The notes under the pieces: generated by a model | What the model saw: the letters and a program-made list of their open reading frames with translations, nothing else | The model's database searches: none | What the model was told of the DNA's origin: nothing | DNA from: Pseudobacteriovorax antillogorgiicola | GTDB taxonomy: Bacteria; Bdellovibrionota_B; Oligoflexia; Oligoflexales; Oligoflexaceae | Direction of reading: 5' to 3' | Assembly (NCBI RefSeq): GCF_900177345.1 | Contig: NZ_FWZT01000012.1 | Span: forward strand, 1-64,000 | Length of the DNA stretch: 64,000 nt | Program-made: the position numbers and the translations under genes | In this document: positions 1 through 64,000 of the stretch, one piece after another | How positions within the stretch are numbered: position 1 is the first letter of the stretch | How the letters are laid out: every line of letters begins with the position of its first letter

Positions 1-87
1 CTTGATGATCTCAAGAACAGCTTCAGCCTTCTTCTTACCTGTCCATCTCTTCACATCTGACATGTTTAAAACCTCGTTCACTGCCAT
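1..87 (-). CDS. IS transposase helper (OrfA-like), N-terminal part; runs off the left edge
   Basis: The minus strand from 87 has an ATG preceded by a strong GGAGG ribosome site five bases upstream. It reads 29 codons to the window edge. The residues after the second Met (VKRWTGKKKAEAVLE) resemble the start of the helix-turn-helix helper protein of IS3-type elements, which bind the element ends. The gene sits directly beside a truncated asparagine-synthase-like gene, consistent with insertion into it. The terminal repeat cannot be fixed from one end; the boundary probably lies within about 88-140. The second Met (63) is an alternative start. The family call rests on a short stretch. Confidence 0.5.
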   Translation of the reverse strand, partial: MAVNEVLNMSDVKRWTGKKKAEAVLEIIK

Positions 88-124
88 GGTTACCTCCGTT
101 ATTTAGCAGTAAATTTGGTTTGCT

Positions 125-1128
125 TCAAATTGGGTACACTATAAGGCTCAAATATTTGTTTTTTAATCGGTATACATTGCGATAAAAATGTCTGGTGATT
201 TCCAAAAGGTTTGAGCGCAGATGCAAATAGTTTTTTCCACGAAATCGTTTGATAAATTCTGTAGCAACTGATTTATTATGGATGAGATGGCTTTCTGACA
301 TCTGCTTTTCGAGAACTGCCTGGATATCAAGGTCTTCCTCAATTCTCAGTCTAAAGAATGTATGATTCAATTGCAGATTGTCGACTATATCTGAGACCAC
401 CTTCCTGTCTGTCGATAGTATTTTCTCTGCTTCACCAGTACCTCCAAAGTAGGTAAAGTAGTGAATATTTCGAGAGTGCTTTTTTGTAGCACTAAGGGTT
501 ACTCGACTATCTATACCGGCCGTGATCGAGCAGAGTAGGTTTTCATCCTTAAGGAGGTTGACTTGATTAGCGAGGTGTTCTGCAATTTCATTTCTGCTGC
601 TTTCGGTTGGCAACCTCTGGATAAGTTCTTCGCGCGGGAAAAAGCGCTTTAAGGCTTTACTGGAAGTATCCAAATAATGATTAGGTATCAATTGAAAGAT
701 ATTGTACCAAGGCGTGGTGTTGGCAGGAGGGTGATAGCCAGTATATATTGACAGATATTTCGCTAGTCCGTTTCTTTCGGAACCAATTCTCTCAGCAAGC
801 AAGTTTGGATGCGATGAAATTTTGATCGAATGTAGATCGGAATAGAAAACGCTTCTGAGCCCACAGGCATCATTGAGGACCTTAATAGGTGATGCACCTC
901 GACGGTAGACTAAAACGAAACGACCATTCATATAGTCGAGCTCGTCATGGAAGCTCGATTCGGATTGTTTGAGTGCAAGGAAAAGGCCTTGAGTCAGTGC
1001 TTCAATGCTGTTTGTGCCGCTACGAATATCTATTGCATATCCAATAATAGCTAAAAAACCAAACCCGTCCTCGAAGTGGCCGAAACTATTTTGAGGATCA
1101 AACTGAAACCAAAGTTAATTACCAACAT
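125..1128 (-). pseudogene. Asparagine-synthase-like amidotransferase remnant, truncated and probably frameshifted
   Basis: An open frame on the minus strand ends at a stop at 125. It contains a PP-loop-like motif (SITAGIDSR, the ATP-pyrophosphatase site of asparagine synthases) and, before it, a GATase II-like fold (GRFVLVYRRG...). The frame stays open upstream of the Met at 931, with family-like sequence (NSFGHFEDGFGF, then ELDY) back to an in-frame stop near 1115. A better start, ATG at 1128 (MLVINF), lies in another frame, so one base appears to have been lost around 1110. The synthase domain stops far short of the usual 500-600 residues, where IS-like sequence begins. Such enzymes often amidate sugars in polysaccharide loci, which fits the neighbours. 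I read it as dead. Confidence 0.6.
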
Positions 1129-1379
1129 GTTTCTCGGTCCACCCTAAGGTATTCTGACACCTGTCCGTGGATATAAAAAACCCCCTTTGGTACTTAACCT
1201 TTGTTGAGCTTAGGATAATTTCGGATAGCCCTCGCATCAATATTTTTCCTCGCAAGCATTGTCCTGAAGGAAAAGATAGCCAATACCATATACCAAAGCA
1301 TTGACTTCGGTTCTTTTCTTACACCTAGCATAATTCAGATTCATCAATTAGACTTCTCTCACAATTTATCGCCTAGCAA

Positions 1380-4376
1380 CTACACAAATATTTCCTTAAA
1401 ATTCAGACCCTTGCAAAGTTTCTCCGTATTCCTTGCAAACTGCTCTTCTTTGATAACCCAAGTATGAGAGTTCTGATCTGCTCTTCTCATTATTACGTAA
1501 TTATACATATCAGCTGAGTAGATTATAAACTTGTTCCTTTTGCATTCTTCAAGAAAATTCGAATCTTCGCCCCTATTTCTATCTGCAAACTTAACCTTAT
1601 TCCAAACGTATCTTCTGAAGCTAAGTGTTGCTCCGGTAATAAAGTCCGTGTAGTAGTGCTGTTGAGTGGGGTATTTTACGATAACTTCATCCCTACTTTC
1701 TAGGTAACACATTACCGCTTTTTTTCCTAATACGTCTGCACCTGAATACTTAAAAGCATCAAGCATATCAGTTAAGTAGTGTGGGCCGTAAAAATCATCG
1801 TCATCCATCTTGAATAAAAATTCTCCGCTAGAATTTTCTATACCCAGGTTAAGGGAATACCCTAAAGTACCAGCGGCACTTTCATAAATTGAAACAGAAA
1901 TTCCCTTTCGAATTTTTTCAAAAGGCTTTCTATTCATAGAGGGCCCATTTAGAACGATGACCACCTCAAATTCTTTCAACGTCTGCCGATTCAAATTTTC
2001 AACCAGTCGGTCTAAGAAAGATTCTCGATTAGTTGATACTACTACAGAAACCTTCTCGCTCTCCTTCTTTTTAGGAATACCAACTTTTTCCATAACCATA
2101 TCTAAACGATTAGAATAGGTGTGATTCGCAAAAATCATTCTCATAGCTCGATGCCTTTGCTTATTCAGCTCTCTCTTGTCCCCGTTAATAATGGAGTCAA
2201 TAGCCACCCGGGCCTGCTTCTCAGAGCTAACCTCAGTCACGTAGTTACCAAATAAACGTTTTATAGCTTTCCCTTTGGTCGAAATAACCGGCGTCCCACT
2301 TGCCAAAAGCTCGAATATCCTTCTTGAGCACATTGTCGGAGAGTTTTCAACTGAATTAACATTTAAGAAAACCCTGTACTGTTTGTGGGCTGTCAACATC
2401 TTCTTATACGGAAGAGAACCGGCTATGTACTTTTGAAACTTCTCAGGAAATACTCTTCCTTTCCTATGGTCTTTTGCAAAAAGCATTCTATCGTAAATAT
2501 GAAGATTATAGTTTTTTGCAGCACTAAGTAGAAGATTAATTTGAGATTTTCGACTAGGTATATTTTCATACCAACTTCCTGAGAAACAAATATCGTATTT
2601 TTTCAGACCTTTTGATTGTACTGGATTATGGACCTGAGGCTGAGCAGCAAAGGGTAAACAAAATACATTTTTGTGGCCAACCTGCTTCCGATATTTAGGA
2701 ATCATATTTTCATCAGTTGTGAAAATATAATCGCAGTCTTTCGCTAAATCAACGAAATGCTCAAAGTTAGTTGGATCTTCCTTGTTCCAGAACACAACCG
2801 GAATATTCATTCCTTTACAAAAATTGATCATATTCTGAAGTGCCCCACCAAGATGAGGTTTCTTGTAGCTAACCATAGCATAGGTCCACTCACCATTGTT
2901 ACCAGCCCAGGATGACTCCAAAAAGAGAATATCAGGCTTGCCCTCGATGATCTCCTGTTTCCAGCCTCTTTTTGTGACGGGAACAATATCAATTTCGTAC
3001 TTGAAACATTCTTCGCTAAACTGATCGAAAATCGATGCAGCTTTTATCTTGCCACTGGCTTGCTTTTTGCCCACTGGGATAAACTCCGGCCAGTCAATGT
3101 AGTCTTGTTTGAGTTCGTTAACTTTCCCTGCTTCTCCCACCCCATTATTCTGCGAGACTTCCTGTTGCTTCTTCCCTAGAAATGCTTCCAATAGCAGTTT
3201 ATCCCCTAATTCATGAACTGCAGGGTCGTAGGGGACTTTCTTGAAGGAAGAAAATATGTTCCTCAAGCTACGAAAAAAACTCTTCGGATTCTTATAAAGA
3301 GTTATAAGAGAGTACCCCAATCTATAGGAATGCGAGCGCTGATATTTTGACACTTCTTTTTCCAGCGATAGAATATGCTTTCTTAGCTTTTTTTGAGCGT
3401 CTTCGGAAAATTCGTTTGAAACTAATTCCCTCGACTTGAGAAGGTTGTTTTGCTTCTCTAATTCAGTGTTATCCAGTTTAATTTCTCGTATTTTTTCTAA
3501 TAGCTCAGACTCACGTTCCTTAGCCTCATTTATCGTACATCTAAGTTCTTCGATTAGTTTTCTATCTGAGCCTTGCTTGAAACTTGTAACCTCTGAATCT
3601 ATAACCTCTCCCCCATCATTAAAGACTATTGACTGCTTGGGAATCAGTTTGGACTGGTAGGCTTCAACTTCTAAATTTCCAGTATTCTTTCTCACTTCAG
3701 CCAGTGGATGTGAGCGTCTAACTGATTCTAAGAGCAGTTGTTCAGTTTTTCTAAATATATTCCAGTACAACTCATCAAATCGATCAGAGCTGGAGCGTTC
3801 TCTGAGAGAAGAAAAGCCTATCCAGTCTGAGCTTATTTCATGATCTGTTACCCGAAATTCTTTATTCAGCAATCTTGCCGAATCGCAAACGAACAGCTGT
3901 CTCTCTTTGTTGAAAAATTTTTGGGTATCAAAAGGCACGGTTAGCACTAATCTGCCATTCTCGTTCAATAGTGAAAGGCAACGGTCAATAACCACAAATG
4001 GATTGGCAAAAGTCTGAATAATGCAATCTAAAACAATACAGTCGTACTCCTTGTATCCCAGGCTTTGATCAAAGAACGACTTTTGGATATACTTAAGTTT
4101 TTCCGATCTTCCTTCAGCATCGACAAAAGTTCTATTTGCTTGCTCAATTGCAGCAGCATTGGTATCAATTCCAACTACTTCCTTACCAAGCATCGCCAAA
4201 GATTTTGATACACTCCCAAGCCCACAACCAACATCCAGAACTTTATTGCCGGTTACCTGCATACAAATCCATTGTTGACGTGAATTCAAAAGAGGAGACC
4301 CCTTCACTTTTAAAGGATGTCTACGCTGATCAGTGATGCTTGTCATTTTTGGTCTTTCCTCAACTGTTTGCTTCAT
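1380..4376 (-). CDS. Fusion protein: SAM methyltransferase, coiled coil, CgeB-like glycosyltransferase and GT2 glycosyltransferase
   Basis: A 998-residue cytoplasmic protein with four parts. Residues about 40-200 form a class I methyltransferase (KVLDVGCGLGS, motif I at 46-56). Residues about 270-350 are a Lys/Glu-rich coiled coil. Residues about 440-765 resemble CgeB/DUF3880-type glycosyltransferases, with the sugar-nucleotide end region around RRIFELLASGTPVIST. Residues 776-998 are a family 2 glycosyltransferase, with VSVVVSTNRE at the start and the metal-binding DXD equivalent MDDDD near 857. It lies downstream of the WecB-WecC fusion on the same strand in the capsule locus, so it probably assembles or modifies the capsular repeat. 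Which sugars are joined cannot be told. The start is the first Met. Confidence 0.8.
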   Translation of the reverse strand: MKQTVEERPKMTSITDQRRHPLKVKGSPLLNSRQQWICMQVTGNKVLDVGCGLGSVSKSLAMLGKEVVGIDTNAAAIEQANRTFVDAEGRSEKLKYIQKSFFDQSLGYKEYDCIVLDCIIQTFANPFVVIDRCLSLLNENGRLVLTVPFDTQKFFNKERQLFVCDSARLLNKEFRVTDHEISSDWIGFSSLRERSSSDRFDELYWNIFRKTEQLLLESVRRSHPLAEVRKNTGNLEVEAYQSKLIPKQSIVFNDGGEVIDSEVTSFKQGSDRKLIEELRCTINEAKERESELLEKIREIKLDNTELEKQNNLLKSRELVSNEFSEDAQKKLRKHILSLEKEVSKYQRSHSYRLGYSLITLYKNPKSFFRSLRNIFSSFKKVPYDPAVHELGDKLLLEAFLGKKQQEVSQNNGVGEAGKVNELKQDYIDWPEFIPVGKKQASGKIKAASIFDQFSEECFKYEIDIVPVTKRGWKQEIIEGKPDILFLESSWAGNNGEWTYAMVSYKKPHLGGALQNMINFCKGMNIPVVFWNKEDPTNFEHFVDLAKDCDYIFTTDENMIPKYRKQVGHKNVFCLPFAAQPQVHNPVQSKGLKKYDICFSGSWYENIPSRKSQINLLLSAAKNYNLHIYDRMLFAKDHRKGRVFPEKFQKYIAGSLPYKKMLTAHKQYRVFLNVNSVENSPTMCSRRIFELLASGTPVISTKGKAIKRLFGNYVTEVSSEKQARVAIDSIINGDKRELNKQRHRAMRMIFANHTYSNRLDMVMEKVGIPKKKESEKVSVVVSTNRESFLDRLVENLNRQTLKEFEVVIVLNGPSMNRKPFEKIRKGISVSIYESAAGTLGYSLNLGIENSSGEFLFKMDDDDFYGPHYLTDMLDAFKYSGADVLGKKAVMCYLESRDEVIVKYPTQQHYYTDFITGATLSFRRYVWNKVKFADRNRGEDSNFLEECKRNKFIIYSADMYNYVIMRRADQNSHTWVIKEEQFARNTEKLCKGLNFKEIFV

Positions 4377-4506
4377 GCTTACTGCAGTAACTTTCGCTTA
4401 CGCTCATTCTATCTTTAAATTGATGAAGGCATCTGCTTGATAAAATAGTTTTCTTCTTTAAGTTTGCCATGCCAGAGCACGAGATCAGCTTCCCGATAAA
4501 AAATCA

Positions 4507-6810
4507 TTAAGCCCTTAAAGATTTTTTCAATGTTTCAGGCAAGCTATGGTAGCTACTAAACTGAATTAAAGGCTTACCGAGCTTATTCACAAGAGGTTTA
4601 GAAATACGATAGTCGCTAAAAACATCGTGCTCTACCGCTACAAAAATCAAATCAGCGAAGTCCTCAATCGCTTGAAAGTCGACTAACTCTCGATCGAAAT
4701 TGACTGCGAGAGGATCATGACAAACAACTTCTAACCCAAGACGTTCAAGTTCATCAGCGATATGAAGCACAGGAGTCTCTCGCGTGTCGTCCACGTTAGG
4801 CTTATAAGCCACGCCTAGAATACCAACTCTCTTGTAACCATTTTCATTGCAAACTTTAGCCAGACGTTGCGCAATAACTCCTGGTCGGGCATCATTAACA
4901 ACCCTTGCCTCTTCAATCAGGCTACCTTCTTCTTGTTGTTCAATGAGAAACCAAGGATCAATGGCGATGCAATGCCCACCGACACCAATGCCAGGCTGGA
5001 GAATGCTGACCCTTGGATGAAGGTTAGCCAGCTTAATCACATCCAATGAGGACACACCGAGATCTTCGGTTATCGCATCAAGTTGGTTGGCAAAAGCTAT
5101 ATTGATATCCCGGAATGTATTCTCTGCAACCTTTGCTAGCTCCGCAGTCGTCGCTTCACAAGGGACAACTTCTCCCTCGACAAATGAGGAATACAAGTTA
5201 ACTGCCGCCTTTGTAGAATCTGCACACAGACCACCTACCAACCGCGCATTGTGTTTTAACTCATGGATCGTTGACCCCGGAATTGCACGTTCTGGGCAAT
5301 GAGCAATCAAAACCTGCTTATTTTTTTTGTCAGCTAGTGGTTGCAATACGTCGCGACACGTTCCTGGACGAATCGTTGATTCAACAACCACAAGGTCGCC
5401 AGTATCACAAACTTCAAGGACTGCTTCAAATGCCCTCTCAACGTAGCTTAAATCGCACTTCCTATCCTTAATAGGAGTAGGAACAGAAATAAGATAAGAG
5501 TCAGACTTTCGAAGGTTCGTGGAAAATTCTATCGAATTCCTTGCTTTCGCAAAGAGCTCTGGCAGGCCTGGCTCATCGAAAGGAAGATTACCATCAACAA
5601 GCATATCAATCTTCTTTTTACTAATGTCAAAGCCAGAAACATCGTGACCTGCTTCAGCTAGAAGTAAGGCCATTGGCAAACCCATGTATCCTAACCCAAC
5701 AACCGTCACCGCATGCTTGTCCTTGGACTTGGAGTGCAATTCAGGAATATTTTTTTGAAGAATATCAATAATCTTCCTGGCGGTTGTACCATCACCAAAG
5801 GGGCAGGACCAATCTCGTGCTCTATTAAGCATTAGCTCACAAGCATCGATAACTTTTTCTGGATCAATTCCAGCTAGAATATTTGCACCAACTTCTATCG
5901 TCTCAGGTCGCTCTGTATTTTCTCGAATCGTTACGCAAGGAACCTGGAGAGCGCAGGCCTCCTCCTGGAGTCCACCGGAGTCAGTAACGACAAGTCTAGC
6001 ATTGGCAAGTATCGCAGAAAAAGCTTTGTAACTCTGCGGCGGGATCACCCTAATATTCTTATGAAAACTGTGAGGCGAATTTTCAACCATCTTCGCAGTT
6101 CGAGGATGTATTGGGAATAGAACCGGCATCTCGAATCTTGAGGCAATAGAGTTTATTGCCTCCATAAAAGACATAAGACTAGCTTCAGAATCAACATTGC
6201 TCGCTCTATGAGCTGTCAACAAAACATACTCGTCCTTGGCAAGCTGCAGATCAAGCGGCAGCTCTGCATATTCTCTCATTTGGTAGAGAGTATCGATAAC
6301 CGTATTGCCAACAGTGTGGATTTTTTCCTTCTCAACCCCTTCGCTAAGTAGGATCTGATGTTGCTTATCAGTTACAGCAAAAAGAAAGTCTGACAAGTGA
6401 TCAACGATAACCCTATTGGTTTCCTCGGGCATTGTTCTATCGTAAGATCGAAGACCTGCTTCAACATGTCCTACAAGGATACCAAGTTTCGATGCGGCCA
6501 TTCCCGCAGCAAGAACAGTATTAGTGTCTCCCTGGACCAAGACAGCCTTTGGCATCTCTTTTTCAAAAATTGGTTCAATCTTAATTAAGATATTGCCTGT
6601 TTGGTTTCCATGGGAGCCTGAGCCAACATGCAGATTGTACTTGGGTGCTGGAAGGTTTAGATCTTCAAAAAAGACCGCATCCATTTCAGGACTGTAGTGT
6701 TGATTGGAGTGGACAATAAAGAAATCTAGGTTTCTTTTCTCTAGTTCCCACACTAGTGGAGCAACCTTTATAATTTCTGGTCTCGTGCCAACTACTATCG
6801 CTACGCTCAT
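4507..6810 (-). CDS. Bifunctional UDP-GlcNAc 2-epimerase / UDP-ManNAc dehydrogenase (WecB-WecC fusion)
   Basis: A 767-residue fusion. The first ~360 residues are a WecB-type epimerase (VGTRPEIIK, QGDTNT, HVEAGLRS, TAHRASN, DSGGLQEE). The rest is a UDP-sugar 6-dehydrogenase with an NAD-binding GLGYMGLPM and the catalytic Cys in GIGVGGHCIAIDP. Together they would convert UDP-GlcNAc to UDP-ManNAc and then UDP-ManNAcA. These are normally two proteins. The ATG at 6810 is preferred because AAGGA lies just upstream and the family begins there; an in-frame TTG at 6849 overlaps the end of glmS. It follows glmS, which feeds the same precursor pool, in the capsule operon. Confidence 0.9.
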   Translation of the reverse strand: MSVAIVVGTRPEIIKVAPLVWELEKRNLDFFIVHSNQHYSPEMDAVFFEDLNLPAPKYNLHVGSGSHGNQTGNILIKIEPIFEKEMPKAVLVQGDTNTVLAAGMAASKLGILVGHVEAGLRSYDRTMPEETNRVIVDHLSDFLFAVTDKQHQILLSEGVEKEKIHTVGNTVIDTLYQMREYAELPLDLQLAKDEYVLLTAHRASNVDSEASLMSFMEAINSIASRFEMPVLFPIHPRTAKMVENSPHSFHKNIRVIPPQSYKAFSAILANARLVVTDSGGLQEEACALQVPCVTIRENTERPETIEVGANILAGIDPEKVIDACELMLNRARDWSCPFGDGTTARKIIDILQKNIPELHSKSKDKHAVTVVGLGYMGLPMALLLAEAGHDVSGFDISKKKIDMLVDGNLPFDEPGLPELFAKARNSIEFSTNLRKSDSYLISVPTPIKDRKCDLSYVERAFEAVLEVCDTGDLVVVESTIRPGTCRDVLQPLADKKNKQVLIAHCPERAIPGSTIHELKHNARLVGGLCADSTKAAVNLYSSFVEGEVVPCEATTAELAKVAENTFRDINIAFANQLDAITEDLGVSSLDVIKLANLHPRVSILQPGIGVGGHCIAIDPWFLIEQQEEGSLIEEARVVNDARPGVIAQRLAKVCNENGYKRVGILGVAYKPNVDDTRETPVLHIADELERLGLEVVCHDPLAVNFDRELVDFQAIEDFADLIFVAVEHDVFSDYRISKPLVNKLGKPLIQFSSYHSLPETLKKSLRA

Positions 6811-6841
6811 CTGATGATTCCTTATCTTCAATCTATATTTT

Positions 6842-8677
6842 TTATTCAACTGTTACTGATTTTGCTAAATTTCTCGGTTGATCCACGTCTTCTCCGCGCT
6901 GGCAAGCTACATAGTAGGAAAACAGTTGAAGAGGGATCGTAGATAGCAAGGCTTGAAATACTTCGTTTGAAGAAGAAGGACCTGACATCAAATCATCACA
7001 GACCGATGCCAGATGTTTGTTTTCACTATCCCCAAGACCAATAATAATTCCGTTTCTTGCTCTTATCTCTAGAATGTTTGAAACTGTTTTTTCCTGATAA
7101 CGATCGTTAGGTGCGATTGCCAGGACTGGCATATCCTTGTCGACGAGCGCAATAGGACCATGCTTGAGCTCACCAGCTGCATAGGCCTCTGCATGGATGT
7201 AGGAGATTTCCTTAAGCTTGAGCGCTCCTTCAATAGCAATTGGATAGCTTGAGCCACGACCTACAAAAAGAAAACTTTTATAGCCATTATACTTCGCAGC
7301 GATCTTCTCAATATCCGACTTCGTTTCTAGAACTTTTGCAACCTGATTGGGAAGCTGCTTGAGTTCAGCGAGAGCCTCGTCTATCTCAACAATAGAAGTA
7401 AAACCTTTTTCTTTCCCTGCAGCTAGAGACCATAGGTACAGGCAAAGTATCTGACCAATAAAAGCTTTAGTAGATGCAACACCAATTTCTGGACCAGCAG
7501 TCATGAGTATAGAGCTTTGGCTGTGCCGAACAATGCTGGAGAATGGAACATTGCAAATTGATAATGTTTGACACTCGTGGCCCGCCGCATACTTCAGAGA
7601 CGCCAATGTGTCTGCCGTCTCACCTGATTGAGAGATAACGATGACAAGGGTTTTTCTATCTCCTAGAAGAAACGGCTCTCTATATCGAAATTCACTAGCA
7701 ATTTCAACATTCACCGGGATTTGCAAGGTTCTTTCAATGAATGACCGACAGACTAATCCCGCAATATAGGCTGTTCCGCAAGCAACAATATGAATTTGCT
7801 CAAGCTTACTAACTTCAAGCCTTTCGATACCAAGCTTCTTCAAATCTAAGGAGTTATCGCTTGTATAGCCTTGAATAGCTCGGCGAATCACATCCGGTTG
7901 TTCGTGAATTTCCTTCAGCATAAAGTGAGGAAATTCGCCCTTATCTACGATACCAGGTTCCCAAGATATTTCTTTGAGATCTAACGGAGCGGCTTCACCT
8001 GAACTTTTAAAAAGAGAGATACCCTCTACAGACAAACGTGCCCATTCATTGTCTTTCAGAAAGTAGGCTGACTGGCAAAACTCGCCAAAGCTCGAGATGT
8101 CACTACCGAAGAAAATCTCTCCGTTTCCTTTACCAATAGCAAGAGGAGAGCCCTTCTTTGCCACATAAAGATTTTCTGGACGACTATGAAAAATAACCCC
8201 CAACGCATAAGCGCCATCAAGCTTATCAAGCGCCATCTTTATGGCAACGTCTGGCTCAACACCCGATCGAAGGTAAGAGCTTAATAGTTTAGCGACAACT
8301 TCAGAATCCGTCTCTGAGTTAAACTCAAACCCCTCTTCCAGCAGCACATTTTTAAGATCATCGAAGTTTTCGATGATTCCGTTGTGGACCAGCGTTATAC
8401 CTTCCGCAGTATGTGGGTGTGCATTGCCTCTGTCTGGCCTGCCATGTGTCGCCCATCTTGTATGACCTATTCCAGACTTGCAAGTAGTAGGCAGGTTCGG
8501 CAATTGAGCGATCAAGTTAACAAGTTTACCAGCTTCCTTAACTGTGCTGACACTACCATGCTCATTAGTTACAGCAATGCCAGAAGAATCGTAGCCTCTA
8601 TACTCTAACTTTTTCAACCCCGCGACGAGAGTGTCAACAACCGGTCGATCCCCAATATATCCAACTATTCCACACAT
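6842..8677 (-). CDS. glmS: Glutamine-fructose-6-phosphate aminotransferase (isomerizing)
   Basis: This 611-residue protein matches the usual ~609-residue enzyme that makes glucosamine-6-phosphate, the first step to UDP-GlcNAc. The N-terminal glutaminase domain starts MCGIVGY, so Cys2 becomes the nucleophile. RGYDSSG, GHTRWATHG and HNGIIENF are also present. Two SIS sugar-binding domains follow (CGTAYIAG, SQSGETADT, GRGSSYPIA), and the C-terminus DQPRNLAKSVTVE is typical. It sits between kdsA and the WecB-WecC fusion, so it probably provides amino-sugar precursor for the capsule. It may also be the only chromosomal copy serving peptidoglycan, which cannot be judged from this window. Confidence 0.97.
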   Translation of the reverse strand: MCGIVGYIGDRPVVDTLVAGLKKLEYRGYDSSGIAVTNEHGSVSTVKEAGKLVNLIAQLPNLPTTCKSGIGHTRWATHGRPDRGNAHPHTAEGITLVHNGIIENFDDLKNVLLEEGFEFNSETDSEVVAKLLSSYLRSGVEPDVAIKMALDKLDGAYALGVIFHSRPENLYVAKKGSPLAIGKGNGEIFFGSDISSFGEFCQSAYFLKDNEWARLSVEGISLFKSSGEAAPLDLKEISWEPGIVDKGEFPHFMLKEIHEQPDVIRRAIQGYTSDNSLDLKKLGIERLEVSKLEQIHIVACGTAYIAGLVCRSFIERTLQIPVNVEIASEFRYREPFLLGDRKTLVIVISQSGETADTLASLKYAAGHECQTLSICNVPFSSIVRHSQSSILMTAGPEIGVASTKAFIGQILCLYLWSLAAGKEKGFTSIVEIDEALAELKQLPNQVAKVLETKSDIEKIAAKYNGYKSFLFVGRGSSYPIAIEGALKLKEISYIHAEAYAAGELKHGPIALVDKDMPVLAIAPNDRYQEKTVSNILEIRARNGIIIGLGDSENKHLASVCDDLMSGPSSSNEVFQALLSTIPLQLFSYYVACQRGEDVDQPRNLAKSVTVE

Positions 8678-8736
8678 GCGTTAAAACCACCTTCGTACTT
8701 ACCGAAGCTCAGGAACTACTACCTTGAGCATAATTC

Positions 8737-9618
<882 letters not shown>

Positions 9619-10605
9619 TTAGTTAAATCGATCTCTTCCATAGAGACCAACGATGTTTTCGTTATCATCTAAAACGACCAAAGCGCGACAGGGATTCTCC
9701 TTGATAAATTCACGTGCCTGGCTAATCTGGGTCGACGCCAAAATAGTTTTTGGCTGAGGCGTCATGATGTCTTTTGCTTGCACATCTTTCAAAGTTTCAA
9801 TCGATGCGAATGCCGATCGAATGTCTGAGTCAGTTATGACTCCCAGGAGCTTACGATCGTTAGCAACAATTGCAATCCCAATTGCCGATGCAGTCATTGT
9901 AAAAATAACTTTTTCGATGCCATCGTCTGCCGTTACCATGGGCAGATCGTCTTTAAGCATGACATCTTCTACTCGGGTTAAGAGTCTTCGACCAAGGCTT
10001 CCACCAGGATGAAACCTGGCGAACTGTTCCGCAGCGAAGTTTCGCTTCTTCATCAAGGTCACCGCGATTGCATCACCAAGAGCCATCGCCGCTGTGGTAG
10101 AGGATGTCGGCGCTAGGTTGAGTGGGCAAATCTCCTGCTCTACTTTCGCTTCCAAACAATAATTAACTTCACGACCAAGTGTTGAGTCTTTGTTGCCAAC
10201 AATGGCAATGGTTTTGTTACCAAATTGCTTTAGGGGCCGGAGAAGACTGCAGATCTCAGCTGTCTCACCGCTATAGGAAAGGAGCAGAACCATATCTTGC
10301 GGCACGATCATGCCTAAATCACCGTGAAAGGCTTCACCTGGGTGAATAAAAAAACTCGGCGTACCTGTTGAAGCTAGGGTAGCGGCGATTTTCTTGCCCA
10401 CCAACCCTGACTTACCCATCCCTAAGACTATCAATCTACCCTGACAGCCATAAATCGCATCGATCGCTTCAGAAAACTCGCAACTAACAGAATCAGCTAG
10501 CTTCATCAGCTCCTGAGCTTCCTCCCGAAGACACTTTTTAGCAACGCTTATGGAGTCGATGATAGGAGACACCACTTCGCTATTCAGGCTGGTTCGTACG
10601 TCCAT
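9619..10605 (-). CDS. kdsD: Arabinose-5-phosphate isomerase (KdsD/KpsF)
   Basis: The 328 residues equal the usual length. The protein interconverts ribulose-5-phosphate and arabinose-5-phosphate for Kdo synthesis. Residues about 45-180 are a SIS domain (VLGMGKSGLVGKKIAATLASTGTPSFF, then HPGEAFHGDLGM and SYSGETAE). Two CBS domains follow (VEDVM... and KDIMTPQP...). In group 2 capsule loci the paralogue is called KpsF; here one gene could serve both capsule and LPS. It is the first gene of a minus-strand run kdsD-kdsA-glmS-wecBC. No kdsB (CMP-Kdo synthetase) is present in the window. Confidence 0.95.
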   Translation of the reverse strand: MDVRTSLNSEVVSPIIDSISVAKKCLREEAQELMKLADSVSCEFSEAIDAIYGCQGRLIVLGMGKSGLVGKKIAATLASTGTPSFFIHPGEAFHGDLGMIVPQDMVLLLSYSGETAEICSLLRPLKQFGNKTIAIVGNKDSTLGREVNYCLEAKVEQEICPLNLAPTSSTTAAMALGDAIAVTLMKKRNFAAEQFARFHPGGSLGRRLLTRVEDVMLKDDLPMVTADDGIEKVIFTMTASAIGIAIVANDRKLLGVITDSDIRSAFASIETLKDVQAKDIMTPQPKTILASTQISQAREFIKENPCRALVVLDDNENIVGLYGRDRFN

Positions 10606-10956
10606 TGTCTATGTCCCAGTTAATTCTCGATCAAATCCCATTACAAATAAGGTAAGGAAACCTCGATATATTGCACATTGTTCGAATCGATTGAGCAAAA
10701 GGGCTCTTTTGCAAAGTGTGGCATGAGAAATGTGAGGTAAATGATTCAGAAATCCGTCTGCTCAATTAACACATGCCAGAAGCTACTTTCCAGCGCCTAC
10801 TGAACCCATCTGATTGCGCTCGCTCTAGTGCGATAGAGCTAACATATAATACACCGCTTTTCTAGCATAGCTTCTGGCTTTTATGGACTTCCGAAATAAA
10901 CTGTGTTCATCATGAGCGAAAACTCAGATCAGAGTGCTCACCCTGAGCACTTGAAG
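10606..10956. other. 351-base intergenic region between kpsS and kdsD
   Basis: No convincing gene is present; a 21-codon plus-strand frame from an ATG at 10913 runs into kpsS antisense and looks fortuitous. The region should hold the promoter of kdsD near its left-reading end and the 3' end of the kps transcript. I could not pick a convincing minus-strand promoter. It contains the inverted repeat listed separately at 10933-10951. Confidence 0.4.
10933..10951 (-). terminator. Possible hairpin at the 3' end of the kps operon
   Basis: AGTGCTC and GAGCACT form a perfect seven-base stem with a five-base loop, starting six bases past the kpsS stop codon. No run of U follows on the minus strand, so it is a weak or factor-dependent terminator, or an mRNA 3'-end stabiliser. 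Confidence 0.35.
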
Positions 10957-12231
10957 CTAAGCTTGAGGAATCGCAACCCCGCTCTTCTCTTCAGATAAAT
11001 GATTCTTTCGGCTCAACACATGCTGGATAACAACGGGAATCCTTGGCTTTTTTGGCTCGATACCGCTTAGACCAGGAACCTGGATGCTGTCCAAGGGCTT
11101 ATAGAAATTCTGATTTAACTGAGTCTGCTTCACCAGATACAAGCGAAAACGCTCAAATAAACCGCGATCAGGCTCAAAATCCGCTGCCCAAAACCCTGAT
11201 AGCTCACCTTGAAAGCAAAGCCCTGGCATATCATAAATCGCTCGACCTAAAGCCTTAACTTTCTTGCCGTGAACCAGAGCACTAATCCCCATCGTGGAAT
11301 TTATAAGCACTACGCCTAAACACTTTCGAAGGAGCCACGGGTTAGGCCCATCGTAGATATAGACAACACGATCACCAAGCTTATGCTCTTTAACAAGCTG
11401 CTTGATCAGATGCTGGTAGTTGCTATGGCCTCGATCCATAGGGTGGTGCTTGATAACTAGCGCCGTGTCGGTAGGAGCGTGTTTGGCAAAGGAAGACACA
11501 GCCACCTTAATTGAGGACGCCACATCGGGAAAGTCAGAGTGAAAGCGGATCTGAGAATCATCTTTGATTTGCAATGGCATCAAATAGAAACGACTACCCC
11601 ACTTTCGTTGTAAGCCGGCTAATCGTCGGCCAGACAGCCAACGTTGTGGATGCTTCAGAAGCCAAGCTTTAATCCAACAGCGTGCCTCATAGAAACCACA
11701 GAACGAACGATGATGACTATAGTGAGCGAATTGACGTCGCAGTATGAACGAGAAAAAATAGTAGGCAACAGCATGGAGAATGCGCTGATAGAAGTCGAAG
11801 CCTATGCTTTCGGTTTTTGGCAAAGGCCCCTTCGGCTGCTTTCGATAAAACTCGGGATCGCGAGGAAGTGATGAATTGTCGTTCACCCCACCTAGCTCAC
11901 AAGTGATATAATCTGGCCTTAGGTACCCATCCTCGAAGTAGTACACCGGAACAGATTGGTCAGCACAAACTTTGGTTGCAACGCGATGATGATCCCGACA
12001 GTCTCCATAGCCATAGACCACATCAATATGGTGTTGAGCGATCAGCTGTTTAAGAAACCAGGATAACTGATCCAATTGACCACGAAAGGAGACAGACTTA
12101 AGTCCACGGCTGTAGAATATGTCACCACCATTGAAATTCACTTTAATGACTCGATGGCCATCAGCTTCCAATTGCTTGGCAAATTTTTGAAAAAAGGGAC
12201 CCATCGGACCCTGAAGCAATAGGATGTTCAA
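10957..12231 (-). CDS. kpsS: Capsule Kdo-linker glycosyltransferase KpsS
   Basis: A 424-residue cytoplasmic protein of the Capsule_synth family. KpsS adds the first beta-linked Kdo to phosphatidylglycerol, beginning the poly-Kdo linker on which group 2 capsules are built. MNILLLQGPMGPFF at the start, YYFEDGYLRPDYIT, the HHPMDRG segment and the closing STMGISALVHGKKVKALG are typical. It lies downstream of kpsC, separated by 263 bases, and ends the minus-strand kps run. Confidence 0.93.
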   Translation of the reverse strand: MNILLLQGPMGPFFQKFAKQLEADGHRVIKVNFNGGDIFYSRGLKSVSFRGQLDQLSWFLKQLIAQHHIDVVYGYGDCRDHHRVATKVCADQSVPVYYFEDGYLRPDYITCELGGVNDNSSLPRDPEFYRKQPKGPLPKTESIGFDFYQRILHAVAYYFFSFILRRQFAHYSHHRSFCGFYEARCWIKAWLLKHPQRWLSGRRLAGLQRKWGSRFYLMPLQIKDDSQIRFHSDFPDVASSIKVAVSSFAKHAPTDTALVIKHHPMDRGHSNYQHLIKQLVKEHKLGDRVVYIYDGPNPWLLRKCLGVVLINSTMGISALVHGKKVKALGRAIYDMPGLCFQGELSGFWAADFEPDRGLFERFRLYLVKQTQLNQNFYKPLDSIQVPGLSGIEPKKPRIPVVIQHVLSRKNHLSEEKSGVAIPQA

Positions 12232-12394
12232 AGGAACCTCAAAAATCTGAAATATTGCAGTTAGCGGCGAAATAAAGTGGGCTTGTCAAAAAAGAAACCA
12301 AAGCCCGCTGCTGCCATGTTTAGCCTACGGCCTTGAAAGCCAGTAAATAGATGATTTAAGACAGGTAGTCTAGAAAAATATGCTCTTTGAAGTA

Positions 12395-12414
12395 GAAAAA
12401 TAACAATATTTTTC
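12395..12414. repeat. AT-rich inverted repeat between kpsC and kpsS
   Basis: GAAAAATA and TATTTTTC form a perfect eight-base stem with an ACAA loop in the 263-base gap between kpsC and kpsS. It is the only clear structure there. It could attenuate read-through or protect one mRNA end; its AT content makes it weak. Confidence 0.3.
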
Positions 12415-12494
12415 CAAGCAGAACATAATTGTGAGAACTTTCATCTATCTTAACCAGATCTCATTGACGAGCCTGCATCATGGGCTGTCTTGCC

Positions 12495-14522
12495 TTAATA
12501 TAATAGAGCTTCTTTAAAGTAACGAAGCTTTGTCCACCAGCGATTGATTCCGCTTTTTTGATTCTGAGTAACGTTTTTTTCCATATCTGTACGTATCTCA
12601 TCAATGATACTCTCGACACTGCTGACAGCTCGTTTCGACCAGCTGAAATAGTGTGGGTAGAATATCAACGTTCCCGCTACTAACTCCGCCAGGCTAAGGT
12701 CTCTTGAGCGCTCTTTTCGCTGATGCCGATCAATGGTAAGGCCCCACCCTGCATAAAACGGCATCCCATAGGTAAAGACCTGTTTGCCATGAATCAAGGC
12801 TTCGAAACCGGCCAATGAGGTAAGCACATGAACGGCATCACAGGCAGCGAAGCATTTGATAATACTCTGATTTACAAGCATGACGTCGTAAAGATTTTCT
12901 GGAACTGATGCCTTGGATCGATTGCCTGAAATGGTATCAGGATGAGGCTTATAAACAATAAAGCTATCTGGAAATTGATCCCGCACAAAACGGAGCAAAC
13001 CAGCGTCCCCGAAACAATCAACGCCTCCAAGTTTGAGGGAGGCATCTCCCGGCACCTGACCTACAACTAAGCGAACTGTTCGTGAGTCATGTTCACCTCT
13101 TGTGAACAAAACATCATCCTGAGCACCTACATTATATTTCGTGACTTTGCTTTGCTTGATAGTCTCGATCAGTTTTTCCGCCCGCTGTAGAATGCTTGGG
13201 CTGAAGGTCTGTCGCGCTAGAATGGATTCCAGCCGACTTTCCTTTGATCCATGGTAGTAAAGTTCCTGCTCTTCTATCACTAGAGATGAAGGTCGCTTGA
13301 GATCTGTTCCCAATCCTACAGACCGAATGAAGCCGTCCTCAATCCGCAAGATCTGATAGCCTTTGCTGCGAGCCAAAGCCACGTCCTTCTCATGCTGATA
13401 GCCCCATACAAGTACCGCAGCACCTGAAGTAGCTCGACTCAATGACTTAACCTGGCGGATAAATCGCAATTTTTTAACATGAGGCCGAAGATAAAACGGC
13501 ATGAAGCACCGCTTCCAGAAACTTAAGCCTAAGGCATAGATCTTATCGTAGTGCCGAATTTTCATCGGTTCTTTTTGTTTCAGAAGGTCTAATGTGTCTT
13601 CAATTTCACACAGGCAATCTTTGACGGGATCGACGTAAAGGCAGTAGTCAACCAAAGTGTGGTAGGCAAGTTGCTCGATAGACAGCTTGTTCTTTCGTCG
13701 CTCACACGTTCTTCGGTCGTCTGTCAGACCCCAGCCCGCATAAAACGGAACTCCAAAGCAGGTTACCGACTTACCTAGGAGCAAAGCTTCGAACCCCACC
13801 TGCGAGCTAACTGTGTAAACATGGTCTACCTGACCAAGCAGATAGACTGGATTTAAGTCACGATCAATGAGCGTTACATTATCTGGCAAAAAGTCTTTAA
13901 GATAACCCTTTTTTGTCCCTAGCTTTACGTCTGGATGAATCTTGGCAAAGATCTGAGCTTCTGGGTTCTCCCTAACAGCAGCTGCCACCATCGCCTTAAA
14001 GTCTTGAGCACTAGCCCCCGAATAATACACCGAGCGGTCGCCAAACGTTTGATCGACGATCAAAATTCTCTTGCGATCGTGAGCCTGATCTAGGTCCTGG
14101 TCACGACAAAGGCTTTGGTGATTGTACTTACTCAGCGCTTCTTCTTTGATCGTTGCTAGGATTCCCTTCGTGCGTGCAAGTTGCTCTCGATTTAGGCCAG
14201 CACTTTGATTGAGGAGATCCTCAAGCTGACTCGGACGACTGGCGTCGTAGTAGATACCCACAGGGTCAGCAATGAGGGATAGTCTTGGTGATCCAAGCGA
14301 GGGATGAAGCTGATAGGCAAAGAAGCCATCTTCCAAGCGTATCAAACCCCTGCCAGTAATTCGGCTGAGTTGCTCACCACGATCAGCTTCGATCTTTCGC
14401 CCCCAGGTAAGTACCTTGAAGCGAAGACTTTTGGGCCACCCATAGTCGACCCTTCCCCCAAGAAACGTTTCGAGAGCTTTAAAGTTTCGAATGCCTTTAG
14501 ATAGGGTCAGGTATCGTTTCAT
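12495..14522 (-). CDS. kpsC: Capsule poly-Kdo linker transferase KpsC
   Basis: This 675-residue protein has two related Capsule_synth domains (about 1-320 and 350-640), the usual architecture of KpsC, which alternates beta-2,4 and beta-2,7 Kdo transfers. Each half repeats the same landmarks: RLEDGFFAYQL / RIEDGFIRSVG, AKIHPDVK / VYKPHPDT, and GFEALLLGKSVTCFGVPFYAGWGLT / GFEALIHGKQVFTYGMPFYAGWGLT. It lies 14 bases downstream of kpsD on the same strand, so it is probably cotranscribed with the exporter genes. Confidence 0.95.
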   Translation of the reverse strand: MKRYLTLSKGIRNFKALETFLGGRVDYGWPKSLRFKVLTWGRKIEADRGEQLSRITGRGLIRLEDGFFAYQLHPSLGSPRLSLIADPVGIYYDASRPSQLEDLLNQSAGLNREQLARTKGILATIKEEALSKYNHQSLCRDQDLDQAHDRKRILIVDQTFGDRSVYYSGASAQDFKAMVAAAVRENPEAQIFAKIHPDVKLGTKKGYLKDFLPDNVTLIDRDLNPVYLLGQVDHVYTVSSQVGFEALLLGKSVTCFGVPFYAGWGLTDDRRTCERRKNKLSIEQLAYHTLVDYCLYVDPVKDCLCEIEDTLDLLKQKEPMKIRHYDKIYALGLSFWKRCFMPFYLRPHVKKLRFIRQVKSLSRATSGAAVLVWGYQHEKDVALARSKGYQILRIEDGFIRSVGLGTDLKRPSSLVIEEQELYYHGSKESRLESILARQTFSPSILQRAEKLIETIKQSKVTKYNVGAQDDVLFTRGEHDSRTVRLVVGQVPGDASLKLGGVDCFGDAGLLRFVRDQFPDSFIVYKPHPDTISGNRSKASVPENLYDVMLVNQSIIKCFAACDAVHVLTSLAGFEALIHGKQVFTYGMPFYAGWGLTIDRHQRKERSRDLSLAELVAGTLIFYPHYFSWSKRAVSSVESIIDEIRTDMEKNVTQNQKSGINRWWTKLRYFKEALLY

Positions 14523-14536
14523 TGCATCTTCCGAGA

Positions 14537-16156
14537 TTAGAGGGCTAGTAAGATACGAGCTGTAGCTGCAACATTGAATAGCACTTGCGCCACATCTTTA
14601 CCCAATTGGAAAGTCTTGCTATCAACCTCAGGAATAACGAAGATCTCATCCCCTGGTCGCAGCTTGATATTGCCTGTAAACCAACCACTATCTTGAATAG
14701 AGAATGAGCCATCGAGATGGAGAACAAGAATCTTATCCTCATCCGCTCTATCTGTAAAACCACCGGATTGGGCAATATAATCTTTCACATCGAGATTCTC
14801 TCGATAGATGACTGCATTGGGAAATTGAACCTCACCGTGAATCATTACAACGTTGGTCTTCTGAGGAATCACCAGTAAATCGTCTTCTTCGAGTATGATC
14901 TGCGATCGCTCCAAGTCCTTTGCCAGCACGACTTGACCCTTGGGTTCCACGCGACGGGCACGCTCCACTAACTTGAGGAGCATCTCAGCCTCTCGGGCAC
15001 GAATTTCAGCTTCCTCTTTGGTGACAGAGGTCGCACCCAGAATAGATTGTTCTAGCTTGTCTAAAGACTCAGCAAGTCTCACCTTCTGGGTTGCCTGAAC
15101 CCGTTTACGGAATAGCTGAACGTGATCCTGATCGGAGAGGTTGCTCAACTCTACCTGGTCGAGAATATCAGCGATCGTAGCCCCTGGCTTAACAATAAAC
15201 TCTCGTTTGCTTTTGTGTTCACCCTGAACTCGAACTGACAGGTTACCCCGCTGCTTATCATTGACGACGGTAATTTCGTCACCTGCTCGAAAGATCAGAC
15301 CTTTTGCCTTCTTAATCATGTGGTAGGCATGAGTTTTCTGATCGCCAGAATTACTTTCAACGCGAATATGCGTCGCTTCAGCTGATGGTCTCGCCAATTC
15401 TAGTAGACGTTTTAAATCGATGGTGGAGGAGCTCAACTCGAAGCTATTCGCGTTTTGCACCAGTCCTTTGATAATAAGGCTCGGCTTTCGAGATTCCACA
15501 AGGATCGTATCACCATCGTGAAATTGGACGATTGGCATAGAACCTTTGAGAATAAACTCATAAAGATCAATACTGAGCTTTTTCTTGCCATTGCGAAGCA
15601 AACTCACTTCGACAAAGCTACCACGATCTAAATCAATTCCCTTAGCCTTATCGAGGTAATAAAGAACAGAGTCGGTGTTAAGACCACCGTAAAGCCCTGG
15701 ACTATTTACAAAGCCGGTAACGTATACTTTTACAGATTGATTGGTATTAAGGTTAGTATAGACGCCAACATTTTTGAGATAGACCTGAGAAACTTTTTTC
15801 TTAATCACCGCGTTCAAGTCTTGGTTTCTTACACCAAGCACACGAACTGGCCCCACTTTGGGTAGAAAGATATTTCCCTGGGCATCAACGATTAGATTCT
15901 GCTGAAACTCTACAGCCCCCCAGAATTGAACGCTGATGGCATCCCCTACATCAATCTGATAGTCTGGGTTAAAACCTTTAAACGACTCTTTGGAAAAACT
16001 ACCCTGGAATAGGTTTGCTCCGAAAGGCAGGATATTGCTATCACGCACCTTGGTTTCCACAGCAGTTTGCTCTTGGCTGACATCCATATTTTCTATTGCT
16101 AAAGACTTAGTCCCTAAGAACAGGCTTCCAAGTATGATAAGGCTTCGTATGTTCAT
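14537..16156 (-). CDS. kpsD: Capsule polysaccharide export protein KpsD (periplasmic/outer membrane)
   Basis: A 539-residue exported protein with a signal peptide (residues 1-20, ending KSLA). A Poly_export domain (YQIDVGDAISVQFWG and following, about 55-150) and several SLBB-type beta-grasp segments follow (KVYVTGFVNSPGLYGG; NVVMIHGEVQFPNAVIY with ENLDVKDYIAQSGGFT). A Glu/Lys-rich helix lies around 370-405. There is no lipobox. KpsD links the inner-membrane exporter to the outer membrane in group 2 capsules. It starts two bases past the kpsE stop, implying translational coupling. Confidence 0.92.
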   Translation of the reverse strand: MNIRSLIILGSLFLGTKSLAIENMDVSQEQTAVETKVRDSNILPFGANLFQGSFSKESFKGFNPDYQIDVGDAISVQFWGAVEFQQNLIVDAQGNIFLPKVGPVRVLGVRNQDLNAVIKKKVSQVYLKNVGVYTNLNTNQSVKVYVTGFVNSPGLYGGLNTDSVLYYLDKAKGIDLDRGSFVEVSLLRNGKKKLSIDLYEFILKGSMPIVQFHDGDTILVESRKPSLIIKGLVQNANSFELSSSTIDLKRLLELARPSAEATHIRVESNSGDQKTHAYHMIKKAKGLIFRAGDEITVVNDKQRGNLSVRVQGEHKSKREFIVKPGATIADILDQVELSNLSDQDHVQLFRKRVQATQKVRLAESLDKLEQSILGATSVTKEEAEIRAREAEMLLKLVERARRVEPKGQVVLAKDLERSQIILEEDDLLVIPQKTNVVMIHGEVQFPNAVIYRENLDVKDYIAQSGGFTDRADEDKILVLHLDGSFSIQDSGWFTGNIKLRPGDEIFVIPEVDSKTFQLGKDVAQVLFNVAATARILLAL

Positions 16157-16158
16157 AA

Positions 16159-17361
16159 CTACGCTCGATTCTCTCTTACAATTTCGATAGACAGTGTCAC
16201 GACTCCGTATAGTACTAGCAACCCAAAGAAGATCGTCACCAGGTTATAAAACACTTTGGGGTGTGTTGCGTCTTCTGGTTTAAAGGCACGGCTCACGACC
16301 ACCAAAAACTTCTTCTTTTGCGTGCTTTCTACACGGGTTTTTTCTAGGCTAACAAGAGCTGTTTTATAAGCATCTTGGGCAAAATTGAAGTTTAAGACCA
16401 AGTCATGATACTCGGCCGTTAGTTTTCCGAGAGACTGTGAGCCACTACCTGTACTGGTAAACCCTTGGTTCTCACCGGCAAGCTGCTCATTGATGGCTGA
16501 AATACGATTTCGCAATGCTTCAACTTCTGGTGCTTTGGGGTTCATGTAACCAAGAAGGGTTTTCAATTCCGCCTCAAGCTTGGTTTTACTCGCTGTTAGC
16601 TCGTTAACCACACCAACCACAGCCTTCGACTGCTCTTCAGGCTGAACAATGTTATGCTTACTCTGAAATGCGATCATATTCTGCTTCGCCGCTCTTAAGT
16701 TATCCTGAGCGCGAACGACTTCTTCTTCTACAAACTCCATTTGCTCAGCAGCCAAGTCATGGTTGATCCGGTTGAGGAAGGCTTCACTCTCGGAACTGAT
16801 GACTTGAACAATTTTTTGAGCGTAGCTAGGCTCAAAACCCTGCGCCTCGATTGTCATAACTCCTGATAACTCATCGAAGTCCACACGAACACGATTGAGA
16901 TAGTACGCGTAAGACTCCTCTCGGCTTGTATTCGAGCCTAAACGAAAAACGAAATCGACTTTTTCAGAACGAAAATGATCAAGCAAAGCAATCTTTTCAT
17001 GGAGATGATCCATCATCGCCATCGAAAGAATATATTCTTGAACCAGCATTGCGTCTGCGGCCGAGTTACTGGAGCCACCAATCAAGCTTAAAGCACCAAG
17101 GTTTAAACTCTCGGCTCCATTCACTCTTTTTACTATAAGCTCTGCCTTGCTCGCAAAGCGATCGGCTGCAAATATAGTCAGGTAAAGAGCACAAATCACG
17201 AACGGTATTGCGACCCAGTAGGCAAATTGATGCTGAAGCATCCGGCGATGAGTGCCCTTCGCCTTGTGCTCCTCATACAATTGCTTTGCCCGCGAATCTT
17301 TAAGAAAGAGCTTTGGGTTGCGTCTTAGTTTTCTAAATTTTCTCGGTTCAGAAATTTTCAA
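16159..17361 (-). CDS. kpsE: Capsule export inner-membrane adaptor KpsE (Wzz/PCP family)
   Basis: A 400-residue polysaccharide co-polymerase-type protein. It has a transmembrane helix at about 45-67 (FAYWVAIPFVICALYLTIF), a large periplasmic coiled-coil region (about 200-300, Gln/Glu/Lys rich), and a C-terminal transmembrane helix (about 370-392). This topology matches KpsE/BexC/CtrB. It lies four bases after kpsT and directly before kpsD, the standard order for an ABC-type capsule exporter. Confidence 0.94.
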   Translation of the reverse strand: MKISEPRKFRKLRRNPKLFLKDSRAKQLYEEHKAKGTHRRMLQHQFAYWVAIPFVICALYLTIFAADRFASKAELIVKRVNGAESLNLGALSLIGGSSNSAADAMLVQEYILSMAMMDHLHEKIALLDHFRSEKVDFVFRLGSNTSREESYAYYLNRVRVDFDELSGVMTIEAQGFEPSYAQKIVQVISSESEAFLNRINHDLAAEQMEFVEEEVVRAQDNLRAAKQNMIAFQSKHNIVQPEEQSKAVVGVVNELTASKTKLEAELKTLLGYMNPKAPEVEALRNRISAINEQLAGENQGFTSTGSGSQSLGKLTAEYHDLVLNFNFAQDAYKTALVSLEKTRVESTQKKKFLVVVSRAFKPEDATHPKVFYNLVTIFFGLLVLYGVVTLSIEIVRENRA

Positions 17362-17364
17362 AAT

Positions 17365-18015
17365 TCACACCATTTTCTTATAGCTAGCGACTGCTTCTCG
17401 GATATCATCATAGTATGTCAACTGACCATCATTGAGCAGTAAACCTACTTCACAGTGCTTTATTAACTCATTCAAATTGTGGGACACCATAATAAAGGAT
17501 GATGTCTCTTGCTTGGCTGTCATTGCTGCCGAACATTTTGCTCGGAAATTTTTGTCGCCAACCGCCGTCACCTCATCAACCAGGTAGACGTCGAAACGAA
17601 ATGACATCGACAAGCCGAAGGAAAATCGTGAGCGCATTCCTGACGAATAACTCTGAATTGGCATATCAAAGTAGTCCCCAATATCAGCAAATTCCGCTAC
17701 TTGTCGTTCAACTTCAGCAGCATCTTCCACCCCATGGATACGGCACACGAATCGAGTATTTTCCCGAGCGGTCATGCTGCCCTGAAATGCCCCTAGCCCC
17801 ACTGGCCAAGAGATACTGGCTGAACTCTGGATAAGCCCTCGATCGGGATAATCAATCTTGCCGATCAACCTTAGCAAGGTACTCTTACCTGCTCCATTTC
17901 GCCCTAAAATGCCCACGCTGGCGTTGGTGGGAATTTTAAAACTCACATTGCGCAAGGCATATTTTCGCCCTCGCTTAGTAGCATAGGACTTTGTTACATT
18001 CTTCAGCTCGATCAT
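17365..18015 (-). CDS. kpsT: Capsule ABC transporter ATPase KpsT
   Basis: A 216-residue ATPase, close to the usual ~219. It has Walker A (GRNGAGKST), an ABC signature (YSSGMRSRFSFGLSM), Walker B (VYLVDEVTAVGD) and the switch His (MVSHNLNE). The start is taken at ATG 18015, where ATGA overlaps the kpsM stop by four bases and the protein begins MIELKNVTKSY as in the family. A longer frame from 18036 would lie wholly inside kpsM. It energises export of the lipid-linked capsule with KpsM. Confidence 0.96.
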   Translation of the reverse strand: MIELKNVTKSYATKRGRKYALRNVSFKIPTNASVGILGRNGAGKSTLLRLIGKIDYPDRGLIQSSASISWPVGLGAFQGSMTARENTRFVCRIHGVEDAAEVERQVAEFADIGDYFDMPIQSYSSGMRSRFSFGLSMSFRFDVYLVDEVTAVGDKNFRAKCSAAMTAKQETSSFIMVSHNLNELIKHCEVGLLLNDGQLTYYDDIREAVASYKKMV

Positions 18016-18842
18016 GTTGCTACCATCCGTATCCAAGTCCGCTTGTGAAGGTAAAGCCCTACTAATAGCGTGATGAGGGCAACCTTAACGAGGTATGTCT
18101 CTGAAATATAGGGTGATAGGGGTAAGCCCAGATAACCCTCTCGAATCAGCTCAATCGCACAGAATATAGGATTCCAAGCTAAGGCCTTGACGGCTGCCGA
18201 TGGTAGGGTAGCCGCTGCATAAAAGATTCCAGATAGAAAATACAGCGGCCTGGTGAGCATCGGAACGACCTTCTCCATTTCTGGGAACATGGTCACCAGA
18301 CCCGATGTGCACAAACCGGCCCCAATCGATAGAATCACAAGGAAAAATAACGCTTCTAGAACAAGGCCAGGATCATGAACGGCAACATCCACCTGAAACC
18401 ACCACAGGATTAGAATAAAAACCGCACACACCATCACAAAAATAAACAGCTCTAAGAGCCAGCGAGAGATCAAGGTATGGATTGGCCGCACTTGCTGAAA
18501 GTTAAATAAACCCCGATTTGCGGACGCCGCATTCATGGATCGCGTCATGTTATTAGAAAAAAGATTGTAGGGCATGATCCCTAAAAATATAAATAGGGGA
18601 GCTGAGTGCCCAAGAATCTCCCAAGTCCCTCGAAGACCCCACATCAGAGAAAATATTGCCACATGAGTCAGTGGCTCGATCAAAGCCCAAGCCCAACCCA
18701 AACGAAACTTACCAAAGCGCGTCTTAACCTCTCGCAGAAAAAGGGCGAGAACCACATCCCGAAAGATCTCTAAAGAGTTTCTCGATTTTATGGTCGCATT
18801 CTTCATTCGGCCTTTAAGTCCTTCTCGTCTTACTGGCGCCAA
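18012..18842 (-). CDS. kpsM: Capsule ABC transporter permease KpsM
   Basis: An ABC-2 type permease of 276 residues with about six transmembrane helices. ALFLREVKTRFGKFRLGWAWALIEPL is nearly identical in pattern to the start of known KpsM proteins. The proline-containing end (GYLGLPLSPYISETY) is also typical. Family members are ~258 residues, so a later start at the Met of MKNATIKS is possible. It is the first kps gene; the stop overlaps the kpsT start. Confidence 0.95.
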   Translation of the reverse strand: MAPVRREGLKGRMKNATIKSRNSLEIFRDVVLALFLREVKTRFGKFRLGWAWALIEPLTHVAIFSLMWGLRGTWEILGHSAPLFIFLGIMPYNLFSNNMTRSMNAASANRGLFNFQQVRPIHTLISRWLLELFIFVMVCAVFILILWWFQVDVAVHDPGLVLEALFFLVILSIGAGLCTSGLVTMFPEMEKVVPMLTRPLYFLSGIFYAAATLPSAAVKALAWNPIFCAIELIREGYLGLPLSPYISETYLVKVALITLLVGLYLHKRTWIRMVAT

Positions 18843-18893
18843 AAAAGCATAGGTTTAGCCTGAATCACTCAAAATGTCTAGAGTAAACCCAGT

Positions 18894-19793
18894 CTAGGAA
18901 CCTCCTGATTCCTTTCGACTCGTCCCATATCGCAGGTAAGTCTCTGGAACTTGGACATAATTAAAAAAGTCATTGCCATGATGAGCATACGAAAAGTGCC
19001 GCGTCGCAGGCTTGAATAGCAATTCGTTTAGGTTGAGTCCCACGCCCACAAAGGTCTCTCGGATTTCTGGATCATCGTTTTTGAAGCCCCTTGCAAAGTA
19101 CCCTGCACTAAACTCAAAGTATTTCAGGGGGGTATCGGCAAGGGAATCGAATCCGGCCGGCTTTAGAACCACCATGTAGCGCTGGTTCATGTAGTCTGTA
19201 ATCGGATGTTTTGTTTCTACAAAACGCTTTGGGCTATACTCAATTCTGAAATCCATGGTTTCTGCAAGCTTAGGATACCGATCCCGCAGCATGGCAAGCC
19301 CGATCCCACTAGAATTCATGATCAAATCCTCATAAGAGAAGCCATGGTCCTTGGATACCCCATCAAAGACTTCTACATAGAGCATGATCAGCCAGGCATA
19401 AAGCCCCGGATAATCATTGCGTTCCATCCCCTGAGGCCTTGCTTTCCGAGCCTGGGTGTATAGGAATTCCGCCATGATATAGCTTGAGTAAAAGTGGCCC
19501 AACTTGTCTTGGCCACCGCTCCCCGTGTCGGCGCTAAACCAGCCCTCGTCATTGAATTTGAATCGACTCGAACCCCAGTCCCAACTTTTTACGCCCAGAT
19601 AGGTCACAAAACCCGTGACACCCAGCAGCTCATAGTCGATGAGCTTCATTGTCTGTAGCCAAGCGGGTTCTGGTAAATTAACGAGTTCGTCGCCTGGAGC
19701 AGCGATTTGCTCCTCGCTGAAAGCTTTTGTAACTGGCGTCAATACAATCAGACAAACTGCCATGGTTTTGATGATGATTTTTTTGAGGAACAT
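18894..19793 (-). CDS. DUF2279 (YfiM-like) exported protein
   Basis: A 299-residue protein with a signal peptide (residues 1-25, ending TKAFS). The core contains DKLGHFYSSYIMAEF and, further on, EVFDGVSKDHGFSYEDLIMNSSGIGLA. This His/Asp/Glu pattern with a helical hairpin marks the DUF2279/YfiM family of unknown function. It lies 51 bases upstream of kpsM on the same strand, so read-through into the capsule operon is possible, although membership of capsule export is unproven. It is divergent from the phospholipase gene. Confidence 0.7.
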   Translation of the reverse strand: MFLKKIIIKTMAVCLIVLTPVTKAFSEEQIAAPGDELVNLPEPAWLQTMKLIDYELLGVTGFVTYLGVKSWDWGSSRFKFNDEGWFSADTGSGGQDKLGHFYSSYIMAEFLYTQARKARPQGMERNDYPGLYAWLIMLYVEVFDGVSKDHGFSYEDLIMNSSGIGLAMLRDRYPKLAETMDFRIEYSPKRFVETKHPITDYMNQRYMVVLKPAGFDSLADTPLKYFEFSAGYFARGFKNDDPEIRETFVGVGLNLNELLFKPATRHFSYAHHGNDFFNYVQVPETYLRYGTSRKESGGS

Positions 19794-20007
19794 TTATGAA
19801 ACTCACTTAAATATAAATACACTCTTAATATTTTTCAGTCACCATGACGCTGCAACGGAATAGCACAAACCTTGTGAAAAGTCATGATATTTCTGGATTA
19901 CAAGCATCGAGGGCGGCTTAGCAGCGAACTATGCAGATTGACTTAGCTGTGTTAGACTTGATTTAAAAACAACAAGAAAACCTCACTTTTGATTGGGATC
20001 TTTCACC

Positions 20008-20763
20008 ATGGACTTGCAGGCCCCTCGCGTCGTTCTAGGGATGCTTATCCTCGGCCCAGTGTGGTTATGGCCAGTTTCCGCCACATCCCTTGAACGAAGC
20101 TATTATGAGCCTCCCGCTCACTTTGCCGCTGTCGAGCCCGACAGGGTTGTGAAACTTCAGTTCAATCTCAGCCACCAGCTCATCCGCCAGCTACCCTTCT
20201 ATTTTTCTTACACCATGCGGGGTTTCTGGGATCGAAGCGGTCGCACCAAGTCCAATCCGTTTATAGACATCAATCACCACCCCGAATTGCAGTGGATTTT
20301 CTCACCACGCCATATTTTTTCGTTCGAGCACGCGTCAAATGGTGTTGACAATGAACCTTCTGGCCCCGAGCAGAGGGCCAATCAGTCCCGGAGTGTGAAT
20401 CGATTTTACTGGCAATCCTTTTGGAAAGTTCCGGGGTTATCAAAGCTTTGGTTCGCCCCACGAGTGGACGCTCCCATCGTCACCAAGAACTCGACCCGAA
20501 TTCATGACTATATTGGCTATGCAAGCTCGATCCTAGAGTGGCGGGAGGATGGCCATGTTACCGGCTACCTGCGGTATAGCCGTGGCGCTAAGGGCCATCA
20601 GTTCATTGCCCAAGCAACTCTAGACCCTTTGGGGCTACTTGATAGTCGACACCCTGGCAATACTCGCTTGTTCGTGGAGTATTTCAATGGCTATGGTGAC
20701 TATCTCGTCGATTTCGATAAAAAGAGGGATGTCATGCGAGTTGGTCTGCGCTTGTTGCAGTGA
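20008..20763 (+). CDS. pldA: Outer-membrane phospholipase A (OMPLA-like)
   Basis: About 252 residues: a signal peptide (ending PVSA) and a beta-barrel with the OMPLA active-site pattern. In FEHASNGVDN the His and Ser match the catalytic pair (HxSNG). The Asn of SRSVNRFYW matches the third residue. NPFIDINHHPELQW and YFNGYGDYLVDFD also align by eye with the E. coli enzyme. It hydrolyses phospholipids in the outer leaflet when dimeric and calcium-bound. The ATG at 20008 is preferred over an in-frame TTG at 19993 because a GGGAT sits eight bases upstream. It is monocistronic, divergent from the DUF2279 gene. Confidence 0.88.
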   Translation: MDLQAPRVVLGMLILGPVWLWPVSATSLERSYYEPPAHFAAVEPDRVVKLQFNLSHQLIRQLPFYFSYTMRGFWDRSGRTKSNPFIDINHHPELQWIFSPRHIFSFEHASNGVDNEPSGPEQRANQSRSVNRFYWQSFWKVPGLSKLWFAPRVDAPIVTKNSTRIHDYIGYASSILEWREDGHVTGYLRYSRGAKGHQFIAQATLDPLGLLDSRHPGNTRLFVEYFNGYGDYLVDFDKKRDVMRVGLRLLQ

Positions 20764-20827
20764 CGAATCGAACCCCGCTACGCACAGCATGACCTTGAAA
20801 TCACACCGAACGCAGCGAAGCATCTCA

Positions 20828-23800
20828 TTATTTTAGGATGGATCGTGACTGCAATTCCATCACAGTCAGATTACGAGCCGCACTCATACTAAGAATCGCT
20901 TCAATCTGCCCCTTCTCAGCAAGGCTAGAGCCCTTCACATTCTCTAGAAGCTGATGGGTCAAACGATCCTTTTCAATGTAGATCTTAAGTGCCTCGAACC
21001 AGTACTGGCTTGGGATACTCTTTAGCCACGTTAAGCCCTCGTTATACACCACATAGGACGCTATGGAGGAAGCGATAATGGCGATCTGATGGGTATCAGG
21101 CAATCGCTCTAAGATACGATCACGATACTTCTCTACCAAGATCGGCGGACAGTGATCGATGACGATCGCCTGGTAAAGCGGGTCTTGCAAAACGCCTTTG
21201 ATGTCTTTGGTCAGGTTCTCTAGCAAAACATCGGTGATACGGTTGATCTCTTTGGATATCTGAAGGGATAGCTCAACCAAAGTCTTGGAGCGATCCTCTT
21301 CCGCATAGACGCGAAAGAGCAGCTTCGCTTCAGCGTCTGCTCTTTGCCGCAATACATCGATAACCTGCTGTACGTAGTCTTCCTTAATCGCAAGAAATTC
21401 TTGAGCAGAGATCACCAGTGAGGCAATGATTTCGTATGACGAGCAAATCACGCCCGTTTTGTTTGCCGAGGAGTCTTTAATGATGAAAACCCCGTTTTCT
21501 TGGAGCTTCTCACGAGCATCATCAGTGAAGAAAATATTTGCCCCTTCAACGATAGCTCGCACCGTAGATTCACCGGACTCAGTGAAAAATTGAGACCAGT
21601 TCTTACCATTCACCGAGTAAGGTCGCCCACCTGCTGGAATAAAGATATCTGCGTAGACTCTCCGGTAGATCTCATTGCGAGTCTTGATATTCTCGTTGCT
21701 ATCAGCAGCAATCACAAAAGCATCGTCGGACTTACTGAGCTTGCCCTTGTCAAACTCGACGATAGACTTAGATTCTTTCACGAGCCGCAATAGCTCAGCC
21801 CAGTCTAGGCCCTCGGGATCATATGCCGCGCCGAAGCCATCGGAGATGGAAACAACTCTGGCATTTTCTTTATATTCGCGGTGAAGAATCATCAGCTCGT
21901 TACCAGCCACATCCCCATCAGGCCCACCAGTCATCTTGACTTTGAAGCTATCCTTCCGCGGATCGATACCAAGGAATTGCAGGGTATTTTCGACAAATAC
22001 ATTCACCCCTTCGCTGGTAACACCATATTCCTTGTGGTTGATTCCCTCACCAGGCTTCGAGGACATGAATGCGGGAGCATATTTGTAACCCCGACGTTTG
22101 GCTTGCGCCGGAATCCAGTTGATCAACTCATTGGTCATGTTTTCGTCAGGACCAAGGTAAATAATCTCGGTTTTATCGTAGTAGCTAACAAGCTTATCTA
22201 GGTTTTCGTGGGATTCGTCCTCTTCTACAAGAAGATCAAGCAAGGCGTTCACAGAGCCTTTGACAGCCTGATCTCGGTGGCCATCAGGCTTCAAGACCAA
22301 CACAGCCTTCGATCCCCCTTCGGGAATGTCCTTATTTTTCATCTGCTGAGCGTGGCTTAGGCCATAAACCTCATCAAAAAGACCTGCCAAGGCCATGTCA
22401 TAGTCAGCAGCGGAACGAGGCATGACGACCCGCATTCCACCCCTGGCAATATCCTTCCAGCGAACTTGGAAGAAACGGAAATCCTTACCCAGAATGAAGA
22501 AAATCCCATAGGGTGCGTGAGGGTAGTACCTAGTGTCTAGGATCGCTGGATCGAGGCGAAACGCCAACCCTGTTTTCGTAGGCAAAAAGTAGTTGGTCTT
22601 CAGGCAGTACTTAATAAACTTCAAGCACTTCTTAAAGATGTGACGATCAATGTCTTCGAACAAGCCATCGATCTCTTTTTTGATCTCTGCAACTCTTTCT
22701 TCAGCAGTGCGTTCCCACTCACCTTCAGGCAAACTAGGATCAAACTTGGCCCTGAAGAACTTGACCAACATGTCTAGTAGCTCATGATTCTGAGCGAAGG
22801 TATTGCGAATCTTATATAGAGAGTAAGCATAGGGATTGCGCTTGCTCAGAAATAGATGAGCGTAGGTTGCGAAACTCCGAATGAGGTTGGTAGCATTGAT
22901 GGAAAAATCGTAAGGCATGGCCGTAAAATCGGCGAACTCGTCATAGTCCACCCACCCCATGGTTCTCAAAGCTTTGTTCAGACGAATCATAGGCACAAAG
23001 CGAGATGAGACCTTCTGGCTCGAACCGTGAGACATAATGAAGTGCATCACCGTAATTGACTCGTCATAGCCCTCTTCAAACTTCGCAACAAAAGCTCGAC
23101 CAACATTAAAATCGTAGCGGTGGATCAAAGTTAAAATAGGCTCCATCATCTGAGCTGGATTGACGTTCTTCAAGCCTAGTGTCAGGCGAGCATTAGGGGA
23201 GTTCTCGAAGGTATCGATAAAGGTGTGAGCCCCTTGGTGATCGAGCATATGCTTGACCATGCGGAACGTGATGCTCAGACGTGCAGCTGTCGCATACATC
23301 ACGAAATCATTATCGAGATTCTTGACATAGGTCTCAATTTCAGAACCACAATCTGGATATTCTTGCAGCATCAGCTCTTTGGCAGCGCTAACCTTCTCAA
23401 GAATCCGCTTGTTATCTTGATCCAGACCTTTGTGATCAGTACAGAAGAAGGTGGAAAGAAATAGCAGGTTGTCACGGGAGAAATAGACAGCTCCCATCTT
23501 CAAATTGTTGTTGGAGATTCTCTTAGCCATGTCACTAAGAATCTTACGATCGCCCCCAGGTCCGATGTAGGTAACCTTCGATTTATCTCGGTCCCAAAGC
23601 TCTACGGTTTGCTTGGTTTCAAACACATGGCCGGTGATAATTGCTGATAGATGACGAACTTTTTCCTGCCTTGGCGTCGTTTGATAGTAAATCTTAGGCA
23701 TATTATTGAAAAACCAAGGAGTCAGAATTGAGATACTCTGATCCAAGCCCACGCGCACCGTGTCGGCAATGTCGTCAATATACGACTCAAGCTGCTGACC

Positions 23801-23908
23801 ACTAATTTCCCTAGCGTATGAAGGAGCTGGTTCGGGAGCATCGTTTAGCTCGATGCCCATTTCTTCTTCCTGCTCCGCCCTGATTCGAAACTTTTTCTGA
23901 TCGCCCAT
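20828..23908 (-). CDS. NAD-specific glutamate dehydrogenase, large type
   Basis: A 1026-residue enzyme of the large (about 115-kDa) NAD-glutamate dehydrogenase class. It should deaminate glutamate to 2-oxoglutarate for catabolism. The catalytic domain begins around RWKDIARGGMRVVMP with the Lys-containing MKNKDIPEGGSKAVLVLKP. The nucleotide-binding part includes KMTGGPDGDVAGNE and IVEGANIFFTDDAREKL. The N-terminal ~450 residues are the regulatory extension typical of this class. It lies 65 bases downstream of the glutamate-cysteine ligase gene, so both act on glutamate. No gene symbol is fixed for this class (gdhB/gdh2 are used). Confidence 0.92.
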   Translation of the reverse strand: MGDQKKFRIRAEQEEEMGIELNDAPEPAPSYAREISGQQLESYIDDIADTVRVGLDQSISILTPWFFNNMPKIYYQTTPRQEKVRHLSAIITGHVFETKQTVELWDRDKSKVTYIGPGGDRKILSDMAKRISNNNLKMGAVYFSRDNLLFLSTFFCTDHKGLDQDNKRILEKVSAAKELMLQEYPDCGSEIETYVKNLDNDFVMYATAARLSITFRMVKHMLDHQGAHTFIDTFENSPNARLTLGLKNVNPAQMMEPILTLIHRYDFNVGRAFVAKFEEGYDESITVMHFIMSHGSSQKVSSRFVPMIRLNKALRTMGWVDYDEFADFTAMPYDFSINATNLIRSFATYAHLFLSKRNPYAYSLYKIRNTFAQNHELLDMLVKFFRAKFDPSLPEGEWERTAEERVAEIKKEIDGLFEDIDRHIFKKCLKFIKYCLKTNYFLPTKTGLAFRLDPAILDTRYYPHAPYGIFFILGKDFRFFQVRWKDIARGGMRVVMPRSAADYDMALAGLFDEVYGLSHAQQMKNKDIPEGGSKAVLVLKPDGHRDQAVKGSVNALLDLLVEEDESHENLDKLVSYYDKTEIIYLGPDENMTNELINWIPAQAKRRGYKYAPAFMSSKPGEGINHKEYGVTSEGVNVFVENTLQFLGIDPRKDSFKVKMTGGPDGDVAGNELMILHREYKENARVVSISDGFGAAYDPEGLDWAELLRLVKESKSIVEFDKGKLSKSDDAFVIAADSNENIKTRNEIYRRVYADIFIPAGGRPYSVNGKNWSQFFTESGESTVRAIVEGANIFFTDDAREKLQENGVFIIKDSSANKTGVICSSYEIIASLVISAQEFLAIKEDYVQQVIDVLRQRADAEAKLLFRVYAEEDRSKTLVELSLQISKEINRITDVLLENLTKDIKGVLQDPLYQAIVIDHCPPILVEKYRDRILERLPDTHQIAIIASSIASYVVYNEGLTWLKSIPSQYWFEALKIYIEKDRLTHQLLENVKGSSLAEKGQIEAILSMSAARNLTVMELQSRSILK

Positions 23909-23973
23909 TGGCTGCCCCTATCGCCTTCCCTTAAGAAACCGGGTTCGAATCTGCTCGAACCTCTCATGCCATA

Positions 23974-25392
23974 TTATAAAACTGACTCTAACCACTTATC
24001 GTGCAATGCAAATAAAACTTCAGCACTTAGCTCACTCTTTTCCACCTGATCCAGCACATCATCTGCTGGGCAACGGCCTTGCAGGGTGAAGCGCTGGGCG
24101 AAGGCATCTAAGATTTTCCCCTTACCTGTGCCTTGGTAGCATGACGGCAAGCGTCTAAAGCCCTCTTGCGCTAAATACATAATTTTCGCAGCAAGATCAC
24201 GTAAAACTACATTATCGAGGCCCTTTTTAGACATTTTCCAGAGTTCTTCGATATTTTTTTCTTGACTGGTCATCAAGTCGAGAGTTTTGTCCAAGCTTTC
24301 ATTGTCGTACAGAATCCCTGTTAGGACACAGGCTGGCACCAACTGCCAGGCCTTCGCCTGACTATCGATGGAGCGAAGCTCCATAAAGCCACGGGCACGG
24401 ACCTCAGGAAAGTGTAAGGAAAGGTGGGTCTCGAAGTCTTCAGCTGTAGGGTATATGCCATCGATGCCCTGATTCATCCAGGCCTCGAACGAGGTGTCTT
24501 GATCGGGGACCTTGAAGCCTGCAGCCTCTACGAATACCACATTGGCGGCCATTACCTGATCGAGGTATGCTTCTACACAACTGCTTTGATTGAGATTCTT
24601 TTCAATCATTGCCAAGCTAGGAAATCCGGTTCGCCCGCTATCGAGATGCTGCCAGATGTTGCCACGAAACGACTTTAAACCGTTGGGCTTGCCCTCAGAT
24701 ATGGGGGAATGAGCGAACATCCCCGTCATCATGGGAGCGATAAGGTTTGCAGCTAAAAAGCGCTTAGCCATTTTCTGCTCACTGCCACCAAAGTCTAGAT
24801 TGACCTGGACCGTGCAGGTTTCTCTCATCATCCGCTTGCCAAAGGGCCCGATTCTGGTGAAATACTCATTCATCGCTCGGTACCGGGGCTTGGCCATCTG
24901 AAGACCGATGACTTCCGCATTTTGCCACGGGTGACTGCCCATTTGCAGAAACCGTACCTGCTGGTCTGCAAAATACGACTCAAGATCCTTCTGAACCGCC
25001 GCAACCCGCTTGCATGCATCATCAAGGCAGGGATAAGGCTTGGAGGAATATTCGAGCTGTCCTCCCGGCTCAAATGTTAGCTGATCGTCAGTCTCTAAAG
25101 AAATCCGCTTCAGAGTACCATCTTCATTGTGCTCTGGATTCCAAAGGCGGTGGCTTGGAAGCATGGCAGTCAAATGTTGCTGCAATCCCCCTTCACCTAG
25201 TAGTGGAATCATTTTGGGGCTGCCACCGAATGAGGCGACATCCATGGGCATCATTTCGATTTCGATTCCCACCATACCTGGCCATATGGGGTGATCGCGG
25301 CGGTAGTCTTCTGGTCGAAGTTTAAAGATTTTTTCCGATAGCCATTGCTGACACCAGTCTCTTGTAATTCTTGTACGTTCCATTCCAAACAC
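23974..25392 (-). CDS. gshA: Glutamate-cysteine ligase, plant/alphaproteobacterial type (GCS2)
   Basis: A 472-residue enzyme of the GCS2 family, which makes gamma-glutamylcysteine for glutathione. Landmarks are GIEIEMMPMD, LTFEPGGQLEYSS, MRETCTVQVNLDFGG, GFPSLAMIEK and a Trp-rich LVPACVLTGILYD end. The length fits the ~450-residue plant-type class rather than enteric GshA. A possible ribosome site is weak; MERTRIT three codons in is an alternative start. A glutathione synthetase gene is not in the window. Confidence 0.87.
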   Translation of the reverse strand: MFGMERTRITRDWCQQWLSEKIFKLRPEDYRRDHPIWPGMVGIEIEMMPMDVASFGGSPKMIPLLGEGGLQQHLTAMLPSHRLWNPEHNEDGTLKRISLETDDQLTFEPGGQLEYSSKPYPCLDDACKRVAAVQKDLESYFADQQVRFLQMGSHPWQNAEVIGLQMAKPRYRAMNEYFTRIGPFGKRMMRETCTVQVNLDFGGSEQKMAKRFLAANLIAPMMTGMFAHSPISEGKPNGLKSFRGNIWQHLDSGRTGFPSLAMIEKNLNQSSCVEAYLDQVMAANVVFVEAAGFKVPDQDTSFEAWMNQGIDGIYPTAEDFETHLSLHFPEVRARGFMELRSIDSQAKAWQLVPACVLTGILYDNESLDKTLDLMTSQEKNIEELWKMSKKGLDNVVLRDLAAKIMYLAQEGFRRLPSCYQGTGKGKILDAFAQRFTLQGRCPADDVLDQVEKSELSAEVLFALHDKWLESVL

Positions 25393-25452
25393 TCTCTTTT
25401 GGGGCCCTACAAGGAGATATCAAACCACCTACCCTGCAAGCTTTAAGACAAC

Positions 25453-25504
25453 CGCCCGAAAGGGCGCAACAAAGATAAAGGCAAGGCTTTACCAAAACCT
25501 TGCC
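25453..25504 (-). terminator. Rho-independent terminator region after the exbBD operon
   Basis: Two hairpins follow the exbD stop on the minus strand. At 25480-25504 GGCAAGG pairs with CCTTGCC, extended by TTT/AAA to about 11 base pairs, then the RNA reads CUUUAUCUUUG. At 25453-25466 CGCCC/GGGCG encloses a tetraloop. The first is a good intrinsic terminator with a modest U-rich tail; the second may be a backup or protect the 3' end. Confidence 0.7.
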
Positions 25505-25555
25505 CGCGCCCTCTTATACACGAAGAGGTCTTGGACGGATACTTAGTCAAAACGA

Positions 25556-25966
25556 TCACTGCCCAGCTTCGACGTTGATTGCAAAATCGGTAATCCCATT
25601 CTTCCGAACAAGGTCGATCAGTTTAATCACAGCTCCGTGAGGGGTGGATTGATCGGCTGCAATGGTCGCTTGAATCTTGGGGTCTTCTGCTTTCTTAGAT
25701 TTCACAATCGACGCCAAGCCCGCCTCGTTAACAGCCTTACCGTCCACATAAATCACAGAGTTGCGATCGATGGTAAACGTCAGCTGACTTTGCTCCAAGC
25801 CTGCTCCAGTTTCTGCCTCAGGAAGATTCAAATCGATCCCCGGAGTGTTGATGTAATTGGCGGTTACCATGAAGATAATCAGGAGAACCAACATCACGTC
25901 GACAAAGGGCGTGACGTTGATGTCAGTAATTCCATCTTCTTCATCAATATCAGCTCCACCTGCCAT
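25556..25966 (-). CDS. exbD: ExbD/TolR family biopolymer transport protein
   Basis: A 136-residue protein with the conserved N-terminal membrane anchor and its functional Asp (DINVTPFVDVMLVLLIIFMVTA), then a periplasmic domain. It works with ExbB as a proton-driven motor that powers TonB- or Tol-type outer-membrane work. It lies 11 bases downstream of exbB. Which partner (TonB or TolA/other) it serves cannot be told; neither is in the window. Confidence 0.93.
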   Translation of the reverse strand: MAGGADIDEEDGITDINVTPFVDVMLVLLIIFMVTANYINTPGIDLNLPEAETGAGLEQSQLTFTIDRNSVIYVDGKAVNEAGLASIVKSKKAEDPKIQATIAADQSTPHGAVIKLIDLVRKNGITDFAINVEAGQ

Positions 25967-25977
25967 AGCTGTCTCCT

Positions 25978-26604
25978 TTATTTTGAAAATTGGGCGACGA
26001 CAATGCGCTTCATCGCTTCAGCATTGGATATTCGCCGCTTCACCAGCCTTTGGTAGCCGTTATAGGCAATAACTGCTGGAATCGCGACCAAGAGGCCTAC
26101 TGCTGTCGCAACGAGAGCTTCTGAAATACCAGCCATCACAACTGAAGGTCCCCCAGCTGGGTTATTCGCCAGGTCGTTGAAGGCCTGGATGATTCCGATA
26201 ACAGTTCCGAAAAGCCCAATAAAGGGAGCATTGTTGCCAAGGGTTCCAAGAATTACCAGGCCGTGGTCCAGCTTCTGTCGCTCTCCCACAATATAGCTGC
26301 TCATGCTCTGATCCATAGCTTCCGGTGATTTCGAGGCGTAATCCAAGCCTCGCAGGACAATTTGCGACTCAATTGCCGGACTTTCCTGACAAAGCTGCTT
26401 AGCTCCCTCAATGTCCTGGTCGATGATCTTTTTTGTGATTTCATGGCTAAATCGTGAAAAGTCTAATTTGGTTCGGCTAAAGAATACGGCTCGCTCGATA
26501 ATCACCGCCACTGAGACGACACTCAGGATCATCAGCATCCAAAGCACCCACTCGCTGCCCAAAAGCGTGATTGCCAACAGCTTTTCTACGATATTAAAGT
26601 CCAT
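25978..26604 (-). CDS. exbB: ExbB/TolQ/MotA proton channel family protein
   Basis: A 208-residue protein with three membrane helices (about 14-34, 105-130, 150-178). It has the family signature GTLGNNAPFIGLFGTVIGIIQAF and the Thr/Pro-rich last helix ISEALVATAVGLLVAIPAVIAYN. An AGGAG ribosome site sits about six bases before the ATG. It starts ten bases after a small beta-barrel-like gene, so the motor is genetically tied to an outer-membrane protein. Confidence 0.94.
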   Translation of the reverse strand: MDFNIVEKLLAITLLGSEWVLWMLMILSVVSVAVIIERAVFFSRTKLDFSRFSHEITKKIIDQDIEGAKQLCQESPAIESQIVLRGLDYASKSPEAMDQSMSSYIVGERQKLDHGLVILGTLGNNAPFIGLFGTVIGIIQAFNDLANNPAGGPSVVMAGISEALVATAVGLLVAIPAVIAYNGYQRLVKRRISNAEAMKRIVVAQFSK

Positions 26605-26613
26605 AAAGAGCTC

Positions 26614-27237
26614 CTAAAAAACAGACAATGGTAAACCGGATCGCTCGGCCCCTATAAAAAGATATGTCACATTAAGCATGAACGTGTCGACCTTTCTTTC
26701 CAAGCCCGCCTCGTCCGATGCAGACTCAACTCTGACTGAGGACGCAGCAACCCCCACCTGAAAGTAGGTTTCTCGGTCGGTTTGCCAGTAACCCGCCAAC
26801 TGTAGAGTCATGCCGTTCCCTTTCCATGTTCCCACAGTCTGATTATGAGTATGATGAGAGGGCGTATCGTAGCTGAGAGCACCATACTCAGCGCCAATAT
26901 AGACCGAATCGACAAAGCGAAATCCCAGTCCAGCCCCATAGTTAACAACGATGACATCACCGTCGAAAAGCTTAGCTGCGCCTTTGTTCATGGGCGTTGC
27001 GCAGCCCAGGAGCTTTAAGTCTATATGGTTCCACACCGAATAGCCTAGTTCAAGTCTAAGCCCATAACCGAAGAAGTTCGGAGTATCCTCTTCTTCAAGG
27101 GGCTGAAAGGAAAGGTTTCGCCAATGCATGCCAACACCTGCTAGCACACCGCCATAGAGGTTTATTGGGAAAAAGAGAATCCCGATCACGTAGCAAATGC
27201 TTACCTTAAACTTCATGTTGAAACGGCAGAGATTCAA
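26614..27237 (-). CDS. Putative outer-membrane beta-barrel protein in the exbBD operon
   Basis: About 207 residues. A signal peptide (hydrophobic YVIGILFFPINLYGG) is followed by alternating amphipathic strands rich in Gly, Tyr and aromatic residues (GAGLGFRFVDSVYIGAEYGALSYD; GNGMTLQLAGYWQTDRETYFQVGVAASS), as in eight-stranded barrels. I do not recognise the family. The TTG at 27237 has a GAGG seven bases upstream; an ATG at 27216 without a clear ribosome site is the alternative. It overlaps the upstream gene and precedes exbB by ten bases. Confidence 0.6.
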   Translation of the reverse strand: MNLCRFNMKFKVSICYVIGILFFPINLYGGVLAGVGMHWRNLSFQPLEEEDTPNFFGYGLRLELGYSVWNHIDLKLLGCATPMNKGAAKLFDGDVIVVNYGAGLGFRFVDSVYIGAEYGALSYDTPSHHTHNQTVGTWKGNGMTLQLAGYWQTDRETYFQVGVAASSVRVESASDEAGLERKVDTFMLNVTYLFIGAERSGLPLSVF

Positions 27238-27736
27238 GTAAGGCCTCTTGATATAGGGGAAAGCTCATCAACTCGTCTCCGAACCGGCTGGAACTGATGC
27301 GAAGCATGCCGGAGTCTTTAGGTTCGAAAAGTGTGACCACGTCCCAGGTGCGGCTTTCTCGCATGAATTGTCGATCCTGCGGTACTTTGTGAGCTTTGGA
27401 AATAATCCATCCCCTGTGGGCTTGCTCAAACAGGAGGCCTTCTTCATTCCAGGGCTGAAGGTAAAAGAACTCACGCCCTTCAGGCAGGGTTCCCCATTCA
27501 TACCTCATTTTAGCAGATGCCCCCCTTTGAAATCTGGTTTGCTCATTGGCAGCTGCAATGGATTCTTTCATTCTGCGAAACAGCTCCTGAGTCTGACGGG
27601 AGTCCTGGACGAGTCGAAACTCAGTTGGTGCAAGAGGTGCCAAATGCGCAGCCAAGATCTTTTGTCGTCGCCCCTTTGGGGAGCCTCGCAAATTATTTAA
27701 TTTTTCGAAGACTTTTTTCACAACTTTCCTTGACAA
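27206..27736 (-). CDS. Unknown protein, first gene of the exbBD operon
   Basis: A 176-residue protein without signal peptide or membrane helix. It is basic at the N-terminus (SRKVVKKVFEKLNNLRGSPKGRRQK), then mixed, with a Trp/Phe-rich centre (EWGTLPEGREFFYLQPWNEEG). I do not recognise the family. Its end overlaps the beta-barrel gene by 11-32 bases, which implies translational coupling, so a role alongside ExbB/ExbD is likely but unspecified. Its start overlaps the -35 region of the tRNA promoter reading the other way. Confidence 0.55.
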   Translation of the reverse strand: MSRKVVKKVFEKLNNLRGSPKGRRQKILAAHLAPLAPTEFRLVQDSRQTQELFRRMKESIAAANEQTRFQRGASAKMRYEWGTLPEGREFFYLQPWNEEGLLFEQAHRGWIISKAHKVPQDRQFMRESRTWDVVTLFEPKDSGMLRISSSRFGDELMSFPLYQEALLESLPFQHEV

Positions 27737-27758
27737 GATTAGTAAGAGCCCGTATCTA
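27730..27758 (+). promoter_or_regulatory. Sigma-70-like promoter for the tRNA-Gly cluster
   Basis: TTGACA at 27730-27735, a 17-base spacer and TATCTA at 27753-27758 lie about 40 bases before the first tRNA. The -35 box is perfect and the -10 box matches four of six. It overlaps the start of the divergent gene ending at 27736. Confidence 0.65.
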
Positions 27759-27797
27759 TTGTCGTCACCTGATTCACATGCGAATCAGTTGTCTTGA

Positions 27798-27874
27798 GCG
27801 GGAGTAGCTCAGTTGGCTAGAGCGACGCGTTGCCATCGCGTAGGTCGAGGGTTCGAGTCCCTTTTCCCGCTCCA
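27798..27874 (+). tRNA. tRNA-Gly (GCC), copy 1
   Basis: 77 bases, CCA encoded. The acceptor stem GCGGGAG pairs with the TTCCCGC end. The anticodon stem ACGCG/CGCGT encloses TTGCCAT, giving anticodon GCC, and the T loop is TTCGAGT. The discriminator base T is typical for Gly. This copy differs from copies 2 and 3 by one base in the T loop (G for A). Confidence 0.97.
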
Positions 27875-27889
27875 TCAAGACACACCCAA

Positions 27890-27966
27890 GCGGGAGTAGC
27901 TCAGTTGGCTAGAGCGACGCGTTGCCATCGCGTAGGTCGAGGGTTCGAATCCCTTTTCCCGCTCCA
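27890..27966 (+). tRNA. tRNA-Gly (GCC), copy 2
   Basis: 77 bases with encoded CCA and anticodon GCC in the loop TTGCCAT. It follows copy 1 after 15 bases and is identical to copy 3. It is probably processed from the same precursor. Confidence 0.97.
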
Positions 27967-27985
27967 TTCTAGTTTATACCCAAAA

Positions 27986-28062
27986 GCGGGAGTAGCTCAG
28001 TTGGCTAGAGCGACGCGTTGCCATCGCGTAGGTCGAGGGTTCGAATCCCTTTTCCCGCTCCA
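27986..28062 (+). tRNA. tRNA-Gly (GCC), copy 3
   Basis: 77 bases with encoded CCA and anticodon GCC. It is identical to copy 2 and follows it after 19 bases. No clear terminator hairpin is seen in the 145 bases before the histidine kinase gene, so read-through is possible. Confidence 0.97.
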
Positions 28063-28207
28063 TTATTCTTCCCCGGACAATCTAATCTATCTTAAGCTAT
28101 CTCTAAAAAGACCGTTGATATAGTTAATTTATTGCCTAGTCCTTGTCTGCAATTGTAAGCCTTGGCCGAATGTAATAGTAAAAAGCTTCCATATTTTCTA
28201 ACATCGG

Positions 28208-29755
28208 ATGAGCATGGTGCCTTTCATCAGACAACGGAATATATCACTCTCCTATCGACTCCTCGCTGGTGTACTGCTTGGCAGCTCGGTCCTGACCTTT
28301 TTTATTACCTTATTTAGCCTTTGGCTCGACTACCAGCAAGGGGTTCGGAGAATTGAAGGTAAACTAAGCCAAATAGAGACACTCTACCTACCTGGTATCA
28401 CCCAAAGCCTTTGGGACCTCAACGACGACCATGTAGATTTGAACCTGAACGGGATCATCAACCTTGGAGACATTCCGTACGCCTACATCGAAACCCAAGG
28501 AGTCATTCAATATTCCTCCGGTACCATGCCAGGAGAAAATCAAAAATCGATCCGATTTCCGGTGATCTACAAAAGAGACAAGACTCGCTACGACCTTGGA
28601 ACTTTGGTCGCGGTTGCTAGCCTTGATGGGGTGGTAGACCGTTTGATTAACCAGGCTCTTTTTGTATTTGCTAGCTCATTTGTGAAAACTCTAATACTTT
28701 CAGCATTTATGCTGATTTTGTTCCACCAAGTGGTGACGCGACACCTACTAAAAATCTCAAGCTATCTAAAGAAAAACCACTTCTTGCGCCCGTCCAAATC
28801 GAGCCGCCTAGTTCTCGACAAGAAATCGGCCTATGGAGACGAGCTGGACCAAGTGGTGCAAGCGATCAATCAGATGCACCAGGAGATCAACCAACACTTT
28901 TCCTATCGAGAGAAGGCTGAGCAAGAGCTTCGTCGCCTAAACTCAAGCTTGGAAGAAGAAGTGAAGCGCAGGATCAAGGAGAACGAGCGGCAGCAGATCA
29001 ATATGCAGAATGCTGCCCGTCTTTCATCCCTTGGCGAGATGGCAGGCAGTATCGCTCATGAAATCAACAACCCGCTGACCATTATCAGTGGCTATGTTTC
29101 CATGCTACGTCGGGGACTTAAGACCAAGTCGCTCCCAGAGCCACAGATGGAGTACATCGGCGAAAGGGTCGAGTCTACTATTGAGCGCATCACAACCATC
29201 ATACAGGGCTTGTTACGCCTATCCAGGGATACTCAAAAAGAGAAGCTCAAGGTCCAAGCCGTCAATCCCATCGTCAAAGATGCGCTCGCGATCTGCCGAG
29301 AAAAGTTTTCAAGCCGAGGGATTGATATTCGCATGACTATTGCTGATGAGGCTCTGCTCGCCCCTTGTAAGCCCGTGGAGATCGGTCAAGTGGTGATCAA
29401 CTTACTCAACAACGCCTATGACGAAGTGATAAAACACACATCCCCTTGGGTAGAAGTCTGCCTCAAGGCCCACGAAGACAAAGTGATCTTAACCGTGACC
29501 GATAGCGGCCTTGGTATTCCCGAGCATCTCCGGCCCAAGTTGCTTGAACCGTTCTTTACCACAAAGCCTCTCGGCAAGGGCACTGGGCTAGGTCTCAGCA
29601 TCTCCCGTGCCATCGCCGAAGATCACCAGGGGCGCCTCTACCTCGATGAGCAGTGGCCCAACACTCGATTTGTATTGGAACTCCCCTCGAAAGAGCATGC
29701 TGATGCAAACCCAACCCCAACGCCAGAACCTGCTCGATGGCACCAGATTCATTGA
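28208..29755 (+). CDS. Membrane sensor histidine kinase (orphan)
   Basis: A 515-residue kinase with transmembrane helices at about 18-40 and 150-173 enclosing a ~110-residue periplasmic sensor. A coiled-coil linker (235-265) is followed by HisKA with the phosphorylated His at 284 in [17 protein letters not shown] and a HATPase domain ([34 protein letters not shown]). The kinase would autophosphorylate and pass phosphate to a response regulator. None lies next to it, so the partner must be elsewhere. Its signal is unknown. It is the first gene after the tRNAs. Confidence 0.9.
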
Positions 29756-29842
29756 CCAGGACAATTTGCAGATTCCGTTGAAAATGCTAGATTTTTGTTA
29801 TACTTATGGGTTGTTTATAACAGCTAGCAGAGGAATCGAGCC

Positions 29843-30520
29843 ATGACTGATGCGAAGTCTTACTGGGAACGTTACTACGCTGAAAAAAAGTTTGTAGACG
29901 GCAAAGCCCCAAACTCTTTTCTCGTGGATATGCTTCCCCGGTTGCAAAAGGGGAAGGTATTAGATGTCGCTATGGGCGAGGGCTCCAACGCTTGCTACCT
30001 GGCTCAGAAGGGCTTCGAAGTGAAGGGCTTCGATATTTCGAAAACTGCGGTCGAGCGCGCCAAGTCCTTAGCAAAGGAGATGTCCTTGGAACTGGATGCT
30101 CAGCAGGCTGACCTTGACCTCTATCTGATGGGCTTGATGGAGTATGACTCGATAATTATGACTTACTTCCGCCCAGGAGTTACCCGCTACTATAGCAATA
30201 TCATCAGTGCCCTAAAGCAGGGCGGAACCTTATTGGTCCACTCATATTCACAGCAGCAAATGAACGAAGCCATCGGCCGAGATGAAGACTATCGGAACTT
30301 CTACTTTTCTAGTAACGAGATTCTCAAGAACCTATCCGGAATGAAAATCCTGTTTTATCAAGAAGGATTGATCGATGGTAAGCACATCGTGCAATGCCTC
30401 GCCCAAAAGCCTGTGGAAAAGGATGCTGCTAAACTGGGGCTCTTCGACATGCACACCAAAGGGCATGACAAAAGTAAATCTAAGCAGCTTGAGCTAGCTG
30501 AAAACCTATTCAAAAAATAG
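29843..30520 (+). CDS. SAM-dependent methyltransferase, TehB/thiopurine-type fold
   Basis: A 225-residue class I methyltransferase. An N-terminal SYWERYYAEKKFVDGKAPN leads to the SAM motif GKVLDVAMGEGSNACYLA (about 38-55) and GFEVKGFDISKTAVERAK. This start is typical of TehB-like tellurite/small-molecule methyltransferases. The C-terminal 30 residues are charged and unlike the family. The substrate cannot be predicted. It lies 87 bases after the histidine kinase on the same strand and ends at a converging hairpin with htpG. Confidence 0.75.
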   Translation: MTDAKSYWERYYAEKKFVDGKAPNSFLVDMLPRLQKGKVLDVAMGEGSNACYLAQKGFEVKGFDISKTAVERAKSLAKEMSLELDAQQADLDLYLMGLMEYDSIIMTYFRPGVTRYYSNIISALKQGGTLLVHSYSQQQMNEAIGRDEDYRNFYFSSNEILKNLSGMKILFYQEGLIDGKHIVQCLAQKPVEKDAAKLGLFDMHTKGHDKSKSKQLELAENLFKK

Positions 30521-30554
30521 AGCCGGCATCGAAGATTAGAGATATTGAGGTTTG

Positions 30555-30583
30555 AGCATCGGTTGCAGGCTGCAACCGATGCT
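30555..30583. terminator. Strong hairpin between convergent genes
   Basis: AGCATCGGTTGCAG and CTGCAACCGATGCT are perfect 14-base inverted repeats around one central base, 35 bases after the methyltransferase stop and 15 bases after the htpG stop on the other strand. Neither strand has a U run after it. It may act on both transcripts as a factor-dependent stop or 3' stabiliser. Confidence 0.5.
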
Positions 30584-30597
30584 GATTAGGAGTCAGA

Positions 30598-32517
30598 TTA
30601 AGCGTTGGTTTCCGTCATCAAGCTTGCAATCTGCTTTGAGAACTTAAGAGGATCTTCAATCGGAGAACCTTCCGTTAGAAGTGCCTGATTGTAAAGAATC
30701 TCTGCCCAGACCTTTTGCTTGTCTTCTGTTAGGCCCTTCATCTTCGCGAAAACAGGGTGGTCAGGGTTGATCTCCATGATTCGCTTGGACTTTGGCATCG
30801 ATTGACCCATAGCTTCCATCATTCGCTCCATACGTGCTGACGGATCGTAGGCGCCTGAAACGAGGCAGCAAGGAGAATCCACCAATCGCGGTGAAATCTT
30901 CACTTCCTTCACATTTTCGGCAACCGCTCCTTGGATGGTATCAATCAAACCTTTGTATTCTTTTTCCTTGGTTTTGATTTCTTTCTCTTTTGCCTTCTTC
31001 TCGTCTTCATCATCGAGTTCAAGACCTTCTTTGGTGATACTACGCAAGTCTTTCTCGTCGTACTTCGCAATTGATTGCATCACCCACTCATCAACTGGAT
31101 CTACGCAGTAAAGCACTTCAAAGCCTTTTTCTTTTAACATTTCAAGATAAGGGCTGCATTCTACCTGCTTGATTGACTCGCCAGTGATGTAGTAAATTTC
31201 TTTTTGCTTCTCTTTCATCCGCTCGACGTACTCTTTCAAAGTCGTTAGAGCACCCGTCTCATTGCTATGGAAGAGGGCAAGATCTTGTAGTTTATCTTTG
31301 TTACCAACATCGTTGGCAAGACCTTCTTTAAGAGTAGCACCAAAGTTTTTCCAAATTCCTTCGTACTTTTCACGATCTTTGCTCATCATTTGCTTTAGGC
31401 TACGAATCAACTTGGAAACGACTGCCTTCTTGATAGCTTGGATCTGCCGATCTTTCTGGAGGATTTCACGTGATACGTTTAGAGACAGGTCATTGGCCTC
31501 GATCACACCCTTCACAAAGCGGAAGTATGGTGGTAGCAGCTCTTCGCAGTTGTCCATGATGAACACACGGTTTACGTAGAGCGAAAGCCCCCACTTTGTA
31601 TCCCGATAGTTGTAATCAAAAGGTTGCTGCGACGGGATGAACATCAGTGCCGTGAACTCTTGCGCACCCTCAGCTTTATAGTAGATGCGTTCCGTAGGCT
31701 CTGACCAATCATGAGTCACATGCTTATAAAACTCGTTGTACTCTTCTTCACTAACTTGGCTCGGATCTTTGAGCCATACAGCCTTGCGACTGTTCAGAGT
31801 TTCGTCTTCAATGGTAGTTTTGGTCTTGCCTTCGATAGGCTTGTCGTCTTTATCAAGCTCTGGTTCCTCACGAACCACTTCCATTTTGATGGGGAAGTCA
31901 ATAAAGTCGGAATACTTCTTAATCGTGCTCTTTAGGGTCCATTGATCGGTGAAGTCCTGAGCCGATTCGTCATCACCAAAGTCTTTCAGGTGCAGAGTAA
32001 TGGTTGTTCCATTACCTTCCGGACGGGTCGTCTTATCGATCGAAAACGATCCATCTCCGGTAGATTCCCAGATGACAGCTTCATCAAGACCGGCCTTCTG
32101 AGTCACTACAGTCACCTTATCAGCAACCATGAACGAGGAATAGAAACCGACACCAAACTGCCCAATCAGCTCAGGGGAGTCTTGAAGGTCTTTGGCTTTT
32201 TTCAAGAACTCTTTGGTTCCCGACCGAGCAATGGTTCCTAGGTTTTCTAAAACTTCGTCATAGCTCATACCCACGCCAGTATCAGAGATCGTGAGTGTTT
32301 TTTCGTCTTTATTTGGAGTCAAACGGATATGCTTCTCAGCACCGGATGTCTTAAGTTCTGAGTTAGCGGCTTCTTCAAACCTTAGCTTATCCAAAGCATC
32401 CGAGGCGTTAGAGACCAATTCCCTGAGAAAAATCTCCCGGTGAGAGTACAAGGAGTGGACCATGAGGTCTAAGATTTCTTTGACTTCTGCCTGAAATTGT
32501 TTGGTTTCTTTTGCCAT
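30598..32517 (-). CDS. htpG: Hsp90 family chaperone HtpG
   Basis: A 639-residue ATP-dependent chaperone (E. coli homologue 624). The GHKL ATPase domain has [23 protein letters not shown] and [15 protein letters not shown]. The middle domain has [22 protein letters not shown] and [14 protein letters not shown]. The C-terminal domain follows. The ATG at 32517 (MAKETKQF) is preferred, with GAGGA five bases upstream; the frame also runs to a TTG at 32529, but that codon overlaps this ribosome site. A heat-shock-like promoter lies upstream (32588-32615). Confidence 0.97.
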
Positions 32518-32587
32518 TTTTGTCCTCAATAAGGTTTAGCCGAGTCTTCGTAGTTTCGTGGTCGCAAGGCACCACATCCGAATGCAA

Positions 32588-32615
32588 AGATGAGTCTCCC
32601 TAGGCACTTGTCAAG
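32588..32615 (-). promoter_or_regulatory. Candidate sigma-32-like heat-shock promoter of htpG
   Basis: On the minus strand, CTTGACA at 32615-32609 is followed, after 13 bases, by ACTCATCT at 32595-32588. The consensus is CTTGAAA and CCCCATnT. The same TTGACA could also be a housekeeping -35, but no good TATAAT follows at 17 bases. Transcription would begin about 60 bases before the htpG ATG. Confidence 0.45.
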
Positions 32616-32621
32616 GGAGGA

Positions 32622-32640
32622 CCAGCAAAATTTTTGCTGG
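32622..32640. repeat. Palindrome upstream of the htpG promoter
   Basis: CCAGCAAAA and TTTTGCTGG form nine-base inverted repeats around one base, directly upstream of the candidate htpG promoter. It could be an operator or a terminator of minus-strand transcription entering from the right (from the small gene at 32818-33126). Confidence 0.35.
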
Positions 32641-32817
32641 CGCCAGAAAACCAGAAACTTTTGGACGCACTTGGCAAATCCCTCGAGCCTCTCCAATCAC
32701 GACTACCGAGCTTGCGTCAAGGCGTACCTACCCCTGGGAGCTTCTTGATATTTTTAGATTTTCTAGAAGTTTAGATAGGCATTTCAGGCGCTAAGCAATT
32801 CAAGCGCCCGATAATTC

Positions 32818-33126
32818 TTACAAGTCAGCAGGGCGCTTGGGGTTCTTAGTCCCCTTAACCAAAGATAGGAAGGCATTCGTTTCACGTCGATATGGCTGTA
32901 AATCACTCTGAAAGCGGCCTTGCCCCTCATCATCATCGCCGCCCGGCCCTTTGGTAATGTAGTCATAAAGAAGGCTTCGCGAGCGCACGAGAAAGCGATC
33001 TGGCATAACATTCTCATTTTGACTTATTGAATCGTCCACAATATTCTCCAAAAATGAACGCAAATATGGGTAGTACTCATGGAGGACATCGAAGTAAATT
33101 CTCTTTCCCACCAACCATTTTACCAT
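32818..33126 (-). CDS. Hypothetical 102-residue protein
   Basis: The frame encodes 102 residues without signal peptide or membrane segment. It is aromatic and charged (YFDVLHEYYPYLRSFLENIVDD; GPGGDDDEGQGRF) and ends NPKRPADL. I do not recognise it. The ribosome site is weak. An overlapping frame at 32784-33017 is less protein-like. It lies alone on the minus strand upstream of htpG and divergent from the DUF2225-like gene. Confidence 0.4.
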   Translation of the reverse strand: MVKWLVGKRIYFDVLHEYYPYLRSFLENIVDDSISQNENVMPDRFLVRSRSLLYDYITKGPGGDDDEGQGRFQSDLQPYRRETNAFLSLVKGTKNPKRPADL

Positions 33127-33293
33127 CGCACCGAGCCGATGAGATCTTTTTAAGAAGCTTAAATTCTAGTCGATTTTTTAGAAGCCTCTAAGGGCTCACA
33201 GAGTCTAAGGATTTCCAATAAAACACCGATACCGACCCTAGTTTTAATGTCGCAAAAGTAAAAATTGCTTCGACATAGAGATTGAGGTTTGCT

Positions 33294-34385
33294 TTGTCCC
33301 GCGTAACTCGATTAACACCATTTCAACCGGTTACGATTGCTTGCCCGATCTGTGAGCATGAACAGCAACACCATAAAATTAAAGCAACATTGTACACAGA
33401 AAAAAATCGAGATATCGACCTTAGACCTCGTCGGGTTGATTGGAACCCAAAAGTTTCGCCCAAGGTTGATCCTAAACTCTACTACTTCTGGCACTGCAAG
33501 CATTGTAATTTTTGTGCCGACTATGTCTTCTATCAAAGCCCTTTTAAAGAAGGCAATATGAGCCCCATGCGATTCCGTAAGCACCTCGCTAAGTCTCTCG
33601 ATCGGGACCCTAATTTTCCCGCAGTACTAGCCGTACTGGATCCATCGTCGGAAAGTGAAAAATCCGACTTTATGCGCACTATACGCCGCAACTTGCTAGC
33701 CATTTACGAATTAGAGGCCGTTGAGGAAGTCCGCGATCGCGAGTGTCTTCAAATAGGCGCATACTATCTGCGCCTTGCCTGGCTCATACGTGATATCAAG
33801 TCTTCGAAGATGAAGGCGGATCGCTATAAAATTCCCACCAGAAACCTCTTGGGCAAGATTCGAAAGGTATGGCCAAAGGTGGCTTTGACCGAGCGAGACA
33901 TGTTGATGCAAGCCGTAAAGTATTATCACATCGGACTTAATAAATCCCAGGTGGTCAGCACCACTCCTATGGAAATTCAGATCAACCTCATTATCGCCCG
34001 CATACAGCTCCAAATGGGTGCTTTGGATGAAGGTCAGAAGGCACTGATTGTTGCTAAAAAGAAGGCAACTCAATTCGCCAGTATTGCCCAAAAGAAAGAA
34101 AAAGAAGGCCGGCTCAGTGCCGATGATATCGATCGCATGACAACCGCTGCATCGAAGTCAGTATCACTTGTGAGAAACGTAGAGACCATTTTCGAAAAGT
34201 TGCGCGACGCCAAGCTTGAAAGAAAACTCAATGAAGCCATGGACCTCCTAAAAGAATCCACTGAAACAGACTTGGAGGCACGACGTGAAATTCTTCGCAG
34301 CAAAGGATTCGAAGAGAAGGTCGTTTTGAAGGCTTGTCCGCCTATTAAAAAGAAAGGCTTGCTGGAGTTCCTGAAATCAGGGTAA
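33294..34385 (+). CDS. DUF2225-like zinc-ribbon protein with helical repeat tail
   Basis: About 363 residues. The N-terminal part has CPICEHEQQHH (about 20) and CKHCNFCADY (about 72), two Cys pairs that should bind zinc, framing the DUF2225-like segment RDIDLRPR...YYFWHCKHC. The remaining ~270 residues are helical, Lys-rich and TPR-like (ALDEGQKALIVAKKKA). A cytoplasmic role is likely; function is unknown. The TTG at 33294 is chosen for its GAGG six bases upstream, though the frame is open to a TTG at 33282. No ATG is present near the start. Confidence 0.7.
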   Translation: MSRVTRLTPFQPVTIACPICEHEQQHHKIKATLYTEKNRDIDLRPRRVDWNPKVSPKVDPKLYYFWHCKHCNFCADYVFYQSPFKEGNMSPMRFRKHLAKSLDRDPNFPAVLAVLDPSSESEKSDFMRTIRRNLLAIYELEAVEEVRDRECLQIGAYYLRLAWLIRDIKSSKMKADRYKIPTRNLLGKIRKVWPKVALTERDMLMQAVKYYHIGLNKSQVVSTTPMEIQINLIIARIQLQMGALDEGQKALIVAKKKATQFASIAQKKEKEGRLSADDIDRMTTAASKSVSLVRNVETIFEKLRDAKLERKLNEAMDLLKESTETDLEARREILRSKGFEEKVVLKACPPIKKKGLLEFLKSG

Positions 34386-34421
34386 GTATGCAGCTCATAT
34401 GTCATAGAATTGAGATTGGAT

Positions 34422-34862
34422 ATGACCTTAGCTATTAACATTATCGTTCTTATTATCGGTGGGCTCTTAGCGCTGCAGGGGGTGATCAACGCGAAACTTT
34501 CGAGTTATCTACCTCACCCTTTACAAGCGGCGGTAATTTCCTTTTCTGTGGGCACGACAGTGCTTCTCGCACTTTCATTATTAACTGGAGAAAGCCCTCC
34601 TAGCCTAAGCCAATGGCGATCTATTCCATGGTATCTGTTCATCGGTGGCTTACTAGGTGCGCTAATGGTAAGCAGCGCTATCCTTTTGATTCCTAAGATC
34701 GGTGCCACTTCGTTTATCGGCGGCATCATCGTTGGCCAGCTTATAGCAGCTCTTCTCTTGGACCACTTCGGGGTTCTCGGTCTTGACATAAGGCCGATCA
34801 ATAGCCAAAGAATACTTGGAGTGGTGCTACTGATTGCTGGCTTTCTTCTCACCAGAAGATAA
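34422..34862 (+). CDS. YdcZ/DUF606 family small multidrug-type membrane protein
   Basis: A 146-residue integral membrane protein with about five helices. It contains the family-like segments GGLLALQGVINAKLSSYLPHPLQAAVISFSVGT and IGATSFIGGIIVGQLIAALLLDHFG. YdcZ-type proteins belong to the drug/metabolite transporter superfamily; the substrate is unknown and many occur as pairs, but no partner is adjacent. The ATG at 34422 is preferred to the TTG at 34410 that shares its frame. Confidence 0.8.
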   Translation: MTLAINIIVLIIGGLLALQGVINAKLSSYLPHPLQAAVISFSVGTTVLLALSLLTGESPPSLSQWRSIPWYLFIGGLLGALMVSSAILLIPKIGATSFIGGIIVGQLIAALLLDHFGVLGLDIRPINSQRILGVVLLIAGFLLTRR

Positions 34863-34875
34863 ATTGGTTTCCGCT

Positions 34876-34906
34876 CAAAAAAAAACAGGCCACCTCGATG
34901 AGGTGG
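34876..34906 (-). terminator. Intrinsic terminator on the minus strand
   Basis: On the minus strand, CCACCTC and GAGGTGG form a seven-base stem with a three-base loop, followed three to four bases later by nine consecutive U residues. No annotated minus-strand gene ends nearby (czcA ends at 35419), so it must stop a separate minus-strand RNA or long read-through. Confidence 0.75.
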
Positions 34907-35036
34907 ACCCGCAAGAGTGAGGAGCAAAACATCACATGGGTCTGGAACCCAAAAAGCTAGTGGCCAAAACCACCAGGTGAGAGATTCATTTTCCTCAAAT
35001 CATCCTAATTTGAGAGAGGGTTTGACCAGAGGTCAA
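34876..35036 (-). ncRNA. Candidate structured small RNA
   Basis: Reading leftward, four short hairpins precede the terminator at 34876-34906. They are TTGACC/GGTCAA (35022-35036), CTCAAAT/ATTTGAG (34994-35014), CTGGTGG/CCACTAG with one mismatch (34957-34976), and GGGT/ACCC (34938-34950). There is no reading frame. The series plus a U tract looks like a trans-acting RNA of ~150 bases. I see no clear promoter, so the 5' end is not fixed. Confidence 0.35.
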
Positions 35037-35398
35037 TGAGACCAGACGTCCTGTCAGCTGTGGTCAATCCAAGGTTTCCTTTTCCATGTACTAAGATAAA
35101 AGCAAGTGCCAGGCCAAATTTTCTGGCAATAGAGCCCTATGAATCCAGTATCTTAAGCGAGACAGAGAAAGGTAGACTCTTAACACATCGGCCAAACTTC
35201 CTATCAAGAAGCAACTTAAACATCTAATAATATTGAAAGTTCATTGGTCATCGAGACCGAAACGGCAGGCTTGAGTCAATCGTGGCATCACAAATCAACA
35301 CAAATGCTTATAATTACTTGAAAATATGGGATAGTTTACAGTTATAAAGGCCTTGAATAGAGTTAGTAGTGGGTTCTACCATAGGAAATGCAATAAGC
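35037..35398. other. Intergenic stretch between the candidate small RNA and czcA
   Basis: About 360 bases without a gene I can support. A 63-codon plus-strand frame from 35036 lacks a ribosome site and shows no protein-like pattern. The direct repeat GACCAGA occurs at 35024-35030 and 35040-35046, at the stretch's left edge. Nothing else stands out. Confidence 0.4.
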
Positions 35399-35414
35399 GG
35401 GCCCAAAAGGGCCC
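35399..35414 (-). terminator. Hairpin after the czc operon
   Basis: Two GGGCCC blocks (each self-complementary) flank AAAA, giving a six-base GC stem with a tetraloop five bases past the czcA stop. The following minus-strand sequence is only mildly U-rich, so it is a moderate terminator. Confidence 0.5.
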
Positions 35415-35418
35415 TCGA

Positions 35419-38400
35419 TCACGGGCTTTCTACAGCAGAGTCTAACCATGGTTCTACAAGGCTGTAGAGCACAGGAAGGCAAATTAAGGTAAGGAAGGAA
35501 GCCGTTAGGATGCCGCCTACCACAACCGCAGCTAGGGGCCTTTGCACTTCCGCTCCCATACCTGTCGACAGCATCATGGGGAGGAAGCCTAGGGCATCGG
35601 TCAGAGCGGTCATCAGAATTGGACGAAGACGCATCCTAGAGCCTTCTAGAATTAACTCTTTGCCACTCATCCCCGCAGCTCTCAATTGGTTGAGATAGCT
35701 CATCAGCACCACCCCATTGAGCACAGCGATCCCCGAAAGGGCAATAAAGCCAATAGCCGCCGAAATGCTAAAATCTAGGCCATTGAGCTTCAAGCCGATC
35801 ACCCCACCAAGAAGTGCCATCGGCAGGGAGGTAAAGATCAAGATGGTCTGTAGACTGTTTTTAAAGGCTGTGTAGACCATCGCTAGTACTAAAAACAAGG
35901 CTAGGGGCACAAGGTACATCAAGCGTTCTCGCGCCTGGCTCAGATTTTTAAAGCTCCCCCCCCATTCCACATAATAGCCTGGTGGCAACATAAGCTGCTC
36001 GCTAATGAGTTCCTGCGCTTCAAGGACAAAACTCTGGGTATCCCGCCCCCTGATATTGATCAACACGGCTGTTCTCTTTTGGCTAGCCTCCCGTCGAATA
36101 TCACTGTAGGTCTCAACAAACTCCATGGTGGCTAGATCTTTTAAGGGGGTCGTGAGATTCTCAGCAGCACCGACAGGCAGCTGTTCCAGGCTGGCCAAGC
36201 TATTACGATCCTGCTCCTTCAGCCGAACATAGATCGGGAAACGAACAACTCCATCGTAGAAAAAGCCAGCTTGAGTTCCACCCACAGCGGTTTCTACAGT
36301 CGATATTACCTCTTCCTTAGGAATTCCAAAATGCATCAATGCACTTGTTTTGGGCTCAATACGAAGGAGCGGCGAGGTACCTTTAATCTCCTCTTCGACA
36401 TCTCCTGCTCCCGGAATCGTCCTCAAAATCGATGAGGCCTGTTGAGCCAAGCGATCAAGTTCCGCAGTATCAGGACCATAGACCTTCAATGCAACATCGG
36501 CACGCACACCTTCTAGAAGTTCATTAAACCTCAACTGAATAGGCTGTGAGAAAATCAAACGCTGACCTGGAATTTCTTGCTCAAATGTTTCTTTGATGGC
36601 TTGAATCAATTCCACCTTGGTCCGTGGTTTGCCGTTAATCGCCGGCCAAAGGTCCCCGCTTTTGAGCAAAACGTAGGTATCTGAAAGATTGATCCCCATA
36701 GGATCAGTGGCTATCTCTGCCGTCCCCATACGAGCGATCACCCGAGCCACCTCAGGAAACTCTAACAAAGCCTTCTCCGAGATCTTTTGCATAGCAACCG
36801 CTTGCTCGACACTTATATCCGTTGGCCTCACAAACTGGATGGCAATAGAACCTTCATCTAACTGAGGTAAAAACTCTGAACCACTGGTGCTGAGAAGATA
36901 TCCACCAAGACCAACAGCACCCAACAAAGTGGCAACGATTAGCAATCGAACCCGTAAGACTCCCTTGAGAAGGATCTCATAGCCCTGTTGGAGTTTTGCC
37001 ATGACCCATGGCGGCTTTGCAGATAGATTGCCTGGAAGAATCAGGCCTGCTAGTGCAGGGACAACTGAGAATGAAAGGATGAAACCTGTTGTAAGTGCAA
37101 AACAGAAGGTTAAGGCCATGGGTACGAACATCTTACCTTCAACACCTTCTAAAGCAAAGATCGGTAGGAAAACGATGACAATAATCAACTGACCGAAACC
37201 AGCGGCTCGACGAATCTCGATGGTGCCATCTGTCACCGCTTGCTTGATCTCTCCTCGAAGTAGGGGGCGCCCCAGAGCTTGGCAACGCTGTTGGATCACA
37301 CGAACGCAGTTATCAATAACAATAACTGCACCATCGATGATAATCCCAAAGTCCAACGCTCCTAGACTCATCAGATTCCCTGATACTTTGAAGACTTTCA
37401 TAAAAACAAAGGTTCCCAGCATCGCCAGGGGAATCGTGATTGCAGTGATGGCTGCAACTCTGATGTTTCCTACAAGAATCATCAGAACGACAACCACCAA
37501 TAAGGCCCCATAGGTCAGATTCTCACGCACGGTAAAAAGTGTTTGATCCACAAGATCGGAGCGATTGTAGAGTGTTTTTAGTTCCACATGATCGGGGAGA
37601 GACTTTTGGATCTGGCTTAAGCTGCTTTCTACCTCATTCGCTGTGGCACGGCTGTTTTCACCAGCAAGCATCAGGATGGTGCCCATGATGGTTTCCCGGC
37701 CATCCACTGTCGCCGCACCGGTGCGAAGCTCCTTGCCTAAGCTCACTTCAGCAATATCACCAATGGTGATCGTTTTAAACAAGGGCAACCTCTTGACCGG
37801 GATATTTTCTATATCTTCAATCGAACTGATGAGGCCCTTGCCTTGCACCAAGAATTGTTCGGCTGTCTGCTGGATGTAACCTCCTCCAGCATTGCGATTG
37901 TTTACCTCCAAAGCTTCTACGATACTCTCAATGTGGATACCGTATTTGGCCATTTCCTCTAACTTCGGGTGAACGTGGTACTGTTTTTCAAAGCCACCGA
38001 TGGTATTGACCTCCGCCACCCCTGAAAGCTTTAAAAGCCGTGGCTTAATAGTCCACTCTTGAATCGTACGCAGTTCCATGAGCTGCCTAACACGAGCATC
38101 ACCTTCTGCTGGCTCTTTGACATCGAGGGAGTAGAAAAAGATTTCTCCGAGCCCAGTAGAAATTGGCCCCAACTCGGGATCTAAACCTGGTGGCAAATTT
38201 TCACGGACGGACTGCAACTTTTCAGACACGAGCTGCCGTGCCCAATAGATATCAGTACCTTCCTCAAAAACAATCGTCACCTGAGACAGACCGAACCGAG
38301 AAATAGACCGCACTTCCTCAACAGCGGGCAGGCCTCCCATAGCGCTTTCCACCGGATAGGTAATAAACCGCTCAATCTCCTCGGGAACCAAACCCTTCAC

Positions 38401-38556
38401 GGCTGTATTTACCTGAACTTGAACATTTGTCACATCCGGCACGGCATCGATCGGAAGCTGCCGAAATGATATCCAGCCGCCAAGCACCAATAGACAAGTA
38501 AAAGCCAATGTTAGGCCACTATGCTCTACTGAAAAACGAATGATACGATTGATCAT
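35419..38556 (-). CDS. czcA: CzcA-type heavy-metal RND efflux pump
   Basis: A 1045-residue inner-membrane proton antiporter of the heavy-metal efflux RND family, with 12 predicted helices and two large periplasmic loops. The fourth helix carries LDFGIIIDGAVIVIDN, close to the divalent-cation (Co/Zn/Cd) motif DFGxxxDGAVxxxEN with Asp in place of the last Glu. VPDVTNVQVQVNT near the N-terminus and SGSEFLPQLDEGSIAIQ are also typical. It would export metal cations across the envelope with the upstream CzcB-like and CzcC proteins. The exact metal cannot be read from sequence alone. Confidence 0.95.
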   Translation of the reverse strand: MINRIIRFSVEHSGLTLAFTCLLVLGGWISFRQLPIDAVPDVTNVQVQVNTAVKGLVPEEIERFITYPVESAMGGLPAVEEVRSISRFGLSQVTIVFEEGTDIYWARQLVSEKLQSVRENLPPGLDPELGPISTGLGEIFFYSLDVKEPAEGDARVRQLMELRTIQEWTIKPRLLKLSGVAEVNTIGGFEKQYHVHPKLEEMAKYGIHIESIVEALEVNNRNAGGGYIQQTAEQFLVQGKGLISSIEDIENIPVKRLPLFKTITIGDIAEVSLGKELRTGAATVDGRETIMGTILMLAGENSRATANEVESSLSQIQKSLPDHVELKTLYNRSDLVDQTLFTVRENLTYGALLVVVVLMILVGNIRVAAITAITIPLAMLGTFVFMKVFKVSGNLMSLGALDFGIIIDGAVIVIDNCVRVIQQRCQALGRPLLRGEIKQAVTDGTIEIRRAAGFGQLIIVIVFLPIFALEGVEGKMFVPMALTFCFALTTGFILSFSVVPALAGLILPGNLSAKPPWVMAKLQQGYEILLKGVLRVRLLIVATLLGAVGLGGYLLSTSGSEFLPQLDEGSIAIQFVRPTDISVEQAVAMQKISEKALLEFPEVARVIARMGTAEIATDPMGINLSDTYVLLKSGDLWPAINGKPRTKVELIQAIKETFEQEIPGQRLIFSQPIQLRFNELLEGVRADVALKVYGPDTAELDRLAQQASSILRTIPGAGDVEEEIKGTSPLLRIEPKTSALMHFGIPKEEVISTVETAVGGTQAGFFYDGVVRFPIYVRLKEQDRNSLASLEQLPVGAAENLTTPLKDLATMEFVETYSDIRREASQKRTAVLINIRGRDTQSFVLEAQELISEQLMLPPGYYVEWGGSFKNLSQARERLMYLVPLALFLVLAMVYTAFKNSLQTILIFTSLPMALLGGVIGLKLNGLDFSISAAIGFIALSGIAVLNGVVLMSYLNQLRAAGMSGKELILEGSRMRLRPILMTALTDALGFLPMMLSTGMGAEVQRPLAAVVVGGILTASFLTLICLPVLYSLVEPWLDSAVESP

Positions 38557-38568
38557 AGCTTGATCTCC

Positions 38569-39219
38569 TTAGTGAACATGACCCTGCCCTCCTTTACCCA
38601 TGGCTTCTAGTTGCGCCACTCTTAGTAAGGGGACTCCAGCTACAACAACCCTATCCTGTGGAGTAATGTTTGAGGCTTTGATAAGCACCGTACCTCCACT
38701 CGTTTTGATAAGCTCAACAGATATCAACGTGAACCATGTTTCACTCCTCAAAAAGACTCCGTAATCCTCCTTCGAGTGGAGTAAGGCAGCAACGGGGATC
38801 TCGAATTGCTGTTTGCTAACTTTCTTTGGTGCTGCCTCCTGAATCCCTAATCTTGCGATCGCCTGGGATGAAAGCTTAAATTTTCGTCCTTCATCATCAA
38901 CGTCCTCAATCGCCTTCCCCTGACCAAAGGAGCTGCCATGGTGGTCGTGTTCATCGTCTTTATGTCCATGGTCGCCGTGGCCATGGTCATCAGAATGCTT
39001 CACATCCTCGAGCTTATGATCATGCTCATCAGAATGCTTGCCATCCTTGTGCTTATGCTTGTCGCTTTCGTTCTTATGATCATGGTCATGGTCATCTGTG
39101 CTCTGATGGTCATCGTGAGAATGTTTGTTGCCTCTATCAGCTTGATCGTGATTATGGTCATCATCCCCTCCAAAGGCTGGCTCAAAAGACAAAAGTAGAA
39201 CTAAGAATAAATACTTCAT
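38569..39219 (-). CDS. Short, His-rich CzcB-like periplasmic adaptor
   Basis: A 216-residue protein with a signal peptide (ending PAFG), then a ~75-residue stretch of His/Asp/Lys repeats (DHDHDHKNESDKHKHKDG and similar), then ~115 residues like the C-terminal part of membrane fusion proteins (FEIPVAALLHSKEDYGVFLR, ITPQDRVVVAGVPLL). The barrel-sandwich and alpha-hairpin that normally contact CzcC are missing; ordinary CzcB is 350-500 residues. The His-rich region should bind metal in the periplasm. It overlaps the czcC stop by four bases (ATGA) and is followed by czcA after 12 bases. Confidence 0.75.
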   Translation of the reverse strand: MKYLFLVLLLSFEPAFGGDDDHNHDQADRGNKHSHDDHQSTDDHDHDHKNESDKHKHKDGKHSDEHDHKLEDVKHSDDHGHGDHGHKDDEHDHHGSSFGQGKAIEDVDDEGRKFKLSSQAIARLGIQEAAPKKVSKQQFEIPVAALLHSKEDYGVFLRSETWFTLISVELIKTSGGTVLIKASNITPQDRVVVAGVPLLRVAQLEAMGKGGQGHVH

Positions 39220-40454
39220 AAGATACCCTCCTGAACCGATGAACCTTGGATGAGTCGGATGTCAAAGAGCGTTTCTAAAACCCTCAAGCGCAACTGATTC
39301 CTTTCCTCAACCACACTTAATAATTGCTCGTGTCCTTCAACAATTAGGTTGGCATCGATAAGACCTTTGGCGATCTCGCGATCTAATTGCTCATGATTTT
39401 TCTCAAGCCAAGACTGACTGGGGAGAGCTTGTAGTTCAGCTTGCAACGATTTGTAATGATCCAAAAGAAGGGAGAAGCGCTCCCGATGCTCACTCTGAAA
39501 AGCAGCTTCCACAAGCTTTTTCCCCTTAACTTGTTGTCGCGCTCGATTGATGGAACCCTGATTTTGATGATAGACTGGCAAATCCAACGACATACTGAGA
39601 CCCAAGCCTACTTTGCCCTGACCGATATCATCAAATTCTGCTATGGGCCCAATCTTTAGATTTGGAGTCGCGAGACTTTCTTCTACATTTAGCTTACTTT
39701 CTGCAAGATTGGATTCAGCACGATAAAGCTTTATCCATGGGCTTTCACCAAGCTGCGGTTTAATTTGGGGCCACTGAGGCCAGCCAAGCCCTACAGACCC
39801 TTTTGGCAATCTAAGTCCCTTGCTCGCAAAGGAGCTAGCTAGCTTTCGCAGCTCTCCCTTCTTGCGATTCGTGCGGATCAAGCTAGATGCCTCCGCCAGG
39901 CTAAAGATCTGAGCTGATACACGAGTTTCAGCGGATAAGGCTCGTCGCGACCGGTAAGCGTTGACAATTCTCTGATAGGAACTTCGCATCTCATCGAGAT
40001 ATTCAAGCTCTTCCTGTTTTGCCTTCATTCTAAATAGCTTCATAGCATAGGCGGCAAAAGCCCTCTGCTGTGTCAATTCCAGGTTCGATGCGGCGACTTG
40101 TTCCTCGGCTCGACCCAGCTCGGATCGCATCTTTGCTTTTGAGCCAAGCTCAAAGGTGTGCCGATAAGACAAGCTTAGGGACTGACGCTGTTCCCCCTCT
40201 GCATCTCGGGTGATCAACTCCGATTCAAATTCAGGGTTTAGCCCCTGTTCATAGGCCTCCGCACCAAGCATCGCCACTGATTGGTCTGCTTGACTTTTAA
40301 TCACATCAATATCCCGGCTTACTGCACAGGGAAGAACATCGAACCACGACTGCAAGTACTTGCAGTTATTTGCAGGATTTGGGGTAGAAGCAAGAACGCT
40401 GCTTGCCACGCACCACCAAACCAAGGCAAACCACGAGTTGCAAAACGAACTCAT
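39216..40454 (-). CDS. czcC: CzcC-type outer-membrane efflux factor
   Basis: A 412-residue TolC-family protein with a signal peptide (ending VLAS) and long coiled-coil helices in two repeats (about 90-200 and 280-390), including LGLSMSLDLPVYHQNQGSINRARQQ, which matches the family's proline-containing strand. It forms the outer-membrane channel for CzcA. Its end overlaps the CzcB-like gene by ATGA. Confidence 0.85.
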   Translation of the reverse strand: MSSFCNSWFALVWWCVASSVLASTPNPANNCKYLQSWFDVLPCAVSRDIDVIKSQADQSVAMLGAEAYEQGLNPEFESELITRDAEGEQRQSLSLSYRHTFELGSKAKMRSELGRAEEQVAASNLELTQQRAFAAYAMKLFRMKAKQEELEYLDEMRSSYQRIVNAYRSRRALSAETRVSAQIFSLAEASSLIRTNRKKGELRKLASSFASKGLRLPKGSVGLGWPQWPQIKPQLGESPWIKLYRAESNLAESKLNVEESLATPNLKIGPIAEFDDIGQGKVGLGLSMSLDLPVYHQNQGSINRARQQVKGKKLVEAAFQSEHRERFSLLLDHYKSLQAELQALPSQSWLEKNHEQLDREIAKGLIDANLIVEGHEQLLSVVEERNQLRLRVLETLFDIRLIQGSSVQEGIL

Positions 40455-40605
40455 AGATCCTCCAAAATATTTTGAATGTATTTTAGCCTGTTAACTGGAA
40501 ATCGAAAAACACTAGCTTAAAACTGCCAGATAAACTAGACGCCATAGGCAAACAACGGTCTGACATCGGCAGTTCGACGTTCTTCAATTTCACTGAATGT
40601 TAGAT

Positions 40606-40932
40606 TTAGGCAATGGGGGGCCTAAGGAGCTGCTGTATGTGAGGGTTAGGTACTTGGACATTGTTATAGAAAGATTGACTTTGTGTCTCTTGAGGAAGCT
40701 GGCTGGCTACAACCGGCCACTGGATGGGAGCGATAGCACAGTGCCCCAAGTGGCAAATATGATGATCGCCATCATGAGACCCACTGTGACAAGGGTGAGG
40801 GTCTAGGATCCCCTCCGCTAGTTGATCTGGAGAGGATAAAGTCTGCGCATCTTCCATAAGCGAAAGCGAGATGCTACTTACTGCAAGTACCATCACTAAA
40901 GTTGCGATAATTTTTCGTATTAGACCGGTCAT
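40606..40932 (-). CDS. Small exported Cys/His-rich protein at the head of the czc operon (CzcI-like)
   Basis: A 108-residue protein with an N-terminal hydrophobic segment (IIATLVMVLAVSSISLSL) and the cluster HPCHSGSHDGDHHICHLGHC (about 46-65), with seven His and four Cys in 20 residues, a likely metal site. Small proteins of this kind (CzcI/DUF2946-like) often precede czcCBA. It lies 151 bases upstream of czcC; an AAGGTAA ribosome site is just before the ATG. A role in metal sensing or buffering is inference. Confidence 0.6.
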   Translation of the reverse strand: MTGLIRKIIATLVMVLAVSSISLSLMEDAQTLSSPDQLAEGILDPHPCHSGSHDGDHHICHLGHCAIAPIQWPVVASQLPQETQSQSFYNNVQVPNPHIQQLLRPPIA

Positions 40933-41038
40933 TTACCTTCTCTCAGAGCGACTCGGATGGCATTTTCACACGAATAAAGGTGTAGCTCAAGTGATTTATT
41001 GCTCTGCCACACCATGCCCGAAACTTTTCCACTATTGA

Positions 41039-41527
41039 TCAGAAGGTTAGTGAGAAGAAGCTAATATGGATATCGAAGAATTCTTTGCGAATTTTTCCAG
41101 CGATCTCTTCTTGAAAGAAGGCCTGGCACTCACTCGCCTTCATGGTATCGCTCTTAGAATAGACAACCTTGCCCTTCTTGCTAAGAACCAGAGAGCTGCT
41201 TAAGGACTCTTCATCAAACGCTGTTTCAGCAGATAGAGCCATGCAATGGCCTGTTTCTTCGCTACCAGCGATGGAAGCGCCGGTATTATTGATAGTCATA
41301 AGTCGAAACTGAGTTTCCACCAGAAGTGCAGCAAACTTATCTCCAGCATCAGGACCGCTGAAGGCATCAGCCTTTGCAACCACTCCATCGAAACTTACTT
41401 GAGCCCCTTCTGCACCCGCTGTCACAGAGCGTCTTTTAATCTGGGGAGCATTTTGAAATGCAGTTGATCCGCAGCCGAAAAGAACTGAACTTGCCAAGAA
41501 ATATGTGAATAGCTTAATTGACTTCAT
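41039..41527 (-). CDS. Lipoprotein of unknown function
   Basis: A 162-residue lipoprotein with the lipobox SVLFGC (Cys at about 19). The mature part has a conserved-looking Ser/Thr-rich beta pattern and two further Cys. I do not recognise the family. It starts ten bases after the subtilase stop, so the two are probably one operon; a chaperone or substrate role towards the protease is possible but unsupported. Confidence 0.6.
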   Translation of the reverse strand: MKSIKLFTYFLASSVLFGCGSTAFQNAPQIKRRSVTAGAEGAQVSFDGVVAKADAFSGPDAGDKFAALLVETQFRLMTINNTGASIAGSEETGHCMALSAETAFDEESLSSSLVLSKKGKVVYSKSDTMKASECQAFFQEEIAGKIRKEFFDIHISFFSLTF

Positions 41528-41537
41528 GTTTCGTCTC

Positions 41538-43712
41538 CTAATTCTTTCCCTGATAGATGACGGTACTACCCTGGCTGCACTGAATTTCTGACTTTGTTGA
41601 GAACACCAGTGGCCCTACAATATCACAAAGTTTCTGACAACTTCGTTTATCGCTAACACTAGCTTGGTATAAGACCTCCTCTTGTCCATCGCCATCAACT
41701 CTCACCAACTTACAACTCGCGCTTCCAGCAAGCGATAAGGCATTGACATCGCCAAACGTAAGATCTTTGTTTAGATCTATGTCTAAGGCAATTAACTGCG
41801 ATTCAAACTGTCGCCCCTGAGTATCCGTAACTCGTGCGAATACCTCTGCCTCAGCAAAGCCTAATGGCACATCGATATCGATGGATGTCGCGCCACCGGA
41901 AGACTCTCCGATAAGCTCTTCGTCATGGAAAATTTCGATTTTTTGAATTGGCGCATATTTCTCTTCGGTTTGTAGACTCAAACTGAAAGTGCTACCCCGT
42001 GTCGGTCGAATCACATCGCCAACCTCTTGAATCGTAGCCTTAGCCTTAACTGCATCCATGAAGGCATTGAGATCCATCGATCTTGAATTATTCACAGCCT
42101 TTGAGAAGTTTCCTGTCACGGAACTGGCTAGCAACTCAGCCTTCACTTCTTGAGCTGTTAAATCTGGGGCATAAGACCAAAACAAGGCGACTGCACCAGC
42201 CACATGGGGCGAGGCCATCGATGTCCCGCTTAGGGGTGCATACGCCTCGTTCGGGCTTGGCGCTAACGATGTTGGAATCGTAGAGACAATGTCTTGACCT
42301 GGTGCAGCGATATCGACGGAGGTCTGACCAAAGTTAGAAAATACAGCTAGGTCGCCTCCTCCATGGAGAGCTGCCACTGAAATGATTCCCGGATCTTCAT
42401 ACGATGCTGGATAAGCCGGTTGAAGATCATTGTCATTGTTCTCATTTCCTGCAGCGATCACCAGCAACTTACCTGCGCTGGTGTTAGTCGCAATTGCGTT
42501 AACTTCGAGCTGACTAGGAGGACCTCCCCCCAACGACAAATTCATAAGCTTAGCATTAGTTTGGGATACATACGTTAAGCCGTTAATAATCATCTCAGAC
42601 GTTCCAAAGCCTTCGTCACCAAGGACTTTTACGGCGATGATTTGAGCCTTCCAACAAACTCCGGTGATACCTAACTGGTTGTCACCCAACGCTCCGATCG
42701 TACCGGCTACGTGGGTTCCGTGCGCCTGACGATCGATGAAGTCATCAATATTTGCCGACGAGTAGTCCCGACTCAGACCTGGCAGAACATTATCTTTGAG
42801 ATCGGGGTGATTGGGATCAATTCCCGTGTCAAGCACTGCCACGATTGTATTCGAACAATCCGTTAGATTTTCCCAGGCAGCATCAGCTTGAATGTCCATA
42901 TCCGGTGTAAAAGGGGTATCACCGATAGGGTCCTGACCATTATTCGCAAGGCCCCATAAAGTGTTGTAAAGGGTATCATTGGGGACTCGCGTCGAGTAGC
43001 TTAGGGAGTTTCCCGTACTGTATGCGACGAGAGGGTCTATGGCTGTTTCTTCTTCCAACCGGTCCTGCTTCGCTAAGCCCAAATCCTGGTATTCAAAAAG
43101 ATAGGTGTTCTCTTGAAGCAAATTCTTCGACTTCTTTATGCCGTGCTTCACTTCAAATTCACGAATGTCATCATCTGCAATGGTGTCCTTGAATTGAACC
43201 AAAAGATGATTTGCAATGTAGACGTAGGACTGCTTGACTTCAGTCTTATCCGCGGAAAGCGTATCGCGGATGATGAAGTTTTGAAATGATTTATGATTCG
43301 CTCGCACCAGGGTTGCTCGCGTTGGGTTGCCGTCTCGATCAAAACCTTCTTTGCTTTCCAATACTTCGCTATCGCGAAGATAGGCTAGATGCTTATCTTT
43401 AAGAGACGCAAAACGCGGCTTTGGGGACGTAGGCTTTCGTACTTCTACTTTCCGAGATCCGTTCGCTTGTTCTATCCGTACCGGCTGAATGCGAGGCTCT
43501 TCAGAGCTTTCAGTCACGAAGCGATTGAAGCCAGACTCAGCAAAACTCGTAGGCGACACTGGATTTTCAGAAGAAATGGTTTCCTCTGCTGCTATCTCAC
43601 TAATTTTATTATTTTGTCCTGTAGATGGAAGCTCTCGATCCAGTTTTAAATAAAGAAACATACCAACGGCAAGCGTTCCCAACGCCAGCCCTACCCGTAA
43701 GGTGTATTTCAT
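41538..43712 (-). CDS. Exported subtilisin-like serine protease (S8)
   Basis: A 724-residue protein with a signal anchor or signal peptide (about 4-23), a ~260-residue N-terminal region (propeptide-like part near 165-210), and a subtilase domain. The triad is Asp295 (VAVLDTGID), His331 (HGTHVAG) and Ser498 (GTSMASPHVAGA), with the oxyanion Asn in AAGNEN at 423. A C-terminal ~150 residues form beta-rich, Cys-containing domains. It should act outside the cytoplasmic membrane. It is cotranscribed with the lipoprotein downstream, and divergent from a small helical protein. Confidence 0.92.
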   Translation of the reverse strand: MKYTLRVGLALGTLAVGMFLYLKLDRELPSTGQNNKISEIAAEETISSENPVSPTSFAESGFNRFVTESSEEPRIQPVRIEQANGSRKVEVRKPTSPKPRFASLKDKHLAYLRDSEVLESKEGFDRDGNPTRATLVRANHKSFQNFIIRDTLSADKTEVKQSYVYIANHLLVQFKDTIADDDIREFEVKHGIKKSKNLLQENTYLFEYQDLGLAKQDRLEEETAIDPLVAYSTGNSLSYSTRVPNDTLYNTLWGLANNGQDPIGDTPFTPDMDIQADAAWENLTDCSNTIVAVLDTGIDPNHPDLKDNVLPGLSRDYSSANIDDFIDRQAHGTHVAGTIGALGDNQLGITGVCWKAQIIAVKVLGDEGFGTSEMIINGLTYVSQTNAKLMNLSLGGGPPSQLEVNAIATNTSAGKLLVIAAGNENNDNDLQPAYPASYEDPGIISVAALHGGGDLAVFSNFGQTSVDIAAPGQDIVSTIPTSLAPSPNEAYAPLSGTSMASPHVAGAVALFWSYAPDLTAQEVKAELLASSVTGNFSKAVNNSRSMDLNAFMDAVKAKATIQEVGDVIRPTRGSTFSLSLQTEEKYAPIQKIEIFHDEELIGESSGGATSIDIDVPLGFAEAEVFARVTDTQGRQFESQLIALDIDLNKDLTFGDVNALSLAGSASCKLVRVDGDGQEEVLYQASVSDKRSCQKLCDIVGPLVFSTKSEIQCSQGSTVIYQGKN

Positions 43713-43852
43713 TTTGTCTCCGTCCCCTAGAGTTTTTGCTTGATACTCGGTCTGCGCATCATGATTCTTGCAATTTAACGACCAGCAAATATTACTTGGC
43801 AGCCAAACGATTCAAGGTATATAGAGAAGCGACAGGTGCCCAAGGACTGAAC

Positions 43853-43884
43853 ACTGTTTACAGTTCTATCATCACTTCAGTGAT
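43853..43884. promoter_or_regulatory. Two dyads in the divergent region between the subtilase and a small gene
   Basis: ACTGT-TT-ACAGT (43853-43864) and ATCACT-TC-AGTGAT (43871-43884) are two perfect short palindromes six bases apart, centred 19 bases from each other, 46-77 bases upstream of the start at 43930. Pairs like this often bind dimeric repressors or activators. The protein that would bind them is unknown. Confidence 0.4.
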
Positions 43885-43929
43885 GCTATCCTATTCTACA
43901 CGAATCAGTTTTTTTTGAGGGAGGCAGAT

Positions 43930-44124
43930 ATGTCCTTAGAAAGTCCACATTCCTTACTCAATGAGTATCTCCAGGAGTTCGCCCACGAAATTGGCATTAT
44001 TTGTGCCCTCGAAGCCGGTGGGAAAATCGACTCCAAAGAGGCCTATTCGCAAGTAAAGGCTAAGTGGAAGGAATTAAAAGCGAAAAAGAAAGAGCTATTT
44101 CCCAAGATTGATCAGGTTGGCTAA
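43930..44124 (+). CDS. Small helical protein of unknown function
   Basis: A 64-residue protein (MSLESPHSLLNEYLQEF...) without signal peptide. The second half is a Lys-rich helix (KAKWKELKAKKKELF). GGGAGG lies seven bases before the ATG at 43930, which makes it a credible gene and this start preferable to an upstream one. I do not recognise the family. It is divergent from the subtilase, with the dyads between. Confidence 0.65.
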   Translation: MSLESPHSLLNEYLQEFAHEIGIICALEAGGKIDSKEAYSQVKAKWKELKAKKKELFPKIDQVG

Positions 44125-44180
44125 TCCTTAGACAGCTTACTCACGCAGACGGAAACGGCTACCTGAGCGGCTCCCACGAC

Positions 44181-44876
44181 CTAAGCACTCTGTTGCTTAG
44201 CGGGGACTGGCTGCTTTTGGCTCGCAGCAAAATAATCATCAGCCACTCTTTCGAGATCTTCCAAAGACTCATGAACCTGCCTTCTTACAGATTCGAACTC
44301 TTGATCGTTAAGATCCCGAGGTACCATCAAAGGCTCGCCATAGACTACTGCCACCCTACTAAATGGTTTTGGAATACGGAACTGATCCCAGCTCTTGTGC
44401 AAGACCCATTGTTTTTCACCCACGGTGCAAAGAGGCTGAATCGGGGTTCCCGTTCGGGATGCAAGGGTGATAATTCCTGACTTGACGACTTTCACAGGGC
44501 CACGGGGTCCATCAACTGTGATGGCCGCAGACCAGCCCTTATTAACTTCATCAATAAGACCCTTCAAAGCTTCTTTTCCTCCCCGAGAGGATGAACCTCG
44601 AACGCTTGTCATGCCTATCATTCGAGCCAGGAAAGCGACGAATTCTCCATCGAAGGAGCGGCTCACAAGAAGACAGATCTTATGCTTAGCGTGAGAAAGA
44701 ATCCCAGCGAAGCAGTTGTTGTGCCAGGAGGCAATCGCGTAGTTCTGCTTCGAGGTTAAGGCCTTCGCTCGATCGAAATTATAGCTTTGGACAAGTTCAT
44801 AGCGATAGCTCTTGTGAAACAGCCAGCAAAGAAAAAATGATATTCGTAACAGCAACCACCGCTTCACGGTTTTCAT
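44181..44876 (-). CDS. DUF374 lysophospholipid-acyltransferase-like protein
   Basis: About 231 residues of the LPLAT superfamily. A membrane helix near the N-terminus (WLLLRISFFLCWLFHKS) is followed by the DUF374 signature SWHN, VSRSFDGEFVA, VRGSSSRGGKEALKGL and TVDGPRGPVKVVKSG. It probably acylates a lipid at the inner membrane. The ATG at 44876 fits the family's length; the frame remains open to a TTG at 44993 with a good GGAGG, so the N-terminus is uncertain. Confidence 0.8.
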   Translation of the reverse strand: MKTVKRWLLLRISFFLCWLFHKSYRYELVQSYNFDRAKALTSKQNYAIASWHNNCFAGILSHAKHKICLLVSRSFDGEFVAFLARMIGMTSVRGSSSRGGKEALKGLIDEVNKGWSAAITVDGPRGPVKVVKSGIITLASRTGTPIQPLCTVGEKQWVLHKSWDQFRIPKPFSRVAVVYGEPLMVPRDLNDQEFESVRRQVHESLEDLERVADDYFAASQKQPVPAKQQSA

Positions 44877-45011
44877 CGATTGAAGTCTCCGTTGTAATAG
44901 GTATTGCCTGCAAGGTACCAAACAGAGACCTTTTTTCCCAAGTAAAAATTTCGTCATTAAGATATGTGTTTTTGGCTCACTAAATCTGAGCAACGAACCT
45001 CCAACTCAGGC

Positions 45012-45884
45012 CTAGCGGAACCACATGCGGTGGATGGTATGAAACATTTCATTATCTGGATCGTTATCGCATTCCCAATCGTTACTATCCAGGCTGGAAC
45101 CAATGGACCAATGAGATAAGTTATTGTTGCCACGGAAGGTGGTTTCAGTGAGTGCCCGGTCTAAGCGCTCCCCATCACCACCCGTATTGAGGCCCGGTAA
45201 GTTCGTTGTATGACCGGTCAGGGCTATAAAGCTCCCTTCGACACCATTACAGCTACCGGCGCCTTTACGACCATAGTCTAAGCATGTTGCTAAATCGGTT
45301 TTAAAGTGAAGAACTCGATTGTGATCGTTAGTTCGACAAAAAAAGCGAAGCTCTGTGAAATTGAACATCGATAGTAGCGAGGGTGCAATATGTCCCCAAA
45401 AAGCTGAATTCTGCTCGTCGTCACCAAGCTGACTTGAATTTAGCATAGGCATGCTATCAGTCCTGGTGGTCAGCGGTGGATTCGTGGCTCCCTGGTGAAC
45501 ATAGTTCAATATCATGGTCCAGCCACCACCTTCCTCGGTCATATCACAGTAAGCATCGAGAAACTGTTGTTCGCCAAGTTCGTCTTGATAGAAAAGCCGA
45601 TAAACTCCAGATGGCGCCTCAGCAATCTTTTCTTGTACGTCTAAACAACTTGAAAACGCAAGGTAAGCAACTTGCTCAGAGCCAGGAATGACTTCGTAAA
45701 CCTCTTCCTGAATAATTTCTACCGCCGCCTCTTCCTGAGATACCGCATCCTGATTCAAGGGGCCAGGTACGGTTACCGTCGACTCCGTATTCAGGCTCGT
45801 AAATCCTGGTTCATCTTGGTTCTCAGCCTGACAGCCCAGGGATGCTAGGAAAAGGACGAAGTAAATCATATTTTTCGAGTACAT
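45012..45884 (-). CDS. Lipoprotein with fibrinogen-like domain
   Basis: A 290-residue protein. A signal peptide with lipobox LASLGC (Cys at about 18 from the ATG at 45884) is followed by a ~75-residue acidic linker, then the pattern SSCLDVQEKI, SGVYRLFYQD, YCDMTEEGGGWTMIL. This is the N-terminal part of fibrinogen-like/ficolin-type (FReD) domains, followed by a Cys-containing globular region ending MFHTIHRMWFR. Such domains bind sugars or acetyl groups in animals. The frame extends to 46055, but that start would precede the signal peptide. It lies 194 bases downstream of the secreted array. Confidence 0.7.
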   Translation of the reverse strand: MYSKNMIYFVLFLASLGCQAENQDEPGFTSLNTESTVTVPGPLNQDAVSQEEAAVEIIQEEVYEVIPGSEQVAYLAFSSCLDVQEKIAEAPSGVYRLFYQDELGEQQFLDAYCDMTEEGGGWTMILNYVHQGATNPPLTTRTDSMPMLNSSQLGDDEQNSAFWGHIAPSLLSMFNFTELRFFCRTNDHNRVLHFKTDLATCLDYGRKGAGSCNGVEGSFIALTGHTTNLPGLNTGGDGERLDRALTETTFRGNNNLSHWSIGSSLDSNDWECDNDPDNEMFHTIHRMWFR

Positions 45885-46077
45885 CTCGATGACCGCTCTC
45901 CTCGAATTGTTGGTCGTATTGATCCTATCTACGGATCGGGAATCGAGGAGGTAAAGTCGAACCACAGATACTTCATACAGATATTTCAACAACTTAAGCA
46001 AAGGCAATTCGTCAGTAGCATGCCGAGCAAGGCCTGCGTATAGGCAAAAGATCACTCAAAAGGGTCATGCTCTATTA

Positions 46078-47331
46078 TCAATCTCTCCCGGGCAGTATCC
46101 GAAACCCAACCGTACGGGTGAATCTAACGCCTTCGAGAAAACGGATACTTTCCTCCGCTGACAGGTTAAGCTCCACCGAATGCTCGTGGCGATAGGAAGC
46201 CAAACTGATCAATCGCATTAGATTGTCGATTGATTCACAGTCTGATTGCTCTGGACATAGTCCATCTTTAAACACGTCGCTACCAAGGGCGTTCGGGTAA
46301 CGCTCGCCATCGAGATCAACCAATTGCTGGAGCCGCTGACAATAGTATATACTTTGATCGGCTGAAACTTGTCTACAATCGAGCTGCGCCCAGACCTGCT
46401 CCATAAGCCTAGCTTTACTTTCTTTAAGTGCTTGGCTCCAAAAGGTGTTAGCAGCCAGCCCTGCTATGAGACCCGGGCTTGCCCTTTCGACTTTAAATTG
46501 AAAACTCTGATCAAAATAATTACGAATTCTAGCAATGCTATGCTTCGCCTTCCAAAACCATGCCTCAACGTGACTGCTCTGATCGACCCTTTGTAGAAAA
46601 CTTCTTAGCTTGAAGGACGCACTCCAAGCGACTTGTGTGATCAGGCTATATTCGTAGGCAAGATTAACTGAAACAGTCTCTAGATAGGATTTGATCCCAT
46701 TGTCATTGAATTGACCATCATCACCTAATAGCTGACAAGATTGCTCCCAAGGAATCAGTATGTTTCCCAAGGCCTGATCATGAAATATAAGTCCGTCACT
46801 GGCGCCTGGAACTGTCAGAGGGCTGTTGCTGGAAATCAATAGGCTCGCGGTTTCTATGGGCAGTTTTGTAACTTCAAAGCGCCTTGGATTCTGTCTACCA
46901 AGTTCCTTCACGTGCTCGGTCCATCCCGGCGTTGAAAGCTTGATGAGAACTTTCACATGAGGTCCCTCCTTAAGCCGAGAATCTTTTTGGTCTATTAAGA
47001 AGCTCATGCTCTCGATGAACTCGTAATCCCAGGATTCCCAATTGGATTGCCCAAGATAGCTATCAAGCTCCGCTTCAAGTTCATCCCTCGATTGTCGAAG
47101 CTCTCTCGCTTCTTGACAGCTTTCTAAAGTGACTAGCCCGGGATCAACTCGAAAAACCTCTAAGTCCCCTTCCTTTAAGGGAAGAACAAAAGCAGTTTTG
47201 CAATCCTGACTAAAAAAGACTTCGCGGCTGCCCTTAAAACCATGGCAATGCTTTCCTAACACAGGGTAAACGTTGCTAAGTAAAGCTTCAGTGGGCCATA
47301 ACAAAGCCAACAACCATAGATAGTACCTCAT
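46078..47331 (-). CDS. Secreted six-Cys-domain protein A (paralogue array)
   Basis: A 417-residue exported protein; the signal peptide ends near ALLS. It has the array's N-box (HCHGFKGSREVFFSQDCKTA, then FVLP), a third Cys (ESCQEAR), the QNPRRFEV motif, a fourth Cys (EQSCQLLGDD), the FQFKVE strand and a C-terminal CPEQSDC pair. I recognise no known family. The last gene of the paralogue run; AGGAG lies five bases before its ATG and overlaps the end of the preceding gene, so it is translationally coupled. Confidence 0.75.
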   Translation of the reverse strand: MRYYLWLLALLWPTEALLSNVYPVLGKHCHGFKGSREVFFSQDCKTAFVLPLKEGDLEVFRVDPGLVTLESCQEARELRQSRDELEAELDSYLGQSNWESWDYEFIESMSFLIDQKDSRLKEGPHVKVLIKLSTPGWTEHVKELGRQNPRRFEVTKLPIETASLLISSNSPLTVPGASDGLIFHDQALGNILIPWEQSCQLLGDDGQFNDNGIKSYLETVSVNLAYEYSLITQVAWSASFKLRSFLQRVDQSSHVEAWFWKAKHSIARIRNYFDQSFQFKVERASPGLIAGLAANTFWSQALKESKARLMEQVWAQLDCRQVSADQSIYYCQRLQQLVDLDGERYPNALGSDVFKDGLCPEQSDCESIDNLMRLISLASYRHEHSVELNLSAEESIRFLEGVRFTRTVGFRILPGRD

Positions 47332-47339
47332 ACCTACTC

Positions 47340-48557
47340 CTAATAATATATGGTGCCAGTCTTTACTTCGATTTCTTCGCCTATAGAAACAACATGCTCT
47401 GAGTCGTAGCGTTGAGTACTATTCAGGATATAAGACCTCCCGTTGAACTGAAGCAGTCTCTTAAGCAAAAAACTGGTAGTTTTGGCCCGAATACAGCTGG
47501 AATCGTCACTCTTGTCACAAAATGCCTGAGTCATAGCTTGTTCAAGCTGGTGGATTGAGTCTAAATCCTTAGGGTGTGGGGCTGGTGGCTGAATACCTCC
47601 TGGGGAATCCAGGATATTTAGCTGAGACTCTTGCGCGAACTGGCTAAGAAAATCGAGCCTCACCTGCTTCATAATTTCGAGATAGAACTTATCTGACCGA
47701 GCCGGGTGGCGCTCCAGAACTTCAAATTCAAAGTAGCTGTCGCTATAAAAACCGATAAATTCAGACATCGACCAGAATCCTAATGAACTGGTAAAATTTG
47801 TTCTTAGATCACGAATCAAGCGCTTCGCCCTAAACCGAGCTCGATATGAAATTGGGCTATAGAAGCCAAAGACATGATTTACATTGATAATCTCCGAAAA
47901 TATCCTCTTGGCATCGTCATCCGATAACTCTCCATTCTTAACTCGCGGGCATACCTCAGATAGCTTATAGTGGGCTGTTCCAAGAGTTGCTCCGCTATAG
48001 GTGTGAAACGAGGTCGGCAAACTTAAGTCAAATGAGATACGGTTCTGGTCAAAGTGGGCAAGGCTATGGAGAGGATATAGAGGCAGGATTTGAAAGTCGG
48101 GGTTTTCGATTCCAAGATTGTCAATCACTTCAAAGGGTGGTTGGTTATCGATGATGAACTCGATTTCAAGACCGTTCCTATCTGCTAGCTTGGCTGAAAT
48201 CTCCTTGAGACTTTTCAGAGCCTCGGTTTTTTCAGCTATAGCCAGGCTTATTCCAGGGTCTGGATTATCGCGAACTTGTCGTAAAAGACCTTCGATGTCA
48301 GTCTCGATTTTTTTCTCTCGATCTTTCATTAGAGAATAGAAATTACACTCTCCAATCTCTTTTCGAACCCCCTTCAAGTTAAAACGTCTGTCGCGATGAG
48401 GACTTACGTAAGCCTCCGAGCACGACTCATCAAAAAAAACATTCTCTGACGATGAGATTGACTTGAAGTCGGGGCACTGCTGACCCAACACTGGCTGACC
48501 CAACACTGATTGACTCAATATTGGCGCAAGAAAAAAAACAGCGATCTTTAAGTTCAT
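47340..48557 (-). CDS. Secreted six-Cys-domain protein B (paralogue array)
   Basis: A 405-residue exported protein (MNLKIAVFFLAPIL signal). The N-box is QQCPDFKSISSSENVFFDES, then CSEAYVSP. Other landmarks are GECNFYS, ENPDFQIL, EVCPRVK, FEFEVLE and FCDKSDDSSC. The ATG at 48557 has AGGAGG three to seven bases before it and lies ten bases after the SUMF1-like stop. The signal peptide ends in a repeated LSQSVLGQPVLGQQ encoded by three near-identical 15-base repeats. Function unknown. Confidence 0.75.
   Translation of the reverse strand: MNLKIAVFFLAPILSQSVLGQPVLGQQCPDFKSISSSENVFFDESCSEAYVSPHRDRRFNLKGVRKEIGECNFYSLMKDREKKIETDIEGLLRQVRDNPDPGISLAIAEKTEALKSLKEISAKLADRNGLEIEFIIDNQPPFEVIDNLGIENPDFQILPLYPLHSLAHFDQNRISFDLSLPTSFHTYSGATLGTAHYKLSEVCPRVKNGELSDDDAKRIFSEIINVNHVFGFYSPISYRARFRAKRLIRDLRTNFTSSLGFWSMSEFIGFYSDSYFEFEVLERHPARSDKFYLEIMKQVRLDFLSQFAQESQLNILDSPGGIQPPAPHPKDLDSIHQLEQAMTQAFCDKSDDSSCIRAKTTSFLLKRLLQFNGRSYILNSTQRYDSEHVVSIGEEIEVKTGTIYY
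48481..48525. repeat. Three tandem 15-base repeats in a signal-peptide coding region
   Basis: TGACCCAACACTGGC, TGACCCAACACTGAT and TGACTCAATATTGGC lie head to tail at 48481, 48496 and 48511. They encode repeated SQSVL/GQPVL/GQQCP residues at the signal-peptide cleavage region of the protein, a potentially slippery, copy-variable site. Confidence 0.8.
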
Positions 48558-48567
48558 GGGACACCTC

Positions 48568-49308
48568 CTATCGTTTATACCAAACGCAGCGGAACCCCAC
48601 TTGCTGGGCGGCTTCATCTGCACTTAAAATCAATGACGCGGCAAATATCCCAGAGTCCTCACCACTATCCCAAGCTCCCCCTCGTATCAGGCTAAGTTTC
48701 TGTTCTTCAGCCGCTTCGGCCGGATGCACCAACCAAACCTTTCCGAGCGACCGCGCATCAGAGGATCGATAATCTTTGTGAGGACCAAATTGTCGGATTA
48801 GTTCGATACGGGGTAACTGATAAGCAAAGAAATGTCCCGGTTTGAGCGACTCAAGAGGTTTCTCTGTATTAACCCTCTCCCACAAATTCCCTGAAAAATC
48901 CCAGACGACCTTATCTCCCCCTGTAAAGTGAAAGCGTCGTATTTGACTTTCTCGGTCTAGTTGTCCAGTGGCCCCTCCTTGGCTCCGACGATGGTTCCCT
49001 TGATGAAGCCTTTCCCCTTGCCAGTTTCTTGAATCCTGCTCAATCAGACGAGCGACTATCTGCCACTGTTGATTGTTCACCAATCCAAAACGAGGGCCAT
49101 TAGCCTCACATCCACGTTTTGCATCATCGAGGCTTGCTTGACTCCACAACCCCAATTGCTCATCTGCTACTGCAAGTCCCTGACTGCCCTTTCGGGCCTC
49201 CATGCTCATTAAGCAAAAGTCTTCATTGATATCGACATAACCCTCTGGGCAGGAGTATCCTGGGGCCGAAATGAGAATAGCCAAAAGAAGTAAGCCTTTT
49301 TTATTCAT
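48568..49308 (-). CDS. Exported SUMF1/formylglycine-generating-enzyme-like protein
   Basis: A 246-residue protein; signal peptide MNKKGLLLLAILISAPGYS. The pattern DFCLMSMEA, SLDDAKRGCEANG, NLWERV, IRGGAWDSGEDSGIFAA and GFRCVWYKR marks the FGE-sulfatase (SUMF1) fold. The two catalytic Cys of true enzymes are not apparent, so it is more likely a structural or binding variant. The ATG at 49308 (GGAG seven bases upstream) is preferred; an upstream Met at 49431 lies inside the neighbouring gene. It begins just after gene D and ends ten bases before gene B. Confidence 0.75.
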   Translation of the reverse strand: MNKKGLLLLAILISAPGYSCPEGYVDINEDFCLMSMEARKGSQGLAVADEQLGLWSQASLDDAKRGCEANGPRFGLVNNQQWQIVARLIEQDSRNWQGERLHQGNHRRSQGGATGQLDRESQIRRFHFTGGDKVVWDFSGNLWERVNTEKPLESLKPGHFFAYQLPRIELIRQFGPHKDYRSSDARSLGKVWLVHPAEAAEEQKLSLIRGGAWDSGEDSGIFAASLILSADEAAQQVGFRCVWYKR

Positions 49309-49312
49309 GGAA

Positions 49313-52300
49313 TCACTCCACCATTTCAAAATCGCTTGCACGGTAAACCCGTGGCAACGACAGGGTACGGGTTTCAGATCTCTTGATTTGAAACTCTGTT
49401 TGAATTTCAAAATCTCGTATCGTTCCCCCAATATCAGATGTTGCTTTCAAGCCATACAGAAGATGCAAGGGCAAACAGTCCATCTCCTCGGCAAAGCTAT
49501 CAAATACTGCGCTAAACCCGCCTGCAACGTGATCACCTCGACAGATTAATTGCTCAGTCACCTCACGGATAAGTTGATCTGGAATTTTTGGTTCTCGCGA
49601 TGAAAAGTCTATCTTTGATTGAAATACCTTTCTAAACAATCGATCATAGCTTTGACCAAGCTCCGTTAGCATACTCCGACCCACTTCAATCCTGAGACGA
49701 TTAATATCATCCTGCTCAAGACTCAGCGATGAGTCTTCAAGGCTAAACTGAAAAACATCGAACACATCATCTTTTGAGCGAGACAAATTAGCTCTGATCG
49801 AAATAAAGAAAAAGTCCAGATCGAACTTCCACCAAAGATGATCAAATAATCTCTTGACGTTCAACGACGCCTGATAATCGACCTCTCCTGAGACAGCATA
49901 GTGGTGGTCAATCCTTGGCATTAGCAGAGCTGTAAGGGCTTCACGATCTTCACCCAAGGCGCAAGACATAGGTAAACCTAAATGAGCTTGGACGTTCAAC
50001 ATGTGATATCTTTGAGATCCAAACTGCATATCATAGTCGATGGCGATACTTTCCAGATGATCCTTAATTCCCAGATGTACCTCTTGGCCAGACAAAGGTA
50101 CCACATGCCACTGAAACCAGGGGTTCCTTGACCGATAGTGTTCTAAGTGTGACTCGAAGTCTTGAACGATATGGAAGTTAATCTCACGACCCCTGAGCTG
50201 ATGATAGGTTCTCTCAAGCGTATGAATTTCACTTTCCACAACCGAGCTTAGGTCTTGCCACTCCTTAAATGATTCTTCGGTGTCGAGGTTTTGAATTTGA
50301 TCCATTCGACTCAATTGCCATTGATGCTTTCGCAGCTGCAGTTGCCGAAAGTCACCACAAAGGTCCATATTGAGGTGTGAAACGGTGTCGTGAATGACAA
50401 GAGTTCCATGATTTGGGGGTGTGATATAGGCAGTCTGGCAATCGCTATCAAAGTAAATCACATCATCGGAATCTGGGTTTTGATCGATGGAACCACAATC
50501 CCGCCTTAAGCTCGGCGCTGACTTCATACTAGTATTTATCTTTAGGCTATCCAAGTGCTCTAGTTCAGAGAATCCTATGCGCCTGAGTCTGCGGTGGGTT
50601 CTGAAGTCTTCTTTTACAAGGCCCTCACCGCCTCCTGAATGAGGATTGCTTGAGATTAAATCATCCTCATCCCCGGCCTTCTCACCCTGCTCGTCACTAT
50701 CATTCAGTTTCGATCGCGGTTTAAGATGCAGACCCACCAAGGACTGCTTTTTCGGGTAAACATCTAGCAACTGGTACTCAAAAATCCTTTGCCGCCCATC
50801 TCGTGGGGCATATGCCAAGGTTAAACCTTCAGAGTTTGCATTCAGGGCCTCAGTTTGCCAGTAGCTACCAATACAAGGAGCTGAAGACTCCCAGAAACAT
50901 CCGTTGAAGTAGTATTCGGGAGAGACACTTGAGTCTACTAGGTCTTCCGTGGGATAAGATTCGCTCTTTGCCACCAAAGCGCGCAATGCAGCTTCCTTGA
51001 CAGCACGGCGTTCTAGCAAACCAAAGGCGTCATCTTCGTCTTCCACTGAGAAGCTGTACTCTAGGTCGATTGCATGATCCACATTGATATCCCAGATCAA
51101 AGTTGCCAGTGAGGACAAGCCAATATTTTTGAACTTCCCCCTGATATCAGCATGCATGGTAAGCCGAGCATTCACCGCTCTTGATGCTAGGCTGCTATAG
51201 TTGGCTAGCAGGTTCAAGCCTGGCTTATAATCTTCGTGACAGGCTTCTTCAAGACTCAAGGCCTGATAGATGGTCCATGTGTTGCTATCAGCTTCGAGGG
51301 ATAATAGAGGTTCATCCCCGACCCCAAGTTCAAAGGACTCAATTTCCAGAGGGCGCCACTCAATAGACAAATCTGGATTCAACTCCTTGTAATCTGACGT
51401 TGCGTGCTGACGAGAAACTTTCAAGGTATAAGCTTGCTGAATTGATGGCTGCTTTGCTAAGTGCTCCATTTCCTTGAGCACCTGCCCCATGTAAGCAGCA
51501 TTATCGAACATAGAAGCATCGGAGCTTAGCTGCTTTACTTGATTCCGCAACTCGTCCCACTGAGTACATTCTTCAGGCCTTTCATGACCTTGACTTTCAA
51601 GGGACATCTCTAGTGTCGGAATCACGAATGCGTACTGACACGCCCTGCTGAACTTCAGTCCGGGAGATCGCTCTGGGTGCTCGATGGCATAGCCACACAG
51701 ATCTTTATAGGCTGCTTTTTCTTCCTCTTGAACTGCCATTGGCCTGGCTCGTTGCCAGCGGCCGTCCTTGTGAACAGAATATAAATCGTTGAGCCCTCCC
51801 CCTCGCTTTAGCACTAGTTCCTGCCGCCCATCGCCATTGACATCGAAGAGATGCATTTGGTCTCTTTTTATTTGCGCTGCGAGACCCAGACTTTGGTGAT
51901 CAATGATCTCGGGATTCCGCCCCCCTTGGCTAAGTAGGAGCAGAATGCGTCCCCCCTCTAAGGGCACCATTAGGTCGGTTGTGGTATCGCGATCGAGGTG
52001 ACCATCCAAAATCCGGATATCGAGTGGAGTCCAGGACCTCTTATAGTAGTAAGATCTCATCCTTTCGTAGGTGAAGCTACGATTCTTCTCTCGAATCAGG
52101 AAAGACCTTGGCTTTGACATCAAAAGAGTCGAGCCTCCCCAATAGTAGATCGGTTGCTTCTCTCGTATCAGATAATCTTTATACTCCGAGCTTTGGTAGA
52201 CTAACACCTCCCAACTGGAGAAAGGACTCTGCCGTTCATAAATATTAGCCTCCCCTCGCAGAGGCGTAGCGAGAAGAACAACTAACATGCCGAGCAAAAA

Positions 52301-52333
52301 GTGATTACTCGCTATTCTGTGTAAATACAACAT
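49313..52333 (-). CDS. Large secreted protein D with two copies of the six-Cys domain and an FG-GAP-like N-terminus
   Basis: About 1006 residues with a signal peptide (LLGMLVVLLATPLRGEA). Residues about 110-190 resemble FG-GAP/VCBS repeats, with a calcium-loop-like DVNGDGRQE near 164-172. A first family domain starts near Cys213 (CGYAIEHPER...FSRACQYAFVIP; LNPDLSIEW; EEACHEDY; YSFSVE). A low-complexity acidic linker (about 545-590) leads to the second domain from about 613 (CGSIDQNPDSDDVIYFDSDC, QTAYITPP; RNPWFQW; PMSCALGE; FQFSLED). The ATG at 52333 is preferred to one at 52369; the gene overlaps E by 29 bases. Confidence 0.75.
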   Translation of the reverse strand: MLYLHRIASNHFLLGMLVVLLATPLRGEANIYERQSPFSSWEVLVYQSSEYKDYLIREKQPIYYWGGSTLLMSKPRSFLIREKNRSFTYERMRSYYYKRSWTPLDIRILDGHLDRDTTTDLMVPLEGGRILLLLSQGGRNPEIIDHQSLGLAAQIKRDQMHLFDVNGDGRQELVLKRGGGLNDLYSVHKDGRWQRARPMAVQEEEKAAYKDLCGYAIEHPERSPGLKFSRACQYAFVIPTLEMSLESQGHERPEECTQWDELRNQVKQLSSDASMFDNAAYMGQVLKEMEHLAKQPSIQQAYTLKVSRQHATSDYKELNPDLSIEWRPLEIESFELGVGDEPLLSLEADSNTWTIYQALSLEEACHEDYKPGLNLLANYSSLASRAVNARLTMHADIRGKFKNIGLSSLATLIWDINVDHAIDLEYSFSVEDEDDAFGLLERRAVKEAALRALVAKSESYPTEDLVDSSVSPEYYFNGCFWESSAPCIGSYWQTEALNANSEGLTLAYAPRDGRQRIFEYQLLDVYPKKQSLVGLHLKPRSKLNDSDEQGEKAGDEDDLISSNPHSGGGEGLVKEDFRTHRRLRRIGFSELEHLDSLKINTSMKSAPSLRRDCGSIDQNPDSDDVIYFDSDCQTAYITPPNHGTLVIHDTVSHLNMDLCGDFRQLQLRKHQWQLSRMDQIQNLDTEESFKEWQDLSSVVESEIHTLERTYHQLRGREINFHIVQDFESHLEHYRSRNPWFQWHVVPLSGQEVHLGIKDHLESIAIDYDMQFGSQRYHMLNVQAHLGLPMSCALGEDREALTALLMPRIDHHYAVSGEVDYQASLNVKRLFDHLWWKFDLDFFFISIRANLSRSKDDVFDVFQFSLEDSSLSLEQDDINRLRIEVGRSMLTELGQSYDRLFRKVFQSKIDFSSREPKIPDQLIREVTEQLICRGDHVAGGFSAVFDSFAEEMDCLPLHLLYGLKATSDIGGTIRDFEIQTEFQIKRSETRTLSLPRVYRASDFEMVE

Positions 52334-53465
52334 AATGCTCTCGATCGTGAACTTGGTTTTCGTCGCCATATTCTTTAAACGTCAGGTTTTGCAGATACTC
52401 AAGATCATTTGCTGCAATACCAATAGACAGCAGACTTTGGATCGCGCTCAGCAATCCTAGGGTTTGACCGCAGCGTCCACCACAGACTTCCTGTGACATC
52501 AAACTATCCAGTGCCCGCCCGACTTGGCTCCGTGCGCCGAGCAGTTGCGCCAAATCTTCAGTAGTGTCTGCATCAGGATTCGAGAATGATCGGTACCAAC
52601 GCCCGTGTTCGATAACTCGCTTGCCTAGGCGTACCTTCGTTGCTTCTACCACAGACTGGATATAATCACGGTCGATGTGAGGGCCAGTCTCCAAAACTTC
52701 AAATTTAAATCGTTCGTGATCGCTATCGAAGGTCCATAAATGTCTAGCATGGAAGGTTATAAAGAAAATTTTAACTTGGACAACACTATCAATATACTTA
52801 AAAAGGTCTCGAATTCTCAATTCAGCGCGATAGCGAAGTGTCCGATGCACCGAATAATTGTAAGGGACTGTAACTCCTGCTACGTTAAGACTATCGAGGT
52901 CCAGCTGCTTAGAGTGAGAATCGTAGTGACCACATACCTCACCTAGGCTTAAGAAATAGTGCTGCCGATGTCCACCTCGAAAAACACTTGAGTAAGATGC
53001 TAGCTTGTCGTTCTCAAGTGGCTTGTTTTGCAAATCCAGTCTATGGACACTGTACCCCGGATTAGCCTGTTTAAAATCGCTTATCAACCGATCCCAACCG
53101 AGTTCTAAATTGACGTTTACTATCAAAGCCGGTGTTTCACGGGTTTTAGAATCGTTTTCTATGAGCCAAGAAACCTTGCTGAAGTCTAGTACGGATGTGC
53201 CCAATTGTAGCAACGCCTCCCTTAAGTTGCGAGAACGTTCTAGAACCTGGCATTGAGAGTTCAGTTCCACCATCGCTTGAGTACTTTCAATGCGCATTTT
53301 CCCATGACTCGGAGGAGCGACCCATGCGGTGCTACAATCTTTCGAAAAAAGGATTCGGGATTGGCGATCGACAGCTTTATGCGGGCAACTTAGCCCTTCA
53401 TGAGGCGCTTTTGACCAACCGACTGTACTGAAAATCCATATTGCTAAAACTGATAGATAATTCAT
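52305..53465 (-). CDS. Secreted six-Cys-domain protein E (paralogue array)
   Basis: A 386-residue exported protein; signal peptide MNYLSVLAIWIFSTVGWS. The N-box is LSCPHKAVDRQSRILFSKDC, then STAWVAPP. Also present: NSQCQVL, ANPGYSV, GEVCGHYD, FKFEVLE and the CGGRC pair near 325. GGAG lies seven bases before the ATG. It starts one base after gene F ends and overlaps gene D's start, so the three are tightly coupled. No known family recognised. Confidence 0.75.
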   Translation of the reverse strand: MNYLSVLAIWIFSTVGWSKAPHEGLSCPHKAVDRQSRILFSKDCSTAWVAPPSHGKMRIESTQAMVELNSQCQVLERSRNLREALLQLGTSVLDFSKVSWLIENDSKTRETPALIVNVNLELGWDRLISDFKQANPGYSVHRLDLQNKPLENDKLASYSSVFRGGHRQHYFLSLGEVCGHYDSHSKQLDLDSLNVAGVTVPYNYSVHRTLRYRAELRIRDLFKYIDSVVQVKIFFITFHARHLWTFDSDHERFKFEVLETGPHIDRDYIQSVVEATKVRLGKRVIEHGRWYRSFSNPDADTTEDLAQLLGARSQVGRALDSLMSQEVCGGRCGQTLGLLSAIQSLLSIGIAANDLEYLQNLTFKEYGDENQVHDREHYVVFTQNSE

Positions 53466-53466
53466 G

Positions 53467-53817
53467 TTAAGGCTCCGACATCTCGTTCATAAGAGCTTCG
53501 ATATAGGAAAGCCTCAGTCTGGTTTGTAGCTTCAAAAGGGATTCCAACCTCTCTCGCTCTGCCTGAGGCAAGTCCTGCCTGTTTAGCTTTTCAACCAAGC
53601 CCTGCTCGATTGCCTGCTGATCAACTTTAGCAAGCTCTATAGATAAAGTTTGCAACGACGTTGAAGCACTGCGATCAATCTTTGTCGGTACCTCTGGAGA
53701 AAGCTTATTGGCCATAGATACTTCTCTACTTTCACGTTGAACTGATAGAAAATCACTATACTTGCCAATACCAAGTCCGCCCAAGAAGACGATCATCAAT
53801 GTCACTGCATACTTCAT
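53467..53817 (-). CDS. Small membrane-anchored coiled-coil protein F
   Basis: A 116-residue protein: one N-terminal hydrophobic segment (YAVTLMIVFLGGLGIGKY) that could be an anchor or uncleaved signal, then a charged, Leu-rich helical part (about 50-105). I do not recognise it. It is inserted between genes G and E of the array in the same direction and one base from E, so it is probably part of the same system. Confidence 0.6.
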   Translation of the reverse strand: MKYAVTLMIVFLGGLGIGKYSDFLSVQRESREVSMANKLSPEVPTKIDRSASTSLQTLSIELAKVDQQAIEQGLVEKLNRQDLPQAERERLESLLKLQTRLRLSYIEALMNEMSEP

Positions 53818-53866
53818 AGCTACCCTTCAGTAGAGCCCTAGTCCAATGTTCTAGGGCTCTTGAAAT

Positions 53867-55168
53867 CTATTTAAGCTGAAATGTCATCGTACTTTCACGA
53901 TTGATATACTGACCCAATTCGATGGATTCTGTCAGCTCTCCAGAAACATCAAAGGTGATCTTCTGCGAGACACTCACAAAGTCAATCAGTCCTAGGACAC
54001 TCGACACCAGCTCTCCTTTTTGGCAAGAAGAGACATCATCATCGCCGCAGAACCGATCACTTACAGCTTCCTTCAGAGATTCCAAGGCCTCTCTGCGGTC
54101 TTCATCATCTGAAGGATTGTCTGGCTCTAGGTCTTTGTTTATAGCGATATCCTGACAAATCAATTTCTTCTGCGGGAAGGCGTCAAGATTCTTGCTACAA
54201 TCAAACTCATCAGCCATGCGAGACATGAAGTTCGCTTTAACTTCAAGCATGATATCAACATACGTTTTTGGGTTGTCGCCTCCAATAATAATACTACTGT
54301 CGGGATTATGGCCCAAGACTTCAAACGAAAAATGCTCAGACTTATGACTGTTGATCAGCAGGTCCTCATGCTTACCTTTCCAAAAAGCGACTTCAGCTTC
54401 CAAGTCAAATTCCATCCGTTGGATAAATTCTTTCTTTTTGAAGCTAGCTGTCCAACCCAGTGGAGTGAAAACCTTCGTTGTTAGAACGACGTTAGGAGCA
54501 ATCTTGGCAAAATAGTCTTTTTCGGAGAGCCCGTCCCGTAGATTGCCTTGATCATCGAATGACGAGCAAAGCTCTCTCAAGTTGAGTTGGAGATGTACAC
54601 TGGCACTACCGTTAAATGGAATCTTGTGCTCCTGAAGCGATGTAGCAGCGACACGAGACAAGGCCTGACTAGACACCGATAGCTGACCATCAGATATGCT
54701 TGCACTTTGTACTCTAAAGCCCGGGTTTTCGTCCGCAATTCTATCGAGAAGCTTGTTCCAGTCATATTTCAGGATAAAGCCTAGATCAACTGCTGGTTCT
54801 TCGCCCAAGATAGATAGCCGTTCGATTTGCCTCTCAATGGTAGCAATCTTTTCGCTATCAAAATCTCCCTCTAAAATCAAGTCAGTTAGCCTTTGGTTTA
54901 GGCTATCAATCAGGGTATCATGACGATCCAATCGAGAGCATTGACTCATCTTGCCGATATGAGGGAAAAAACCTGTAAGCTCTGCAACACCAAGTTCAGG
55001 TGGACCAGCAAAGACAGTCTCGCAATCCTCAGTAAAATAGACAGCTCCCATATTTTCGACCGCTCGAAACCCTGGGCATGACTGCCCTAAAGTTGGTGTT
55101 TGTGAGCTAGCAGCCGCACCAGAAGCCCACAACCCTAAACCTAGTCCAATTCCGAAAAGCACCTTCAT
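53867..55168 (-). CDS. Secreted six-Cys-domain protein G (paralogue array)
   Basis: A 433-residue exported protein; signal peptide ends near GAAA. The N-box is QSCPGFRAVENMGAVYFTED, then CETVFAGPP. It shares MSQCSRL, ENPGFRV, RELCSSFDDQG, FSFEVLG and FCGDDDVSSC with the other copies. GGAGG is eight bases upstream of the ATG. It is the most complete and regular copy. It follows gene H after 104 bases. Confidence 0.78.
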   Translation of the reverse strand: MKVLFGIGLGLGLWASGAAASSQTPTLGQSCPGFRAVENMGAVYFTEDCETVFAGPPELGVAELTGFFPHIGKMSQCSRLDRHDTLIDSLNQRLTDLILEGDFDSEKIATIERQIERLSILGEEPAVDLGFILKYDWNKLLDRIADENPGFRVQSASISDGQLSVSSQALSRVAATSLQEHKIPFNGSASVHLQLNLRELCSSFDDQGNLRDGLSEKDYFAKIAPNVVLTTKVFTPLGWTASFKKKEFIQRMEFDLEAEVAFWKGKHEDLLINSHKSEHFSFEVLGHNPDSSIIIGGDNPKTYVDIMLEVKANFMSRMADEFDCSKNLDAFPQKKLICQDIAINKDLEPDNPSDDEDRREALESLKEAVSDRFCGDDDVSSCQKGELVSSVLGLIDFVSVSQKITFDVSGELTESIELGQYINRESTMTFQLK

Positions 55169-55272
55169 CCTATAACCCTCCGTATCCCGTTAAGGTTCCT
55201 ATAGTTAACGAATACCTGTCGCCAAAAGGCTCGATACTCGCATCGCCGACCGTCCTAGTCTTTAGCTCTTTA

Positions 55273-55695
55273 TCAGGGTTCTACTTTTCCAAACGAAACA
55301 CCTTCTACTTCAGCCCAAGTGTTACTTTCACTGCAGCTATATTCGCTGATCTGTAGACGAACCTTCTCTCTATGAAACATTGCTGACAGCAGCATGGGAA
55401 CAAGTTGCTCTCTTTTTGATTCATCCACTGTCAGCAGATAAGAGTTCCTTGCATTGCTACGATAGCAACTGCGATGAAGCTTACGATCAACCTTCCTTAC
55501 CTGGACTACGATGTAGCCAGGGCTTGACTCGATCCAAGCATCCTTTATTTTCGGATCACGGTACTTCGATAACTGAAGCGACTTTTTCATCTCGACCCCT
55601 ACGATCAATGACTTATCGGTCCAGATCGATTGACCGAACGCTGTTAACGAACCAATTGACAAGGCCAGTGCCAAGAATCCATTAAATCCTGTCAT
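55273..55695 (-). CDS. Small secreted protein H, paralogue of I
   Basis: A 140-residue exported protein; signal peptide MTGFNGFLALALSIGSLTAFG. SIWTDKSLIVGVE, a Cys before YLLTVDE, a second Cys near SEYSC and a closing AEVEGVSFG match the pattern of its neighbour I. I recognise no family. Its start overlaps I's stop by four bases (ATGA). It probably functions with I as a pair. Confidence 0.6.
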   Translation of the reverse strand: MTGFNGFLALALSIGSLTAFGQSIWTDKSLIVGVEMKKSLQLSKYRDPKIKDAWIESSPGYIVVQVRKVDRKLHRSCYRSNARNSYLLTVDESKREQLVPMLLSAMFHREKVRLQISEYSCSESNTWAEVEGVSFGKVEP

Positions 55696-56117
55696 CGTTC
55701 TTCCTCCAATGACTGAGAACTCAAACGAACACCTGTAACACGCGCAACTTTCCTTCCTGCTACAGACGCTGGAGCACAGAGATCTATATCAGACGTTTCA
55801 AGCTGAACGGGAACTTTCAAGTTGTGACTACTAAATAGCAAACTAAACAGATGGTTGCGAAAAGGTGCAGGAGCGTCCAACAAATACACACCATCACGGT
55901 GGGTTAGATCGCATGACTTATTAAGCCTCGTATCGCTACCATCAGTATAGAGAAACATTCCATAGGTAGGCAGATAGGCTTCTGATTTAGAGTTTAGTGC
56001 GATATCCACGCGACCCAGAACAATCGAGTCGATGAGCAAATCTTTTGTCCAGTAGGTTCTTGCCATGACAGGCTCAACGGAAGCAAGAGTCAGCAAGACA
56101 AGCATAAGTAATTTCAT
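55692..56117 (-). CDS. Small secreted protein I, paralogue of H and first gene of the array
   Basis: A 141-residue exported protein; signal peptide MKLLMLVLLTLASVEPVMA. YWTKDLLIDSIVL, CDLTHRDGVYLLD, LC and RVTGVRLSS align in order with gene H. GGAGG lies five bases before the ATG at 56117, so this is preferred to an upstream Met at 56129. A TATACT that could be a -10 box lies about 15 bases upstream of the ribosome site. Confidence 0.6.
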   Translation of the reverse strand: MKLLMLVLLTLASVEPVMARTYWTKDLLIDSIVLGRVDIALNSKSEAYLPTYGMFLYTDGSDTRLNKSCDLTHRDGVYLLDAPAPFRNHLFSLLFSSHNLKVPVQLETSDIDLCAPASVAGRKVARVTGVRLSSQSLEEER

Positions 56118-56384
56118 AAGGACCTCCACAGTATAGATCTACTGAACAGTCAATTTAAGGAACTGAATTTCTCTAGCCTTGTGACATCGCGTCAGCATAA
56201 TTGCAAATAAATTTCTGCAGCCTCGTTCGCAATTAAAGTAAAAGGCCGTTTACAATTGCATTGTACTCGGCGTCGAATGCTTGGTTTTACTGGATTTTTT
56301 GGATATGAATCCCTGGGGGGACGGGCTATATCGTAGGTTTGTAAAAGTTTTTCGAGCTTCGGTTCGATGCAGGAATCGTTCGCT

Positions 56385-57281
56385 TTACATTCCGCTTTTC
56401 GGCCATTGGCTGAGGTAGTCTATGAGTCTTGAGCGTACGGGGCTATCAGGAACAAAGGCCTCGGTGTGGCCAGCTTCCGGCATAGGCCATATCTCCTTCT
56501 CCGCCATAGTCAGGCGATCAAAAATTTCTTGGCCAAACTTGAAAGGCACAACAGGATCTGATTCACCATGGATCACCAGGGTTGGCACTTCAATTTCATG
56601 GATCGTATGAATTGCAGCCCAATCATCATTCACTAATAGTGATAATGGATACTGAAAAGGCCAAGTAAGGAAGAAACTTGCCAGTTTATCTCGGGCCATA
56701 TCTCTATATGAAGCAAAGGTACTTTCTAGCACTAGATTCTGGATGCAATGACTCTCAACACTCGTAATACTTGGCATTGCAACCGCCCCACCCAAGCTCT
56801 GGCCAATGACCGTAAGAGGACTACGAGCATTCTTGCATAGCCAGCGAATCATGGCCTGCCCGTCTTTAACTAGACCAGCAGGACTCGGGTGACCAGACGA
56901 TTGACCATACCCACGATAATCAAACGTTACAACTCGATAGCCAAACTCTATGAGCCACACTACAAAGAACATATGAGAGGACATATTTTGCGCGTTGCCG
57001 TGGAAGTGAAGGATGGTCCCCCTATAGGAATCGGGTTGGGGAGCAAAGTCCCAGTAGTGAATCTGTTCTCCATCATCAGTTTTAATAAACCCTGACTCAA
57101 ATTTCAAAGGTGATGTTTCAGGATTGAAGTAGACATGATTATCTGGATAATAGAATAGATGATTGCAGCCCATCAGCATCGCCCCCAAGAAAAAGAAAAT
57201 TATCTTTTTAGTCGTCGATCCTAGGGGCCTTTCAAGTGATTGAACCCCAATCATACATCTCTTGTTAGATCTCATACTCAC
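56385..57281 (-). CDS. Alpha/beta-hydrolase lipoprotein
   Basis: A 298-residue protein with a lipobox (LGAMLMGC, Cys at about 39) after a longer than usual N-terminus; a start at the later Met (MIGVQS) is possible. The catalytic elbow is GQSLGGA (Ser), with HGESDPVVP (Asp) and AGHTEAF (His), as in BEM46/Abhydrolase_1 proteins. It is probably an esterase in the outer envelope; substrate unknown. The 255 bases between it and gene I hold no gene. Confidence 0.82.
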   Translation of the reverse strand: MSMRSNKRCMIGVQSLERPLGSTTKKIIFFFLGAMLMGCNHLFYYPDNHVYFNPETSPLKFESGFIKTDDGEQIHYWDFAPQPDSYRGTILHFHGNAQNMSSHMFFVVWLIEFGYRVVTFDYRGYGQSSGHPSPAGLVKDGQAMIRWLCKNARSPLTVIGQSLGGAVAMPSITSVESHCIQNLVLESTFASYRDMARDKLASFFLTWPFQYPLSLLVNDDWAAIHTIHEIEVPTLVIHGESDPVVPFKFGQEIFDRLTMAEKEIWPMPEAGHTEAFVPDSPVRSRLIDYLSQWPKSGM

Positions 57282-57369
57282 CCTAAGACAAATTAATAAA
57301 GCTTCATATTTTGTGACAGTTGCTGGCCCCTCTGCCTACTTTGGTGCTAGGAGCCTTTGGGAATTTTCG

Positions 57370-57398
57370 TTGACACCCTATGGTTTCCGTGCTTTAAC
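57370..57398 (+). promoter_or_regulatory. Promoter of the cobalamin operon
   Basis: TTGACA at 57370-57375, a 17-base spacer and TTTAAC at 57393-57398 (four of six) lie just before the riboswitch. Transcription would start near 57405. Confidence 0.65.
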
Positions 57399-57420
57399 CG
57401 CGAAGCAATATAAAGGCACT

Positions 57421-57592
57421 TTAGGTTCTTGTTGTAAAGACATAATAGGGAAGTCGGTGTAAGTCCGGCGCGGTCCCGCCACTGTAACGAACAAGGCGCT
57501 TGTTTTCTGCCACTGGGTTTCATCCTGGGAAGGCCTCAAGCACCAACGAGTATAGCATTCGAGAGTTCGAAGCCAGGAGACCTGCCTAAAGC
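57421..57592 (+). promoter_or_regulatory. Cobalamin (AdoCbl) riboswitch
   Basis: The leader has the conserved elements GGGAA, GGTGTAAGTCCG, CGCGGTCCCGCCACTGTAA and the B12 box AGCCAGGAGACCTGCC in the right order and spacing for the cobalamin riboswitch family. It binds a cobalamin and turns off the genes that follow, all of the B12 pathway. It is on the same strand as the operon and within its leader. Confidence 0.95.
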
Positions 57593-57653
57593 TGCTGCTA
57601 GACAATTCGGTCTAGCTTACCAAACAATTCCTCGGGGTATGGGAGCCGTTTGG

Positions 57654-57707
57654 ATGGCAGAGCTATATACATATACGACCCCATTGCGCATATGGGGTCA
57701 CAATTGA
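57654..57707 (+). CDS. Short upstream reading frame in the riboswitch leader
   Basis: An ATG with GGGAG eight bases upstream encodes 17 residues (MAELYTYTTPLRIWGHN) and stops at 57705-57707, 13 bases inside cbiX in another frame. Translation of it would melt the hairpin that pairs the cbiX start codon. Its ribosome site is better than that of cbiX itself. It may be a coupling leader; whether it is translated is untested. Confidence 0.4.
   Translation: MAELYTYTTPLRIWGHN
57677..57699 (+). promoter_or_regulatory. Hairpin that pairs the cbiX start codon
   Basis: GACCCCAT (57677-57684) and ATGGGGTC (57692-57699) form a perfect eight-base stem with a seven-base loop; the first three bases of the right arm are the cbiX ATG. 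GGGGT at 57634-57638 could pair with ACCCC instead. This is a plausible expression platform for the riboswitch. Confidence 0.5.
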
Positions 57708-58882
57708 ATCACGCAGTCCTTCTCATTGGTCATGGCAGTCGCAATTCTGACGCGAATCGAGAGTTTGAACAACTCGTGGAGCAGGTGCGCCTTCGCTTTG
57801 AAGGTGAGCTTCCTATATTCCACGGCTATGTAGAGCTCGCAGCCCCGTCGTTTGTCAAAGCATTATCTGACCTAAGTATGCAGTACGACAAGATCACAGT
57901 AGTGCCGATTAGCCTATTTATGGCAGGCCATGTAAAGAACGACATTCCTTTGGCCATTGCCAAACTAGTTAGCTTGAACCCGAAAACTAAATATATCGTC
58001 ACACCTGCACTTGGGGTCGAGCAGGAGATGGTCAACCTTTTCTACGATCGGGTGACTGAGGCTATTCAAAAGGATGATGCGGATGCAGCTGTGATTGTCG
58101 TGGGGCGTGGTTCTAGTGATCCAGACGCCAACAGCAACTTTTTCAAGCTGGTGAGATTGATTGGTGAAGGAGCGAAGCTCTATCGGGTATTCCCTTGCTT
58201 CGTGGGCATCACATCTCCTCGTCTGGCTGAGACTCTGGACTACGTTGCTCGAATGAGGCCGCGACGAGTCTTCGTGATTCCCTATTTCCTGTTTACGGGA
58301 GTCCTTATGAATCGCATCGATGCTATGATTCGGGAGGTACAAGAGAAGTCTCCTTGGATTAAGGTTTCGATGCTGTCCTATATCGGAGTCGATCGACATC
58401 TTGTGGACCTTGTTGAGAGGCGAGTACGAGAAGCTGATGAACAACGCCCGAACCTAGATTGTGTCACCTGTCACTATCGAGCGCCGCTCGGCAAATTGAG
58501 TGAGCAAGTGGGTGGATTAAAGTCTCTGCTTTGGTCTTTAAGGCACACGATCACCCACAATCAAGCCATGCCCCATAGCCATGCACACACACCGATGAAA
58601 AAGCATGTGCTGGTGTGCACCAATAATGATTGTGCTGACAAGGGCGCTTTGCGAGTGCTCCGACGCCTGCAAAGAACACTTAAAGATAAAAAAGTCTTCA
58701 AAGACTATAAAGTCACGCGGACCTCCTGTATGGGGCGCTGCGGAGAGGGACCAACAGTGGCTGTCTATCCCGACGGAATTTGGTATCGCGAGCTAGACGA
58801 GGCAAGTGCTGAACGACTTGTTTGCGAGCATCTACTCAATGATCAACTTGTCGCTGAAAAAGTCGACAATATTATGCAATAG
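57692..58882 (+). CDS. cbiX: CbiX-type sirohydrochlorin cobaltochelatase fused to a 2Fe-2S ferredoxin domain
   Basis: A 396-residue fusion. Two CbiX-like repeats come first (AVLLIGHGSRNSDAN with the metal-binding His, then MAGHVKND; second repeat around IVVGRGSSDPDAN). A His-rich linker (MPHSHAHTPMKKH) leads to a thioredoxin-like ferredoxin with CTNNDCADKGA and TSCMGRCGEGP, four Cys for a 2Fe-2S cluster. It inserts cobalt into sirohydrochlorin early in B12 synthesis. The ATG at 57692 starts the family region; an in-frame TTG at 57650 is possible. Confidence 0.88.
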   Translation: MGSQLNHAVLLIGHGSRNSDANREFEQLVEQVRLRFEGELPIFHGYVELAAPSFVKALSDLSMQYDKITVVPISLFMAGHVKNDIPLAIAKLVSLNPKTKYIVTPALGVEQEMVNLFYDRVTEAIQKDDADAAVIVVGRGSSDPDANSNFFKLVRLIGEGAKLYRVFPCFVGITSPRLAETLDYVARMRPRRVFVIPYFLFTGVLMNRIDAMIREVQEKSPWIKVSMLSYIGVDRHLVDLVERRVREADEQRPNLDCVTCHYRAPLGKLSEQVGGLKSLLWSLRHTITHNQAMPHSHAHTPMKKHVLVCTNNDCADKGALRVLRRLQRTLKDKKVFKDYKVTRTSCMGRCGEGPTVAVYPDGIWYRELDEASAERLVCEHLLNDQLVAEKVDNIMQ

Positions 58883-58891
58883 GAGAAGCAA

Positions 58892-59266
58892 ATGGCTTGT
58901 CATGAAATCGCTGCCCTCAGGCTGGGGATGATGAATGTTATTGGAATCGACAACGAGGCCGAAAAACAGCATGAACTTGAAGAACTAGGGCCTATAGGTC
59001 TCGATCACGGGCCCCTAAAATCCCTCACTGAAGCTGCGACCATGGGCGAGTTGCAACAATACTTTGAGAGCAGCTTAACTCTGCTAGAAGAAAAGGTGTC
59101 TCAGATGAGTGCCAACGACAAGAAACTGCCCTATTACCGATCTTTGCTGGTAATGACCAAAAAGGTCGAGCTGGATTTAAGAAATCAAATGGAAAGCGTC
59201 AAGCGACTATATGAAGACCTGGAAGAGATGCATGACTTCATGCACGAAATTTATCCAGCGAACTAG
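58892..59266 (+). CDS. DUF3209 family protein
   Basis: A 124-residue cytoplasmic protein starting MACHEIAALRLGMMNVIG, the hallmark of DUF3209, which I recall from cobalamin gene clusters. The rest is helical and acidic. Function unknown. GGAG lies before the ATG; it follows cbiX after nine bases. Confidence 0.75.
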   Translation: MACHEIAALRLGMMNVIGIDNEAEKQHELEELGPIGLDHGPLKSLTEAATMGELQQYFESSLTLLEEKVSQMSANDKKLPYYRSLLVMTKKVELDLRNQMESVKRLYEDLEEMHDFMHEIYPAN

Positions 59267-59299
59267 TAGTTGGCTTAAAACCTTATTAGGAGAAAACTG

Positions 59300-60016
59300 G
59301 TGGCAAAATCTAAATCTGCACTTGTTACGAATACAGTAAAAATAAACGATCGCTGTCAACTAGTAAACCTCAGGCTCAATAACGAAACTGAGTTTTCCTA
59401 TGCAGGGGGCAAGTACATCATCGTTAATTCAGGTATCGAGATTGCTCCTGAAAAGACTGCGAAACGAGCCTACTCAATCATAAAGAAAGAGGGAGATAAC
59501 GTTCTCCTCTCAGCCCTTCAGCTCAAAGATGGAGTTGGCTCTCAGTTTATTAATAAGCTAGTGGTCGGCGACGAGGTTCCTTTCTCAGGACCATGGGGCA
59601 AACTAACTTTACAGAAGGATCATAGTCACCACCAAATTATTGCGACTGACACCGGCATCTCTGCAGCACTGGGGCTCGTTACCAGCAATGAGATTCAACC
59701 TTACCTTAGTAAGAGCAAGCTTTTCTGGTTCAGGCCCGAAACAAATCAGTTTTTAAGCGATAACTTTGTCCTTGAAACTCTACCAGAAGGGCTAGGTGAC
59801 GTGACGATCCAGTCGATTGCTGAAATCAATGATGAAGAGCGGCAGGGTCAAGCACAAGAGATTGCCAATCATATCCATAGGGAAGCAGGTACTCACTACT
59901 ATCTAGTTGGCGATGGCCATATGGTTTTGACTATTAAAGATAAACTTATCTCATTGGGCGTCACAGAAGAGCAGATCAGTATGGAAATATTTTTCAATAA
60001 ACCAGCAAAGCCTTAG
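59300..60016 (+). CDS. Ferredoxin-NADP reductase-like FAD protein in the B12 operon
   Basis: A 238-residue protein with a FAD-binding beta-barrel (GGKYIIVNSG, RAYSI, the FAD motif) and a nucleotide-binding half (IIATDTGISAALGLV; YYLVGDGHMV). It probably passes electrons for a step of B12 synthesis; replacing cbiJ is one possibility, since no cbiJ is seen here. The GTG at 59300 has AGGAG seven bases upstream. Confidence 0.65.
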   Translation: MAKSKSALVTNTVKINDRCQLVNLRLNNETEFSYAGGKYIIVNSGIEIAPEKTAKRAYSIIKKEGDNVLLSALQLKDGVGSQFINKLVVGDEVPFSGPWGKLTLQKDHSHHQIIATDTGISAALGLVTSNEIQPYLSKSKLFWFRPETNQFLSDNFVLETLPEGLGDVTIQSIAEINDEERQGQAQEIANHIHREAGTHYYLVGDGHMVLTIKDKLISLGVTEEQISMEIFFNKPAKP

Positions 60017-60025
60017 GTTTCTTTC

Positions 60026-61147
60026 ATGGCGATGCAACATGCCATCAATAAGTCTGGCCCTGACAAAGGACTACGCACTGGATACACTACTGGAGCCTGC
60101 GCAGCCGCAGCAGCCAAGGCTGCCACCCGTGCGCTTCTTTATGGTGAGAGACTAAACCATATCATAGCAACCATCCCCAATGGCGAACGCGTGGAGTTTT
60201 TACTTCACCGCTGCGAGATTGAGGGCAACATAGCCCGTTGCAGCATCATCAAGGACGGCGGTGACGACCCAGACTGCACCCATGGAGCAGAGATCATCGC
60301 TGAAGTCGAGCTTAACCAAGAACCAGGGGTCGCTTTGCAGGGAGGTATAGGAGTTGCGCAAGTGACCAAGCCTGGCTTGGGGCTTGAGGTCGGTGGCCCA
60401 GCCATCAACCCAGTACCAAGACAGAACATCACGGCTATGGTCCAAGAGGAGCTGGAGGATGGGCCATACTGTGGCGCGACTATCAAAATCACAGTCCCAG
60501 ATGGTGAAGAACGAGCGAAGAAAACCATCAATGCGCGACTCGGGCTTATGGGTGGCATCAGCATACTAGGCACCACCGGCATCGTCTTGCCCTATTCAAC
60601 AGCTGCCTTCATCGCTAGCGTTGTACAAAGTATCGCACTAGCTGCCAGTGAAGGAGAGCCTTCCGTCGTATTCACTACAGGGGGACGATCGGAGCAATAC
60701 GCAATGAAGCTCCTACCCTCTATTGGTGAATCAGGATTTATCCAGGTGGGCGACTATATTGGAATCGGCATTCGCAATAGCATACGCCAGAAGAGAAAAC
60801 GAATCTATATTGTAGGAATGATGGGTAAGCTTTCTAAGATGGCTGACGGAAGAATGATGACTCATGCTTCAGCAAGTGAAGTTAATATGCTAATGCTTGC
60901 CGAACTTGCTGCGGACATCGGTGCATCTCAGGAGATCTGTGATCAAATTCGCAAAGGTAACACGGCGCGCCACGTCCTTGAAATTTGCGAAGCCTCAGGT
61001 CTTATCCATATAACTCAGAGAATCTGCGAAGAAGTCATTCACAAGTGTCACAAATTCGCTCGGGGACTCATCACGTTTGATGTCACCATGGTGTCGTTTA
61101 CCGGGGAAGTTCTGGCACGGGCCAAGCAGGAGGAACTTGATTTATGA
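60026..61147 (+). CDS. cbiD: Cobalt-precorrin-5B C1-methyltransferase
   Basis: The 373 residues fit CbiD. GLRTGYTTGACAAAAAKAA is the classic start, followed by IKDGGDDPDCTHG and NPVPRQNI. It methylates C1 of the corrin ring in the anaerobic pathway. The stop overlaps the cbiC start by four bases (ATGA). Confidence 0.95.
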   Translation: MAMQHAINKSGPDKGLRTGYTTGACAAAAAKAATRALLYGERLNHIIATIPNGERVEFLLHRCEIEGNIARCSIIKDGGDDPDCTHGAEIIAEVELNQEPGVALQGGIGVAQVTKPGLGLEVGGPAINPVPRQNITAMVQEELEDGPYCGATIKITVPDGEERAKKTINARLGLMGGISILGTTGIVLPYSTAAFIASVVQSIALAASEGEPSVVFTTGGRSEQYAMKLLPSIGESGFIQVGDYIGIGIRNSIRQKRKRIYIVGMMGKLSKMADGRMMTHASASEVNMLMLAELAADIGASQEICDQIRKGNTARHVLEICEASGLIHITQRICEEVIHKCHKFARGLITFDVTMVSFTGEVLARAKQEELDL

Positions 61148-61797
61148 AAGATATGAGACAGATGACTGAACTCGGTCGTAGCATCGAAACGAGTAGCTTT
61201 GGTATCATTGATGCAGAAGTTGGAGAACATAACTTTAGCCCCGACCAATGGCAGGTCGTACGTCGTGTGATCCACTCCACTGCCGACTTTGAGTTCAAAG
61301 CTTTAACCAAAATTTCAAGTGATGCCATCGATCAAGGAATCAAGGCACTACAGAATGGGTGCCCGATCATCGCCGATGTAAAGATGATTCAAGTCGGTCT
61401 CAACGAAAACCGATTGAAGCAGTATGGCTGCCAGGTTTATAGCTTTATTTCAGATGAGGATGTCATTCGCGAAGCTAAGGCGAAGAACTCCACCCGCGCC
61501 ATAGAATCCATTCAGAAAGCTCATCGGCAGGGGCTACTGGACGGCGCTGTAGTTGCAGTAGGCAATGCACCTACCGCCCTTCTAGAGACAGTCCGATTGA
61601 TCGAAGAGTTAAACGTACGACCAGCATTGATCATAGGAGTTCCAGTGGGCTTTGTTTCCGCAGTAGAGTCCAAGGACGAGGTGATCGAGTCTTCTGTACC
61701 CTATATTGTCACCCGAGGCCGTAAGGGTGGTTCGACCATCGCAGTTGCTATTATCCATGCCTTGCTATTCTTGGCTGCGGAGCGTGAAAATGGCTAA
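61144..61797 (+). CDS. cbiC: Precorrin-8X methylmutase
   Basis: A 217-residue CbiC/CobH protein; HSTADFEF is the catalytic His region, with GCPIIADVKM, NAPTALLE and IGVPVGFVSAVESK also present. It moves a methyl group from C11 to C12 giving hydrogenobyrinate-type product. It overlaps cbiD and the next gene by a few bases. Confidence 0.95.
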   Translation: MKDMRQMTELGRSIETSSFGIIDAEVGEHNFSPDQWQVVRRVIHSTADFEFKALTKISSDAIDQGIKALQNGCPIIADVKMIQVGLNENRLKQYGCQVYSFISDEDVIREAKAKNSTRAIESIQKAHRQGLLDGAVVAVGNAPTALLETVRLIEELNVRPALIIGVPVGFVSAVESKDEVIESSVPYIVTRGRKGGSTIAVAIIHALLFLAAERENG

Positions 61798-63034
61798 ATT
61801 TAAAGCCATTCGACTCATCGGCATCGGTGATGATGGTTGCCTAAGTCTGAGCAGTCGTGCCTATAATGCAAGCATCGATTGCCAAATCCTGGTTGGCGGA
61901 GAGCGACAGCTAGCTTTCTTCCCCGACCATCCTGCGCGAAAAATAGTTATCAAAAAAAACCTCAAGCAGCTTGCCAGCGATATCGACGAGATGAGTCATG
62001 AGTACAACATTGGTATTCTAGCGTCTGGCGACCCTCTATTTTTTGGTATTGGCACTTTGCTGATCAAGCGAATTGGAATCGAAAATATCGACATCATTCC
62101 GTCGCCTAGTTCAGTTCAGCTGGCCTTCGCAAAAATTGGCAAACCCTGGCAGGACTGTCGGTTTCTCTCCGTCCATGGTCGCCCCTTAGATGGGTTCGTC
62201 AATAAGGTTCAAAGCCATCGAAAAGTCGCTGTTCTCACAGATCAGGACCGTTCCCCCCAGCAGATTGCACGCCGACTAATAGACTATAAAGATGAAGCTT
62301 GGGCTTTTTGGGTCTGTGAAAACCTTGGTGGAGTTGATGAAAAAGTCACCCACTTTGATCATACTAGAGCCCTTGAAATACACCCTAGCTTTAGCCCACT
62401 TAATGTATTGATCATGGAGCGCCCTCCATCGTGGCAGCCAAGACCCGGGATTTCTTTTCAAAGTGAGGAGGCATTTTCTAAACGAATGCCTAGGAAAGGC
62501 TTGATCACCAAAAGTGAAGTTAGATTGCTAACGCTCGCCAAGCTCCAGATTCAGCAAGCCGATGTGGTCTGGGACATCGGAGCCGGATCTGGCTCCGTAG
62601 CCATCGAAGCAGCCAAGTGCTGCCCTGAAGGCTTTGTCTATGCCGTAGAGTGTGATCCTCAGGGGATTCCTTTCTGCCAGGAGAATATATTTTCGCATCA
62701 AGTAGACAACGTTCACTTGCTTGAAGATCGTGCCCCAGAATGCTTCGAAAAGCTGCCTGACCCAGACGCTATATTTGTTGGAGGTAGCAAAGGTTCCTTG
62801 CAACAGATTATATCTAAAGGCATGGAGCGACTAAAACCGCAGGGGCGATTGCTTGTGAATGCAGTGACCCTCGATAATGTTGCCGAAGCTCGACAAGCAT
62901 TTCAGCAACTCGGAATCCTACCTGAAATGGTCATGATTCAAGTATCAAGGGGCGTTCCATTGGCCGGCAAATACCTCAAGTACGAAGCGCTCAATCCCAT
63001 TCACATGTTTTCAGTGACCAAAGGAGAGTCATAA
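61790..63034 (+). CDS. cbiET: Precorrin-6Y methylase/decarboxylase (CbiE-CbiT fusion)
   Basis: A 414-residue fusion: an N-terminal tetrapyrrole methylase (IRLIGIGDDGCLSL, ILASGDPLFFGIG) and a C-terminal SAM methyltransferase (ITKSEVRLLTLAKL, VWDIGAGSGSVAIEA). CbiE methylates C5 and CbiT methylates C15 with decarboxylation. The ATG at 61790 overlaps cbiC by eight bases; an upstream start at 61706 would lie inside cbiC. Confidence 0.94.
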   Translation: MAKFKAIRLIGIGDDGCLSLSSRAYNASIDCQILVGGERQLAFFPDHPARKIVIKKNLKQLASDIDEMSHEYNIGILASGDPLFFGIGTLLIKRIGIENIDIIPSPSSVQLAFAKIGKPWQDCRFLSVHGRPLDGFVNKVQSHRKVAVLTDQDRSPQQIARRLIDYKDEAWAFWVCENLGGVDEKVTHFDHTRALEIHPSFSPLNVLIMERPPSWQPRPGISFQSEEAFSKRMPRKGLITKSEVRLLTLAKLQIQQADVVWDIGAGSGSVAIEAAKCCPEGFVYAVECDPQGIPFCQENIFSHQVDNVHLLEDRAPECFEKLPDPDAIFVGGSKGSLQQIISKGMERLKPQGRLLVNAVTLDNVAEARQAFQQLGILPEMVMIQVSRGVPLAGKYLKYEALNPIHMFSVTKGES

Positions 63035-63786
63035 TGCAGATGCAGAAAGGCAAACTCTACGGGGTCGGAGTGGGGCCCGGTGCTCCAGACCTTCTCACCT
63101 TGCGTGCGCTTAAGGTTTTACAATCTGTTGATGTCTTAGCCATTCCCCGACCAAACCCTTGGTCAAAATCCTTGGCTTGGCGGATTGCTGAACCCAACCT
63201 AGAAGATCGAGGCGATCAGGAGAAGCTATTTCTCACTTTCCCTATGACGAAAGACCCCGATGTTCTTGTCCCAGCATGGCAAACGGCCTTCGATGAGATT
63301 GGTGAGCGCCTCGATCAGGGAAAAAATGTGGCTTTCCTAACTCAGGGCGACTGCATGGTCTATAGCACCTTTATCTACCTTTACGATCACGCCCGAGAAA
63401 ACTGGCCGGAAGTTACTATTGAAGTTGTCCCTGCTGTGTCATCGATCAGTGCTGTACCTTCGGCCATCGGCACTCCCCTAGTGGATGGTCAAGAGCGAGT
63501 CGCAGTGCTACCTGCGACTTACGGAACTGAGGACTTGAAAAAAGTCTTACAGGACTTTGACTCTGTGGTGCTGATGAAGGTTGGGTCGGTGATGGACAAG
63601 GTTATAAATGTTCTCGAAGACGAACAACTCCTAGAGAAGGCAGTTTATGTGGAGCGGGCAACAAGCAATCAAGAGCGTATTGTCAGAGACCTCAGGTCGC
63701 TAAAGAACGACAAATGCGTTTACTTCTCAATGGTCGTAGTAAACAAAAAGGAAAGAGCTGGAATACTTCAGGGGAGGGTCCATTGA
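63034..63786 (+). CDS. cbiL: Precorrin-2/cobalt-factor II C20-methyltransferase
   Basis: A 250-residue CbiL/CobI protein with the tetrapyrrole methylase start GVGVGPGAPDLLTLRALKVL and VAFLTQGDCMVYSTFIYL. It methylates C20. The start shares its first base with the preceding stop codon (TAATG); the stop overlaps the next gene (TTGA). Confidence 0.95.
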   Translation: MQMQKGKLYGVGVGPGAPDLLTLRALKVLQSVDVLAIPRPNPWSKSLAWRIAEPNLEDRGDQEKLFLTFPMTKDPDVLVPAWQTAFDEIGERLDQGKNVAFLTQGDCMVYSTFIYLYDHARENWPEVTIEVVPAVSSISAVPSAIGTPLVDGQERVAVLPATYGTEDLKKVLQDFDSVVLMKVGSVMDKVINVLEDEQLLEKAVYVERATSNQERIVRDLRSLKNDKCVYFSMVVVNKKERAGILQGRVH

Positions 63787-64000
63787 GCCTACGGAAGCCT
63801 TTTGCAATCTATGGAATTACAAAGCATGGCTTAAAAACCGCTGCCCGCATCAAAGCCGCCTTTCCAGAGGCAGATCTATATGTTTCGAAGAAACTGATGG
63901 GTCAAGCCCCAGCGGACAGCTTGGAACTACCACTTCCCTTCAGCCCTTTGCTTAGAGAAACTTTCCCAGCTTATGACTGCCATATTTTTGTAGTGAGCGT
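63783..64000 (+). CDS. cbiG: CbiG, N-terminal part; runs off the right edge
   Basis: A TTG start at 63783 overlapping the cbiL stop begins a frame (MSLRKPFAIYGITKHGLKTAARI...) open to the window end. IYGITKHG, ADLYVSKK and FPAYDCHIFVVS fit the N-terminal domain of CbiG, which opens the delta-lactone of cobalt-precorrin-5A. The GIAVR motif lies beyond the edge. Confidence 0.8.
   Translation, partial: MSLRKPFAIYGITKHGLKTAARIKAAFPEADLYVSKKLMGQAPADSLELPLPFSPLLRETFPAYDCHIFVVS

Follow-up and report, generated by a model that had tools for sequence, protein, structure and literature searches.

What is the run of closely spaced genes for exported proteins in Pseudobacteriovorax antillogorgiicola, and what might its products do together? 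The stretch analysed here (the window) comprises positions 1 to 64,000 of contig NZ_FWZT01000012.1, and our study centred on the array at 46078-55168 and its flanks. An original prediction, made from the sequence of the window, had described six copies of one Cys-rich domain belonging to no recognised family, each with the same ordered landmarks, in what looked like a multi-component envelope or secreted system. We take these points in turn: whether the copies are one family, what that family looks like elsewhere, which genes are conserved with it, and what role best fits.

The nine predicted open reading frames, A to I, were all recovered in place, and all lie on the minus strand. The small exported proteins I (55692..56117) and H (55273..55695) are a diverged pair, as had been proposed (phmmer E values 3e-4, I to H, to 5e-4); gene I has no match in Pfam, PADLOC, PHROGs or the PDB. 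G (53867..55168), E (52305..53465), B (47340..48557) and A (46078..47331) encode short-form proteins of the family that we call FAM, while D (49313..52333) encodes an N-terminal region, for which Pfam offers only an FG-GAP match at E 0.11, followed by two FAM domains, D1 (50582..51724) and D2 (49316..50581). F (53467..53817) encodes a small protein with an N-terminal membrane segment and a C-terminal helix, and C (48568..49308) an exported protein with a SUMF1/FGE-like fold. Going from G to A, successive genes are separated by 49, 1, -29, 1, 7 and 8 bp. A putative lipoprotein gene (45012..45881, minus strand; lipobox LASLGC) lies 22 bp downstream of A and is possibly on the same transcript; scans for promoters and terminators gave site numbers no higher than in shuffled sequence, leaving the transcript ends undefined. 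Elsewhere in the window are a secreted S8 subtilase gene a few genes downstream of the array (41538-43712) and three tRNA-Gly(gcc) genes in tandem (27798-28062); another S8-like gene, judged from its sequence, lies near a FAM gene in a second locus (L033, 2041-3501).

The domain copies in A, B, E, G and D2 are homologous. They are joined by phmmer at E values of about 1e-5 to 2e-27 (G-A 2e-27, G-B 2e-19, G-E 1e-16, A-B 6e-9, and about 3e-11 to 8e-11 for E-D2), the exception being the B-D2 pair, near 1e-3. D1 is the weakest and least certain copy: its best pairwise value is 9e-4, with E, a profile lacking D1 detects it at 5e-6, and a wider, more divergent profile gives 0.28, where the reversed D1 sequence gives 560. 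The predicted series of landmarks (Cys, core motif, Cys, NP, Cys, FxF, Cys pair) is complete in B, D1, D2, E and G; A departs from the strict pattern, with NPRRF against NPx[FYL], and keeps all six cysteines. When each copy was shuffled 2000 times, this order never appeared (0/12000 in total). Identity among the copies is low, about 14-26 percent, which could be read as a chance likeness of Cys-rich secreted proteins that form no single family; we regard this as so improbable that it can be set aside, since it conflicts with the E values and the shuffles just given and is already contradicted by the detection of window copies with profiles made from other genomes.

The window array is a fast-diverging, short-form branch of the wider family FAM. 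A profile of the window copies found two more FAM proteins in the same genome, of 581-597 aa, on contigs 8 and 4; these long forms carry the window-copy motifs together with a long coiled coil. In its standard form FAM has about 550 residues, with a coiled-coil hairpin of ~13 nm between two beta-strands. In the reverse direction, a long-form profile built without this genome finds E, D, A and G at 9e-9 (E itself) to 1e-5, and B at 0.011 only. The defining features of the family (in long-form numbering a V-x-P-P-x-x-G strand, C81, C367, a closing Cys pair and an export signal) are present, with the V-x-P-P-x-x-G motif relaxed in B.

FAM also has members in genomes that share the family, order and class of this one and, in named records, in Pseudobacteriovorax sp. 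DT_89, an Oligoflexia bacterium, an Oligoflexales bacterium and three Bacteriovoracaceae MAGs. A search of 369 genomes from the phylum of one of these MAGs gave matches at E below 1e-12 in about 42; weak genome matches that covered no more than roughly profile positions 80-250 were set aside as generic coiled coil. FAM occurs mostly in Bdellovibrionota and relatives, and the only member found outside Bdellovibrionota-type genomes is on plasmid pAK76 of Sinorhizobium meliloti (E 1e-62), where it belongs to a run of three genes annotated hypothetical. On this conjugative plasmid (NZ_CP066360.1) the FAM relative and its two hypothetical companions (L105:8218-11772) lie near a caspase-family gene. 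A divergent FAM copy on contig 17 of the genome studied here (L059:4744-10945) has a C3-cluster gene and a gene for a von Willebrand A protein nearby, and same-class genomes contain stop-interrupted, apparently decayed copies (G049:C1:522385-524057 and L058:9618-11318). Array neighbours in L037 and L038 were considered as more FAM copies (649-682 aa) and as copies of the partner protein C1 described below (502-514 aa), and neither assignment found support. No match indicating a virus or phage origin was found among viral contigs or phage records.

The long-form model (pLDDT 76.9, pTM 0.55) is surest in the hairpin, whose helices 76-167 and 174-251 have 92 and 78 residues, corresponding at 1.5 Angstrom per residue to a length of about 13 nm, and form a block with pLDDT >80, mostly >90, flanked by strands 64-74 and 255-265. 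The rest of the model, including two 22-residue strands, is less sure, and the beta region is mostly at pLDDT 40-87. In the AlphaFold model of G (mean pLDDT 72, pTM 0.55) the hairpin is cut down to helices of 26 and 15 residues. Foldseek searches with these moderate-confidence models gave no significant match for G (best E 0.16 in the PDB and 0.17 in BFVD) and coiled-coil matches only for the long form (best 2e-3). The latter include the SMC arm 5xg2 and the N-terminal domain of RipA, 6ewy (E 2e-3 to 7e-3), which resemble FAM in hairpin geometry only, and share neither its beta base nor its cysteines nor its gene context.

The topology raises the possibility that FAM acts as an adaptor for transport or secretion, in the manner of membrane fusion proteins, with its hairpin docking to an outer-membrane partner. 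FAM is exported, as judged from its hydrophobic export signals, and the long antiparallel coiled-coil hairpin modelled between its beta-strands recalls the topology of periplasmic adaptors such as MexA and HlyD; both were among the weak Foldseek matches. However, those matches have E values of 0.04-1 and TM scores of about 0.1-0.2 by query length, there is no sequence match to these proteins, the window copies have short hairpins, and no transporter or TolC-like gene recurs in the 38 operons described below. We consider an adaptor of this kind quite improbable.

Cysteine pairing was followed through an alignment of 40 FAM members. The equivalent of C367 is present in all 40 rows and that of C81 in 38, and a C-terminal Cys pair is found in 39 members. 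The N-terminal Cys pair is absent from about half of the members (both cysteines in 18, neither in 19), two cysteines occur at the hairpin tip in 22 members and none in 14, and the total number of cysteines is even in 38 of 40; exceptions to pairing include one signal-peptide Cys and two rows with an alignment slip at C81. Paired cysteines are therefore kept or lost together, as expected of extracytoplasmic disulfides. This covariation supports the three predicted disulfides per window domain, with C31-C49, C77-C201 and C374-C382 expected in G; the pairing of C81 with C367 is assigned by elimination. The prediction of six shared cysteines held for every window copy (A and G each carry one further pair, 324 and 338 in G) but does not extend to the whole family, since the first two are confined to the window copies and some relatives. 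Two other members have an additional pair with one cysteine in each hairpin helix (122/206 in L099:8785-10488; 117/200 in L100:8498-10144), which suggests a possible cross-hairpin disulfide.

The array itself is not the unit of conservation: the order I-H-G-F-E-D-C-B-A was seen in no relative. We cut 38 loci around FAM and clustered their genes; these loci were picked by FAM, so that the counts speak to its partners and not to FAM itself. The conserved unit is FAM-C1-F-C3-C4, in which F, as a member of cluster C2, is the only other array gene included. C1 directly follows FAM in 31 of the 38 loci; in 21, C2 then comes next after C1 or is separated from it by no more than one gene, and eight have the complete order FAM-C1-C2-C3-C4. 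C1 is a protein of about 320 aa with a Cys-Asp motif, exported by hydropathy, whose only library matches are to coiled coil or are weak and scattered. Window gene F belongs to C2, a family of small membrane-anchored proteins, and is found at 1.5e-8 by a C2 profile that contains no sequence of this genome. C3 (about 210 aa) and C4 (about 90 aa) have lipoboxes, read directly, in most members. In an independent search C1 was found in 27 of the same 369 genomes, all 27 of which also carry FAM, a co-occurrence that is inflated by shared ancestry. FAM is not a homolog of C1 or C3 (hhalign probabilities of 1.7 and 9.4 percent).

No C1 is detectable by profile in the window array, and H and I, considered as diverged forms of C1, C2 or C3, were not detected by the profiles of those clusters; nor was any counterpart of H or I detected in the other FAM loci. 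Both long-form loci of this genome do have C1 relatives (1.3e-8 in L016, 0.002 in L015). Downstream of FAM and of relatives of C2 and C1, the contig 8 long-form locus (L015:14950-17742) also encodes a C25 peptidase that is gingipain-like and has a propeptide. The window array is a derived expansion with F and without detectable C1. In a 41-row tree its five copies form one group (support 100/99), and the two long forms of this genome group together, beside copies from two same-class genomes. Branches to the window copies are long (2.0-3.2 changes per site), which makes their exact placement unsure; the simplest reading of these sequences is that the array arose by local duplication with fast divergence.

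Such expansion and divergence could be variation of binding, if FAM proteins were at the cell surface and served, with gene C and the lipoprotein downstream of A, to bind glycans of prey, host or substrate. Both of these neighbours have a lectin-like aspect. Gene C passes the Pfam cut-off for the FGE-sulfatase family PF03781 (24.1 vs 23.3 bits), in agreement with its original assignment as SUMF1-like, and the lipoprotein shows the start of a fibrinogen C-terminal domain (PF00147, E 7e-4), although below the curated cut-off and over 49 aligned residues. Catalytic FGEs have a Cys after RGGxW. Gene C reads RGGAWDSGED (RGGAWDSGEDSG) there and ends in GFRCVWYKR; the catalytic cysteines of formylglycine-generating enzyme, by this general motif, are missing, and formylglycine-generating activity is therefore not expected. 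Gene C also lies outside the conserved operon, with one relative near a FAM operon, in a Bacteriovoracaceae MAG (L053:4877-5671; phmmer 1.1e-7). A surface adhesin or recognition system finds support in the long-branched single group of window copies and in these two neighbours, but neither lectin-like gene belongs to the conserved operon, no route for outer-membrane export was found in the operon, and the long branches may in part be artefact; we view this role as possible, if rather unlikely.

Could FAM belong to some family already known? The window FAM proteins fit no family in Pfam, NCBIfam, PHROGs or PADLOC, in line with the original failure to assign the domain. A Pfam scan of 40 FAM members gave weak scattered hits, mostly to coiled-coil families, and a sequence search of the PDB gave nothing beyond generic coiled coil; its matches, such as myosin and tropomyosin, cover the coiled-coil stretch alone and were not counted. 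A defence system was likewise rejected, the sole match being a coiled-coil match to JetC. We found no description of FAM in the literature searched, and a comparative-genomics paper (PMC11656739) gave no match to the terms tried. With the libraries used, FAM and its operon are apparently not assignable to a known kind. The novelty lies in the protein family and the operon, which may yet turn out to be a new set of components for a known process.

Homology of the copies, the conserved operon and Cys pairing are well supported; a physical complex, the membrane location of its parts and a mainly structural or adaptor role are inferred. Our preferred reading, to which we give somewhat less than an even chance, is that A, B, D, E, F and G are subunits of a disulfide-stabilised, multi-subunit complex of the cell envelope. 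FAM subunits would be exported and oxidised, and the standard form would project its modelled ~13-nm hairpin from a beta-rich base. F-type proteins, through an N-terminal segment that stays uncleaved, would anchor the complex at the inner membrane. In relatives, C1 would act as a soluble partner and the lipoproteins C3 and C4 would link the complex to the outer membrane. An envelope-bound complex is indicated by the combination of exported, oxidised subunits with lipoproteins and a small anchored protein, and because the operon core includes no ATPase, channel or enzyme, a structural or adaptor role is preferred. Counting against this reading are the absence from the operon of any energy source, channel or known envelope family, the undetected C1 of the window array and the pLDDT of mostly 40-87 in the modelled beta region. 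The window array would be a second, diversified version, with five FAM genes, six domains and one shared F anchor. Of the original prediction, an exported multi-gene set outside known families is supported; the array as the unit of conservation is not.

Predation had been among the proposed roles, and FAM proteins might be secreted effectors or toxins of predation or competition, as befits expanded, divergent copies in a phylum with many predators and a C25 peptidase gene in one long-form locus. We detected no toxin, immunity or enzymatic domain, however, and partners that are anchored or lipoproteins are more easily reconciled with a stationary complex. Patchy presence, in about 42 of the 369 genomes searched, and the copy on a rhizobial plasmid also argue against effectors, and against predation as the defining trait; we consider an effector role very unlikely.

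The FAM operon, then, probably encodes an uncharacterised piece of cell-envelope machinery. More ambitiously, and only tentatively, FAM and C1-C4 may form a trans-envelope machine not described before, in which a new beta fold bears a coiled-coil arm on the scale of the periplasm. Such a machine would be widely shared among Bdellovibrionota-type bacteria, and this genome would have evolved a second, heteromeric version of it from five diversified FAM genes. This is a conserved multi-gene exported system with no match in the curated or fold libraries used, in a phylum studied for its predators. It offers a concrete target, with defined genes, expected disulfides and an expected anchor, that is testable in cultured relatives.
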